Source: Puccinia triticina (lineage: Eukaryota > Basidiomycota > Pucciniomycetes > Pucciniales > Pucciniaceae). From it: a stretch of DNA of 64,000 bases. The translations under genes were made by a program, and so were the position numbers. Below, piece after piece: positions 1-64,000 of this stretch (position 1 is its first letter; each line of letters opens with the position of its first letter). The stretch spans positions 3,100,001-3,164,000 of the forward strand of contig NC_070562.1 in the NCBI RefSeq assembly GCF_026914185.1, given 5' to 3'. The notes under the pieces are model-generated. The model saw only the letters and a list, made by a program, of their open reading frames with translations, was not told the DNA's origin and ran no database searches.

Positions 1-2
1 CC

Positions 3-438
3 GATTCACCCAGTACCGCGTTCGGGATGGCATTGCGCGGGCAAGTGGAGGAACGACTAGCGTTTTATGAAACTGGCGCTAATCCTACTAAGAATAAGGT
101 GGCCATGGAAGCCGTTTTGGAAAAGATGAAGGCGGCCGAGGCGGAGCTCAAGAACTCGACCACCGAGTCTGCCAAACCTAAGAAGAGGAAAAGCACAGCT
201 CTCAATGAGACTGAAGAGCCGGCTGAAGGGAAAGATAAGAAGAAGAAGAAGAAGAAGAAATCAGCCGACGATGAGACTGAAGAACCGGCTGAAGGGACAG
301 AAAAGAAGAAGAAAAAGAAACGAAAAGTAAGACTCTTCTTGATAATATTGATACACCACAAAATACGATTGCTAATTATTCTGCATTTTGTAGTCGGATG
401 CCACTGAAGTTGCGGAGGGAAAAAAACATGGCAGATAG
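3..438 (+). CDS. NOP56: C-terminal end of NOP56-type box C/D snoRNP protein (partial)
   Basis: Partial gene cut by the window edge. Reading from base 3 gives a segment with AFGMALRGQVEERLAFYETG and then NPTKNKVAMEAVLEKMKAAE. This matches the family's C-terminal end, where an 'EQVEERL-FY-TG--P-KN--AM' stretch precedes a basic tail. A charged tail follows, with two ETEEPAEG repeats alternating with lysine runs (KKKKKKKK, KKKKKKRK), as expected for a nucleolar protein. The exon ends at 326 with GTAAGA. The intron runs 327-393 and ends TTTGTAG. A last exon at 394-438 adds 14 codons and TAG. NOP56 is a core protein of box C/D snoRNPs that guide rRNA 2'-O-methylation; NOP58 is the alternative. The last 24 coding bases lie inside the large inverted duplication, whose breakpoint is near base 415. 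Confidence 0.75.
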
Positions 439-449
439 GGTGGTGACAG

Positions 450-942
450 ATGGTTTTGTTTTGAAAGCTCAGCCTGTTTTCGCCAGGTTGAGCAGAGGTG
501 GTGCAATGACGGGGCAATATTGAATCGCTGGAGGGTGGGGAAGGGGATGAGAGAAGTGTATGATTCTGGGTTGCTTTATTTTTGTGAAAGAACTCCAAGC
601 GGAAAAAGATGAAACCGCGTGGAAAAGTTGAAGAATGTACAAATGCTCCAACAAGACTTACGACTTCTAAATGAGAGATTGGATGTAAGGCATCGGCCAC
701 GCTCCATCTAAGCACAATCATCTAATTCGAGCCACCAAAGTAGACCGAGGGATGAGTATGGAATATGCATCACTTGATGGGGCAGAGGACTCACGCAATA
801 TAGTGCCATGAGTCGAGCGGTGCTTGCCTTCTTATCGGGGTCATCTGATGAGTATAATATAATCCGACGATCTGACATAGAAGAGTTGCACCACCTCTGC
901 TTAACTTGATGAAAACAGGCTGAGCTTTCAATACGGAGACCT
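450..942. repeat. Short inverted repeat (about 55-bp arms) in the duplicated segment
   Basis: Bases 450-508 and 886-942 are inverted copies of each other. Both contain GAAAGCTCAGCCTGTTTTC and GCAGAGGTGGTGCAA. They flank about 380 bp with no gene. The block could be a small transposon or the scar of a rearrangement. It is repeated, complete, in copy 2 at about 45115-45600. Confidence 0.5.
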
Positions 943-1019
943 AGTGGGTGGGTCTCCAATAGTTTGGGAAGTTTGAGGGGGGTGACCTTGCTTGTAGAGG
1001 ATCGGTCTCTTGCCTGACT

Positions 1020-1499
1020 TCACGTTGTATGATCATGCGACGAGCCTGGCTTCAACGCTGAATCAGATGTCGTTTCTTGGGTCCAAGACGAATGTCTGTG
1101 ACTATGCTTAATGCGTTTTCTTGGGCCTAGCTCGCCATCGATCCTCCGGGTGTCAACTTGCAAATCAGGACAGAATTGTTCGTCAACAGAGCAAGACGCT
1201 TGTGATGAGTCGTGAATATCCTGGCCGGTTAGCGTTGGCTGCAACATAGAATGCCCGGGGTAGTTCAGAATCTCCGATGCCATGCTTGATCCTCTGGGGT
1301 GTGGTACAAGGGGAGAGTGATGCAAGCCGAGAAGCTCGGTGCTTGGACCGTCCGGTTCAGCGCAAGGGGTTCGCTGCCACCGATTGTCTTCGAAGTCATG
1401 AAGATAGGTCCAGTCTTGGGTCGAAATCGAAGTTCGTGCGCATAAAGTGAGGTAAAAAGCAAGCGATATCAGAGAGATCTTTCCGTAGAGGAACCACAT
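1020..1499 (-). pseudogene. Truncated secreted-protein gene (copy 1)
   Basis: The frame begins with ATG at 1499. It encodes a signal-peptide-like start (MWFLYGKISLISLAFYLTLC, then ARTS) and about 150 further residues that closely match the N-terminal part of the full-length gene at 58460-60491. It stops early because of a one-base deletion relative to the 58.9-kb copy (CATGATCATACAACG here, CATGATCATGACAACG there). Homology to the full-length gene ends shortly after, near base 960. It is therefore a 5' gene fragment that came with the duplicated segment. Function of the family is unknown to me. Confidence 0.65.
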
Positions 1500-2263
1500 T
1501 GTTAGGCAACAAACGCTCGACCGCAAGAATTCGCGGGTGACAAAAGCAACTACTTATCATTTGCTCACAAGCCAAACCCTTGGAGATGAAACCGTTGTGC
1601 AGCTTAGGTCAGGGGTGTTACGGAAAGAGTCTGAGATCAGCTTCCGGAAACTGTGGGTGCACTAGACATGTCTGAGGGCAGCAGTGGGGTGTACACCTCC
1701 GGGGAAGCCGTGAATGAGCCAACAGCGGGACGAATCGAGAATTTGCGGCGCTGGCAGGGGAAACATCTGGAAACATGGCATAGGGTGGATGGTCAACAGC
1801 TGCGAGGTCCAGCTCAGATATACTCTGTCGATGGCCATTGGACCAGTAATAAGATGACAGCCAGCACGGCTATCCACTCCTTGCACTGTCCTAACTTACC
1901 CCAAATCCCTGGTGGGAGGCTCGCTGTGGCTGGCGGCGAAGCCGCCTCTTGCCAAGTGAATGGTCATGCTTTGATAGCTTTCAAAGGAGACAAGGGGGTA
2001 TCATTTTGTTCGTGTTTTCATACTCCTGGTGCACAAATTTGTTACATCCTTTTTTTTTTTTTGGAAATCACACATTGGAGTGGAAAGATAGCAGAAAACA
2101 TTGGTGAGGCCGGCGAGATCCGAATTCTACAAGCCTTTTTGATTTATGATTATCACACACCGACGCATAATTGAAACAAACAAGAGAGAGAAGATTGTTC
2201 AAGGGGATAAAAAGGGAAAAGATATACAAAAGGTTTTGATTGAGTTGGTATGATGAAAGAGGA

Positions 2264-5200
2264 TCAGAAGAGAAGCATTCCAGCCTCGTCGTTTTCAGCG
2301 CCGATGATTTCCTCGTCATCAGTATCGTCCAGTCCCCCGACGACCTGACGGCCGTCCAAGGGAGTGATAGGGGAGGGGATGGTACCATTATCAACAGGGT
2401 TGTCATCCTGAGCTTGTTGCTGAGTGTTCGAAGCGGATGGACCAGGCACAGGAGCAGCAGAGGAGGAGGAGGGTGCAGGAGCGTCAAGAGAGGTAGGCTC
2501 AGCCCCAGAGCCAGACTCGTCGAGGGACGTCTTGGGGAGGCTGTGTGAGCTGGAAGGCCGGTCAACTGCGGCGGTAGATGCTCCCCCTTGTAATTGAACA
2601 CAGGGCCCACTGGACTGGGAGACATTCAAGTGTGGCCGGCGCTGAGATAAGGTCTGATTGGAGCTCTCCGAGCCCACCCGTTCGAGGGCCGTGACCGCAA
2701 GCGCCCGGGGAGTCTGTTGATCTTCCCCTTCTCCACCCGTCACCGGCCGGCTATTCGGGGTCTCGAGGGCCGTAGTCTGAGCGACACTCGTCGCCTGCAT
2801 TGCGGGAGGGATGGCAGCGTTGCCATTGTTGGTTTCCGCTGCCGGCGGCGCAACCCTTGGCTGTTGTGCTTGTTGCGGATTTTGGTTCTGGTTGTCAGTG
2901 TCTCGGGCTGCATCAGCGATGACCAAATTCAATATCCTAGCCCGCTTCTCGAGCGCCTTCCGTCTCTTCTTCTCAATCTCCGGCGAGAGGGTGCCAACGA
3001 AGAGGACCAGACCGGTCTTCAAGTTACGCAGGTATCGGTACCATCGAGGGTACTCCAGATTCGAAGCACCCATCGCTCGCTCACCGATCGAATGAAGGCC
3101 CAATTCCCGGTATTCTGAAGCTAACCCAACGACTGCAATTGAGTTCAACCAATACTTCGGCGAGAATGCAGACGTGCTTCGGAACGGTCGAACTTCTGTG
3201 CCAGGAGGGAACGCACCCCCTCGGGCCCGGATATCAGCAGCCGCAGCTCGTAATCCGCCACGTCCGGCATTTCTACGAGGGGCAGGAGTAGGAACAGGTG
3301 GAGGGTTGGCGACAGGGGCTTGCGCCGCTGCAGGAGGGCCAGCGGGTTGGGCTGGTTGGGCGGGCACAGCTACAGGGGCAGGCTGGGGGTTGTTCGGCGC
3401 CACGGCTGCTTCCTCTTGGTTTTCGATGCCCAGAATACCGTCGACTCGTTGACGTTGTTCTCTTAGGCGCTGCTGGAGTCGGTCACGTTGCGCACGGCGT
3501 CTGCCTCGGTCCAAGACCGCTTGAACTGGGTCGGCGGCTGGGGCAGCTGCACCCGCCAGTCCGCCAGGGGCCTGCTGACCTCTTTGTAAGCGGTTTTGTC
3601 GTCTGGCTTGTGCGTCGTGCCTCTGGTGGATAGTGTAGGCTTCCCAGATGACCCAGCCTAGTGACATCATAATCAGACTGACAAGCTTGCCGTAACTAGC
3701 ATGACGTCCAAAGATGTAGAGAAGCACGGAGAGTTTCAAGGAGAGCCAGAGGAGCGGTGCCATGTAGCGTCGAATACTATCTAGGTTGATCGTAAATTCG
3801 TATCGGCGGACTCGGGCCATCGGGTGTGGCCACAAGGGCCCATTGGGGTGCATAAAGTTGTTTGGCGGATGTAGTCCGTCAGCAGCAGGCCCCAATCCGA
3901 GGCCGAGACCCAGTGCAGGCCCGCCACCATTGGCGAGCGGAGGACGGGGGAATGGATAGGGCGGGAAGAGGCCGTCGAAGATCCGTTGCGCTTGCTGGGC
4001 TTCACGGTCATTACCTAGAGTGTCGTGAGGTCGAAAACCGGCAGTGATGATGTCGTCCATTTGGTTCAAGGTGGCTTCAGTCTTCTGGGCTTGTAAGATC
4101 AAGAACTGGACCTGGGCATCTAGACGCAAGGTGCGGTTAAGGTCTCTCTGGAGCAATTTGTACTCCTTCAGAGGCGAGTTTGTCTCGGGTGGTCCCTCCT
4201 GTGTGGATTGCTGGCCCAAACCTTCTGGGATGTAGAGTAGATAAGGTAGGCCCCTGTTGCACAGGTGAATACCGTCAGATAGCTCATCAGTTTGGTGAAT
4301 ACGCAATGTGATTGATCAGAGAAAGTGGAGCTCACGCTATCTCAACTTGCTTGAACTCGCTACACTCATCGGGTACTACTGCATCGAATTCTGCCGGCAT
4401 TTGTTCAGAATTGGCCGAATCAGCATAGGCTGAATAAGGGGGAGGGAACTTTAATTCGCTCAAGAGGTTGATCAGTTTCCCTTCGATCGTTTTCCACTCG
4501 TTTTCATTTCCATTCGAATGATTGGGATCGAAGATAACATTTGAATTTTCGAATGGATGATTAATTCCAAGTAGTTGAAGATGTTGACTATGCAGTTGAC
4601 GACGAAGAAATTCCAGGCGTTCGATAATCTTGAATTGGGCCTGCAGGATGTTCTGGATAAAGTTATATCGACCGTAGGCAGTCAGACCGGAGAAGTAAGT
4701 GTTGAATAACACCCCGGGTGAGTTGAGGGCCGGTCCGAATCCGTTGGGGACTGATGACAAGCTTGAGCGAGAGGATATGAAATTGGGAGGCTCATTCTCT
4801 TTCTGAGCGTTGGCGAGGGTCGAAAGATTGGCAAAGGACGGGGAGGCGGATCTGAGGTTGGATGCTAGTGGAGTCGTTGGGACTGGGAGATGGGTAGTAG
4901 CAGCCGGAGGGGCCGAAACGGGTAAGATGGGGGCTAGCTTCTCGGTCCAGGCATTGGGGCGTATGACGACATGGACTGGATGAGTGACCAATGGATCCTC
5001 AGGCTGGAGAAAAGCGAAGAGAGCTGTCAGCTAAATATTTGATGATGGTTTGATATGGATGCGTAGAAGAAAAGTCTTGGAATCGTACCGGTTTGACCAG
5101 TGCCCCACCGACCGATTCTGTGTCGTTCAAGATCCTGCCACGAGCAATCAGTCTGATCCCATCGGTCTTTGGTTTGCCTCTCCAAGTTGAAGAGATATGA

Positions 5201-5445
5201 GTCTTGATATCTTGAACTTTAGTCTTGCTGGAGTGGACCCGAATGAGTTGATCGGACTGTTGAGAATCGGATGGTCCGACGCTCGATTCCATCGTCGAGG
5301 GTTTGATGAGGAATACTTGGAGCGAGTTGGATGGTGAAAGTTGTTCGCCATGGTTGATTTCAATGACTGGCGAGTCAGTTTTTGGTGGATCGTTAGTTGA
5401 GCTTGTAGGGCTGTTGTTGGTACTCTGCTTGGCGATATCCTGCAT
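2264..5445 (-). CDS. HERP/Usa1-like ubiquitin-domain ER membrane protein
   Basis: Three exons: 5445-5089, 5003-4336 and 4253-2264, about 1004 residues, both introns GT-AG. I chose the ATG at 5445 (A at -3); the open frame extends upstream without another ATG. Residues about 40-130 form a ubiquitin-like domain (SLQVFLIKPS, IRLIARGRILND, HPVHVVIRPNAW). The middle has a helical stretch (GRYNFIQNILQAQFKIIERL). Two adjacent hydrophobic segments lie near residues 505-545 (APLLWLSLKLSVLLYIF and LVSLIMMSLGWVIWEA). A Pro/Ala-rich region and an acidic tail ending GLDDTDDEEIIGAENDE follow. The N-terminal ubiquitin-like domain, central membrane hairpin and disordered tail are the layout of HERPUD/Usa1 proteins, which scaffold the Hrd1 ERAD ligase. 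Family assignment is inference by architecture. This is the only copy with all exons; copies 2 and 3 lack exon 1. Confidence 0.65.
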
Positions 5446-5574
5446 GTTCGAGATACTGAGCTTGATGTTTTTCTGTCTGAATAAAAGCCAGTGCTGGCTC
5501 CTGATGGTCAACAGGAGGAGAAAGGAATGTGGAGAAATTACACAGCAACAGTTTCCCTTGTGATTATGTCATCA

Positions 5575-6092
5575 TGTAGCCGGGCTACAGATACCAGACG
5601 GGTATCCCCCGTTCTGGAGGCGAGATACAGGAGGCACTCGCCTCCCTCGCCTAGTTCGGACTAGTGCCGGAGTTAGGCTAAAGCGCCTCCTTTCTTTCTT
5701 CTTGCTACAGCCGCAGGGGTTTGTCCTGTACGGCTGTAGACTCTTGTTTGTACCCCTGTACTCAGGGTAGTCACGTGTTGTTGTTTCATTCTCGAGGCCA
5801 CTATATAAAGTGGCCTTTCTTCAGTTGTAGGGGTTTTTCCCCCAGTTCCTTTTTTTAGTCGGAATCCTAGACTTAGCTAGTTTTCCTCGTCTGTGCGCGC
5901 GCCCCTCCCGCTGAGCCTCTGTCGCCTGAAGAGCCCCGCTTCAGTTCAGCCTCACCGGGCCGGGCTCCACGTCAACCGGTCTATGTATACTTACATAATC
6001 AACCAGCAGAACGGCCGCCACCCGCCACGCCGACTTGAAGACCGACCAGGGACGTCTACGTAGCGTTCACAGTCCCGCCTCGATCTGCTACA
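5575..6092 (+). mobile_element. Probable solo LTR next to the HERP-like gene start
   Basis: This 518-bp block starts TGTAGC and ends GCTACA, the inverted terminal bases typical of LTRs. The flanking pentamers are CATCA and CAACA, an imperfect duplication. It contains CACGTG (5772) and a TATA-like ATATAAAG (5803). No internal retrotransposon sequence is attached. It lies about 130 bp upstream of the chosen ATG of the minus-strand HERP-like gene, so it occupies that gene's promoter region. Confidence 0.6.
5801..5810 (+). promoter_or_regulatory. TATA-like box inside the solo LTR
   Basis: CTATATAAAG lies within the LTR, 25 bp downstream of a CACGTG E-box. It reads rightward, away from the HERP-like gene. 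It would be the LTR's own promoter. Confidence 0.4.
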
Positions 6093-6498
6093 CAACAAGG
6101 CAAAGATCATTTACAAAAACTGACTCAACATAATTTTCTGTCCCTGTGGAGTATATGAGTCACTTATCCGTCTGGTAGCCTGAAAAGTGATTCCTGGAGC
6201 CACCAACTGGTGCATCGCATTTGTTGCACTTCAACATTCTTCATTTTTTTTTTGGAAAAACTACCAAAAACGCTTAAATGGATGGTGATGGATAAATTCT
6301 GAGTAGAAAAGATGATAAAGTTCCAGAAAGCTGTGGTTCAGACCTTTGGAGGGGCTGATAATAGATATCTACAGATTCTATCAACCCTTTACAAATCTCA
6401 CATTGTCATTTCATAATCCAATTGTTAAACCACATTTTAATTCTAGTACCTGTTTGTTTGGGCGGGGGTCAGCCTTGGCCCAACCCCCAGATCCAAAA

Positions 6499-6530
6499 CC
6501 ACCTGGGTGGAACAGGGTCCACCCAGGTGG
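6499..6530. repeat. 13-bp perfect hairpin palindrome
   Basis: CCACCTGGGTGGA (6499-6511) and its exact inverse TCCACCCAGGTGG (6518-6530) flank a 6-base loop. The surrounding 6093-6600 holds no gene I can support. Confidence 0.7.
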
Positions 6531-6600
6531 TCACAATTATTTATTTTACTGTGGCACTGGGCTGAAATATTCAATTTATCTGTCCCTGACACCATCCAAA

Positions 6601-6821
6601 CACTGCCAGAATAATTGGGTAGGCTGGAGTTTATCCCAGTTAAACTTGGATGCATCCAACCAATTTAAACTTGGTTGATCTCAACTGATGAAATATAAAT
6701 CCAAGGTACCCCCCTTGGGTTAATATATATTTCATTGGTTGAGATCAACCCATTTTATATTGGTTGGGTGCATCCCAGTTAAACCGGGATAGCTTCAACC
6801 CAGCCAATTATGCTGGCAGTG
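6601..6821. mobile_element. Fold-back MITE-like element
   Basis: Two arms of about 95 bp are inverted copies. CACTGCCAGAATAATTGG at the left pairs with CCAATTATGCTGGCAGTG at the right. Further in, GATGCATCCAACCAATT pairs with ATATTGGTTGGGTGCATC. A short AT-rich spacer separates the arms. No duplicated target could be fixed. Confidence 0.6.
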
Positions 6822-7390
6822 AAATGACCCATAGCTGGAATGTGCTTGCCCCATCAGTGGAATGAGGTCAAAAAAAACTTAATTAACCTCCCAAGCCCGT
6901 CAAGCAGCCTCCCAAGCCCATCCAATTTGCCTTCAAGGCCCGTTCATTGGACCTTCCCAAGGCTCAAGCCTGTTCAAATGACCTTGAAAGCCTGCCCATA
7001 ATGTACTGCCAAACCACCCGGGGGTTTGGGCAGGGTGTTGGTCTCATCCCAACCACCCACATCTGGGTGTTACTTTTTGGGTGCCAGCCTTACCTCATTT
7101 TACCTACATTCACCCTCATACACTACCCTCAAATTCTCAATGGTTTCATAGTTCAGATAGGCTTAACAATTAAACATAGTAAAATCCCTACACATACTAC
7201 ATAATAACACCGGGAAAATAAAATAGTCAGTTGATGACAAGTGACATCACACCAGCTCCAGCCAGCTACCCACCATCTATCCAATGTCTATCCACTATCT
7301 ACCCCAATCTCCCAACCATCTTCTCAACTTCAAAAATTTACCAAGGAGGTCCTGTTCAGTTTTTGATGAGCCCAACTGATCCTCAGTTCT

Positions 7391-7920
7391 GTCCTTTGGT
7401 ACCCAGCTCATGCTCAGCTTTTTTGCCCAGCTCATACTCAGCTTTTTTCACGCAGCTCATTCTCAGAATTGGAATAAAGCCTTTTGACTAGTCCTTGCCC
7501 AGTTGATGCTCAGCTTTGTAACAGTCCTGGAACAGCTGATGCTCAGCTTTGTAGCAGTCCTTGCTTAGCCTTTTCCTAGTCCTGTCCCAGCTGATGCTCA
7601 GCTTTGACCCGGTACTGGGCCAGCTGGCCAGCTGATGCTCAGCTTGCTGAGTATCAGCTGAGCCAGGCCAGATAAAAAGATGAGAATCAGCTTGGACAGG
7701 ACCAGAGCTGAAAATCAGATAGGCTAGGGCCAAAGCTGAGCATCAGCTGAGCCACGGCCAAGGCTGAGCATCAGCTGTGCCAGGGCCAAAGAAGATCATC
7801 AGGTGGCAGGTGCTAAAGCTGAGCATCAGCTGGGCCAGGTAAAAAACTGAGCATCAGCTGAGCCAGGGTAAAAGCTGAACATCAGCTGGGCCAGGGACAA
7901 AGCCGAGCATCATCTGGTTT
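7391..7920. repeat. Degenerate minisatellite arranged as a large palindrome
   Basis: The left half (7400-7650) repeats CAGCTGATGCTCAGCTTTG. The right half (7655-7915) repeats its inverse, AAAGCTGAGCATCAGCTG, about every 30-35 bp with GGGCCAGGGC-like spacers. The orientation flips near 7650, so the whole block could form a cruciform. It looks like a tandem-repeat-armed fold-back element. The stretch 7921-8827 is AT-rich with nothing recognised. Confidence 0.65.
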
Positions 7921-8835
7921 TGTCACATGGAGTGCTTTGATCCTGACACCTGTAATGTGAGCCCTAGATGTGCTGGTGGAGAGGAGCAGCATTGGAGCAG
8001 TGTTGGAACTGAAAACAAAGCTGTGTCATTTCACTTGCCATCAAGTGACTACTTTTTTTTCCTGGTGTAAATAGCACATAATAAATAAAATTTCTTCTTT
8101 CAGTAGTTACATCATACATTCATCATACATACTCTTTTGGATTATTACATCCCCCCTTTTTGGTAGTTTTTGTCTTTATAACCTTTCACTGTGTTCACAC
8201 CTCCCAATTTGGTACTTTCATCTTCCCATGGCCAGAATAATCTTTGATTGTGCTCATCATGATATATAATGCCCTCTGTTTCTCCCATTTGTATTTCCCC
8301 TTATGAACTTCCAGGTTACAGCTCTCATAACTTGCATCTTTTGCCTTATCTCCCCTCATCATCAGCCTATTTGGCCACTACCCTCCTCTATTCTATTAAA
8401 CCTTTGCATATTTTGCTCTTATAACTCTCAAAAAGCACAGCTCATTTACTCAGCTTAAGCATCTATCCCCCCTCTCTTGCTTGGCCCACCTTGACTCAAG
8501 AGTTGTTACACATGCTATCTTAAACTCATGCTTACATAATTTTCTCATATAGATCAAAAACCTTGAATATTTGGCACTCAACATATCACCATTTGCATAT
8601 TCTGCTCATCAACCTCCTGCCACACCTCATTCCCCCATCTTGTGGTATTCCAGCTAGAAATTTGATAAACCCCCTGTTCTAGAAATCACTAAGGATCAAT
8701 AGAACCCAAGCCACACCCCTTTTTCTTATTTTTTCTTAATTTAACTCTTTTCCAACTCCAGCATTAGCCAGGAGGGAAGCCTCAGCAGCACCCTTAGCCT
8801 CAACATACATTATTACTAGTGTAGTTACCATTTCC

Positions 8836-9476
8836 TAGAGAATAACAATTTGGACCCGGGTACCGGGTACGTTTTTTTCCCAAACCAGGGACCAAGTACC
8901 GCACCCGGCACCGCCTGGCAGGTACCAGCGGTACTTGGGGGGGGGGGGGGTACCGGCGGTAATTTGTGCCTTTTTCTCACGTACTTGGCGTACGGGACTG
9001 GGGACACCAATCCCCCAAAGTCCAGCTTGCCAAGAGGTATGTCTCTTGGCCAGCTGGTCAAAGTCCAGCTCTCCTAGATCGGCGTAATGGGCTTTGACCA
9101 GCTCACCGGGAAGAAACCCTTGGTGAGCTGGTGTAAAAATTCATCTCGCCAGGAGGTGTGTATTCCTCTTGGCGAGCTGGTCAAAGTCCAGCTTGCCGGG
9201 AGGGATGCATTCCTCTTGGCGAGCTGGTACAAATCCATCTCGCCGAGAGGTGTGGATTTCTCTAGGCAAGATGGACAAAGTCCGGCTCGCCGGGTGCAAT
9301 GTATTAGGCACGGGCTCCAGCCCCTGCTGCATTGGGAGGCACTTGAGCAGGTACCTCAAGCGGTCCCCGGGTACCCCCCCCCCCACTTTTCATGGAAAAA
9401 CAGGCACCCGGCACCGCCCGGCAGGTGCGCGGTAGGTGCCGGGGACTTAGTAACGGGTCCAAACCATTATTCTCTA
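8836..9476. mobile_element. hAT-type non-autonomous element (641 bp)
   Basis: The ends are inverted: TAGAGAATAACAATTTGGAC at the left, and the right end reads inward as TAGAGAATAATGGTTTGGAC. It is flanked by a perfect 8-bp direct repeat, CCATTTCC (8828-8835 and 9477-9484). TAGAG termini plus an 8-bp duplication are the hAT hallmark. The interior has GGTACC-rich subterminal blocks, a run of 13-14 G at 8937-8950, and tandem units of about 60 bp built on TCTTGGCGAGCTGGTCAAAG. No transposase. Confidence 0.85.
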
Positions 9477-9805
9477 CCATTTCCCCTCCAAGCTCTTGTC
9501 TGTTTGTTCAGTAGTTTCACACCATTATAGCTCCAGCCAATTACATGACAGTTTTTATTGGCACAGTGACTGAGCATTGAAGCTTGCTTGAGGTAACCTT
9601 AGAAAAAGTTCAAAGTAAGACCATTAGCTGCCTCAGAGTTCTTGCATGTCAACTGATGGAAGTTGCTTGACTTTCCAACTGTACAAAATGCTTCTTAATT
9701 ACAATAATTTCATCTGGATAAAATTTGAAACAGACAGCAACAGCTATATGAGGAACCACTATACCATGTTGTTGAGCTGCTGCACATTTATGCAAAGTAA
9801 ATAAT

Positions 9806-10034
9806 AGGGGGATTCAGACTTGGAAATGCACAACTTCACAGCTTGAATGTACTCAGGTTGGTGTTCAAGGCTTTTCTTGGACACCAACATCCAAAAAAAA
9901 GCATTCAAGCAAGCTTGGGGGGTGAATTAATGTGTGGCTGACATGCATTTTTGCAACTCAGTGTTCAAGAATGAACTTGAACACCAACTTGCAAAAGTGA
10001 ATGCAAGTTGCACCTGGCCAAATTTGAATCCCCC
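9806..10034. mobile_element. MITE with GGGGGATTCA termini
   Basis: The left end is AGGGGGATTCAGACTTGG and the right end is AATTTGAATCCCCC, inverted to each other over about 11 bp. It is flanked by a short direct repeat TAAT. Internal ACACCAACnTnCAA motifs occur in both orientations. The ends resemble the element at 18743-18941 (GGGGGGTTCA). Confidence 0.55.
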
Positions 10035-10791
10035 TAATGTTTGTAGTGATGGGCACAGATGAAGATGTGATGTGTCAGGGCCAAAGATGAATGTGTTTGT
10101 GCGCAGGGGGGTTATTGAGATTGTGATTGGGGGCAAAAAAACTTTTTGCAAGAAAAAAAAAGGTCTGAAAAGCACAACTGTTGTAGATAGAGGCAAACTC
10201 CGGCTTTGTAACACTGTCAGAATTTTGACAAAATTCTTCCATTTTTAAATCCCATCCATAAAAATCTTGGATGATTTTTGTGCATGCCCTATTGGGTTTT
10301 GTCCAAACTTTGGTGACCCCAAATTTTCAAGGTTTACATGCCCCTTTTACTACATAAATGTGTATGTATCCGGTAGATCAAGGAAAATTCTTGAATCTTG
10401 TGAAATCTCAATTACCTGGCTGAAGCCTGATGTCAATGGCAAGGGCAGGTGACAAGAAACACTTAACCAAAAGCTTAACAAAGCTTCCCTGTGAGAGCCG
10501 CAAAGGGGCAACCCTGCAGGATATCTGTCTCACAGAGAGGCTTACCTGCAAAAGGCCTGAGAGCCCCAGGAATATCAGCCTGTAATAAAGACAGCAATCA
10601 AATAGAAGTTTATAATAACTGTCAGAAACACAAAAACTGCACTACCAGGGAAGCCTCAACAAATTATACTGCATAGCTTAAAGAAAATGCCCGTTTCTAG
10701 TGATTAAACAATGTCTGGAGGAATGTGGATACATTGAGACATCACTTTTTGGTTTCAACAGAAGCAAAGTAAGGACTCACCTCACCCTATT

Positions 10792-10836
10792 ACAGAGTGT
10801 GCCAAAGCACAACTTGTAATAGGATTGTGCCAAACA
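10792..10836 (-). repeat. Isolated degenerate copy of the 28-bp minisatellite
   Basis: ATTACAGAGTGTGCCAAAGC continues into ACAACTTGTAATAGGATTGTGCC. This is one and a half diverged units of the repeat tandemly arrayed at 20.1, 21.8 and 47.4 kb. The surrounding 10035-11376 has no gene I can support. Confidence 0.7.
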
Positions 10837-11376
10837 TCTGACTCTGCAGTGAGAGACTGAGACAAGAGCGGCAAGCAAAGCCGCCTCTTTACTACAGATG
10901 CCGCGCTTTTGTTCAAATCCTAGCCCAACCAAGCCTCTTGAATGGAGGGGAGGGGGGGCCTTGTCCCAAATTGGAGTGTCCAAACAGGGCCTAAGTATAG
11001 AAAGAACTATGAAAACAGACTTGGTGAGCACAGACCCATTCAGTGCAAAATTTAATGTTTCAGTGTGATTAAGGATTTTTTCTGGAGTGGAAGGAGTTTT
11101 GTGAAATGACTCAAATTATGTAGTTTGGACAGGCATATGCTAGCCTTTGACCTCAGCAATTTTATTCCAAAAAATGTTGTTGTGGCAAAGAATTACAGAG
11201 GTTTGAATATTCCTCCCAGCCAAACTCAGATTCTTGGCATGCCAAAAAGGGGCAATCGGTAGCACGCAAGTCCCCGAACTTAAGCAAGTCCCTCGAGACT
11301 TCGGGCCCCCGGGGGGTAGGCTGAACTTGCGAAGCGAGCCTCCGCCCCTGCCGAGGGCTGTCGGAAACAAGATTTG

Positions 11377-12868
11377 ATGGCCGAGATCGACAGAATGAAT
11401 GAGCTCGAAGCGATTACGAACGCGCTGGACGAATACCAATCGACGAAACTATTTTCGCTTGATGTAAGGCGCGACTTAATTGGCCAAGAAGCGTCGTTCG
11501 ATAACTCGCAAGAAATCGACACCAATGAGGACCTTCCTGAAAACGTGAAACAGATGGAAGTCGACGAGAAACTGCTCACTACTTTGGATTATGATCTGAT
11601 TAGTTACGAGGTACCGTTATAACTACCTCTCTCAACCGCGTTCTGTGACGTGTTAACATGTCGTTCTCATTCCCAAACACTTTTACCTAGTCTTACCTCT
11701 CGGCAGTCAAATTCAACTGGGTTGAGGCCGCTGCAAAAGAAAAGTTTATCGCGAGCACGATATTTGAGGAAAAGGGATTAAATTGTTCATACGACGAGAT
11801 CCAACGGCTGAGTGAGTTGAGCTTCCAGCATCATCAATTTAAAACTGAAGTCGTGCCCCTTAGCAAAAAGCCAATTGAACTTTGATCTTTTGTAGATGAG
11901 ACCAACTCGGAGTATGAGACCATGCTCAAGGCTTTACAAGCGGCAATTGATGAGGATGAAAGCAAGATCTTAGAGATGGCGCAGGAGCTCCAAGACCGAT
12001 ACACGGATGCACAGGCGACGTACAAGCTGAACCGGGCATTGACGAACGATATAGCGGACTTGGAGCTCGAGCTGAACGAGCTCAAGATGAACCAGAAGGA
12101 GGACGACATGGAGCTGATGACGATCAGTGAGGCGACTGAGGCCGCCGGAGATTTGGAACGTCAGCTGATGGAATTGGCCTCCAAGCTCTCGGAAAATCAC
12201 CAGCAGATCCCCAAGTTGAAGGCCCAGTATCCTAAAGAATTTAAGCTCGTCGACCAGCTCAGAGTCGAACGGAACGCGCTTGATAAGGCGGAAGGTGACC
12301 GTAGAAGAACTCTGGGTGGAAAGACCAAGAGAAGTTCGATTGCTAAACTGGAATCCGCTCGAACATGGTTTGTTTCAATCCCTGTTGTTACTATCTTTTA
12401 TGTTTTTATCTGTTTTTTTTTTTTGTAAAAAAACCTCGCTCACTGTATGATTGTGTGGCTTAAACTCCCAGGTTAACCAGTACCACTCAGACTTACAGGG
12501 CCGCGATAGGGATACTATCGATTGACATTTCAGGCCCAAATCCACTATTTCCCAGCAAGTTACACATCAAGTTTGGTCTTCGCCATCCGCTAACCGGGAC
12601 GCTTGTGATTGAATTCGCTGGGTCTCCTGCGCTTGGGACCCTGACCATCTCATCTGCCTATGTGATTGACCGCGCACCATCCTTATCTTTCTCCTGCATT
12701 CCAAGCTGACCATCCCATTATTTCTTGTGGTCTGGCTAGCTCGACCAATCTTCTCAGGATATCAGCTCGATTGTCGACCCTCATGTCCGTAATGATGAAC
12801 TCATCGCTTTGATTATCTCCGTCCAACTCTTCCTGGCCCAGCTGCAATCTTCCCTCCCCGAGAATTGA
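11377..12868 (+). CDS. Sos7/Kre28-like coiled-coil kinetochore protein
   Basis: Five exons fit one frame with GT-AG introns: 11377-11610, 11691-11811, 11896-12367, 12472-12661 and 12758-12868, about 375 residues. After an acidic N-terminus comes FNWVEAAAKEKFIASTIFEE, the 'W--A--KEKF' segment expected near the start of Sos7-type proteins. A long coiled coil follows (about residues 120-275, e.g. NDIADLELELNELKMNQKED). The C-terminus is a small beta-rich domain (LHIKFGLRHPLTGTLVIEFA) and a final helix (DISSIVDPHVRNDELIALII). In yeasts Sos7/Kre28 partners Spc105/KNL1 at the kinetochore. The match is by layout and a few motifs, so the name is tentative. It may be truncated at the N-terminus, where upstream sequence is repetitive. 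Confidence 0.6.
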
Positions 12869-13480
12869 TACACTGCGAAGTACAGATCATCTCTTGCTCC
12901 GTTTCGTGATGTACTACACAGGCGGGGCACTTGGCAACAAACCGAACGTCGTTTGGATGCCACCGCCCCTCCGCCGTCCTGGAGAAGCCTCCGACGTCAC
13001 CTCGGCACCACGTCCCACAGCTGCCACCGGACGAGCACCGGGCTGCTGCCCTAAACCCCAAAGCAGCACTTCCGATAGCCCCACAACGCCCCTCCCTCAC
13101 CGGGACACCCCCCCGGCATTGTAACCTCTTAGGTACACTCCGCTGCCGTCCACCTGGTACTCAGATGGCCAACATGCATCCGAGGGCCAGCCCCCAAGCC
13201 CACAGCCTCAGCAACTGCCCCAGAAACCCGGTGCCTCTTCACTAAGTTCCTCTAATCTACACATAACCAAAAAAAGCACAAAAATGTACACTTTCATCCG
13301 AAGATGGAAATGAAAAACACGGCAATCAATCTGAGCCAGACCCCTCACCCATTCCCATTCCCCCCGCGATGGTGCCCTGGTGTGAGTCGCATTCAACCGG
13401 CAGCCCGGCTCCCCCGGCGGTGCGCCCAAGTACCCCTGCCACTCGGCAAGGCCCTGGTGCAGCCCCTCAAGACAAGTTTT

Positions 13481-15227
13481 GTTTGAAACTGGTTGCAAAT
13501 CTACACTTGAGAGCTTCCGGTGCACCAGGGGTGACAATAACGAAGCCAGATTTATAACATAGTTTGTTTTATCAGCATGTATGACCTCACCAGTTCGCTT
13601 GCTTGTTTCTTGTCGCTCGACACGCTTTGCCTTTGTGAAAGTGATTACATAGTTTGCCTTGTGGCAATTGTGTTGCACATTCACAAGTGCACGGAGATTC
13701 TAAAACACAAAAAATCAATGCCCAAGCCTCTAAAAGTGAATGTACTATGTACCCAATCACTCACTCTAGCGTTGATAAATTTCCCCTGGCCAGAGTTGCA
13801 TACCTCTCGCATGTTGTAGAAGGAATCAACACCGGATAGCTTGAACCGGGTGAGGCATATGTAGTGTAAAACCCTGCCTGGCTTTCGTGCCTCCCACACG
13901 TGTTCAACGCGGCCCAACTCGGTTTCATCTGAATCATTGTTTGATTTATACTAGAGATGAAGAATAAAGCTAATCAGTCTAATTGCTCCATGAAGAAATA
14001 CAAAAATCAATCAAACATGCGCGCTGACCAGGACAAAGGAGCCATCCCGTATAACATCCTTTGGATTCAGACTGTATCCAGCCAGTTGTACAAGATGGAA
14101 GTCGGGTAGTTGCTGATACAGTTCCCGGGGTCCAGCCGCGGGGATTGATTGTATCCTTACTTTATGCTGCTCTCCAGCCACTCTGTCCATCAGGAGCGCA
14201 TTGTATCCCATTCATTTTTGGACGGAAGAGTTATCTGAAAACATCTTAATGACCGCCGAGCCGGCCGTGACATATTTTTCTTTTTTGGGATCTAAAAAAT
14301 ACCCGCCGAAGTATAGATGTCGTAGGTTTTGGAAATCCCCAAAAGCATGACCAATGTCCTTGCCCGGACTGTTTTGGTTGGAATGGATAGATGCATTCCT
14401 AAATATGCCGTTATAGCTCTCAAACTTTTCAGTCGCATAAAGAGGGGGCGGTCCAAAGCAAAGGATAGCGTCAGGAAGGTGTAGTAACATATGGAACTTT
14501 GGCTTATTCATCCATTGCGCTGTCAACATCATCAGATGGTATAGAAATTCTCCAATGTGCAACTTCAGGATATGTTGGTACGTGTCCATGTCTTCTATGT
14601 GTGTCTGAAATACTAAAGGCACCAGCTGACAGAGCGAGGTCCATATCATGCAATTGGACTCGTCCATGTATTCAAATAAGACAAACGGTGCGGCTTGCAA
14701 AACAATTTTATAGTCCTTCCTGATGAAGTTGGTGAAATGCCTGGTGAGGTAATACGGTTGAAGCAACGGGATGTTCAGTCCATCTGTACTGAAGGATTGA
14801 TAATGTGCCATTATAATTGGTATTACAGCAGGCTGAACCCCTTGCATGAAGTCTCCTACCAAATATTTCACTATACCAAGTAAAAAAACATGCAGCACCT
14901 CAACTGGTGTGTCAAGACACCCGTCAAAGCCTGTTCCAAGTGAAATACTAGTCATGTTAGTACAATCACTGTTATAAGTAGTTTTTTTCATGGTTTTGAG
15001 CTATCACACACCTTTCACCCGGAATAGCGGATTGAATAATTGCGGCTTTGATGCTTCTCAACTTGGTTGATGCGCTCAATAAACTTCTTATCCAAGGCGG
15101 TGGCATTTTCCTTCTTGGCTGCAATTTCATATTTTTGTTCAATGATCAGTTTGCTCACAACATCCTTGACTCCCAGCTTTGTGGATTTGTCAAATACAGC
15201 TGTCTTGCTCTGGGTCCTTTTGGACAA
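13481..15227 (-). pseudogene. Plavaka-type (CMC superfamily) transposase remnant
   Basis: Broken open frames on the minus strand line up with basidiomycete Plavaka-type transposases. In order they are: a start region (15227-15015); a long piece (14991-14212) with GFDGCLDTPVEVLHVFLLGI, KPKFHMLLHLPDAILCFGPP and ATEKFESYNGIFRNASIHSN; LPDFHLVQLAGYSLNP (near 14100); GVDSFYNMREVC (near 13830); and NVQHNCHKANY followed by ERQETSKRTGEVIHADKTNY (13681-13500). In intact relatives these form one protein of about 1000 residues in this order. Frame breaks and lack of the N-terminal zinc-binding part show it is dead. No terminal repeats could be assigned. The flanking 12869-13480 holds nothing I can identify. 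Confidence 0.8.
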
Positions 15228-15317
15228 GCTCCAAAGATCATAGCATTGTTCAATGATTAGTGCCCATGACCTGGGTCTGTTTGATACCTGTCACCCGGTA
15301 TGGAGCTCCGCTTGGTG

Positions 15318-15563
15318 CTAGGCTGGTGGCAGCGCTGGGAGGGGAAAGGTGTCAATGTGACTGCCCTCACGGATGGTCTGAATGAGCTGTATGGATTTGG
15401 GTAGATAGTGTTCTGAGAAGTGGTTTTGAAATGTTTCACTGGGGTTTGGATCCTTGGCGGCGGTTGTGTTTGTTGGAAAGGGATTTGGGGAAAACGTTTC
15501 TCGATGATTTGCTGGGCTCAGGAATGGGACTCGTTGGGACTCGGACTTGGGAAAGATCTTCAA
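15318..15563 (-). pseudogene. Retroelement coding scrap shared with 63.9 kb
   Basis: A short open frame contains TTAAKDPNP. The underlying DNA (GGTTTGGATCCTTGGCGGCG on the plus strand near 15445) recurs near 63928. The shared sequence suggests a dispersed repeat, possibly a retrotransposon gag start. The following 15.6-17.0 kb is repetitive or low-complexity, with purine-rich A/G tracts at 15.70-15.98 kb and no gene. Confidence 0.3.
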
Positions 15564-17033
15564 TTCGATAACTCCTGACTTGGAGCAGAACAGGTGCTAT
15601 GGCCTCCCATCCTCCAAGTTTGCCAGGAACTTGGATTCCTGGAGGCCTGTCACAAGCATGTCATCATCTCCTCGCGCGCCATGCGCACGCACACACCACA
15701 GACACCAAAGAGAAAGAAAAGAAAAAGACACAAAAAGAAGAAAAAGGAAGAGAAATAAAACCAAGAGCTGAAAACATGACACCAAATAGGACCACAAGAA
15801 ATACAAGAGGAAACAGGAGAAATGGAAATAAACATGACAAAATACAAGGAAGAAACAAAAACTAGGAATAAACCCACAGACAGATCTGTGTTAGGACCAA
15901 GAAAGAGTAGAAGGGGAAGGAAGGGGAAGTGAGAATGAGGAGAGTGGGGGAAAAAGGGAAAAGGAGGATCTGAGAGAATCTTGGGATTTGAATCTTGAGC
16001 CTTGAGGATCTTGAGGCTTGAGTCTTGATCTTGAGGGTGGTTTTTCTTGAAGGCTGATCTTGAAGGTGAACCTGAAACTGACTACCATTTTGGCCTCCAC
16101 ACCAGTACCAAATGAATTTTAATAATGAATAAAGATTGTGTACAATATTCTCCACTCGCCCTCTCCCCATACGGTCCAATCATTAGGAAGCACTGTAGGT
16201 ATTCCATTGTTGGTTTATCCTTCTTACTTTCTGCTGAAAGGTTGCAGGTGCGGCACGGATGCAGCAAGTTGCCAGGGATAGGTGTACTTGTTAATTCTAC
16301 ATGCATGGGTTAATCTCCAAGGGCACACAAGATTCAGGTGATAAGAAGGACTTCTTTGTTGATTGAACCATCATAAGCAATCACCCCTGTAGTTGAAAAG
16401 AATCTGAGAAAATGGCCCACAATGCACAAACATGTTGCAGGTTTCTCAGAACTCACTCGATCTCATCCACAACAGGTTCAGCTAGCTCCATATTGTCAGC
16501 ATGATTTGAAGTGCACAAATAATGGCAGTTGTAGGTTTTATCAGTCCAGCTCGGTGGCAGCCCAGATAGTGTGAAAAAGAAAGAGATGTGTTTATTCCAT
16601 CTCTTTGATTGATTACCAGAGGTGTCATCGGAGTAGAGTTTGATAGGAAAATGTCAAATAATTTTCCCCTTTGATTTGCACCTCCACAGGTTTGGAAGAG
16701 TGAACATTGTGGTCCTATCTCGGCCCAATTCTAACCATGTGTGAATAAGTCAGCAGCAAATTGAAGGGTGAATGAACCAACTCAAGGAACTTGCCATATA
16801 AAATATCCTCACAATGTTCAGATAGCAACATCCCTTCACCCCCCAATATACCGCTATAAACACAATAGAAGTCTGATATTGGCACTGTTTGACATTCAAC
16901 TGATTGGAAAGATAGGTCTCCAGGAATTGTCATGCACAATTTTATTCCATCCAATAAGGTCTCAAAGCTGGGGATGAGACACTTAGAGTACATTATGTTG
17001 TGTTCCTTGAAGAAATAAAGTGGAACCACAATA

Positions 17034-18250
17034 CACTTCAAGGATAATTAAATTTCCCAAAAAAAAAACTCAAAGTTTGACGTTGGGAAAATCATTGAAA
17101 AAAAATCACTCTGTACTGAAAAAAAATGCAAACTGAGCGTGCTCAGCCAAAAAAATAAAAATGTGTCAGACTGAGTAAAAAACAATGGGGCACATTTTTG
17201 GGGTGATTTGTTGGACGGGCCTGCACAAGGCCCGCATGGGCCCCTAACAGGCCCGTTGGGCCCATTGAAAAAGTAGTATTTGTTTGGAATTCCAATGCTC
17301 TGCTAAAATGTGAAATGGGCCAAACTGAATAAAAAACATGGGGGTACATTTTTGGGGAGATTATTTGGACGGGCCTGAATGAGGCCCACATGGCCCCCAC
17401 AAAGCCCACTTGGCCCATTGAAAGTGTAGCCTTGGTTAAGAAAGCATATGCTCAGCTAAGAAATAAAATGTGTCAGACTGAGTAGAAACCCTAGGGGCAC
17501 ATGTTTGGGGAGGCTTTTTGGATGGGCCTGCATCAGGCCCGTACAGGCCCACCCAAAGCTGGTTCGGCCAACCCAGAAGTAGTCTTGGTTAAGAATGCCA
17601 ATATGATGTTTCAGAACAGTACCAATTGACCACTAATCAACAGAAGATATTGAAGGGCTACTGACATCTGTATGACATTTGTGCACTCACAGAATGTATG
17701 TCCAGGCCCTTTCCTTTTACTTGGAACCCTGTTGGCCTGTACGGGCCTGATGCAGGCCCATCCAAAAAGCCTCCCCAAACATGTGCCCCTAGGGTTTTTA
17801 CTCAGTCTGACACATTTTACTTCTGAGCTGAGCATATGCTTTCTTAACCAAGGCTACTCTTTCAATGGGCCAAGTGGGCTTTGTGGGGGCCATGTGGGCC
17901 TCATTCAGGCCCGTCCAAAAATTCTCCCCAAAAATGTACCCCCATGTTTTTTATTCAGTTTGACCCATTTCACATTTTAGCAGAGCATTGGAATGCCAAA
18001 CAAATACCACTTTTTCAATGGGCCCAAAGGGCCTGTTAGGGGCCCATGCGGGCCTTGTGCAGGCCCGTCCAACAAATCACCCCAAAAATGTGCCCCATTG
18101 TTTTTTACTCAGTCTGACACATTTTTATTTTTTTGGCTGAGCACGCTCAGTTTGCATTTTTTTTTCAGTACAGAGTGATTTTTTTTCAATGATTTTCCCA
18201 ACCTCAAACTTTGAGTATTTTTTTTGGGAAATTTAATTATCCTTGAAGTG
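17034..18250. mobile_element. CACTA-like fold-back element (1217 bp)
   Basis: Two arms of roughly 600 bp are nearly perfect inverted copies meeting near 17640. The outer ends are CACTTCAAGGATAATTAAAT and its inverse. The flanks are ATA on both sides (17031-17033 and 18251-18253), a 3-bp duplication. CACT-starting ends and a 3-bp duplication are the signature of the CMC/CACTA superfamily. Arms include TGGGCC-rich blocks such as GGCCCGTCCAA. There is no transposase, so it is non-autonomous. The Plavaka remnant 2 kb upstream belongs to the same superfamily. Confidence 0.75.
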
Positions 18251-18440
18251 ATAACATCTGATACCAGCTGAACTGGTTCAAACAAGTAATAATAAGTGTA
18301 ATCCTTGGGCCCATGGTGGCGGTACATTGGTGCATGTGTTTCAACATCAATTTACTTGAGCGGCTTTTGGGACTGGGATAGTTTTTGAATTTTTTTCCCA
18401 TGAGCATCTTCTGGATAAAACTCCAGGACAGAACTGATTG

Positions 18441-19500
18441 TGTGGTAGACGGAAAAGTGGAAAAATAAAAAGTTTTTTCTATACCACATAAGTACTTGTA
18501 CTAGGCCTCAAGATAACATAAAATGGACCCCAGAAATGGATTCTACGGCAGATTTCACCCCTAGTCACCACTGGAATTGTCATCCAAACCCCTCTGGATC
18601 AGGAATTACACTCTTTTGGACACAGGCTAGCCCAGTTACCAACCTGTCACCTGTCTCACCCCAAGTTTCACAGTACTATGCATATACAAATCACATGATA
18701 CAAACATACATCTCCCTGTCAGTCTAAACTCATTACATATTAGGGGGGTTCACAATTGAATTTTATAAAACTTTGGAGGCCAATTTAAGGCCTTTATGAA
18801 CATAATTTTCCAATTTTGGCAAGATGTCCAGAAAAAGGTGTGACTGATCAATCAGTGCAATTTATCAACTTTTTAAAAATATGTTCATAAACAGGTTAAA
18901 ATGGGTCCTAAAGTTTTACAAATTTCAATTGTGAACCCCCCTATTAGCTAAATACACTCCTTTATATACATAGTATGACATCATTTACACTGTTTCTGCA
19001 GCCTCAGACTTTGTGTTTACACTAATTATCCCTGTATGACAGCTCATGCAGTCTACTGTCACCTTATGCATGCATTAGAATGTTCTGTTGTATATTCTGA
19101 CATCATTTATGCACCCCTGGCATGTTTAGAATGTTTTGTTGTATATTCTGACACCATTCATGCGCCCCTGAGGGGTCATGACATCATTTGCTACTCCCAC
19201 CAGCTAAAATCCCTCACCCTGTTGTCTAGATTAGCTGAAACCCTAACCCACAAGCCCCCTCTGGGGCTCCACTTTTGTCTATAAAAGGAGCTCTCTCCAC
19301 CCCCAGTGGTCTGCTCCCCAGTTCCTCACTCAGAACTCACAAGTCAACCAACACTCATCCACACTCAAATCCTAAAACCCTTATAACAATAATTCAACCC
19401 TTATAACAAAGTAATTCAACCCTTATAACAAAGTAATTAAAACACTTTCACATTGCCAGTCAAACAGACCAGACCTATCACTTAATAAACTTATACACTC
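18441..19500 (+). mobile_element. LTR-like repeat, copy A
   Basis: From TGTGGTAGACGGAAAAGTGG to about CTATCACTTAATAAA this matches the better-defined solo LTR at 32785-33824 almost throughout. It carries GGATTCTACGGC, the conserved GCTAAAATCCCTCACCC block and a TATA-like TATAAAAGGAG (about 19280), followed by CAGTTCCTCACTCAGAACTC. Its 3' end diverges after 19.49 kb, so the right boundary is unknown. The element at 18743-18941 is inserted in it. 19.5-20.13 kb holds no recognisable gene. Confidence 0.6.
18743..18941. mobile_element. 199-bp MITE with GGGGGGTTCACAATTG ends
   Basis: The ends are inverted: GGGGGGTTCACAATTGAA and TTCAATTGTGAACCCCCC. The flanks repeat TATTA directly (18738-18742 and 18942-18946). 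The related LTR at 33.09 kb has one TATTA and no insert at the same place, so it serves as an empty site. Confidence 0.8.
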
Positions 19501-20135
19501 CTGATTTGGTGTGCTGGTATCATATTGGCTTCCTATGGCAAAAGTCTTAGGTTTGCCTTTTTCACCCCCACTCGGGTGATTGGAGAAGCTCACGCAGGCT
19601 CACGCTTCACAATCCCCTAGGTGCGGTGTCACTAGGTGTACGTGGCAAGTTCCTCCCTGACGGGAGGCACTTGGTGGGAGGCGCTTCGGGCAGGCAAGGG
19701 GGACTTGTGCTAGCTTAACCAATGCTCTTGGCTGACCGGTTGGCAGCAGAGCCCACCACACACTAGGGGATCAGATGAGAAAGACAAGCCAGAGCGTCTA
19801 TCACGTGCCACTTCCAAAAAGAGATGTGTAGACAAAAGGAAAGGAATACGAAACGAGGGATAGTTGCAATCTTCATATTTGTACACTGTTTGAACTGGTT
19901 TCCATTATCTCAAAAACCAGTAGGACACGGGTTTCATAAGACGAAGCAAAAAGAGTTCGTAAAAAAGTCTTTTTGGGATAGAGGATTCAGTGAAGGAAAT
20001 CATGGACAAGGCTCAAGAAGCTGTAAAAGGTAGAGACAACCGAGTAATTTTTCAGCTAATCGATTTCTTCTTCTTTTTACCCTCCTTTGATTTAACCTTG
20101 GGTGGGTCGAAATCTACAGACATATCACCCTAGGA

Positions 20136-20786
20136 GTGTGCCAAAGCACACTCCATTGTAGGAGTGTGCCAAAGCACACTCCATTGTAGGAGTGTGCCAA
20201 AGCACACTCCATTGTAGGAGTGTGCCAAAGCACACTCCATTGTAGGAGTGTGCCAAAGCACACTCCATTGTAGGAGTGTGCCAAAGCACACTCCATTGTA
20301 GGAGTGTGCCAAAGCACACTCCATTGTAGGAGTGTGCCAAAGCACACTCCATTGTAGGAGTGTGCCAAAGCACACTCCGTTGTAGGAGTGTGCCAAAGCA
20401 CACTCCGTTGTAGGAGTGTGCCAAAGCACACTCCATTGTAGGAGTGTGCCAAAGCACACTCCGTTGTAGGAGTGTGCCAAAGCACACTCCATTGTAGGAG
20501 TGTGCCAAAGCACACTCCGTTGTAGGAGTGTGCCAAAGCACACTCCGTTGTAGGAGTGTGCCAAAGCACACTCCGTTGTAGGAGTGTGCCAAAGCACACT
20601 CCATTGTAGGAGTGTGCCAAAGCACACTCTGTAATAGGAGTGTGCCAAAGCACACTCTGTAATAGGAGTGTGCCAAAGCACACTCTGTAATAGGAGTGTG
20701 CCAAAGCACACTCTGTAATAGGAGTGTGCCAAAGCACACGCTGTAATAGGAGTGTGCCAAAGCACACTCTGTAATAGGAGTGTGCC
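20136..20786. repeat. 28-bp palindromic minisatellite, array 1
   Basis: 23 full units plus 7 bases of GTGTGCCAAAGCACACTC followed by a 10-bp variable tail. Each unit has an 8-bp stem (GAGTGTGC/GCACACTC) and a CAAA loop. By tail I count 11 CATTGTAGGA, 6 CGTTGTAGGA and 6 TGTAATAGGA units. The TGTAATAGGA form is confined to the right end. Because 28 is not a multiple of 3 and the unit lacks stops on the minus strand, all three minus frames stay open; these are not genes. Confidence 0.97.
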
Positions 20787-21755
20787 TGTCAGCCTTAGAG
20801 TCATCACAGCTGACCTAAAAGCTGCCTGTTCTACCTTTGTTACATATAAATTACTTTATATCTTTTTCATCTCAAGAGATAACCTTGTTTTGACTTCATA
20901 TTCTGTTTCCTCATGCAATTTTAACCCTAGTTACAACTTATAAATTCCTTGTAACTATACTCCTTCCCTGAGTTACTGAGTTATGGCGCCCTTGCGCAGT
21001 TGTGACGTGTCAGCGCTACCAGGCGCGCCAAACCACATGTACATATGTAAATTACATAAGCAAACTGTGAAAATTTTCGTAGTCAGGATCCCCCTTGCCT
21101 GAGGCGGATCTACAGACTTCAGCACACCAGAACCACCACCCAGATAACCCCAGGATCACCACCAAAGAGCCTACTCTACTCCCAGTATACCTACCGTCAC
21201 AGGCGCCTAGGATATTGACAGTAAGTAACCTCTTTCACTGAACCTTGATTATCTCAGAGGTACAACTCTGTGTCTTGCTTGATCTGCCTTTTCTTCTTGC
21301 TTTGCCTCCTCCTTGATCACAGGGCTGTCCCTCCACTTCTACAGGCCTTTGCCTCCATCTTGATCTCAGGGCTGTCCCTTATAATCACTTAGCCTTTGCC
21401 TCAAAATCTAGGTTGCAGGGCTGTCCCTCAGGTTTCCCATTAAGAACCTTGACTGTCCAGAGAGAAGTCTAAAAAACTGTGCCTGGATTAAACTTATCTA
21501 ATCCAGATACCCTCCTGAGAGGAAGCTGTAGCACTTCTAGCACAGATTAGCAGCACTCTTCTGAAGATTAGCATTGCCAGTGGACGTGCATTCCCACTAG
21601 AATAACCTAGTACTTCTCTTCTATCTTATCCTGCTTGGTTTCTTTCTCTCTCTTTCTCTTTTTCTCTTACAGTTGTATTTTCTTTATCCCAAGAAATCAA
21701 ACTGTTGTCCCCCATTTCTTGTGTCCTGCTGTCACTATAGAGACTCAGGCTCACA
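20787..21755 (+). mobile_element. Solo LTR inserted in the minisatellite
   Basis: The 969-bp block starts TGTCAGCC and ends GGCTCACA. It is flanked by the perfect 5-bp duplication GTGCC (20782-20786, 21756-21760), both parts of the minisatellite unit. Removing it and one GTGCC restores an exact unit. It has no coding capacity. A CT-rich tract and AATCT-rich intron-like blocks lie inside. Confidence 0.85.
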
Positions 21756-22425
21756 GTGCCAAAGCACACTCTGTAATAGGAGTGTGCCAAAGCACACTCT
21801 GTAATAGGAGTGTGCCAAAGCACACTCTGTAATAGGAGTGTGCCAAAGCACACTCTGTAATAGGAGTGTGCCAAAGCACACTCTGTAATAGGAGTGTGCC
21901 AAAGCACACTCTGTAATAGGAGTGTGCCAAAGCACACTCTGTAATAGGAGTGTGCCAAAGCACACTCTGTAATAGGAGTGTGCCAAAGCACACTCTGTAA
22001 TAGGAGTGTGCCAAAGCACACGCTGTAATAGGAGTGTGCCAAAGCACACTCTGTAATAGAAGTGTGCCAAAGCACACTCTGTAATAGGAGTGTGCCAAAG
22101 CACACTCTGTAATAGGAGTGTGCCAAAGCACACTCTGTAATAGGAGTGTGCCAAAGCACACTCTGTAATAGGAGTGTGCCAAAGCACACTCTGTAATAGG
22201 AGTGTGCCAAAGCACACTCTGTAATAGGAGTGTGCCAAAGCACACTCTGTAATAGGAGTGTGCCAAAGCACACTCTGTAATAGGAGTGTGCCAAAGCACA
22301 CTCTGTAATAGGAGTGTGCCAAAGCACACTCTGTAATAGGAGTGTGCCAAAGCACACTCTGTAATAGGAGTGTGCCAAAGCACACTCTTTAATAGGAGTG
22401 TGCCAAAGCACACTCTGTAATATGA
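21756..22425. repeat. 28-bp palindromic minisatellite, array 2
   Basis: 24 units, nearly all of the TGTAATAGGA type, with single variants (GCACACGCTG at about 22020, TAGAAGTG at about 22060, CTCTTTAATA near 22388). It continues array 1 across the solo LTR, so the original array had about 47 units. 22426-24493 is repetitive, with TTGTAAAA-rich blocks at 22640-23000, and no confident gene. Confidence 0.97.
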
Positions 22426-22639
22426 GTCTGCATATTCCCACTTTGCTTTCCCTTTCTTTCTGCTCTTGTTTTCCCAATCTTTTTGTACATAAAATCCTTC
22501 ATGCCCTCCTTTTCCTCCCCCTGGTTTTCTTTGTCAACAGATTTCTGTTTTCCTCCTGTCACTCATTTTCCATGTAAATATTATCATGTAAAACACACTC
22601 CTTCACACAAGACATCGCCGTCAGAATAGGTTATGTATA

Positions 22640-23000
22640 CGGGGGGGTTGAATTTTACAACCCTTTTTTTGCAAGGCTTATGCCTTGTAAAGCTGATCCC
22701 TTGTAAAATTACCTTCCATTGAGGGCTTATTGTACTTTTACAAGGGTTCTTCAAATTTTGCCTACTTTGTAAAACAACCGTTGTAAAACATACCTGGTAA
22801 ATTTTTGGCTTGGTGGACTGAAATATAATCTCACAAGGATTTGCCTTGCAAAGAAAAACCCATGCAAAAAGGTACGCGAGGCACAATAACTTCAAATTTG
22901 TGAGTTTTAATTTAAATGGGATCCTTTTTTGCATTCACAAGGGTTGTAAAGTTTGCATCAGGGGGAAAAAAATGAGAATTTTACAAGGCAAATGACTATT
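22640..23000. repeat. TTGTAAAA-rich dispersed repeat
   Basis: The block repeats CTTGTAAAAT, ACAAGGGTT and GGCTTATGCCTTGTAAA in both orientations. A related piece is at 39255-39290 (TTTTACAAGGGTTATGCC). It is likely a MITE relative, but ends cannot be fixed. Confidence 0.4.
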
Positions 23001-23084
23001 TACACCGGATACTTGCCAGCCACAAAAAGACAAAAAAAAAAAACCTTTAGACAGCCGGCCTTATAAAACAGTGTGTCTTGAGCC

Positions 23085-24133
23085 TCACCACACATACTTA
23101 GCATTGGGAAACCGGAGAAACCTTGCCGGTGCTTGATTGAGTGTCCAAGCATTTGGGCTGAATGATGTTCTGTTTTGGTTCACTGGTTTCCTTGACTTTG
23201 CCCATCTTTTGCTCTTTGATTTTTGGCTCAAATATAGTCCTCTTGCTTGATTTCCTTTGCTTGGACTTTTCTTCTCTTCAATATCTGAATCTGTGGTTTT
23301 CAGTTGCTGATTGTTAGTTTTGTGATGCTTGCTGGTTTCAAGAGCAGGGAAAGCACAAGAAAACTTAGTTCTCATGTCATTGCAGCAAGGCGGAGGCCTT
23401 TTTCTGTTGAAGGAGGAAAATAGGATGGTCAGCAGGTTGCTAGTGAGAGAGATACAAAATAGAACTGATGAGTCCCATCTAATGGGACTCTTGTGATATG
23501 AGAATACAGAGTCTGGAGAGAAACCTAACGGACAAGCTTCTGCAAGGCGGGTCATAGTAGGTTCTAGAAGAGGGCCACAAAAGGCCATATATAGATATAG
23601 GCTGAGAGCGGTGGATAAGAGAAAGAAATGTGTACAAGGCCAAGAACATCACACAAATAGGAGAGGACCAAGAGTGGTCAACAGACAAGGAACAGGTGGT
23701 AGGAGCCATTTACCCACTAGAAGGGAGATCTGAGGCGTCTTCCATAGCCGGGAGATAGGAGTCTTCACAGTCTTCAAGACTTTCACTTTGATCCTGAACT
23801 CGCCTGATGTATCCAAGTCTCCTTACTTGAGACAGGCCCATCAAACGGGGGTCATCTCTGATCATGAACCGCTGTCCCAACAATTTGCGTATTGAGGGCT
23901 GGGACTTTGTTGTCTTATGCTCTGTTGTCCTTGGCTGCTCCAACCTGCCAGCGGTTTTTGTGCGGTGAAAAGTGAGGGTTTGGCAAGCTCAGGGGAAGAA
24001 GGAGTGGCCTCTGGCTGTTCCAGCCATACCAGTGTTTTTCCGCCGGCCTACACAAATACATAGCCAAGGGCAAGAGAATCATAACACAACAACAAGGTAT
24101 CAGGCCCTGATATTGGAGGGGGCGTATGTACAT
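23085..24133 (-). other. Possible hypothetical coding fragments
   Basis: Three minus-strand open stretches (24133-23915, 23943-23710, 23588-23085) could be exons. The last two could be joined by a GT-AG intron over about 23715-23410. No family is recognised and composition is not clearly coding. It may equally be chance in repetitive DNA. Confidence 0.15.
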
Positions 24134-25029
24134 GGAGCCAAGAGACTGAGCTCAGTCATCTACCACTGTTGACGTAGACTTTCAGCTGTTTGAGAGCAGT
24201 GGTTTTGGAGGTGGATGAGTCTCTTTGTTTCCGGTAGCAGCAACAAAATCATTTTGCCATTGATTGGCTCGTTATTTGGGTGTAGGAGAGGGGAGATGGG
24301 ATAAATCCTCCAGGTCACAGCTTCTGGCTGACATGTTCGGAGACCAGCTGAAGCAGAATGTAGAGAAAATTAGCGGATGGAGGAAATGGTGAGGGGTGGA
24401 CTCCAAACAACAAACTTAAAAATAGGAGGGCTACCCAGGGCAAACCAAGGCGTTGAGGCGTGTAAAATTGATGGTTGACCTTGCGGTGATAAATTTTGGG
24501 TCTGCCTTTGTTGACCTTGCGGTGATAAATTTTGGGTCTGCCTTTTGAATTACCCCGTGCACTCCAAAAAGATGTGAAGTCTGTGTACACCACATTATTT
24601 GGTGTGCATGTTTGAGCACTCCAAGTTCCCATGGAGTGGAGGATAGGTACTCCAAAGCCCACATTTTCTTGGAGTGCACCAGAAGCCACTCCAAACTTTA
24701 TGGAGTGCATCACCACCCACTCCTTTCTGGGCTTCCCCGGTCAGCCGTAGTTTGGAGTGTACACCAATAATTACTGGAGTACACAAATGCACACATGTCA
24801 TGGTAATCCAGAAATACACCAAGTACATGTCCTCCCTGGATCATCAATCAAGATATCATCCATACCCGCATTCACCACGCCCACCAACAACCAAACACCC
24901 ATACCCCAACAACCAACACCCATACCCACCAACAACCCAACAACCATACCCACCAACAACCCAACACCTCAGCAAACCAACCAACCAGCACGATTTCAAC
25001 AAGTAATTGTTTGGACAGTGTTGTTGTGC

Positions 25030-25708
25030 CTCCAGAGATGCTCAATCAACTCCAATCAATTATCGTGATGTTCCAGGTAACCCAAAAAACCCCATCAGCT
25101 CCACCCGATGACATTATTAATCCAGCAACGCTCACAATGTTGCAGGGAACCCAATAAACCCCATCAGCTCCACCGGATGATGTTATTAATCCAACCTCAC
25201 CCCTTCCTGACATCTTTGATCCGGATCCCAAGCATACAGACAAACCTCTGATTCAACTAGATCTTGGGAATCTTGGCAGTGCTAATGAAGATTACGGTAC
25301 AGCTGGGTTGTTGGCTCTGATACAGGATCACATGACTCCTGTTCCAACATTGATAACAGATATTGAAAAATTTCAATACAACATTGGTGGTCAGTCCTTT
25401 ACCTCTATTGTGGTTTTTTTTTGTCAGACTAATTGTGTCTGATGTGAATTCCTTTGTTTTAGATCCATTGGATCCCCCTCCTGCACATCAGTTCAAATTG
25501 ATGAACAATTTGTTCCATTTTTGCCAAACCTGGGCAAAAAATCAAGGATTTGCGGTGGCCAAGTCTAATTCAGTCACCGGAAAAAATGTTTATATTGGAT
25601 GTGATTGTTTGGGAGGATACTGTGGTTCAGGAACCAAGAAATCCGAACAACAAACCTTGACAAAGAAGATTGACTGCCCTTTTGAACTCTACGGCTTGAT
25701 ACCAACAA
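25030..25708 (+). pseudogene. MULE transposase, N-terminal part
   Basis: A 70-bp tandem duplication (CCCATCAGCTCCACC twice, 25092-25190) precedes a stretch reading HTDKPLIQLDLGNLGS. After an apparent intron (about 25390-25460, ending GTTTTAG), the frame has QTWAKNQGFAVAKSNSVTGK, YIGCDCLGGYCG and KIDCPFELYGLIPT. This is the FAR1-like N-terminal zinc-binding region that precedes MULE transposase domains. The frame is cut at 25708 by a hAT element and resumes at 29452. Confidence 0.75.
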
Positions 25709-25732
25709 CAATGGTGAAAGGCTTTTGCTACA

Positions 25733-26020
25733 GAAAGCGCTGCGCAGCGCAAAGCGCAGCGCTTTTTGGCCTGGCTACGCTGCGCTAATTTGTAGCTTGT
25801 TCTGGCTGCGCTTGCGCTTTTTGGGCCAAGCGCGTAGCTTTTTTGTTTTGTAGCCACTATTTTTAGCCATAAAGTAGCGCATAAGCGCTGCGCTTTGGCT
25901 ACAAAAAAGCGCGCTGCGCTACATTATAGCGCTTTTAAAACGCTTTCAAAAAGCTTTTCCCCGGTGGTGGAAGGGGGGAAAAGCTGCGCTACGCTATATT
26001 ATAGCACTTTTTTATGCATT
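25733..26020. repeat. GCGCTGCGC subterminal repeat cluster (left)
   Basis: Dense overlapping GCGCTGCGC, TAGCGCAG and GCGCTTTT motifs in both orientations, matched by the cluster at 29140-29435. The positions next to the hAT ends suggest transposase-binding subterminal repeats. Confidence 0.7.
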
Positions 26021-26141
26021 TTCTCCGGTGGTGGGGGGGAATCTTATGGTTATTTATTCAACTATTTATCAATTTAGAGGATTTGTTTTGAAATTGAGTG
26101 GAGTGGTGGCATGTATTCAGAGGGATTCTTATAAAATTTAA

Positions 26142-28932
26142 CTACTTTTTAGTGGTGTTTGTTTTAGTACCTTTCGTTGCTTTTGATGCAGCTTGAAACT
26201 TTGGGTTAATATGAGCCCCATCAATAAGAGTCTGACATTCAGAAAAATCGCCTTCCAACTTGACCTCATCACGTAGCCACATGTGGCTGCTGATGCAGCG
26301 CTCAATTGTTTGTATTGCCAGACTCAATCGACCTGCTGCACACACATTTGCTGCCCCTGAGAACGTTTGCTCGACTGAAGCCGAGCTTGCAGGGCAGGCA
26401 AGATAGTCCCTTGCCAACGACCCAAGAATGGGGAAGTCACGTGAATGCATCTGAGAGGAAGAAAAGTCAGAATAATTAAATCTATATTGAGCTAGGAAGT
26501 CACGTGCCTACCTTCCACCAGGCCAAACAATCAGATTTTGCTGAACATCCCATTCGGTGGTTTCGTGAGAGCGTAAGATTGCAGCAACGGCCCGTGCCAT
26601 TGTAAAGTTGTTACTTCCCAAATCGGTCGTCTGGGCAAGGATGTAAAATGGCCAGCGAGAAAAATTAGCTTTGATTTGAACTAAAATTGATGTAGACAAG
26701 ATGATAATAATAAAATTCAAGAAACTTATCTTATTATGGATCCCATGTTTCACTAGTACTTTGGCAAAGGGAACCGCCAAGTACTTACCGTTGTGATGCC
26801 ACGAGAGATATTTGATTGCAAGGTGTTGACAAACGTAGGTCCAATCCTTTGTGATGTAGCAGCACATTATGCCTACAAACGCCTTGTGGCTCCCCTTTGT
26901 GGTCCAAACATCCGAGACAAGGGAGATCCGCGCTTCCGAATCCTACCAGTGAGACAAGAGATACAATTTTGGTCAATCAGTGTTTAAGCGAAGTGATTGT
27001 ATTTAAAAACTGCTCACCTTCAACGCTTTGATAACTTGCCCTTGCTGTTCCAGGTAGATTAAGTGGGCCTGCATCGCCACCCAGACACGGGAGTACAGCT
27101 TTGAGCTTTGTACAGTATAGTCAAAACAAATGCAAAGTAGGAAATCCTCGATTCTGAACCACGGGAGTGATTGTCAAACGATCCAGATTACCAACATTTT
27201 ATTGAGCGTATTGTTGTCGAAACGGCCTTTTGAGGTATACGCAATAAGATTACTGGTTGATGACGGTTGGTCCTTTGACTTTTCTTTCAACAATTCACCT
27301 GCCGTTGGGGGGAGATGGGCCCCAGCAGCAATCGCCTTTGCGCGGCCTGGGCAAGCTGATTGGATCGATCCTTTGTTGTTGGCACCATCACAGTGTGACT
27401 TGAGGTTGTAGCAGGAATGTCCCGAAGCTTTAAATTTGTTCGGCACCACTGGCAGCAATATGCAGTCAATTTTTCATCCTAAAATGTACAGTGCCCTGCA
27501 CCTCTTCTTGACTACCCCTACAGGGGTGTTCCAAATTTTGGGGGGGAAAAATCCAAAAAAAAATTTGGGGTGGGGGCTTTTCTCTGATGATTTCTGATGT
27601 TTCTAGGGGGAAATGATGCTGTACAACAGCTGTCAGATTTTTTAGCCTGAGAAATGAGTGTTATACATACATTGTAATACATATTTGAATATATTACATA
27701 AGTGTACATATTATGGTCGTTGTGAGGTCTCCTGGCATCCTGGCTTCGGCAAATCAAGAGACCTTCAAAAAAACAACTCACAATGGCGCCTGCTAGCAAA
27801 GCTTCTAAAGCACAAAGAGCCCGCCACGAATGTGAATCAATGCTGAGGAATTCCAATCAAAGCTGTCCTATTGAGATTTCCAATGAGGGTGAACGGGCTG
27901 ATGAACAATTTTTTGCAATCCTGACAAAGATCAATTCCCACCGGCAAGAACTCAGCCAATTGCCCTCGCCAAATGCCGTAATCATATGGTTTAAAGTGTT
28001 TTATATACATAATAAGTCCGTTAAGTACATAATACATACTTTATAAACCCATAGTACATACATTTAAACCCATAATATAGGCAAGTGTTCCAAATTTGAC
28101 CACCCAAAAAATGATAACTTTTGAAGGAGACATCCCAGAGGGATGTGCTATATAAAATCATTTTCTACAAGCTCTATAGAGCTCAAAAATGTGTTGTATG
28201 GAGTTATAGGGTTGATGGTCAAAAATTTATGGGGGGTCAAAAAATTTTGCGGGCGCGGGGTAGTTGAGAAGAGATGCGGGGCACTGTAGAAAACAAAATG
28301 TACAAAATTAGTAAGTGGCTAAAAAGACATACAAGTGACAAGCTATAGCCCACCTGTCCGGGTCCTGCTCCCAAGGCATAGAAGTATAAACGGGGATGAT
28401 CAAACCCATCTTTATCCTTAGTTTTTTCCTTTCGCTTTTGAGATAAAACACGATTGTTCTCGTTGTCAGAGTTCTGCTCTAAGTCTACGGTTACACCCTG
28501 GCCCGTCCGGCTAGCCACCTGTTTGACTAAAATAGTGGCCTATAAACAAATCAGATGTGCAGATGAGATCAGACAATGTTCAAGCCAGCCCTCATGTGGA
28601 GAGAAATTCAGAGAGCTTACGTTTCGAGCTGCACCTGGTCCCTTAGCGGGGCCCTTTTTGGGGGAACTGACGGTGTCGGCGGCTTTGATGATTTCCTGAT
28701 CGCTTTCGTCACTGTCATCCTCTGGGATTGGAAATTTTTGCTTGACTTTTGGGAGCGGAGGGACAAGTTCTCGGCAAGAATTGCTTTGAGTGGCAATGAA
28801 TCCTGGGCGAGAGCTTGGGGTGCGCATACGAGAAGATTCGCGGCGGGTTGATTGAGGTTGATTGCTCTGGGGGTTGGTAGTATTCGGAGGAGTAGATGGT
28901 GCTTTGTAATTGTTGGTGTTTGTGTTGGTCAT
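26142..28932 (-). pseudogene. hAT transposase gene (broken)
   Basis: Read on the minus strand. Exon 1 starts MTNTNTNNYKAPSTPP (ATG at 28932) and runs to about 28620. A second exon (about 28540-28354) contains QKRKEKTKDKDGFDHPRLYF. A BED zinc finger follows near 27470-27300: CQWC, then FKASGHSCYNLKSHCDGA, with a one-base frame slip between the two halves. Next are RFDNNTLNKMLVIWIV, SDVWTTKGSHKAFVGIM (about 26900) and DLGSNNFTMARAVAAIL (about 26600). The C-terminal dimerisation region is DYLACPASSASVEQTFSGAA (26450-26142). This is the standard order for hAT transposases. The frame slip and a Tc1-like insertion in the intron after exon 2 make it non-functional as it stands. Confidence 0.8.
27489..28286. 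mobile_element. Tc1/mariner-like non-autonomous element inside the hAT
   Basis: The inverted ends are CAGTGCCCTGCACCTCTTCT and, from the right, CAGTGCCCCGCATCTCTTCT. TA flanks both sides (27487-27488, 28287-28288). CAGTG termini with a TA duplication match Tc1/mariner elements. It sits within the hAT intron before the BED exon. No transposase motif is visible in its 798 bp. Confidence 0.75.
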
Positions 28933-29139
28933 ATTGAAAGAGACAGATTTGTAGGAATTTTGTGAGCAGAAATGCAAGGGGGACGTTGAGAGCAAGAAAG
29001 TGGTGGTGGTAACTGAGCAAGGAAGTGCTATTGCCAACCGGAGATGGTGGGTGAAGATGAGCCAAAGCTAGTGTGGGTGAGCAAGGGGTATGTATGAATA
29101 TCCATACATATGAGGCAGGCCACCTGTAGCCCCTAGGAG

Positions 29140-29435
29140 CTCCCTGTAGCGCAGTGGGGCTGCTGCGGGGCTACGCTTCTGTAGCGTAAAAGCACATGTA
29201 GCCCTCAGATAGTGCAAATAAAGCGTTTTTGCGCTGCGCTGCGCTATTTTGTAGCAAAAGCGCGGCTTTTTGCGCTGCGCTTGCGCTTTTTCCCCTCGGC
29301 AAAAAGCGCCGGTGAGCTGCATTTAGCCGTAGCGCAGCGCTTGATGGCTGCGCCACAGCTTATTGGGAGGTGCACGTAGCGCGTACCCGCTGCGCTGCGC
29401 TAAAAAGGGCGCTTTCTGTAGCGCAGCGTAGCCTT
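29140..29435. repeat. GCGCTGCGC subterminal repeat cluster (right)
   Basis: The right-hand counterpart of 25733-26020, with runs such as GCGCTGCGCTGCGCTATTTT and GTAGCGCAGCGTAGCC next to the hAT end. Confidence 0.7.
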
Positions 29436-29451
29436 TCACCATTGCCAACAA

Positions 29452-30818
29452 GCAAAAAGATTACCAAAAAAATATTGGACACTGCAAGTCCGCCATGCCA
29501 GGCATAACCATGGGCCATCACCTGGAGCCATTTCCCACGCAGCTAATTGACATCTGATTCCTGAGCAAGTTGAGGAAATTCAATGGCTTTTGAAATCTAA
29601 TCTCAAGCCATCTCAGATTTTAGTACAACTCCAAACAGCCAAAGAGGATGTGTTGGCGACTAATCGGACTATCTCTAATGCAATTCAGAGGATCCGTTGA
29701 GACAAACTAGCCGGTAGGAGCACCACAGAAGAGCTCTTAAGAATCCTCAAGGAGACCAACTGGTCCTGGGATGTGAAGGTCAACAATAAGGGCTCTATTC
29801 AAAATCTGTTTTTTGCTCAACCTGGATCAATCCACCTTGCTTGCATTAAAACCATGTTGCATTGCTAGACTCCACGTACAAGACCTCCACCTACAACATC
29901 CCCTTGCTTCACATTTATATCGGCCAGACTGCAACTAACCGCTCTTTCAGTATTGGCTTCTGCTATTTGACCAATGAAGACAATGATAACTATCTGTGGG
30001 CCGTGAACAACCTAAAGAACTCCATCTGGAGATCTGAACGGACTCCAAAGGATTTTATCACCAATCAGGATTTGGCTTTACGAAATGCGTTAAATGTGGT
30101 TTTTCCCAAATCACAAGCAAACCTCTGCGCATGGCACTTGAATAAGAATATCACAACCAACTGCAAGAAATATTTTGCTTTGGTGGACTTGGATGAAGAT
30201 GAACGCAGCTGGGATTCTTTCATGGCATCTTGTGCGCAGCTCACCTCCTCAAAAACCCCTGAAATATATGTTGAAAGGTACAACAAGTTGAAACTTGCTC
30301 TTGAAACTCGCCCAGCAGTCCTTGCATACCTTGAAGAGATTATTTTTCCTGTCAAGGAGCTGTTTGTAGTCACGTGCGCTTGCCAATATCCTCACCTTCA
30401 GAATCTGAACACCTCGCGATTTGAGTTGGGTCATTCCTATCTCAAGTTGTTTATCAAAAACTCAACCGGTGACCTTCTCAAAGTTTTTGAGTCTCTATCA
30501 ATAGCGGTCAACAGCCAAATTAACTCCGTCCATAAATCCATTGGCAAAGATACCACAAAGGTCCTTGTCAACATGCCAAATGTTTTCATGCCTCTCATCG
30601 GACATATCTCAAGTTTTGCAATTGTAGAATGCAAAGCCCAATTTGACCATCTCAAGAAACTTGATCAGACCAAACCATGTTCTCAAACTGTGACAACAGG
30701 GCTGAGAATTCCGTGTGCCCACAAGATTGCAGAAATTCTCAAACAAGGCAAAGCATTGTTGCCAGCGGACTTCCATCTCCAATGGCATTTGTTGAAAGGA
30801 ACAAAGGATGAACACTGA
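29452..30818 (+). pseudogene. MULE transposase, catalytic part
   Basis: Continues the frame broken at 25708. A frameshift in an A-run near 29465 is followed by WTLQVRHARHNHGPSPG, the 'W-L-VR---HNH' end of the zinc-binding domain, then HLIPEQVEEI and TNRTISNAIQRI with two in-frame stops. From 29862 the frame is open: LDSTYKTSTYN (first catalytic Asp region), FSIGFCYLTNEDNDNYLWAV, DFITNQDLALRNALNVVFP and ANLCAWHLNKNI. It ends RIPCAHKIAEILKQG, the start of the SWIM-type finger, before TGA at 30818. This is a FAR1/MuDR-type transposase of the DDE class. The internal stops show it is inactive. Confidence 0.85.
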
Positions 30819-31080
30819 AGTTCACAGACACAAAGTCCTGTGACACTCAGGAGTGAGAATGATATGGTTCTGATTCACTAAGGAAGGAAACTCCAGAAGC
30901 AATCTTGTAGATACTATATACAAGATTGGTTTGTGTTATGGTTGAAGCATACAGATATGGATATAAGCATACTATCTCAACAGCATTTACAGTACAATCC
31001 CGAGTCAACGGTTTGTTCTTATTTAAACTTGCTTTCCATTACCTGCTTGCTTTGGAAGCTAACTGTTAATTTCTTGTTAG

Positions 31081-31660
31081 GAATCCAACAAACTTGAATT
31101 CGATTTCAATGAAGAAATCAATAAGATCTAATCAGTACTTTCCAATGAACTGCCCAGCGAGCAGAAGAAGATTATTGAGAAATTCAAGCTTATTGTGGCG
31201 GGTACCCATTTAGCAGTAAGGATTGAAGCACCTGATGTAAAGAAAAATCCTAAAGGACACCCGTCTCTGAAGAAGAAAAACTTGACATCAACCAAACAAG
31301 ACCTTTCAGCCTACGAGATTTTTGAAGCCAAAATCCAGTCTCAAAAACCAAAACGCGCCAAGAAGCGAGCCAAAGCCACCATAAACCCAGCAAGAAAATC
31401 CAAGAGACTCAGAAAAGCCAACAAATCCAAAGATGAGGATAAAGATAATGAGGAACTTCCGGAAGTTCAAGATTTGAATTCCCAAAAACCAAAACCTCAA
31501 GCTGAACCCAAACAAGATGATTTTGAGGCTGAGCAGCTTGAAGAGAACCTAGATAACAACAAAGAGCTTGATAATGAGGCACTTTTGGCCCTCTTGGATG
31601 AATCAACTGTAAAGGTAAGTAAATTTTTGATCTCAAATGTGATGTTGGTGTAGCTTCTTG
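31081..31660 (+). pseudogene. MULE protein linker, Lys/Glu-rich
   Basis: An open frame carries a basic and acidic low-complexity region (KRAKKRAKATINPARKSKRL, then ELPEVQDLNSQKPKPQ) with KKNLTSTKQDLSAYEI before it. It ends near GTAAGT at 31615. In relatives such a region links the SWIM finger to the OTU-like domain. The link is inferred from position. Confidence 0.5.
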
Positions 31661-32399
31661 TGGCTGACCCATCAAACAGCAAAACTATGTTTCACAGGTT
31701 CCAAAACATCTCCAAAAACTGTTCAAGGACCAGTTTGACCCCAAATGCAATGGAAACTGTGGCTTCCAATGTGTTTTGAAAGCGCTTGGGTACTGCAATG
31801 CTGTAGGGTTCTTGCGTGTCAGGGAGGAGATGATTATTGAGGGTATCACCGAGAGACTTATGTGAAATTACAGGGTGGCAAAGACTGTTGTGACTTGGGA
31901 GCAAGAGTGACAAGGTTAGTGATGATTGACAAGGTCTCAGCCCGGACAGAAGTCCGGGATGAGATGGATACCGCAACTGCGGCGAGTGACAGAGTGTGTA
32001 GCCCTTTGGGCTACAACAAAGACGAGTTCCTGAAAATCATTGACGTCCTAAAAATTGAAGAAGCGGATGAATCCAATGTTCCTCCGGGGAAGTGGCTCAG
32101 CAAATTATCCCATGGGCAAATTCTGGTGAATGCATATACCCGGCAGATAAGTTTTCTCTCCTCCGCTTGCTGCCACACCTATCTTCCCTCAAGGTTGGGC
32201 CCTAGGGATGTCTCGTGTGTTGATCCCATTTACCTTCTCCATGTCAACAATAACCACTGGGTTTTGATTAGATATGGCCCCTGTGAACCCGGGTACCTGT
32301 TTGGATGCGGGTACCCGCCAGCTTTTTTGCCAAAAGTTTGACACCTGCACCCGCACCCGCACCGCCTGAGGCAGTCAGAGCGGGTACCTGCAGGTACCT

Positions 32400-32784
32400 G
32401 CCCCTCAAAATTGACCGGAAGGATTCCTTCCAGTCGAAGAGGTTACAAAACCTCTTTGACCGGAGGGATTCCTTCTGGTCAAAGGGGTTCTGTAGCCTCT
32501 TTGACTGGAAGGAATCCTTCCGGTTGAAGAGTTTTTGTAACCTATTCCACTGGAAGGCCTGCAAAGAGGTTACAAAACCTCTTTGATTGGAAAGGCCTTC
32601 CAGTCAAAGAGGTTCTGTAACCCCTTCAACCAGAAGGATTCCCTTCCAGTCAAAGAGGTTTTGTAACCTCTTCAACTGGAAGGAATCCTTCCGGTCAAAG
32701 AGGTTTTGTAACCTCTTCAACTGGAAGGAATCCTTCCGGTCAAAGAGGTTTTGTAACCTCTTCAACTGGAAGGAATCCTTCCGG
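32400..32784. repeat. Tandem dyad units (AGAGGTTTTGTAACCTCTT)
   Basis: Units of about 60 bp combine AGAGGTTTTGTAACCTCTT with GGAAGGAATCCTTCC, each nearly self-complementary. They continue at 33825-33990 after the inserted LTR. Function is unknown; they may help the element fold. Confidence 0.75.
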
Positions 32785-33824
32785 TGTGGCAGACAGAAAA
32801 GTGGAAAAATAAAAAGTTTTTTCTATACCACATAAGTACTCATACTAGGCCTCTAGATGACACCAAATGGATCCCAGAAATGGATTCTACGGCCAATTTC
32901 ACCCTAAGTCACCACTGGAAGCACCTCTGGGCCCCCTCTAGTGTGGAAGTTACACCTCATGGACACCTATCACACGGCCAGCCCCAGTAACCCAGCTGTC
33001 ACCTACCTCAACCCAAGTTTCACAGTAGTACGCTTATACATATCACAGGATACAAACATACATCGCCCCATCAGGCTACACTCATTACATATTAACTACA
33101 TACACTCCTTTATATACATAGTATGACATCATTTACACTGTTTCTGCAGCCTCAGACTTTGTGTATACACTAATTACCCCTGTATGACAGCTCATGCAGT
33201 CTACTGTCACCTCATGCATGCGTTAGAATGTTCTTTTGTATATTCTGACATCATGTATGCACCCCTGGCATATTTAGAATGTTCTGTTGTATATTCTGAC
33301 ATCATGTATGCACCCCTGGCATATTTAGAATGTTCTGTTGTATATTCTGACACCATTCATGCGCCCCTGAGGGGTTATGACATCATTTGTATCTACTCCC
33401 ACCAGCTAAAATCCCTCACCCTGTTGTCTAGATTAGCTGAAACCCTAACCCACAAGCCCCTTTGGGGCTCCACTTTTGTCTATAAAAGGAGCTCTCTCCA
33501 CCCCCAGTGGCCGGCTCTTCAGTTCCTCACCCAGAACTCACAAGTCACCCAACACTCATCCACACTCAAATCCTAAAAACCCTTATAACAATAACTCAAC
33601 CCTTATGACAATAATTCAACCCTTATAACGAAGTAATTAAAACACTTACATGTTGCCAGTCAAACAGATTTCATCTGGAACAGACCAGACCTATCACTTA
33701 ATAAAACTTGCCAAGCTGAGCTTGGTGGGTCTTGTTGACTGATAACAGAAGGGCAGAGCTTGCAACTCCATCATACCCTTCACCATTCAGCAAAAGGGTT
33801 TCATTACCGCTTTTGAGGCTTACA
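32785..33824 (+). mobile_element. Solo LTR, copy B
   Basis: 1040 bp starting TGTGGCAGAC and ending GGCTTACA, flanked by CCGG (32781-32784 and 33825-33828; 5 bp CCGGT if the first T is shared). Removing it restores the tandem dyad unit TTCCGGTCAAAGAGG. It contains the GCTAAAATCCCTCACCC block and TATAAAAGGAG near 33483, as in copy A. Confidence 0.8.
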
Positions 33825-34276
33825 CCGGTCAAAGAGGTTTTGTAACCTCTTCAACTGGAAGGCCTTCCTTCCAGTCGAGTCAAAGAGGTTCTGTAACCCC
33901 TTCAACCAGAAGGATTCCTTCCAGTTGAAGAGGTTACAAAACCTCTTTGACCAGAAGGAAGGCCTTCCCAGTCCTTCTGGTTGTCGTGGCAGCCGCCACC
34001 TGCCCAAAAAAGAGCGGGTACCTGCTTGATTTCTCCCAGAAATCCAGCATCCGCACCCAAACACGCACACACTGGCAGGTACCCGCCGACCATGGGCGGG
34101 TACCCGCCAGCGGATAGCAGGTACCTGCAACGAGTTTGTCGGGGCCATCTCTAGTTTTGATTTACTTGGAGGAGGTAGATGGGGTCCTGCCAATCCCTGC
34201 GCCCCTTTCGTCGAATAAGTGGACTACCAAAGCAACTGGAGACTGGTTCAATTTGTAGAGACTGTAAAATGAAGAT

Positions 34277-34361
34277 GTGTCTGGTGAGAGTCGAACTCAC
34301 GACCTCAGCTATGCTGAGACACATACTAGAGTGCTGCCTTTACCAACTAGGCTACAGACGC
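34277..34361 (-). tRNA. tRNA-like sequence in the TRIM 3' LTR
   Basis: On the minus strand GCGTCTG pairs with CAGACAC (one mismatch) as acceptor stem. GCCT/AGGC is the D stem with a GTTGG loop. GTGAG/CTCAC is the T stem with a TTCGACT loop. CTCAGC/GCTGAG could be a long variable arm, making it class II-like. The A box (TAGCCTAGTTGG) and B box (AGTTCGACTCT) are intact. The anticodon arm is poor: CAC/GTG around an 8-base loop. It may be a decayed tRNA kept as a Pol III promoter, not a working tRNA. Confidence 0.5.
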
Positions 34362-34468
34362 TTGTGGCTGCCAGCTGGGTGGTTGGTTGGTAGTGCTCAT
34401 GGGTCGATCCGACAGCCCTCCATACTGTGGTGATACATCATGGTAGCAGACTAACAGACAACTCAACA

Positions 34469-34477
34469 CCCCCCCTT
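34469..34477 (-). other. Polypurine tract of the TRIM
   Basis: AAGGGGGGG on the minus strand directly abuts the 3' LTR start (TGTTGAG). This is the expected place for second-strand priming. Confidence 0.75.
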
Positions 34478-34658
34478 GCTACATGATGGGAAGTGGGGAT
34501 TGACCCCAAGAGAGAGTGGGAATGAGACCCAGGAAAGATGATCAGTGTAGGGATTGAACCCGTGATCTAGATGTAGGCTTATAGGGGTTTGCGTGGTCTT
34601 ACAAGTAAGCATTCACAAATTCATCAAGTCTCTATTGTAAGCAAGTAGCGCTCAGGTA

Positions 34659-34675
34659 GCTCTGGGCTCATAACC
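34659..34675 (-). other. Primer-binding site of the TRIM (initiator tRNA-Met half)
   Basis: GGTTATGAGCCCAGAGC starts at the first base after the 5' LTR. The complement GGGCTCATAACC is the invariant anticodon stem-loop of initiator tRNA-Met. Priming from an internal tRNA fragment is known for copia-type elements. Confidence 0.75.
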
Positions 34676-34698
34676 TGTAGAGACTGTAAAATGAAGAT

Positions 34699-34783
34699 GT
34701 GTCTGGTGAGAGTCGAACTCACGACCTCAGCTATGCTGAGACACATACTAGAGTGCTGCCTTTACCAACTAGGCTACAGACGC
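34699..34783 (-). tRNA. tRNA-like sequence in the TRIM 5' LTR
   Basis: Identical to the copy at 34277-34361, 422 bp downstream. Being in the 5' LTR, its A and B boxes could drive Pol III transcription into the element. Confidence 0.5.
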
Positions 34784-34987
34784 TTGTGGCTGCCAGCTGG
34801 GTGGTTGGTTGGTAGTGCTCATGGGTCGATCCGACAGCCCTCCATACTGTGGTGATACATCATGGTAGCAGACTAACAGACAACTCAACACAATTGTGTT
34901 TATAAAGGCATGTATTTCTATCACAGGTTATTAGAAAGCTTCAAGTAGTTTTGTTTTCTTGAAAGATGCTACAAATAAACTGGGCTT

Positions 34988-35172
34988 CTTTTGTATCATC
35001 TGAAGTACGGTCCAAGTTTGCTTGGATCACAGGTGGCTCATATATGGCACGCCAAAGATCTTGGAGTGCACCGAGGCTCATTTCGTATCATCTGAAGTAC
35101 GATCCAAGTTTGCTTGAATCACAGGTGGTTCATATATGGCACGCCAAAGATCTTGGAGTGCACCGAGGTTCA
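34988..35172. repeat. 92-bp tandem duplication near the MULE right end
   Basis: Two adjacent copies share TCATCTGAAGTACG, CCAAGTTTGCTTG and GGCACGCCAAAGATCTTGG. Both belong to the inner part of the MULE right terminal region. Confidence 0.8.
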
Positions 35173-36099
35173 CTCCAAATGACCTGGGTTGAGACAGCAG
35201 TACACTCCAAGGGATTGTTGCAGTGTCAAAGAATTGGAGTGCAGTGTTGTGCACTCCAAGGTTTTTTGGAGTGCGCAGAATTGCACTCCGATATTCCTTG
35301 GAGTGAAAATACTTTACTCCAAAAAACCCATCTCTTTGGAGTGGATAATTTTCACTCCAAGAAATGTTGGAGTGCACAGTTGTGCACTCCAAAAAACCTT
35401 AGAGTGCACAGGGTAATTTTTTGGAGTGCAAAAAGGCAGACCCTAAATTTTTCCAGTGGAATCAAACAAGCCTTGTATTCTGTACCCCTTAAAAATACAG
35501 TTTCAAGTTTGAATATTGAAAATGCATATTGTGATTCCAGGAATGCTTGGACAGAGTTTTGAGCTGTGAGCTCAAAATCATGGAATCCTGACATTTGAGT
35601 TCAGGTTTTCAGCCTTCCTTCTGGGCAACAATAGGGGGCTGACATGTCCAGTTTGCAGCTGTGTTGGTCAGAAAACCAAAGTTTTACCGGTGCTGTGGCT
35701 CAAAGGCCATGACTTTAGCCCACTGAAAATCTTGAATTGTTCAAGCTTAAGCAGAATCACAATAGGTGGTGTTACAAATTTTGTAAAACATACTTTGTAA
35801 TATTACATAATACCCCTGTACACAGTATTTTTAGGTATTTTTCCACCACATGTTTCACAAAGAATTATTTACATGGGCTGAGAAAAGTCCGAATCCCTTG
35901 GAAAAATATGTTTTTGTGAAGATACACGCCTAAGTGAACGACCTCAGTCTCATAAATTGAGAAAGATGTTGGGAGCCCAATCAGCTGCGGAGATAGGTGA
36001 GCAAAGCAAACCCTGAACCGCAGTCCAAAACCGCCGCAGCGGTGTGGTGTGCCAAATGTGTTTCAAGTATCAAATCACATAAAGTCACAGTTTACTATT

Positions 36100-36900
36100 G
36101 AGAAGGAGACATATTTCTAGATGTATTGTTGCATAATTGGATTCTACAGGTCATTTAACCCCTAGTCACTCACTGGAACCACTAGGCTAGCTGCACTCAG
36201 TCAAAAGTTACTAGTATTATACTGTGTTCATAAGCATAATTAAATAATGTAGAGATATTTTGATAGGAAATAGTATAGAATTAGACTCAAGGACATATTT
36301 ATATTGTATGTAGTGGCATGGTTTGGCTCTGCCCATGGCATGGTTCCACCTGTGGACAACTTCATGATTGTTGTTTGGCTCCACCCACGCACCACGGCAT
36401 GGTTCCACCTGTGGACACCTCCAGGGTTGTTGTTTGGCTCCACCCACATACCACAGCATGGCTCCACCTGTGGACACCTCCATAATTGTGTAGGCTCCAT
36501 GGACACCACCAGGTGGTGGACAACACATGGACAACCACGTGGACACCATATGGGCACCACCACCACAACCACATGGATACCCTCACCACATGGACACCTG
36601 TATGGTGGTCACACCAGCAAAAATCCCTCACAAGGATCCCCACCAGCAAAAATCCCTCACATTTTACTATAAAAGGAGGACCTTTCCACTCCTCAGTTTC
36701 AGCATGCCACTCAGGCAATCCTAACCAGAACACACATCTCACTCAGAGTTACAAGCCTCATCCACATAAATCCAGCAGTGTGATCTCAATCAAGTTGCCC
36801 ATCAACATCTTTCATGCCTCAGAGTAGTTCTAAGTAGTCAAGTAGCTAGTATCACCACTTGTGCTCTTAACAAGTCAAAGTGATCTTAACCAATTTTGCT
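36100..36900 (+). mobile_element. LTR-like repeat, copy D, with 61-bp minisatellite
   Basis: It holds GGATTCTACAGG, AAAAATCCCTCACATTTTAC and TATAAAAGGAGG (36669), followed by CCACTCCTCAGT, paralleling copies A-C. At 36320-36500 three units of about 61 bp carry GGTTCCACCTGTGGACA and TTGTTTGGCTCCACCCAC. The boundaries are not fixed. 35.45-36.1 and 36.9-38.95 kb hold no recognisable gene. Confidence 0.45.
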
Positions 36901-38965
36901 CTTAACTGAAGGTTAAGGAAGAGGGCAAAGACACTTTGAATAGTTCACATATAACATCAGTTCTAACAGAAGTCTTGTATCAGTTTATCTCCACTTTCAT
37001 ATCACAAACATATAAAACCATATAAAACATATCTTATGTTAAGACACATTTCCATTATCTGACTCAAGGCTGCTGTAAACCATTCCAACTCCATTTCCCA
37101 TACAAAATCCACTTTCTGCTGAATTCAAGTTCGATCTAGGTCTGATAAGAGACTGCTGCACATAGTTTTCTCTATCATTAGTTTGCCACAACAATAAATA
37201 AATTTGTTGTGAAAGCTCTTGTGTAGTATCATAGAGGGGCAGGTCTTTCAAACCACCCGCAACAGTTGTAATAGCTTCTTAAATCTTTGAAATATTATAA
37301 CTGGTATTTCCCCCTTGCAGGACTGCCACCCGTCCCAAAGGAGTTCTCACAGCGGGGCAGAAAAAACTGATCACATCTCTTGGATGGGAACAGGTGCCAC
37401 GCTGTGGAACTACTCTTGGGATGAATAGAGCTGGAGAGGGAATGGTGCTTTAATGGGCTGCCTCTCTGGGAACAAGAAAAAGATATAAGAGTGTGGACTC
37501 TTATGGAAAGGTGTGGCTATAGAGGATTCTTGAGGTATGTCTTAAGGGTTACTTTTCTACTAATCTAATATTTTGTACACAGATAACAAGCTTGTCCAAT
37601 CTGATTTATTGGCATAAGCAAGGCTAATGATAGGTGACCAGTGATCTGAATTACTTTGACAGGATCTGATGGGGAACAAATGAAGAGGAAAACAACCCAG
37701 TTTATATACACAAGAAAGAGGAGCCATGAGGAAACAAGGATAACCTGGAGGGAAGCATAGAACATTCTACTTCTATAGGATGAAACAGCCATGTGGTCAG
37801 AGTAGTGGGTCAAGGAGTCACATGATGGTGTAATAGTGGGTGGGGATGATGCCATCTTCTGGGGGCTATGGTGCAATCTTCCTAGTTAGAGGAGGGGATA
37901 TGTGAGACATAACAGGGGTAGAATATTCTATGATCTAAGATAGGAGGAGTTAGGTGTTTCAGGAAGTGTTTGAGGGAGAAATAATCTAGGTGGGGTTTGG
38001 GGCTATGTCTAGTATAATGTGTATCATGTTGGGTTTGGAGGGTGAAGGGTTTCAAGGTTGCTTATACATCTTTGAGCACATGGTTCTAAGGAAACACTAG
38101 AAGAAGGGGGTAACATGTGATCTGGGTAGATGTTTGAGACTAGGGAGAGGGTTTATCCAAGAGAGGGGGAGTGTGGGAAGAGGGAATACTATTATCCAGG
38201 GTATGACCATTGAGTGGGGATGTTGAGGGCCTTGGACTTTGCTGACAAGGGGGCTAGAGGTGTGGGATTTAGTCTTGAGGTGTGACAGCCTTGTGATTGA
38301 TGCTTGCTGGTTTTCTGGGTAGATCAGGATTGGCTTACCACAACGCATGCAAGCAGGAAGATTAAGGTTGCGGAAAAATTTGGCAACAAGTCTCTTGCAG
38401 ATAGAATAACCACAGCAAGCGCCAAAGGTAAGCGGCTGGGTCTGAATCTGTCAAGCTGATCCAAATGAAAGCTAATGCCTCATTTAAATTCCACTAGACG
38501 TCGTTAACCAAAAGGATGACAGGGACAGATCCGATTCCAAGCAAAGCGCTGGTAACCAAATTGGTAAGCACTCGTTGCAAGGCTAAAGGCTACAGCCAAA
38601 ACAAAAGACAAAAGACTTACAAGTTGTTGGTTAAAGCAGACCACGTAGCTGTATTGTTGCGCCGTTTTGGAAAGTGAACAGGAGAAAAGAGCGCAAAGTT
38701 CTACCCAAGTAAGAACCTAAATGGTTTCAAGAGGAAGGAAGGCAAGAGAATTAACAGCTATGAACTGTTGTTCTCAGATCTCCCGGACGACTCAATTTCT
38801 TTATTGAGAACGCAAAATATTGCTCCGGTTCTTTACTTCCTCATTTCAACTTCTAACTTAAATAGAAAGCGGCTTGTCGCTTGCTCTTAGGTAAAAATTC
38901 TTTCTTGTTTATTTCAGTTTAACAAAAGATTGTAATTAGATTAAAACAGATATCTAACAACAATA

Positions 38966-39145
38966 GCCCGGTTCACGTTGGGGCATTTTATGCCCCCGAC
39001 TAAAATCGGTGTTGCTGATTGATAAAAAAGTAAGCTTAAAAAGCTTAAAAATGGCCGTGTGAGTCCAACTTTCAGCAAGAGCTGACATTAAACATGCATG
39101 ATTCTAATTAAAATCTTGCTGGTCAAAGCCCAACGTGAACCGGGC
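38966..39145. mobile_element. 180-bp MITE with TA duplication
   Basis: The inverted ends are GCCCGGTTCACGTTGGG and CCAACGTGAACCGGGC, with TA on both sides. These fit a Tc1/mariner-type (Stowaway-like) MITE. Confidence 0.8.
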
Positions 39146-39586
39146 TAATATAAATCTTAGTTTCCTGAATTCTTTCAGTTTTGTCCTGTGCATGTAAGTT
39201 GGCACTGATATAATTATATCGGTGCCAAACGGGGCCTAAAATTACCAAGGACCACTTTTACAAGGGTTATGCCTTGTAAAATTAATGGTTTAACATTAAG
39301 CGGACCGATGCCCCCACCAAAAAATTTTTTTGGCAGCATTCCTCCCCTCCCCCGAGCTGTCAACAAAATACAGGTACCAATTGACCTGGATTGCTTGGCT
39401 CTTTAAGCAATTGGCGCCGAGCAAGAGCCAAGCAATGACCTGCAATCATCCAACTGTGTCTCCTTTTATACTCTCCCCCATACCTCAATTGTGCCGGACA
39501 CAAATAATTAATTTCCTTTTCCCCTCCCACCTTTGCATACATCCACCTTCCCCTTTTTCTCTTTTCCCTGTTCCACATGCAAGTGA

Positions 39587-39613
39587 CCCCCCCCCCCCCC
39601 CCCCCCCCCCCCC
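39587..39613. repeat. Homopolymer run of 27 C followed by 8 A
   Basis: Unbroken C tract in a C-rich stretch. Its length is likely unstable and prone to assembly error. Confidence 0.9.
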
Positions 39614-39809
39614 AAAAAAAATGGGAAACTGAGCCCCTTTTCAAAACTCATAATTTAATTATTGTGCGCCGGGATCGGATTCTTCTCCGATGTACTCTGA
39701 GGTTGTGTCCAGGATAGGGTCATCCCCAAACCTGATTAAGTAATTCATCCCTTTGTCCAAAGACCTCGAGCCATTTCCTCCTCTATTTGTACCTAGCCAT
39801 TCTCAGCCT

Positions 39810-39930
39810 GACAACTTTTCCGGCGCCCCTCCGAGTCTGCCCGGTTGCTTATCCTGTCTCTCCCATGCAGACAACACAAGTTGGTCGTTCCCAGATTGAT
39901 ACCAATGACTGGCCCAGAGACCTTGCCGTT
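39810..39930 (-). pseudogene. mtHSP70 N-terminal fragment, inverted
   Basis: Minus-strand VSGPVIGINLGTTNL matches the ATP-binding start of mitochondrial-type HSP70 (GPVIGIDLGTTNS). The frame decays within about 30 residues. It faces away from the second HSP70 fragment, which is 10 bp further on in the opposite orientation, so the gene was broken and one part flipped. Confidence 0.75.
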
Positions 39931-39939
39931 AGATGACCA

Positions 39940-40276
<337 letters not shown>

Positions 40277-40507
40277 TGAGATCAGTCACAGGGCGGCGTA
40301 GCCGCCCTTAAACCCTAGTAAGTCTTAAAACTCACGCACCGCTATGTATACTTGGGTACAGGGGATTCCGTGCCACCCGCGGGGTTCCTGCTGCCTACAA
40401 ATACCCAACCCCAGCGTTTGCAGCCTACACCATCTCGGGATCAGAATGCGCTGGCGGACCTGGCGTCGGTTCTTTGGGATCATCGACTTTGCCCGTGATG
40501 TATCGAC

Positions 40508-41116
40508 TGGCTGCCCTCGTCGATCTTCGGCTTCCTCGGCTACCAGATGTTTGCCTTCCTCTTCTCCTGGACTGACCGCAACTGGCTCCTCAGACGCAAA
40601 CTCAAGATGTTCAGATTCACCCCCTCCCCCGTCTCATCTGCGGGCATCTTCTGGTGGACGGGCTACCAGGGCTTCTCGACCCGCGGCTGCGTTCTGGACC
40701 CGGAAGTCGAACGATGATCGGATGCCAGGTTCCCCCCCTAGCTCTATACCAGTTCGTCTCAACCTTTCCCTTCTCTTTCAGGCAGAATACTCATGCCTCC
40801 TTTTCTACAAATTAGTGGTGGCAAGGACTACCTGGTCTTGACCGATCCCCTTCTCAAACGATTAGAGACGCGCGAGAAGTCGGTCGAACTGATTTGCAAC
40901 TTCAAGCTCGAAGAAGGCGAGCATTGCGACACGTTCTGGCACGCCGATGCCGTTGAGCTGTGTTTCCATCAGATGCTTGGTGAGCCCTCCATCCCCTCAT
41001 CTCTCCCCCTCCCTACCTAGCTAATCTTCTGGCTGTTTATTTCCCCAGAGGATATCGAGAAGACTCGGGCTCAGTCCATGTCGTCGTACGCCCCAACGCC
41101 TGGACTGAGAAGCTAG
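40508..41116 (+). pseudogene. Alpha/beta-hydrolase lipase (TGL1/YEH-like) 3' fragment
   Basis: WLPSSIFGFLGYQMFAFLFS, WTDRNWLLRRKLKMF and SAGIFWWTGYQGFSTRGC match the mid-to-late region of fungal steryl-ester hydrolase/AB-hydrolase-associated lipases. TGA replaces the expected Trp codon in VER-SDAR. An intron (about 40728-40780) and a frame slip follow. The end reads PPFLQISGGKDYLVLTDPLL, then EGEHCDTFWHADAVELCF, the family's 'EH-D-LW--D' catalytic-His region. A last intron (40980-41048) leads to EDIEKTRAQ, after which the frame runs into duplicated HERP-like sequence at 41072 and stops. Broken, so inactive. Confidence 0.7.
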
Positions 41117-43794
41117 CCCCCATCTTACCCGTTTCGGCCCCTCCGGCTGCTACTACCCATCTCCCAGTCCCAACGACTCCACTAGCATCCAACCTCAGAT
41201 CCGCCTCCCCGTCCTTTGCCAATCTTTCGACCCTCGCCAACGCTCAGAAAGAGAATGAGCCTCCCAATTTCATATCCTCTCGCTCAAGCTTGTCATCAGT
41301 CCCCAACGGATTCGGACCGGCCCTCAACTCACCCGGGGTGTTATTCAACACTTACTTCTCCGGTCTGACTGCCTACGGTCGATATAACTTTATCCAGAAC
41401 ATCCTGCAGGCCCAATTCAAGATTATCGAACGCCTGGAATTTCTTCGTCGTCAACTGCATAGTCAACATCTTCAACTACTTGGAATTAATCATCCATTCG
41501 AAAATTCAAATGTTATCTTCGATCCCAATCATTCGAATGGAAATGAAAACGAGTGGAAAACGATCGAAGGGAAACTGATCAACCTCTTGAGCGAATTAAA
41601 GTTCCCTCCCCCTTATTCAGCCTATGCTGATTCGGCCAATTCTGAACAAATGCCGGCAGAATTCGATGCAGTAGTACCCGATGAGTGTAGCGAGTTCAAG
41701 CAAGTTGAGATAGCGTGAGCTCCACTTTCTCTGATCAATCACATTGCGTATTCACCAAACTGATGAGCTATCTGACGGTATTCACCTGTGCAACAGGGGC
41801 CTACCTTATCTACTCTACATCCCAGAAGGTTTGGGCCAGCAATCCACACAGGAGGGACCACCCGAGACAAACTCGCCTCTGAAGGAGTACAAATTGCTCC
41901 AGAGAGACCTTAACCGCACCTTGCGTCTAGATGCCCAGGTCCAGTTCTTGATCTTACAAGCCCAGAAGACTGAAGCCACCTTGAACCAAATGGACGACAT
42001 CATCACTGCCGGTTTTCGACCTCACGACACTCTAGGTAATGACCGTGAAGCCCAGCAAGCGCAACGGATCTTCGACGGCCTCTTCCCGCCCTATCCATTC
42101 CCCCGTCCTCCGCTCGCCAATGGTGGCGGGCCTGCACTGGGTCTCGGCCTCGGATTGGGGCCTGCTGCTGACGGACTACATCCGCCAAACAACTTTATGC
42201 ACCCCAATGGGCCCTTGTGGCCACACCCGATGGCCCGAGTCCGCCGATACGAATTTACGATCAACCTAGATAGTATTCGACGCTACATGGCACCGCTCCT
42301 CTGGCTCTCCTTGAAACTCTCCGTGCTTCTCTACATCTTTGGACGTCATGCTAGTTACGGCAAGCTTGTCAGTCTGATTATGATGTCACTAGGCTGGGTC
42401 ATCTGGGAAGCCTACACTATCCACCAGAGGCACGACGCACAAGCCAGACGACAAAACCGCTTACAAAGAGGTCAGCAGGCCCCTGGCGGACTGGCGGGTG
42501 CAGCTGCCCCAGCCGCCGACCCAGTTCAAGCGGTCTTGGACCGAGGCAGACGCCGTGCGCAACGTGACCGACTCCAGCAGCGCCTAAGAGAACAACGTCA
42601 ACGAGTCGACGGTATTCTGGGCATCGAAAACCAAGAGGAAGCAGCCGTGGCGCCGAACAACCCCCAGCCTGCCCCTGTAGCTGTGCCCGCCCAACCAGCC
42701 CAACCCGCTGGCCCTCCTGCAGCGGCGCAAGCCCCTGTCGCCAACCCTCCACCTGTTCCTACTCCTGCCCCTCGTAGAAATGCCGGACGTGGCGGATTAC
42801 GAGCTGCGGCTGCTGATATCCGGGCCCGAGGGGGTGCGTTCCCTCCTGGCACAGAAGTTCGACCGTTCCGAAGCACGTCTGCATTCTCGCCGAAGTATTG
42901 GTTGAACTCAATTGCAGTCGTTGGGTTAGCTCCAGAATACCGGGAATTGGGCCTTCATTCGATCGGTGAGCGAGCGATGGGTGCTTCGAATCTGGAGTAC
43001 CCTCGATGGTACCGATACCTGCGTGACTTGAAGACCGGTCTGGTCCTCTTCGTTGGCACCCTCTCGCCGGAGATTGAGAAGAAGAGACGGAAGGCGCTCG
43101 AGAAGCGGGCTAGGATATTGAATTTGGTCATCGCTGATGCAGCCCGAGACACTGATAACCAGAACCAAAATCCGCAACAAGCACAACAGCCAAGGGTTGC
43201 GCCGCCGGCAGCGGAAACCAACAATGGCAACGCTGCCATCCCTCCCGCAATGCCGGCGACGAGTGTGGCTCAGACTACGGCCCTCGAGACTCCGCATAGC
43301 CGGCCGGTGACGGGTGGAGAAGGGGAAGATCAACAGACTCCCCGGGCGCTTGCGGTCACGGCCCTCGAACGGGTGGGCTCGGAGAGCTCCGATCAGACCT
43401 TATCTCAGCGCCGGCCACACTTGAATGTCTCCTAGTCCAGTGGGCCCGGTGTTCAATCGAGTCCTTTACAGGGGAGAGCATCTACCGCCGCAGTTGACCG
43501 GCCTTCCAGCTCACACAGCCTCCCCAAGACGTCCCTCGACGAGTCTGGCCCGGGGGCTCAGCCTACCTCTCTTGACGCTCCTGCACCCTCCTCCTCCTCT
43601 GCTGCTCCTGTGCCTGGTCCATCCGCTTCGAACACTCAGCAATAAGCTCAGGATGACAACCCTGTTGATAATGGTACCATCCCCTCCCCTATCACTCCCT
43701 TGGACGGCCGTCAGGTCGTCGGGGGACTGGACGATACTGATGACGAAGAAATCATCGGCGCTAAAAACGACGAGGCTGGAATGCTTCTCTTCTA
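41080..43794 (+). pseudogene. HERP-like gene, copy 2 (5'-truncated, internal stops)
   Basis: Contains exon 2 from VVRPNAWTEK onward and exon 3, but lacks exon 1 with the ubiquitin-like domain. Exon 3 is stopped by TAG at about 43433 (CAG in copy 3), and a second stop TAA replaces CAA near 43644. Both changes are C to T before A. The transmembrane pair and Pro/Ala region are intact. It has no start of its own and is probably dead. Confidence 0.8.
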
Positions 43795-44556
43795 ATCCTA
43801 TTTCATCATACCAACTCAATCAAAACCTTTTGTATATCTTTTCCCTTTTTATCCCCTTGAACAATCTTCTCTCTCTTGTTTGTTTCAATTATGCGTCGGT
43901 GTGTGATGATTATTAAGCAGAAAGGCTTGTAGAATTCGGATCTCGCCGGCCTCATCAATGTTTTCTGCTATCTTTCCACTCTAATGTGTGATTTCCAAAA
44001 AGAAAAGGATATAATGAATTGGTGCACCAGGAGTGTGAAAACACGAACAAAATGATACCCCCTTATCTCCTTTGAAAGCTATCAATCCATGACCATTCAC
44101 TTGGCGAGAGGCGGCTTCGACGCCAGCCACAGCGAGCCTCCCACCAGGGATTTGGGGTAAGTTAGGGCAGTGCAAGGAGTGGATAGCCGTGCTGGCTGTC
44201 ATCTTATTACTGGTCCAATGGCCATCGACAGAGTATATCTGAGCTGGACCTCGCAGCTGTTGACCATCCACCCTATGCCATGTTTCCAGATGTCTCCCCT
44301 GCCAGCGCCGCGAATTCTCGATTCGTCCCGCTGTTGGCTCATTTACGGCTTCCCCGGAGGTGTACACCCCACTGCTGCCCTCAGACATGTCTAGTGCACC
44401 CACAGTTTCCAGAAGCTGATCTCAGACTCTTTCCGTAACACCCCTGACCCAAGCTGCACAACGGTTTCATGTCCAAGGGTTTGGCTTGTGAGCAAATGAT
44501 AAGTAGTTGCTTTTGTCACCTGCGAATTCTTGCGGTCGAGCGTTTGTTGCCTAACA

Positions 44557-45036
44557 ATGTGGTTCCTCTACGGAAAGATCTCTCTGATATCGCTTGCTTT
44601 TTACCTCACTTTATGCGCACGAACTTCGATTTCGACCCAAGACTGGACCTATCTTCATGACTTCGAAGACAATCGGTGGCAGCGAACCCCTTGCGCTGAA
44701 CCGGACGGTCCAAGCACCGAGCTTCTCGGCTTGCATCACTCTCCCCTTGTACCACACCCCAGAGGATCAAGCATGGCATCGGAGATTCTGAACTACCCCG
44801 GGCATTCTATGTTGCAGCCAACGCTAACCGGCCAGGATATTCACGACTCATCACAAGCGTCTTGCTCTGTTGACGAACAATTCTGTCCTGATTTGCAAGT
44901 TGACACCCGGAGGATCGATGGCGAGCTAGGCCCAAGAAAACGCATTAAGCATAGTCACAGACATTCGTCTTGGACCCAAGAAACGACATCTGATTCAGCG
45001 TTGAAGCCAGGCTCGTCGCATGATCATACAACGTGA
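44557..45036 (+). pseudogene. Truncated secreted-protein gene (copy 2)
   Basis: Same start (MWFLYGKISLISL) and same one-base deletion and early TGA as copy 1, so the deletion predates the copy1/copy2 inversion. Differs from copy 3 in a few residues. Confidence 0.65.
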
Positions 45037-46860
45037 AGTCAGGCAAGAGACCGATCCTCTACAAGCAAGGTCACCCCCCTCAAACTTCCCAAACTATTGG
45101 AGACCCACCCACTAGGTCTCCGTATTGAAAGCTCAGCCTGTTTTCATCAAGTTAAGCAGAGGTGGTGCAACTCTTCTATGTCAGATCGTCGGATTATATT
45201 ATACTCATCAGATGACCCCGATAAGAAGGCAAGCACCGCTCGACTCATGGCACTATATTGCGTGAGTCCTCTGCCCCATCAAGTGATGCATATTCCATAC
45301 TCATCCCTCGGTCTACTTTGGTGGCTCGAATTAGATGATTGTGCTTAGATGGAGCGTGGCCGATGCCTTACATCCAATCTCTCATTTAGAAGTCGTAAGT
45401 CTTGTTGGAGCATTTGTACATTCTTCAACTTTTCCACGCGGTTTCATCTTTTTCCGCTTGGAGTTCTTTCACAAAAATAAAGCAACCCAGAATCATACAC
45501 TTCTCTCATCCCCTTCCCCACCCTCCAGCGATTCAATATTGCCCCGTCATTGCACCACCTCTGCTCAACCTGGCGAAAACAGGCTGAGCTTTCAAAACAA
45601 AACCATCTGTCACCACCCTATCTGCCATGTTTTTTTCCCTCTCCTTGACAATGTAGGAATACAGATGAAGCGCCGCAGCGGCCTGCGAGGAAGCTAGCGC
45701 GCCTAAGCCAAAACATAGACCCAGTTGCAAAGAAAGGTAAGCCCTTTTGCAAACCAGACCAAGACCTAACCCAGGCACAGTCAGCTAAAGCATATTGCTC
45801 CGTCGATTGCGCAAGCAGAACCAGCGAGAACCCTAAAGGTCAAAGCCCAGCAAGAAAAGCAAACAAGCTTCAAAACCTTGTACGTCCCGAGCCAGGTGAT
45901 AGCAGATCTTCTACAGAGACTGACTGAACCTTCTTTTGTTAAAGAACGCTCGCGGAACGTCTCGGACCCCAGACCAACTCAGACCTGCTTGACAGGATCA
46001 CGGAAGCAACAGCTACCTGTAAGCCCAGTGAATTCCTCCATCAAAAAAAAGAAATAAGCTCCAAGCTAACCCAGACAAACCTTGTTCGTTAAGCAGCCCA
46101 AGACTCAGCAGACTTATTCCGTCAGAACAAAACCAAGCTATTCAGATAGCCGGCTCATACCCGTGAGTTAAGCAGCAGAACAATCAATCAAGAAAGGAAA
46201 GAAAGACTGAATAAGTGAGGATCAATGCTGGTTGCACAGGATCACATCTCACGCTTGGATTGCCATACATCCCATCTTCATCACTTTCCTTTCCTCGTCT
46301 AAAACCAAAACACCCCCAACCAGCCCAGTAGACCAGGCAGCCCTTGTTCTACTTTCAGGTATGTTCAGCCTTTGTTCTATTACAGTTTATTACTTAGGAA
46401 CTTGTAGTTACAACTCTAACAAGTAATAAACCTTTCAGTTGTGCCAATTCTTTTAGACGACACCCAATCACTACCTATTTTCACTCAAATGATGAAAGAA
46501 ATGAATGTGTAACACTTATCTTGCTTAGTTTGTTGATGTCTGGTTTTTTGGACAGCCAGCAGTCCTTAAAAAAGGTCAAGATTGATGTAAATGAACTCAA
46601 CTCCCCAGTTGCAAACCAGGCCATGGGGCCGGGGTGGACTGGGCAGGACAAGACCAAGCCTGGTTGCGACTGGCTTAAGAAGGGTTAGCAGGGGAAATTC
46701 ATGTCCCCTCAGCCCACTCAAGCCCATCATTTTCAATTTTGTTTATCTGGACATTCACCTGGAGACCAATGGCAAATGCAGACTGGCCCAAGCTGCTTAT
46801 TGACACGGCCACACAGATTCTGTCAAGTTGTTTATTTCATCTACATTTGTATCCCCTTTT

Positions 46861-46872
46861 ACATATAAATAG
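46861..46872 (+). promoter_or_regulatory. TATA box of small secreted-protein gene
   Basis: ACATATAAATAG lies about 100 bp upstream of the ATG at 46966, a plausible core promoter. The 45.65-46.86 kb stretch upstream has no gene I recognise. Confidence 0.45.
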
Positions 46873-46965
46873 ACAACATCAGACCTTCCTTCTTTTGGAA
46901 ACTACAATCAAGCCTACATACCCAAGCCTCCAAGCCCACCACCGATAATCTCACCCAGAGACAAG

Positions 46966-47319
46966 ATGTTTCTTCTCACAGTTTTTTTAGCAATTGTGGT
47001 GCTCATAAGTGAGCCCTTTTTCTAGTCCCTCATAACTGTACAAGACACTAACTAGATCCTTAAAAAATTAAAAGCTACTGAGCTGCACCAAGGCCGTGTT
47101 GAGTTGGACTGTTTTTCTTGCATTTAAAGTCATGTAATACTTATCAAGCTCTTCTTCCTTCCAGATCAGCGGAGACTCACCGCCACACTTGTCAAAGCTA
47201 ATCAACTCACTGCTGCACTTGTCAAAGCTAATCAACTCACTGCCGCACCCGTTGACCAGATTCTGGTATTGACAGCCACACTCAATTTGAAGGCTCTGGT
47301 TGCTGAACCAAGCTCTTGA
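46966..47319 (+). CDS. Small secreted protein with LTAxLVKANQ repeats
   Basis: Two exons, 46966-47008 and 47165-47319, split by a 156-bp GT-AG intron, give 65 residues. The first exon encodes MFLLTVFLAIVVLI, a hydrophobic signal-peptide-like start. The second begins with LTATLVKANQ, LTAALVKANQ and LTAAPVDQIL, three 10-residue repeats, followed by LVLTATLNLKALVAE and TGA. A TATA box lies about 100 bp upstream. Signal peptide, small size and repeats fit a secreted rust protein of unknown role. No family is recognised, and chance assembly of a short frame cannot be excluded. It ends about 80 bp before the third 28-bp array. Confidence 0.5.
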
Positions 47320-47398
47320 GAAAAGTCAATAACACTTCAACCACTACCAGATATCCTGAGTGGGATATCCAGTAAGAAATCCAGGATACCCTGTATCC

Positions 47399-48228
47399 CA
47401 AAGCACACTCCGTTGTAGGAGTGTGCCAAAGCACACTCCGTTGTAGGAGTGTGCCAAAGCACACTCCGTTGTAGGAGTGTGCCAAAGCACACTCCGTTGT
47501 AGGAGTGTGCCAAAGCACACTCCGTTGTAGGAGTGTGCCAAAGCACACTCCGTTGTAGGAGTGTGCCAAAGCACACTCCGTTGTAGGAGTGTGCCAAAGC
47601 ACACTCCGTTGTAGGAGTGTGCCAAAGCACACTCCGTTGTAGGAGTGTGCCAAAGCACACTCCGTTGTAGGAGTGTGCCAAAGCACACTCCGTTGTAGGA
47701 GTGTGCCAAAGCACACTCCGTTGTAGGAGTGTGCCAAAGCACACTCCGTTGTAGGAGTGTGCCAAAGCACACTCCATTGTAGGAGTGTGCCAAAGCACAC
47801 TCCGTTGTAGGAGTGTGCCAAAGCACACTCCGTTGTAGGAGTGTGCCAAAGCACACTCTGTAATAGGAGTGTGCCAAAGCACACTCTGTAATAGGAGTGT
47901 GCCAAAGCACACTCTGTAATAGGAGTGTGCCAAAGCACACTCTGTAATAGGAGTGTGCCAAAGCACACTCTGTAATAGGAGTGTGCCAAAGCACACTCTG
48001 TAATAGGAGTGTGCCAAAGCACACTCTGTAATAGGAGTGTGCCAAAGCACACTCCGTAATAGGAGTGTGCCAAAGCACACTCCGTAATAGGAGTGTGCCA
48101 AAGCACACTCCGTAATAGGAGTGTGCCAAAGCACATTCCGTAATAGGAGTGTGCCAAAGCACATTCCGTAATAGGAGTGTGCCAAAGCACATTCCGTAAT
48201 AGGAGTGTGCCAAAGCACATTCTGTATA
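47399..48228. repeat. 28-bp palindromic minisatellite, array 3
   Basis: About 30 units of GTGTGCCAAAGCACACTC plus tail. From left to right the tails shift in blocks: CGTTGTAGGA (15 of the first 16, one CATTGTAGGA), then TGTAATAGGA, then CGTAATAGGA, with the last units changed to GCACATTC. Blocks show local homogenisation. All minus-strand frames are open by composition only. Confidence 0.97.
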
Positions 48229-48235
48229 AAGATGG

Positions 48236-48352
48236 CATCAGGTACCCGTTTCCGGGTACCTCCTTTGGGAGGCGGGTGCCGGGTGTGGGTGCGGGTGTCC
48301 ACATCTGAGGGAGAAATTACAGCGGGTACCCGGACCAGGTACCCGCCATACA
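48236..48352. mobile_element. Fragment of the GGTACC-rich hAT-type MITE family
   Basis: GGTACCCGTTTCCGGGTACC and GCGGGTACCCGGACC flank a stretch that matches, inverted, 34010-34130 of the 1.9-kb element. No terminal repeat or duplication is seen, so it is a fragment attached to the array 3 end. Confidence 0.55.
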
Positions 48353-48508
48353 CCTGTGTGCTTACATATGTTTATATATGTCTAGAAGCATGTTCATATA
48401 CATACAAATATGCTTATATACAAAGGCCCCACCACCCCTGTCCCTCAACCCCGTTACTGGAAACTCAATATCTGATTCAAATCCCTTGTCAACCCCTTGG
48501 CCTCCACC

Positions 48509-49227
48509 ATGGGCAGAAGCAGGAAGCAACGTCGGACAACCGGATCCCCAACTTCTTCTATCTCCATCTCCACCAATCCAACCAAGATTCAAGGATCAAC
48601 CCCAAAGAAACAAAGCCGCACAGTTGTTGACGTACCTGACCAATCTGATGAAGACAACAACTCAGAATCACTGGCAAGCAAGCAAAAGCTTTCCGACGAA
48701 CAAGAGCTTAGTAAGTCTAATCCTAATCACTCACTCTAGATTAAAAAGTACCAGATAACTGACATCTGACTCGGTAACCTTCCAGGCAAGGCACAGAAAG
48801 TCCACGCAAAGTGTCTCAGCCCGTGCTACTGTGCATTTGAAACACCTCAGCTTTCCAAGCTACTCGACAAGAACGGTCAAAGGATGATTGCTTATCCATG
48901 TAAAACGTAAGTCATCTCTTTCTTCCGGTCCTCCTTATCTATTAAATTTAATACCTTTTACTTTTTTCAGCTGCGGCAGCAAAATTCATTGCCCTGTCTA
49001 CAACACTTCCCCAAAAAACCTATCAAAGCATGTAGCAAGCTGCGCCAAGAAAGAACGCGAGGCCATACATACTCAAAAACTGTCAGCCCTTGGGATATCT
49101 GGAACAGGCGACATTGATCCACACGAAGTAAGTATCATGAGCAGTTTTATTTTTTTACTTGCATTGTTACTGATGGCAAACCTTTCCCAGGTACCCCAGC
49201 TATGTGCCGTTTGGTGCGCTGAGGGTG
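48509..49227 (+). pseudogene. hAT/BED-type transposase N-terminal fragment
   Basis: Four exons with clean GT-AG introns: 48509-48710, 48786-48906, 48971-49127 and 49191-49227. After a Ser/Thr-rich start comes GKAQKVHAKCLSPC, MIAYPCKTCGSKIHCPVYN and NLSKHVASC, a Cys2-His-Cys zinc-finger, then GISGTGDIDPHEVPQLCAVW. This matches the N-terminus of a rust hAT-related family as I know it. The catalytic region is missing; sequence changes to retroelement LTR at 49228. Confidence 0.55.
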
Positions 49228-49570
49228 CCGTAAGGACTCAGAATGAGTCCTTCACTGGATCAAGGGATAAGGCACGGAAAGGGGCGCTGATGCCTCTTGA
49301 GGCAGCTCTAGTTCATGGGGTTGGATTGCAAAAGATGACAACTAGCTGGGAGAGATGTGGGAGCAGGGATCTCTCAGTACAACTGGAACACGAGAAGAGG
49401 GAAAAGAAAGGAAACACGGAGAGGAAGTGAAAGGGATCCTCTTACCTAGCCGGGAGAGATGTGGGAGCAGGGATCTCTGCCAGCTAGGACGTGGAAGGGA
49501 GCTTGGGTCGAAGTAGCCTGTGTCTTGTGACATCTCATTGTGAAACCTCGCGGTGCGCGGGGGCTTCACA
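49228..49570 (-). mobile_element. LTR fragment (3' LTR)
   Basis: On the minus strand this starts TGTGAAGCCCCCGCG after a G/A-rich PPT (AGGGGGGGAGAC at about 49571-49582). It ends near TGCCG (49228). A tandem repeat of GGGAGAGATGTGGGAGCAGG occurs at 49348 and 49451. No duplication was found. Confidence 0.55.
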
Positions 49571-49582
49571 GTCTCCCCCCCT

Positions 49583-50900
49583 ATAAGAAATAAGGGGGGT
49601 ATAGGCTGACAATTGTTGATGATGGGTGGAAAATTTTCAAGATGGTTGAGTACTGGTGAATTGGGGAGAGAATCAGGCGGAAGGAAAAAAATTGGGGAAG
49701 GGGTGTGTAGGGGAATGGGGATCGGGGACGGCAGGGTTAGTGGCGAGACGCGACACGGAATTGATGGACTCGAAGGGCGCCTGAAGGTCGATTTAAGAGT
49801 CCGGAGTGCTGTCAAGGGCGGGCTGCGTAAGCAGCGTCCAGCATGGAAACAATGCAGGGTGCGGGGAGGGACAGGGACATACTCATCCTTGGTTGGGTCA
49901 TTGGAGAAAAGATCCTCAAGAAGGGACCCGCAGCGGAATGTGATCTGGTCTTCCGGGACAAGTTTGTCGTCGCCGAGTAGGTTTGAACCTTCCGTGGTGG
50001 TCACCGCGTCGGGGTCGCCGGCCAATGCCGCCAATTCATGTTCGGTATCAATTTCGTCGAGGGGGTTGTCATAACCTAGAAGGGAGGCCTCCGCCTGGCC
50101 GTCGATTTGCGCCACGCAAGAGGCCAAAAGTTTGTCCAAGTCAGGGGCTTCTTCAGATAGTGCTGCCACTCCAGCCGGGCGACCGGTTGGTTTGCCCGCG
50201 CCACTTTGATTGGCCGCTTGGCCGCTTGTCCACGCGTTGGGCCTGATGTAGTTGGCCAGTTTGGGAGGGGTGATAAAAGAGGGGGGCACCTCTACTTGGG
50301 TTCGGTCGATTGGTCCGGGGCACGCGCCGACCGGGCTGCCGCAGTGCTTTTTGCAGAAATGGCACTTGCTGATGCTATCAAGATAGGAGTTGATGCGCCA
50401 GAGGTGGTCTTTGTTGATCCCTTGGCCAACCGGTCAATTATGGGGGTTAGGAGCGGTTCGTAACCGGAGTGCCAATTCTTTGATGAGGCTGATGTAGAAA
50501 CCACTTGTGCGGCTCTTGAATTCACCATATTTGAAATTGGCAGACTGAAGGGCTCAGTGGTTGCTGACTTTCACCTGGAGCAAATCCGGCAGACCAAAGG
50601 TGACAGCCTCCGCGAGGGCAAAGTTGTCGAGCGTCTCTTTCTCAAAATTGAGGAGGCTTTGGATTGTCCTTGCTCGGGTGCTGAATTCCAAAAAGGTTTT
50701 GGTATCCGCCATCTTGAGCTGGTTGACGCTACATTTGAGGTCGGTGCGCCACTGAATTCAAAGAGGCGGGATTTGAATTCATCCCAAGGTTTGTCGGCAA
50801 ATTTTGGGGATTCATTTGCGTAAAAGGAGAGTAAATTGGTCTCGGCGATGAGCCCGCTGTAAGACTCAAAAGTGGTTGTGAAACCCTTTTGCTGAATAGC
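49583..50900 (-). pseudogene. Degenerate LTR-retrotransposon gag
   Basis: Minus-strand frames include ATTFESYSGLIAETNLLSFY and PKFADKPWDEFKSRLFEFS (50760-50900), a Cys-rich CHFCKKHCGSPVGACPG (50310-50380, a possible zinc knuckle) and PPSFITPPKLANYIRPNAW. An acidic tail follows. Frame breaks and no pol region mark it as a remnant. At 50901 it abuts HERP-like copy 3. Confidence 0.5.
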
Positions 50901-52051
50901 GTGGCACCGAACAACCCCCAGCCTGCCCCTGTAGCTGTGCCCGCCCAACCAGCCCAACCCGCTGGCCCTCCTGCAGCGGCGCAAGCCCCTGTCGCCAACC
51001 CTCCACCTGTTCCTACTCCTGCCCCTCGTAGAAATGCAGGACGTGGCGGATTACGAGCTGCGGCTGCTGATATCCGGGCCCGAGGGGGTGTGTTCCCTCC
51101 TGGCACAGAAGTTCGATCGTTCCGAAGCACGTCTGCATTCTTGCCGAAGTATTGGTTGAACTCAATTGCAGTCGTTGGGTTAGCTTCAGAATACCGGGAA
51201 TTGGGCCTTCATTCAATCGGTGAGCGAGCGATGGGTGCTTCGAATCTGGAGTACCCTCGATGGTACCGATACCTGCGTAACTTGAAGACCGGTCTGGTCC
51301 TCTTCGTTGGCACCCTCTCGCCGGAGATTGAGAAGAAGAGACGGAAGGCGCTCGAGAAGCGGGCTAGGATATTGAATTTGGTCATTGCTGATGCAGCCCG
51401 AGACACTGACAACCAGAACCAAAATCCGCAACAAGCATGCAACAGCCAAGGGTTGCGCCGCCGGCAGCGGAAACCAACAATGGCAACGCTGCCATCCCTC
51501 CCGCAATGCAGGCGACGAGTGTCGCTCAGACTACGGCCCTCGAGACCCCGAATAGCCGGCCGGTGACGGGTGGAGAAGGGGAAGATCAGCAGACTCCCCG
51601 GGCGCTTGCGGTCACGGCCCTCGAACGGGTGGGCTCGGAGAGCTCCAATCAGACCTTAGCTCAGCGCCGGCCACACTTGAATGTCTCCCAGTCCAGTGGG
51701 CCCGGTGTTCAATCGAGTCCTTTACAGGGGAGAGCATCTACCGCCGCAGTTGACCGGCCTTCCAGCTCACACAGCCTCCCCAAGACGTCCCTCGACGAGT
51801 CTGGCCCTGGGGCTGAGCCTACCTCTCTTGACGCTCCTGCACCCTCCTCCTCCTCTGCTGCTCCTGTGCCTGGTCCATCCGCTTCGAGCACTCAGCAACA
51901 AGCTCAGGATGACAACCCTGTTGATAATGGTACCATCCCCTCCCCTACCACTCCCTTGGACGGCCGTCAGGTCGTCGGGGGGCTGGACGATACTGATGAC
52001 GAGGAAATCATCGGCGCTGAAAACGACGAGGCTGGAATGCTTCTCTTCTAA
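50901..52051 (+). pseudogene. HERP-like gene, copy 3 (C-terminal part)
   Basis: Begins abruptly at the Pro/Ala-rich APNNPQPAPVAVPAQPAQ region and runs to the normal end (GAENDEAGMLLF, TAA-type terminator at 52051). It lacks exons 1 and 2 and the membrane segments. A one-base frame slip occurs at AAGCATGCAACAGCC (about 51436). The sequence retains CAG and CAA where copy 2 has stops. Confidence 0.75.
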
Positions 52052-52127
52052 TCCTATTTCATCATACCAACTCAATCAAAACCTTTTGTATATCTTTTCC
52101 CTTTTTATCCCCTTGAACAATCTTCTC

Positions 52128-52132
52128 TCTCT
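52128..52132. repeat. Target-site duplication of the Copia element (left)
   Basis: TCTCT here and at 57776-57780. The uninterrupted site is at about 43870 in copy 2. Confidence 0.9.
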
Positions 52133-52822
52133 TGTGAGATTTCAAAGGACTAAGAGCAATTTTTATTCCAGTTAGGACAACAACGAAGATTGACAGTTTG
52201 TTAAGAGACAACGTTGGCTCTTACCTAAGAGCAAGGGTAACAATGAAACTGATTGTGTGCTGGAAGATCGTGGGTTGGAGAAAACAGGACACGAGTTGTA
52301 ACAGCAAAGATGTGAGGATAATATCCGAGCAGTAATAGAATGAAAGTATGTGATGTAGATTTTAAGGAAAAAGCAGTGCAGTGTATTAGGCCCGAATTAG
52401 GCAAGGAGAAGAGAGTAAATGTTATTGGTCAGGATGAACAGAGATGCGAAATGTTTTTATGTAATTTTTGGCTTGGTTATGAATGATGAGGATTGCACGA
52501 TGATTTAGACGAGTTAAGATGTTTAAGAAGTGAAATGGGTAGATGCAAGCTAAAACGTTGGAAATAAAGAGAAGCGGATGAAGTTTAAATTTAGCTGACG
52601 GCGCTTGCTCTTTTATATAGACGAGCGCCTCTGTGCTTACAGGTAACCATCTCGCCTAGGCGAGAATCCCTTCTCACTGAGTTGTTCAGGGTTCAGGACA
52701 TGTATGCGCCTCACCTGGCTGTGGGCCAGGGTTGTGGGCTGAAACTTCGCCGCCAATAGCTGCGGTATGGACGAAATGAGAAAGAATAGTCAGGTTGATT
52801 GCAAGGCTGGTTGCTCACAGCT

Positions 52823-55800
52823 TTAACTCGTCAAGGAGGGACACTTACAGTTCCAAAAGAGTTCGGAGCTGAGTTTCAGAACCTGACAGGCTGCCATGCT
52901 TGGAGCAGGACTGCAAGAAGCAGCTATCAATGATGCTTGAATTGTAAGAGAACCAATTGCTCTTCGAATGGCGGTTTGGCCTACTGGCTTGGTGAGAAAG
53001 TCTGAAATGTTGCTTTGGGATTTTACATACTGAAGCTTGATGCGGTTTTCCTTGATGAGATCTCTGATGTGATGAAGCCGAAGATCCATGTGCTTGGTGC
53101 GAAAGCCATTCTGGCTGACTTGGCTCATGGCGAGGTCGATCGCTCCCCGATTGTCGACTGAGATTGATGGAGTGGCGATTTCTTCATCAGGCACTATTTC
53201 TGAGATGAGGTTGGAAATCCAGACGATCTCTTTGCTGGCATCGGACAGTACCTTGTACTCGGCTTTGGTCGATGACAGAGATACTGTGCTTTGTTTACAG
53301 GATTTCCAAGAGATGACGTGAGCGTTTAGAGTGATGAGATAGCCCGTGTGCGATTGTCTAGAGTCGGGGCAGTTGGCCCAGTCGGCATCGACGGAGGCGT
53401 AGAGAGGAGTTTTCTCAGCTTTGGCAAAGGCAATTCCCATCAAACGAGTTCCTTTCAAGTACCGAAACACCTGAATAGCAGCGGTGTAGTGTGAAAGACC
53501 AGGATTTTCCAGGTATTGAGACAATTTGCTGACTGCATACGATATGTCAGGTCGAGTGAGAATGCTGAGGTAGTTAAGAGAGCCAATGAGGGCTCGACAA
53601 TTGATGTTAAGAGGAACTAGCTGATTGATGTCATCTTGCGTTGCTTTGCCGAGTTGAAGCCTTGGATTGATTGGGCATGAAGACGGAGGAAGATGCGCGA
53701 CTTTAAATTCAACGAGTTTTCTTTCTATGTATTGGGCTTGGTGGAGAGCGATGCCGGAGTTGATTTTGTCGAGCTTCATTCCAAGAAGGAACAATGCTTC
53801 ACCCAGGTATTTGATCTGAAACTCCTTCTCCATATTCTCGCGGAAGGCGGAGGGATCGCGGCTGATGATGACAAGATCATCAATGTGAGCAAAGATCCAT
53901 GTTGGAGTGCCGTCAGTTCTCCAGAAAACGCAAGGGTCAGCGATAGACACAGAAAAACCCATGGAGACGAGGAATCCGCTTAGGCGCTTATACCACGCCA
54001 AGGACGCTTGCTTCAGGCCATATATGGCCTTGTTGAGCTTGAGTAGAAGACACTGATCCTGTTTGAAGCCTGGTGGCGGTATCATGTAGACTGTCTCTTC
54101 AAGGTCACATGTGAGGAAAGCCGATTTAACGTCAAGTTGATGAATGCAGAGGTCATGCATGACGGCATAAGAAAGGAGAAAGCGGAGAGAGCAAGGCTTG
54201 CCGGTTGGGGCGTATTTTTAGTCGAAGTTCAGGCCATAGGTTTGACGGAAACCCTGGGCACAGATCCTAGCCTTGTATTCTACTACCTCGTTGTTGGCGC
54301 CGAGCTTTTTCCGGTAGGCCCAGGTTGCCGGAATGGCATTGAGGTTATCTTGATAAGGGATTTCGGTCCATACTTTGTGATCAAGCATGTTTTGGACTTC
54401 CTTATTTTCTGCTTCCTTCCAATGGATGCTGTCTACACTGTTCATAGCCTGCCGGTGGTTTTTGGGTTCAACCGTGGTGGCCGAAAAAATTTGAGGTTGT
54501 CGTCTGGAGTAGCGAAGGATGTTGGATTCATCAACGTTGCTCTGGATGAGCGTGGGGTGACGTGGTCCGTGGATGATGAGTTTTCGAGTCAGAGGGATGG
54601 TGGGTTCAGGCTCTTCGGAAGCGTCACCATCTTTATCAAGGTCCATGGGTTGGGCGCCCTCTTCATCGTTGGATTGGTAAGACTCCTCATGTTGCTCTTC
54701 AACTGGTGGATTGGTGGCTGGAGCTGGGTTGTCTTCTTCGAAAGGGAGGTTGGCCGACGACAGGATTTCAGCAAAAGGGGAGTGGCTAAAGGAATCATAG
54801 CTGGGGTTTATAGCTGTCAGAGAAGGAAAACTCGACTCATCAAAGTACGCATGACGAGTCTCGATGATCTTTTTGTCCGCGGAACGGACCACTCGATAAG
54901 CCGAGTAATCATTGCTATACCCAATCAAAATTCCTTCCCATGCAACTGGGTCAAATTTGCTAGTCCGGAGTTGTTTGGGTTTTATCATCCATGTTTTACA
55001 TCCGAAGGGTCTGAAAAACTTGAGGTTAGGGACCTTCTTAAAAAGCTGCTCGATTGGTGAGATCCTACTGCGGCCTAGAGAAGGGAGACAGTTGGTCGTC
55101 ATCATTGTGGTTTTAACGGATTCGCCCCACCATTCCTTAGCCAGGTTTGACTGAATCATCATGCAGCGGGCCATATTAATGATCGTTTTGTTAGCTCTTT
55201 CAGCAACACCGTTGTGTTGTGGCGTGTAGGGAGGAGCTACGTTATGGTGAATTCCGGCCGTTTTGAGTTGGTCGGAGAGATTTTTGTTGACAAATTCCCC
55301 CCCACCGTCCGTTATGAGTTTTTTCATGCGATGACCCGTTTGATTTTCAAAGTAAGTCTTAAATTCAATGATCGCCTTGCAAGCCCTTGACTTTTCTTTT
55401 AGAAGAGTAATGCTGATGAATCCGGTGTGCTGATTGACAAGGGTTAAGAAGTATCGGGCGCCAGAGTTCGTTGAGGGAGAGATCGGACCCACTAGATCGC
55501 CATGTATTACTTCAAGCGGGTTTTGAGTTTTGTCAAAGCTTCCTTTGAAGGGAACTTTTGAAGATTTACCAAGCATGCAGGGCCCGCAGGAGCTTGTAGA
55601 TGAGAGTGACGAATCATTGATAGCCGCTCTGATTCTTGCTATGCTAGCATGACCGAGTCGATGGTGCCAAGTTTGAAAAGGAGTTGTAGGTCGAGAGTGG
55701 GTTGTGGTCGCCAAACTGGTTATCAAAGCAGAGACTGGGCCGATGGGTACATTGAACTTGAATATTCCATTGATCAAGTTGCAGGAAAAGTAGATGGAGT

Positions 55801-56947
55801 CATCAATAACCACTTCATAGTTGCTGGCTACTTTGCGGATGCTGATTCCCGTCTTCATGAGTTGGCCAACGGAGATGAGGTTCCTTGTGAGATTAGGAAC
55901 GTAGAGTGCATTTGCAAGTGTGACGACTTTCCCAGTAGACTGAAGGATTTGGGCCACGCCTCCGTGGGTGGCAGTTAAGTCGTTTGATCCCTTGCCGGTG
56001 CTGATCGGAATGTTAACAACTTCAGTTTTGGTGAAAAAGGCCAGGTCGTTAAGCATGTGGTGCGAGGCGCCTGAGTCGAGTACCGGAGTCAATTGATGTG
56101 GTTTTGTGAGGAGACAATGAGCCGTGGTTATGTTAGCGAAGGCAGGAGTCTCATAGGCCAAAGGCTGCTGGGAGACTTGGTTGTTTGGGGCAGTCGTTCC
56201 GTGACTAGTGGCTGGAAGATCGCGAATTGGTCTTAGGGAAGGATGCAAAGCCCAGCATTTCGATTCAGGGTGAGTGGCGAGCGGATTGTGAGTCTTTTTG
56301 CACCTAGGTGGTGGTCGAACACGAGAGCTGCTAGCGAGGGCTACTGCTGATTTTTCGCCATGGTCACTTTTGTGGGTGAGTTCTTCATGATTGGCAAGAT
56401 CTCGCAGTTTTTCTATTAAAGCCTCTGAGTCATTGAGAAGGACCTCATTGGTTAGGAGGGGATTGGTGAGACCAGGACGTTTTACTGAGATTTTAGCTAT
56501 TATAAAGCCGCAGATATCGCTCTCAGTTTTGACCTTTCCAATTGCTGCGAATTTGGCAAGACAAAGCTCTACAAGATCAAGAAACTGATTAATGTTTCCA
56601 TTGAAAAATAGGTTGGTCCATTTGTTTTCGGCTCGAGTGCGGTTGTGTATCATGTTTGAACCGTACATCCTCTTGATTTTGGCCCATATAGCAAATCCAT
56701 TTGAGGCTTGTTGCGGAGTTACAATCCCATGATAAATATGATCACCTATCTTGGAGCTTATGATGAAAGCTGCTTCATTAAGTTTCTTGGTGACGGCCTG
56801 AGTTGGGTTCGCGCCGGGGTCATTGTTTACCGTAGTGAGGAGCTCCTTGTGTCCGAGGTATGTTGTCAACCGTTGAGCCCACATCGGATAGTTGCTGCTG
56901 CCAGATAGCATCGGGAGGGTGGAAAGTTCCTCTTTGGTGGAAGTCAT
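52823..56947 (-). CDS. Copia gag-pol polyprotein with one in-frame stop
   Basis: One frame of about 1374 codons from ATG at 56947. Gag covers residues 1-230. Protease is near residue 290 (LDSGASHHM). Integrase follows, with HHRLGH near 428, CGPC near 454, Asp at HGDL (484), TDGGGEF (546) and the Glu of AERANKT (about 583). Reverse transcriptase starts near ATWAYRKKLGANNEV (about 875) and carries HQLDVKSAFL and AHIDDLVI, an HIDD variant of YVDD. RNase H has SSTKAEYKVLSDAS. A single TAA at 54218-54220 interrupts ...GLNFD / KYAPTGK..., where relatives have a Glu codon. The last 22 codons lie in the 3' LTR. Intact otherwise, so likely very recently inactivated or read through. Confidence 0.9.
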
Positions 56948-57005
56948 TGTTGTCCTTGCTCTTCTTGTCTTTCTTGGTTTGATGGAGGTGAGCCGTTAAT
57001 TGCGT

Positions 57006-57019
57006 CGAGACTGTAAATC
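57006..57019 (-). other. Copia primer-binding site, tRNA-Tyr anticodon arm
   Basis: Directly after the 5' LTR on the minus strand comes GATTTACAGTCTC. Its complement, GAGACTGTAAATC, is the anticodon stem-loop of tRNA-Tyr(GUA). The match is at least 12 nt of the conserved arm. Most described copia-type half-tRNA primers are initiator Met. Confidence 0.6.
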
Positions 57020-57775
57020 TGTGAGATTTCAAAGGACTAAGAGCAATTTTTATTCCAGTTAGGACAACAACAAAGATTGACAGTTTGTTAAGAGACAACG
57101 TTGGCTCTTACCTAAGAGCAAGGGTAACAATGAAACTGATTGTGTGCTGGAAGATCGTGGGTTGGAGAAAACAGGACACGAGTTGTAACAGCAAAGATGT
57201 GAGGATAATATCCGAGCAGTAATAGAATGAAAGTATGTGATGTAGATTTTAAGGAAAAAGCAGTGCAGTGTATTAGGCCCGAATTAGGCAAGGAGAAGAG
57301 AGTAAATGTTATTGGTCAGGATGAACAGAGATGCGAAATGTTTTTATGTAATTTTTGGCTTGGTTATGAATGATGAGGATTGCACGATGATTTAGACGAG
57401 TTAAGATGTTTAAGAAGTGAAATGGGTAGATGCAAGCTAAAACGTTGGAAATAAAGAGAAGCGGATGAAGTTTAAATTTAGCTGACGGCGCTTGCTCTTT
57501 TATATAGACGAGCGCCTCTGTGCTTACAGGTAACCATCTCGCCTAGGCGAGAATCCCTTCTCGCTGAGTTGTTCAGGGTTCAGGACATGTATGCGCCTCA
57601 CCTGGCTGTGGGCCAGGGTTGTGGGCTGAAACTTCGCCGCCAATAGCTGCGGTATGGACGAAATGAGAAAGAATAGTCAGGTTGATTGCGAGGCTGGTTG
57701 CTCACAGCTTTAACTCGTCAAGGAGGGACACTTACAGTTCCAAAAGAGTTCGGAGCTGAGTTTCAGAACCTGACA

Positions 57776-59024
57776 TCTCTTGTTTGTTTCAATTATGCGT
57801 CGGTGTGTGATGATTATTAAGCAAAAAGGCTTGTAGAATTCGGATCTCGCCGGCCTCATCAATGTTTTCTGCTATCTTTCCACTCTAATGTGTGATTTCC
57901 CAAAAGAAAAGGATCTAATGAATTGGTGCACCAGGAGTGTGAAAACACGAACAAAATGATACCCCCTTATCTCCTTTGAAAGCTATCAATCCATGACCAT
58001 TCACTTGGCGAGAGGCGGCTTCGACGCCAGCCACAGCGAGCCTCCCACCAGGGATTTGGGGTAAGTTAGGGCAGTGCAAGGAGTGGATAGCCGTGCTGGC
58101 TGTCATCTTATTAGTGGTCCAATGGCCATCGACAGAGTATATCTGAGCTGGACCTCGCAGCTGTTGACCATCCACCCTATGCCATGTTTCCAGATGTTTC
58201 CCCTGCCAGCGCCGCGAATTCTCGATTCGTCCCGCTGTTGGCTCATTCACGGCTTCCCCGGAGGTGTACACCCCACTGCTGCCCTCAGACATGTCTAGTG
58301 CACCCACAGTTTCCAGAAGCTGATCTCAGACTCTTTCCGTAACACCCCTGACCTAAGCTGCACAACGGTTTCATGTCCAAGGGTTTGGCTTGTGAGCAAA
58401 TGATAATAGTTGCTTTTGTCACCCGCGAATTCTTGCGGTCGAGCGTTTGTTGCCTAACAATGTGGTTCCTCTACGGAAAGATCTCTCTGATATCGCTTGC
58501 TTTTTACCTCACTTTATGCGCACGAACTTCGATTTCGACCCAAGACTGGACCTATCTTCATGACTTCGAAGACAATCGGTGGCAGCGAACCCCTTGCGCT
58601 GAACCGGACGGTCCAAGCACCGAGCTTCTCGGCTTGCATCACTCTCCCCTTGTACCACACCCCAGAGGATCAAGCATGGCATCGGAGATTCTGAACTACC
58701 CCGGGAATTCTATGTTGCAGCCAACGCTAACCGGCCAGGATATTCACGACTCATCACAAGCGCCTCCCTCTGTTGACGAACGATTCTGTCCTGATTTGCA
58801 AGTTGACACGCGGAGGATCGATGGCGAGCTAGGCCCAAGAAAACGCATTAAGCATAGTCACGGACATTTGTCTTGGACCCAAGAAACGACATCTGATTCA
58901 GCGTTGAAGCCAGGCACGTCGCATGATCATGACAACGTGAAGTCAGGCAAGAGACCGATCCTCTACAAGCAAGGTCACCCCCCTCAAACTTCCCAAACTA
59001 TTGGAGACCCACCCACTAGGTCTC
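57776..59024 (+). repeat. Copy 3 of the duplicated segment, part 2
   Basis: Continues the 52132 sequence after the Copia element and matches copy 2 from 43875 on. It leaves the duplicated region at CTAGGTCTC (59024), where copies 1 and 2 switch to NOP56-side sequence and copy 3 goes on into the rest of the secreted-protein gene. Confidence 0.85.
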
Positions 59025-60491
59025 GGGGAACAAGGAGTCAAAACAAGATACCAGTCATAGAAGAATACTGTGAAGAAATGTCGAAGAAACTTCGCGTGAC
59101 TTTGGTTCATTCCCCACGAACCCTATGGCAAACGGTACATCCAACATTACCCATCCTTTCTAGGCTCAGGAATGGTGAGAAACTGTCCAGGGACATAAGG
59201 ATTGCCAATGGCGATGGCACGAAAAACAAACCTCAGGGCGTTGCAATCATGCAATCACTGTATGAGAGTTTGCTTTGGGAGATATATCATTCTCACACAA
59301 CACGGCTCGATCCGCCACAAGAGCACGTGATGCATGTAAGAAATATATTTGGCCGACTGGACCAAGAAATATTCCAACCTAAGGACGGTGTTACGCTCAT
59401 TGGTATCAGTGTTGAGGCGGGAGAGTTTTGAAAGAAGACTTTTCAAAACATCAGTGGGGAGAGATGCAGGGAATTTTGGCAAGATATTTCTCGGACAACC
59501 CAAGCGATAGGATTCCACTTGATAGATTGGCAGCATATTTCATAAGATCTTACTATGGACCTCAGGAATGTAAGTGATGTTCTTCTAATAATAAGAGAAG
59601 GGTAGTATTTCTGATGAACTGGTTATTTCTTCCTGCAAATTAAATCCTGTGATGTGATTTATTGCGTATTCCATTTAAATTGGGACCAATTGTTTTTTTT
59701 TCTTACTCAACACAGATGATGAATCAGCATCCAGATACCAGCTTGAAGCAACTCAGCAAACAGATGTATTAGAAAAAATAATGGCAGCCACATATTTCCG
59801 CAAAAAGTACGACTTTGTTTACAACTTAGAATCTGGTGACGAGCCGCTGAAAAATTTCATCAAATACGGCGGCCAAATGTGGACTAAAAAACAACCCGAA
59901 ATTGATGTTTATAAAGCAACTGCTTCAATTTTTGCGGAGGAATTCCGGAAAACACAAGCAATACAAAACCAACGTAAAGTGAGGATAAAACATGCAAGAT
60001 TGCCATTTGTTTTGATATCAAACATCAGCGCGGGAACTTTAGATAGCATGCGAGTGTTGCAACTTCCTGGGAGTCCAAACGAGATCACATACGAAATGAA
60101 GGCATTCCTGGAGATTTATAACCATTTGGTCAAGGTGGTAGACACACTTCATCTGAAGATTCTGGAGCGGTTGGACATAACGATCCGTCAGAAGACAAAG
60201 AGGAGAACAGAGGTGTTGAAATGGATGGGCCAAGAGATAATAAAACCAACGCAAGGCTACCCTATATTTGGTAAAATCTCAAGTGCCGTTGATTATTCGA
60301 CGTTGGTGGGACAGATGCTTCGTGGTCATCAGGTGTTTGGGGTGGTTCAGTTGTCAATGATCAACTACTTTGCTTCCTCACAGTCCCATCATTTTACTCA
60401 AGCCAAAGTTACAGCTGCATTTGTTCTGGCAAGCTGGTATCAATTCAATCATCCAAAGGATTTTGAGCTCATGCCTTGTCTACGCAAGTAA
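58460..60491 (+). CDS. Secreted protein of unknown function, full length
   Basis: ATG at 58460 starts MWFLYGKISLISLAFYLTLC, a signal-peptide-like region. A first exon runs to about 59569, with a frame slip near 59420-59432 (...GVTLIGISVEAGEF, then TGA; the other frame reads KEDFSKHQWGEMQGILARYF). A GT-AG intron (59570-59715) follows. The last exon (59716-60491) holds KKYDFVYNLESGDEPLKNFI, ARLPFVLISNISAGTLDSMR and ASWYQFNHPKDFELM. The total would be about 600 residues. I recognise no domain. The size and secretion signal suggest a rust-lineage secreted protein. The frame slip may be a true break, an unmarked short intron or a sequencing error. Copies 1 and 2 are 5' pseudogene fragments. Confidence 0.6.
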
Positions 60492-62588
60492 TTACAAGAA
60501 AAATGGCTGAATAGAAGTGCTGTTATAACTATTTGATAGCAGGTTTCTCTCAGCTGGCAAGTAAAACACTTCTACCCCTTAGATAGTCAAATAAGTTTCT
60601 ACTAAAACACCTGCAATTATCCACACCAAGCACTCATGGCACTCAAAAATTCACCATCCCTTTCATTCCCATTTTTATTTTCATAAATTATATGCTTCTA
60701 CATAGTGGCCTTAACCTAGTGATACTTTAAGATGCATCCCCGATTTCTATTGTTCCTCAGACATTCAGAAGAGGCAATAATAAAACATACTTTATTTTAA
60801 TTCATATTCATCTCAGAGATATATCAGTAAAACCCTGGCAACATAGATTGCCTTAGGTTATCCACATAATCTGTGTAATCTAACTATCCTCATTCCCCAG
60901 AGGAGCCTGTTAAATTAGTAGTATCAGGCTGTTTAATTGCCATCTGGTTAGGATAGCAGGGTCTTTCTCAAAGCCTTTGCCATATGTTGTTGCTTGGATA
61001 ACACAATAAAAAGCCATCAAAGGCCGTTTTAGCTGTGAAATTTACTGGCACAATGTGTGCCCCAATAACATAACAAGGATAAAAAGACAAGATTAACAAT
61101 GGTGCAGTAAAATATTCTACCACAGCTAACAATTTGAATGATCAAGATTCAAATCATATCTCATATCTCAAGGAAAGAAAATCTATTCTGGAATCAATAT
61201 GATATTGAGGGGTTTCACAAAAAGGATTTCTGCTTCCCACAGCACTAAATTTCTTTACTTGCAGGTGACATACTTGCTTAAAGATTTGGTGTGAAGCCCC
61301 ACAAGAAATCACCCTGAGCATCCTCATAAAATCACAACTTGACAAGTGCTCAAACTCTTTCCTGGGTTTCCTTACTGTGAAACCCCCTATTGTGTCATGA
61401 AAAGTGTTAATTTAAAAGGCAATCTCAGAAAAAAATCCAGTTACCAATAGCCACACTGACAATATGATACAATATTGGGTGTATTCTTGTATGAATTTTA
61501 TTCATTCTTGGGTACTGTAGAACCACCTAACAGGCCACAACACTGGGTAGCATCTAGGGATGAAACCGGGTGGGGTTTGGGTTGGAAAAAAGTGCCCTAA
61601 CCCAACCCGCAAATAATTCCAGGTTTGGGTGGGTTGGGTCAGATTCTGGTTAACACCTCCCCAAACCATCCTGAATTGTAATATTTTGGGTCCAGGTTGG
61701 GTTGGTGCAGGTATTGGGTGAAAATAATAACAACAAGCAATGTGTGCATTTGTTCTATTGAATAACATTATGTTGTTTGTTTTTATTAGACGTAAGAGAG
61801 CATGTAGTTGAAAAAATAGGAAATGTAAACTAAATGGTTTTAAAAAGATAGGAAGTGTGTCATCCAGATTCAAACTCAGGATATTCAGATTGCTGTTGGT
61901 CAGAGAGACCTTCATCAAACACAATCCAGTCTTGCCCACAGATGAGGTTGTAGTTTTTTCTTGTGTCTTTTGAATGGCTTCCTGTTCACTGGTGATATCA
62001 ATTTTGTTGTCAGATTCAGATCATCAGTTGGCATGGCATTGACCGTCCTGGTCTTGTCATCAGTTGAGGAGAGAAAAAACCTCTTGTGCTTGAGGGGGCG
62101 TGATCATTGGGTGCTGGTCTTTGGCATAGTGAAAAAGTCTGGATTTCAAGTTGTACCCTGAGCAAATTCACAAACTATAGCTCTGGTGCCCCCAGTGTAG
62201 AAATAAAGTTTGGTCACAGTACCCTCTGTAAGTGTAAGCACAATGATGAGTAGTAAGTAATATGATGAAAAAGAAAGATAAGAGAAACCATAGAACTTTT
62301 TCCCTCCTCCCCTCAATGCACGCCTGCTTCCATTCCCACACAAATCCACACTATGAAACTTCCTGGACTATTTATCATCTCTTCCCAAAATCTGCATGCT
62401 ACACTCCCAGGCTCTGCTCTTCTCCAACACTTGACCTCCCATGCCCTCTGTTTAGCCCCCAACAGTCAGTCTCTCACCAGTGCCTCCCCCCAGCTACACC
62501 CACTGAGGGACTCCTGTCTGTGCTAAGCGGTGTGGTATGCTTTATGGTTACCCATCTAGCCCATTTCAAAATTTTCCATTTTATCATA

Positions 62589-63789
62589 TGTACACTCACA
62601 AATTAACCAAGATGGCGGCACCACTGGATTCTACGGCTAAAACTACATAGGACACCATGGACAACACACCTTAAACCCCTCTGAATCACAAGTTACAACC
62701 ACTTCAAGACACCATCATTCAGTTACATACACACAAAACACCATACTCAGGTCATGTAATCCGTTACATGAACCACCCTTACCCAGGACCATGTAATCCG
62801 TTACATGGGGCACTCTGACACTTGTCTACCCTTTACATATGCTTTACCTCATCAGCTGCACTCATTACATTGTGCTATGCACGGGTCATGCAGTGTCATG
62901 CAGTGTCATGCAGTGTTATGCAGTGTCATGCACACTAGATGCAGGCTTATGCAGTCTTATGCAGGTGCATGCAGACTAGTGTAATAGGGGCTGCAGTTCA
63001 TGCAGGTGTCATTAAACTAGCAAAAACCCCTCATGCAGCTTGCACATGACATCAGTTGACAGCTCAGGCTAGCTAAATTCCCTTGTATGACATCATTTGA
63101 CAGAAGGTGACAGACAGGGGCAGTACAGATGATCAGATGACTCAATGACATCATACATCAATGACATCATAGACCAAACTTAAACCTCTAACCTCCTCTT
63201 TCTCACCAGCTAAATTTCCTCATCTAAGCTGTACCACTAGCCAAAATCCCTTGTTTGACAGCTCAGGGCAGCTAAAATCCCTCATTCCCTGGTTCCCCTG
63301 GAGCTAAAATCCCTCACCCTTTTCTATTTAAGGAGGCTCTCCTCCCCCCCAGTTGTAATTTATCTCAGCAAACTACTTGCACTCAGCTTACCCCATAACA
63401 GTACAACACTTGCTCACTATACAGTATTAGCCCCCACTATATTGTGGTTTTACGCTTATTACATAAAAATTACATACATATCACAACTCTATTACATTGC
63501 TCAATTACCGTTAACCCCTCTGTCAGGGTGTCCCAAAACCCCCTTTGCGGCAACACGGACCATATCAGCTTACGACTCACTCAGCACCAGCTACATCACC
63601 CATATCCCCTAAGCCACTTGTTCGATGTAGGCTATCTTTTGATACACCTCCACTATCACTACATAAACCTTCCAATCATAGATTGGGGGACTTGTTTTAG
63701 TGTCTAGTGACCCAGCAAAGGCAGAGGTAACCTCATTCATCCCTTTCCGCACTCAGCAAAAGGTTCTCAGGAACACTTTTGAGCTTTAC
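62589..63789 (+). mobile_element. LTR-like repeat, copy C
   Basis: Starts near TGTACACTCACAAATTAACC and ends GAGCTTTACA, parallel to copy B's end. It shares GGATTCTACGGC, GCTAAAATCCCTCACCC (63308) and a TATA-like block TATTTAAGGAGGCTCTCC. A run of GTCATGCAGT repeats lies at 62887-62935. The flanking 60.5-62.6 kb contains no gene I can support; 61.5-61.75 kb has TGGGTT-rich repeats. The window ends in a scrap shared with 15.4 kb. Confidence 0.5.
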
Positions 63790-64000
63790 AGCGGCGGCAG
63801 TCATGCTGAGGGGATGGTTGCTGGTCAAGCTGCCCTTGAGGGTGGATGGTCCGTGAGGATGAGTGCTGAAATGAGGGGATCTGAGATAGCTTGTGGGTTT
63901 TGGTGGTTTTGAGATGTTCGCCGGGGGTTTGGATCCTTGGCGGCGGTTGTTTGTTTTGAGGAAGTTGGGAGTTGTGATCTTAAGGATGAAAAGAAAGGGA

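What the first reader, a model, noticed from the sequence alone, without database searches (positions are those of the whole stretch)
34254..34890. A miniature LTR retrotransposon carrying a tRNA-like gene in each LTR
Two 215-bp LTRs look identical, with TG...CA ends, a CAATT duplication, an initiator-tRNA-Met half PBS and a G-rich PPT. They enclose only 207 bp. Inside each LTR is an 85-nt stretch with acceptor, D and T arms, A box TAGCCTAGTTGG and B box AGTTCGACTCT. The closest known design is the Cassandra TRIM, whose LTRs carry 5S rRNA. A tRNA-like unit in that role would mean Pol III control of a TRIM by a different gene class. I know of no described rust element like this, but I could not search.
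Basis: partly seen in the sequence, partly recalled or inferred. Interest (0 to 1): 0.88.

Follow-up and report, generated by a model that had tools for sequence, protein, structure and literature searches.

The report
Known tRNA-bearing miniature retrotransposon, Helenus type
This is a real, very short jumping element, most likely of the wheat leaf rust fungus, whose two ends each carry a tRNA-like sequence; the type was published in 2024 as Helenus, but hybrids found here between it and larger Copia elements point to the machinery that moves it.

Summary
At 34254-34890 lies a complete 637-bp TRIM on the minus strand: two identical 215-bp LTRs, CAATT duplication, half-initiator-tRNA primer site, G-rich PPT, 207-bp non-coding middle, and in each LTR a tRNA-like sequence accepted by Rfam (42.9 bits). 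Its genome (122.8 Mb, 18 contigs) holds 547 LTR tags and 133 internal tags. Its largest P. triticina family, LTR-1_PTrit (529 LTRs, 144 internals), is very probably this one; letters could not be compared. New here, as far as searched: at four loci a Copia-type LTR is joined to the Helenus internal at the primer site and followed by a Helenus LTR; the three with both outer ends read have matching 5-bp target duplications. A parent Copia with open pol shares PBS, PPT and TSD length. This is what recombination between Copia and Helenus cDNAs during reverse transcription would leave, so they probably share particles. Pol III use remains inferred, and the boxes are not clearly conserved within the family. 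CpG decay has hit the B box in 42 of 100 sampled LTRs.

The parts
34249..34253 (.). target-site duplication CAATT (left)
   Evidence: read directly; 20 of 22 complete copies in hand have a matching 5-bp duplication
34254..34468 (-). 3' LTR (215 bp; TGTTGAG...CTCTACA on the minus strand)
34266..34269 (-). TTTT, the only run of four T in the LTR+internal unit (possible weak Pol III stop)
   Evidence: not more than chance (86.5% of shuffles have 0 or 1 such runs)
34276..34361 (-). tRNA-like sequence, LTR positions 108-193, with a hairpin in place of the variable arm (my reading)
   Evidence: RF00005 42.9 bits; ARAGORN
34287..34297 (-). B box AGTTCGACTCT
34343..34354 (-). A box TAGCCTAGTTGG
34469..34480 (-). 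polypurine tract AGCAAGGGGGGG, same 12 letters as in the Copia element at C11:450510-455984
34469..34675 (-). internal region, 207 bp, non-coding
34664..34675 (-). primer-binding site GGTTATGAGCCC (complement of the iMet anticodon arm; tRNA sequence recalled), same 12 letters as in the Copia element on C11
   Evidence: primer class as in most fungal Helenus, PMC10886601
34676..34890 (-). 5' LTR (215 bp, identical to the 3' LTR)
34698..34783 (-). tRNA-like sequence of the 5' LTR
34709..34719 (-). B box of the 5' LTR
34765..34776 (-). A box of the 5' LTR
34891..34895 (.). target-site duplication CAATT (right)

Best explanation
It is a recently inserted copy of a Helenus-type TRIM, most likely the family LTR-1_PTrit of Puccinia triticina. 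It codes for nothing. The A and B boxes of the tRNA-like part of the 5' LTR probably start a short Pol III transcript (inferred) that serves as genomic RNA. Copia-superfamily elements with the same or nearly the same PBS and PPT package, reverse-transcribe and integrate it (supported by hybrids; not shown directly). Reverse transcription starts from a half iMet tRNA at the PBS, the PPT starts the second strand, and integrase leaves a 5-bp duplication. Inside shared particles Copia plus-strand strong-stop DNA sometimes transfers through the PBS onto Helenus minus-strand DNA, giving Copia-LTR / Helenus-internal / Helenus-LTR hybrids (inferred from their structure).
For: Anatomy and TSD. 547 LTR and 133 internal tags against 529 and 144 published for LTR-1_PTrit; internal 207 bp here against 198 + 12 bp shared with Copia-9_PGr in the paper; anticodon-loop iMet PBS and 5-bp TSD as in most fungal Helenus. 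20 of 22 complete copies in hand have matching 5-bp TSDs, 8 of 22 have no LTR difference. Copia on C11:450510-455984: LTRs of 353 and 367 bp, TSD ATCTT, PBS GGTTATGAGCCC, PPT AGCAAGGGGGGG; 1063 codons open with rve, SH3 and RVT_2 in Copia order. Hybrids: L044 with TSD CAATT, and L039; L089 with TSD GGAAT; L045 with TSD TGCTG around a composite whose outer Copia LTRs are 99.0% identical.
Against: No transcript data: Pol III use is not shown. The tRNA-like part is not clearly more conserved than the rest of the LTR (non-CpG substitutions per site per copy: U3 0.0085, tRNA-like 0.0074, A box 0.0045, B box 0.0139; 56 LTRs). In 42 of the first 100 listed LTRs (of 427) the CG of the B box is lost. 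The single T4 is not more than chance. Repbase was not available for a letter-by-letter comparison, and the primer of LTR-1_PTrit itself was not stated in the parts of the paper seen. Patterns allowing at most 3 mismatches found no Copia here that shares about 200 bp of internal sequence as Copia-9_PGr does; a diverged one could be missed. Hybrids are rare: four against 133 internal tags. The parent of L089 was not read.
Confidence: 0.88

Rival explanations
1. The TRIM is transcribed by Pol II from U3, and the tRNA-like part is a passenger from a SINE or a processing or packaging signal of the RNA, not a promoter.
For: No clear excess conservation of the boxes within this family; B box CG lost in 42 of the first 100 listed LTRs.
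Against: The A box fits the recalled consensus at 12 of 12 places; Kojima reports conservation around the boxes across families; the analogous Cassandra is stated there to be transcribed from its Pol III promoter.
Confidence: 0.25
2. The Copia/Helenus hybrids come from ectopic DNA recombination or assembly errors, so they say nothing about shared particles.
For: Reads were not available; L040 and L079 are broken or complex and show no matching TSD; the far end of L039 was not found; L044 and L089 share one internal variant (G172T) found in none of the other 34 distinct internals in hand, so full independence is not proven.
Against: Three of the three hybrids whose two outer ends were read have matching 5-bp TSDs (L044, L089, L045). 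The joint lies at the LTR end or within the first 9-12 nt of the PBS, the only stretch shared there with the parents read, too short for ordinary homologous recombination. L089 is about 7% diverged from the window copy, so it is probably old. Four different Copia LTR types are involved.
Confidence: 0.1
3. Two real tRNA genes, or a tRNA-derived SINE in a tandem duplication, that merely look like LTRs.
For: RF00005 and ARAGORN matches.
Against: TG...CA ends, PBS, PPT and TSDs; hundreds of tags and 40 whole-length matches with the same boundaries; unresolved anticodon, and 42.9 bits against up to 64.5 for the best-scoring tRNA found in the genome.
Confidence: 0.01

Closest known systems
Helenus (Kojima 2024, PMC10886601), family LTR-1_PTrit
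   Same: TRIM, tRNA-like sequence in each LTR, anticodon-loop PBS of the fungal class, PPT, 5-bp TSD, internal of about 210 bp, similar copy number
   Different: No difference of substance found, but letters could not be compared; B box here begins AGTTC rather than the GGTTC that the paper calls conserved. Hybrids with Copia are not mentioned in the parts seen, and words beginning 'chimer' do not occur in its text.
Cassandra TRIM of plants
   Same: small RNA gene sequence (Pol III promoter) in each LTR, no coding
   Different: 5S rRNA, not tRNA; plants
Copia elements of the same genome (C11:450510-455984; LTR pair C10:5284544/5289651)
   Same: PBS (12 nt on C11, 11 nt on C10), PPT, TGTTGAG start of LTR; 5-bp TSD read on C11
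   Different: 353- and 367-bp LTRs on C11, in which the Helenus LTR finds no match at E up to 1; open pol with rve and RVT_2
tRNA-derived SINEs (SINE2)
   Same: tRNA-like part with A and B boxes
   Different: no LTR, PBS or PPT; moved by non-LTR elements (recalled)

Membership tests
TRIM | under 1 kb, two LTRs, PBS and PPT, no coding | tested here: met
   637 bp
Helenus | tRNA-derived sequence inside each LTR | tested here: met
   RF00005 above gathering score in both LTRs
Helenus | fungal members: 5-bp TSD | tested here: met
   CAATT here; 20 of 22 complete copies in hand
Helenus | most fungal members: PBS to a tRNA anticodon loop, mostly iMet | tested here: met
   GGTTATGAGCCC next to the 5' LTR; tRNA sequence recalled; paper section
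Helenus | box A TRGCY...YGG, box B GGTTC | tested here: inconclusive
   box A met (TAGCC...TGG); box B is AGTTC, one letter off
LTR-1_PTrit | copy numbers 529 LTRs and 144 internals | tested here: met
   approximately: 547 and 133 tags, by another method and in an unnamed assembly
LTR-1_PTrit | sequence identity to the Repbase entry | not testable with these tools
   Repbase was not among the tools, and no look-ups in supplementary files were allowed
TRIMp3 | working Pol III promoter | not testable with these tools
   no RNA data; the paper too calls it unvalidated for Helenus
Cassandra | 5S rRNA sequence in the LTR | tested here: not met
   no 5S match in the window above gathering score
Copia-mobilised element | shared PBS/PPT with, and hybrids with, a Copia of the same genome | tested here: met
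   mobilisation itself not observed

The most novel reading that the evidence does not exclude
One Pol III-type TRIM is carried by at least four Copia lineages at once: hybrids with four different Copia LTR types, joined at the common primer site, record intermolecular strand transfer between co-packaged cDNAs. If so, a shared half-tRNA PBS plus PPT, without LTR homology, is enough to hijack foreign particles, and fossil hybrids give a direct genome-wide record of which helper moved which TRIM, which could be sought for Cassandra too, whose helper Kojima calls unknown.
Probability: 0.55. Interest if true: 0.6.

Novelty: already known. Interest (0 to 1): 0.4.

Why it matters
The element type, and very probably the family, are in print, so the finding as given is not new. 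What the re-examination adds is physical evidence for a step that the paper inferred from sequence likeness: which autonomous elements reverse-transcribe and integrate a rust Helenus. The same hybrid search could name helpers for other TRIMs. It also agrees with the paper's warning that most predicted tRNA-Thr-AGT genes of P. triticina (481 of 492 in its Table 2) are transposon LTRs.

Tried and rejected
Copia partner sharing about 198 bp of internal sequence, as Copia-9_PGr does: sought with patterns that exclude TRIM copies, on the 3' side (3 places, but the reversed control gave 2; the three are damaged Helenus copies) and on the 5' side (7 and 6 places, four of them in both lists). No such partner was found; the hybrids turned up instead. 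Of the 7 places, three are hybrids (L039, L044, L045), one a hybrid fragment (L040), one an older complete Helenus (L041, TSD CATAT, 13 LTR differences) and two damaged Helenus (L042, L043). L053 and L054 are truncated or damaged Helenus. The opposite hybrid, Helenus LTR then Copia internal, was sought: 3 places, control 0; one is L039, the other two (2 and 3 mismatches) were not examined.

Pol III terminator argument: one T4 run in the unit, but 86.5% of 5000 dinucleotide shuffles have 0 or 1, so it carries no weight. Box conservation within the family: no clear excess; those 56 LTRs are biased to close copies. Second tRNA-like sequence in the internal region: no Rfam match up to E 1 there; besides the two tRNA matches the list held two sub-threshold plastid 5'UTR matches on the other strand of the LTRs, taken as chance. 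LTR pairs around 30 of the 57 tRNA matches (L009-L038): none found within the 3-kb loci, so no other Helenus family is claimed. The 3' LTR of the L039 composite was not in the guessed stretch; L090, beyond the Gypsy insertion of L040, holds no Helenus or Copia internal match. Of 34 distinct loci with a near-full internal, 12 were incomplete and left out of the TSD count. In one search variant counts included loci fetched twice; one search repeats them without duplicates (36 internals) and replaces them.

Papers: PMC10886601 abstract, part 1 of 6 of the text, sections 3.5, 3.6, 3.8, 4, tables and passages; PMC10627818 and PMC4717578 passages only; others as search listings. 'Not found in print' for the hybrids rests on searches, the word search and the passages. 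A reference list there names a 2014 paper on pear whose title reports frequent inter-element recombination of Cassandra; it is not held, so I could not see whether it describes similar hybrids.

Full report
What is there. The window copy is a complete 637-bp element on the minus strand. Two 215-bp LTRs (34254-34468 and 34676-34890) are identical and flanked by CAATT on both sides. Next to the 5' LTR is GGTTATGAGCCC, the complement of the initiator tRNA anticodon arm (tRNA sequence recalled); next to the 3' LTR is AGCAAGGGGGGG. At LTR positions 108-193 lies a tRNA-like sequence that reaches 42.9 bits with Rfam RF00005 (cut-off 29). ARAGORN finds it too but cannot name an anticodon. By my reading of the letters it has a long variable arm and an eight-base anticodon loop TCTAGTAT, which could be taken for Thr-AGT or a CTA suppressor; such labels are common for rust Helenus copies in GtRNAdb. 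The best tRNA match found in this genome scores 64.5 bits, so this one looks degenerate.

The genome. P. triticina haplotypes have 18 chromosomes and 121.6-123.9 Mb (passages of PMC10627818), so I take it to be P. triticina; no tool named it.

The family. The whole-element search returned 43 matches, 40 of them over all 637 bp at 99-100% (40 of 565 candidates scored). A 30-mer of the LTR end occurs 547 times with up to 3 mismatches, reversed control 0; a 30-mer of the internal region occurs 133 times, control 0. Many LTRs must therefore be solo or truncated (inference). Among 34 distinct loci in hand with a near-full internal, 22 are complete; 20 of 22 have identical 5-bp flanks, and 8 of 22 have no difference between their LTRs, so the family moved recently. 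These loci are biased to close copies. The two without matching flanks are an inverted dimer (L078) and a copy abutting a Copia LTR (L079).

It is already published. Kojima 2024 (PMC10886601; abstract, part 1 of 6 of the text, sections 3.5, 3.6, 3.8, 4, tables and passages seen) defined Helenus as TRIMs with a tRNA-derived sequence in the LTRs and found 113 families in Pucciniales. LTR-1_PTrit is the largest family of the two fungi counted, with 529 LTRs and 144 internals; its internal corresponds to 198 + 12 bp of Copia-9_PGr. The window element agrees in copy number and internal length, and in primer class and TSD length with fungal Helenus as a group. I could not compare letters with Repbase, and the primer of LTR-1_PTrit itself was not stated in the parts seen.

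Hybrids with Copia. A pattern that excludes the Helenus LTR end before the primer site gave 7 places. Three hold a different, Copia-type LTR in front of a complete Helenus internal (98.6%) and a Helenus LTR: L044 (C14:1447000-1447617), L039 (C1) and L045 (C16). A fourth, L089 (C11, about 440638-441401, minus), came and was fetched; it is about 93% identical to the window copy. In L044 and L089 the whole hybrid is flanked by CAATT and GGAAT. L045 is a composite: Copia LTR, Helenus internal, Helenus LTR positions 1-209, six unmatched bases, then Copia gag-pol and a second Copia LTR; the outer LTRs are 99.0% identical and flanked by TGCTG. Its junction into gag shows no homology to the related copy on C1. 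L039 continues after its Helenus LTR into GGTTATGAGTCCC and a frame that resembles the gag start of the Copia copies on C10 and C11 (36.7% and 35.0% over 60 aa, E 2.8e-14 and 9.8e-14). L040 has a Copia-type LTR and about 80 bp of Helenus internal before what I read as a Gypsy insertion. L079 is a complete Helenus lying against the end of a Copia LTR and followed by Copia pol. Hybrids are rare: four against 133 internal tags. In the opposite order, Helenus LTR then a non-Helenus internal, a pattern gave 3 places (control 0): L039 and two unexamined ones.

The parents. The LTR of L044 matches LTR pairs 5.0-5.1 kb apart on C11, C10 and C3. The C11 element has LTRs of 353 and 367 bp (the longer with a 14-bp duplication), TSD ATCTT, the same 12-nt PBS, after which it differs from Helenus, and the same 12-nt PPT. 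A fetched stretch of 3201 bases holds one frame open for 1063 codons with gag_pre-integrs (below its cut-off), rve, SH3_retrovirus and RVT_2, the Copia order. The LTR of L045 has its own pairs 4.9-5.0 kb apart, for example C1:7219595/7224532 and C18:2527204/2532177; these two start their internal with GGTTATGAGTCCC, so 9 letters are shared with Helenus before a difference. The parent of L089 was not read. The LTRs of C11 (standing for L044), L039, L045 and L089 are 79-83% identical to each other at aligned columns, indels aside, and BLAST aligns them only in part: four related but different types.

Mechanism. Shown: shared PBS (9-12 nt) and PPT, hybrids with the joint at the LTR end or in that PBS, and integration-type duplications around three of the three hybrids whose outer ends were both read. 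Inferred: Copia plus-strand strong-stop DNA transferred through the PBS to Helenus minus-strand DNA in one particle; this predicts Copia LTR, Helenus internal, Helenus LTR. L039 and L045 need at least one further switch. Among 36 distinct internals, L039 and L045 carry two variants common in ordinary copies (T33C in 14, A130G in 18), L044 has two private ones, and L044 and L089 share G172T with no other; so most events look separate, but independence of L044 and L089 is not proven. Not shown: Pol III transcription, and shared particles as such.

Boxes and decay. Over 56 LTRs in hand the commonest changes are C-to-T at CpG sites (76 of 177 substitutions), and one hot spot is the CG of the B box. 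Genome-wide, 427 LTRs match the B-box stretch with Y-R at that CG; of the first 100 listed 58 keep CG, 31 have TG, 10 CA and 1 TA (counted). Decay of methylated CpG may thus silence the promoter (inference). Outside CpG the boxes are not clearly more conserved than the LTR: A box 0.0045, B box 0.0139, U3 0.0085 changes per site per copy.

Verdict. The Copia hybrids are the part that I found in no paper searched (one possibly relevant paper on Cassandra in pear was not held).

Noticed in passing
L086 (C11:450480-451300), L039, L045, L089, L079: Copia-type LTRs of five types carry an internal direct repeat of about 44-54 bp around a spacer that begins with GT in 5 of 5 (GTACAG, GTTAGT, GTTAGT, GTAGGT, GTCAGT), and the second repeat ends in CAG in 5 of 5, like an intron. 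The LTR of hybrid L044 lacks spacer plus one repeat, as after splicing or a shifted strand transfer; L040 seems to as well.
   Followed up: partly
LTR positions 176-177 of the family (34292-34293 in the 3' LTR): The CG in the Pol III B box is lost in 42 of the first 100 listed copies (of 427), mostly C-to-T, as by decay of methylated CpG.
   Followed up: partly
C5:1245286-1246343 and L078: Tandem and inverted dimers of the element.
   Followed up: no
window 34983-35166: 92-bp tandem duplication (93% alike) next to the element, followed by further TTGGAGTGCA-type repeats.
   Followed up: no
window 34013-34128: Cluster of near-palindromic GCRGGTACCYGC units; a similar stretch is seen at the end of L090.
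   Followed up: no
L046 (C1:4802930-4812800): A Gypsy-type element (RVT_1, RNase H, integrase domains on the minus strand) sits inside a Copia-LTR/Helenus-internal fragment; its TSD was not checked.
   Followed up: partly
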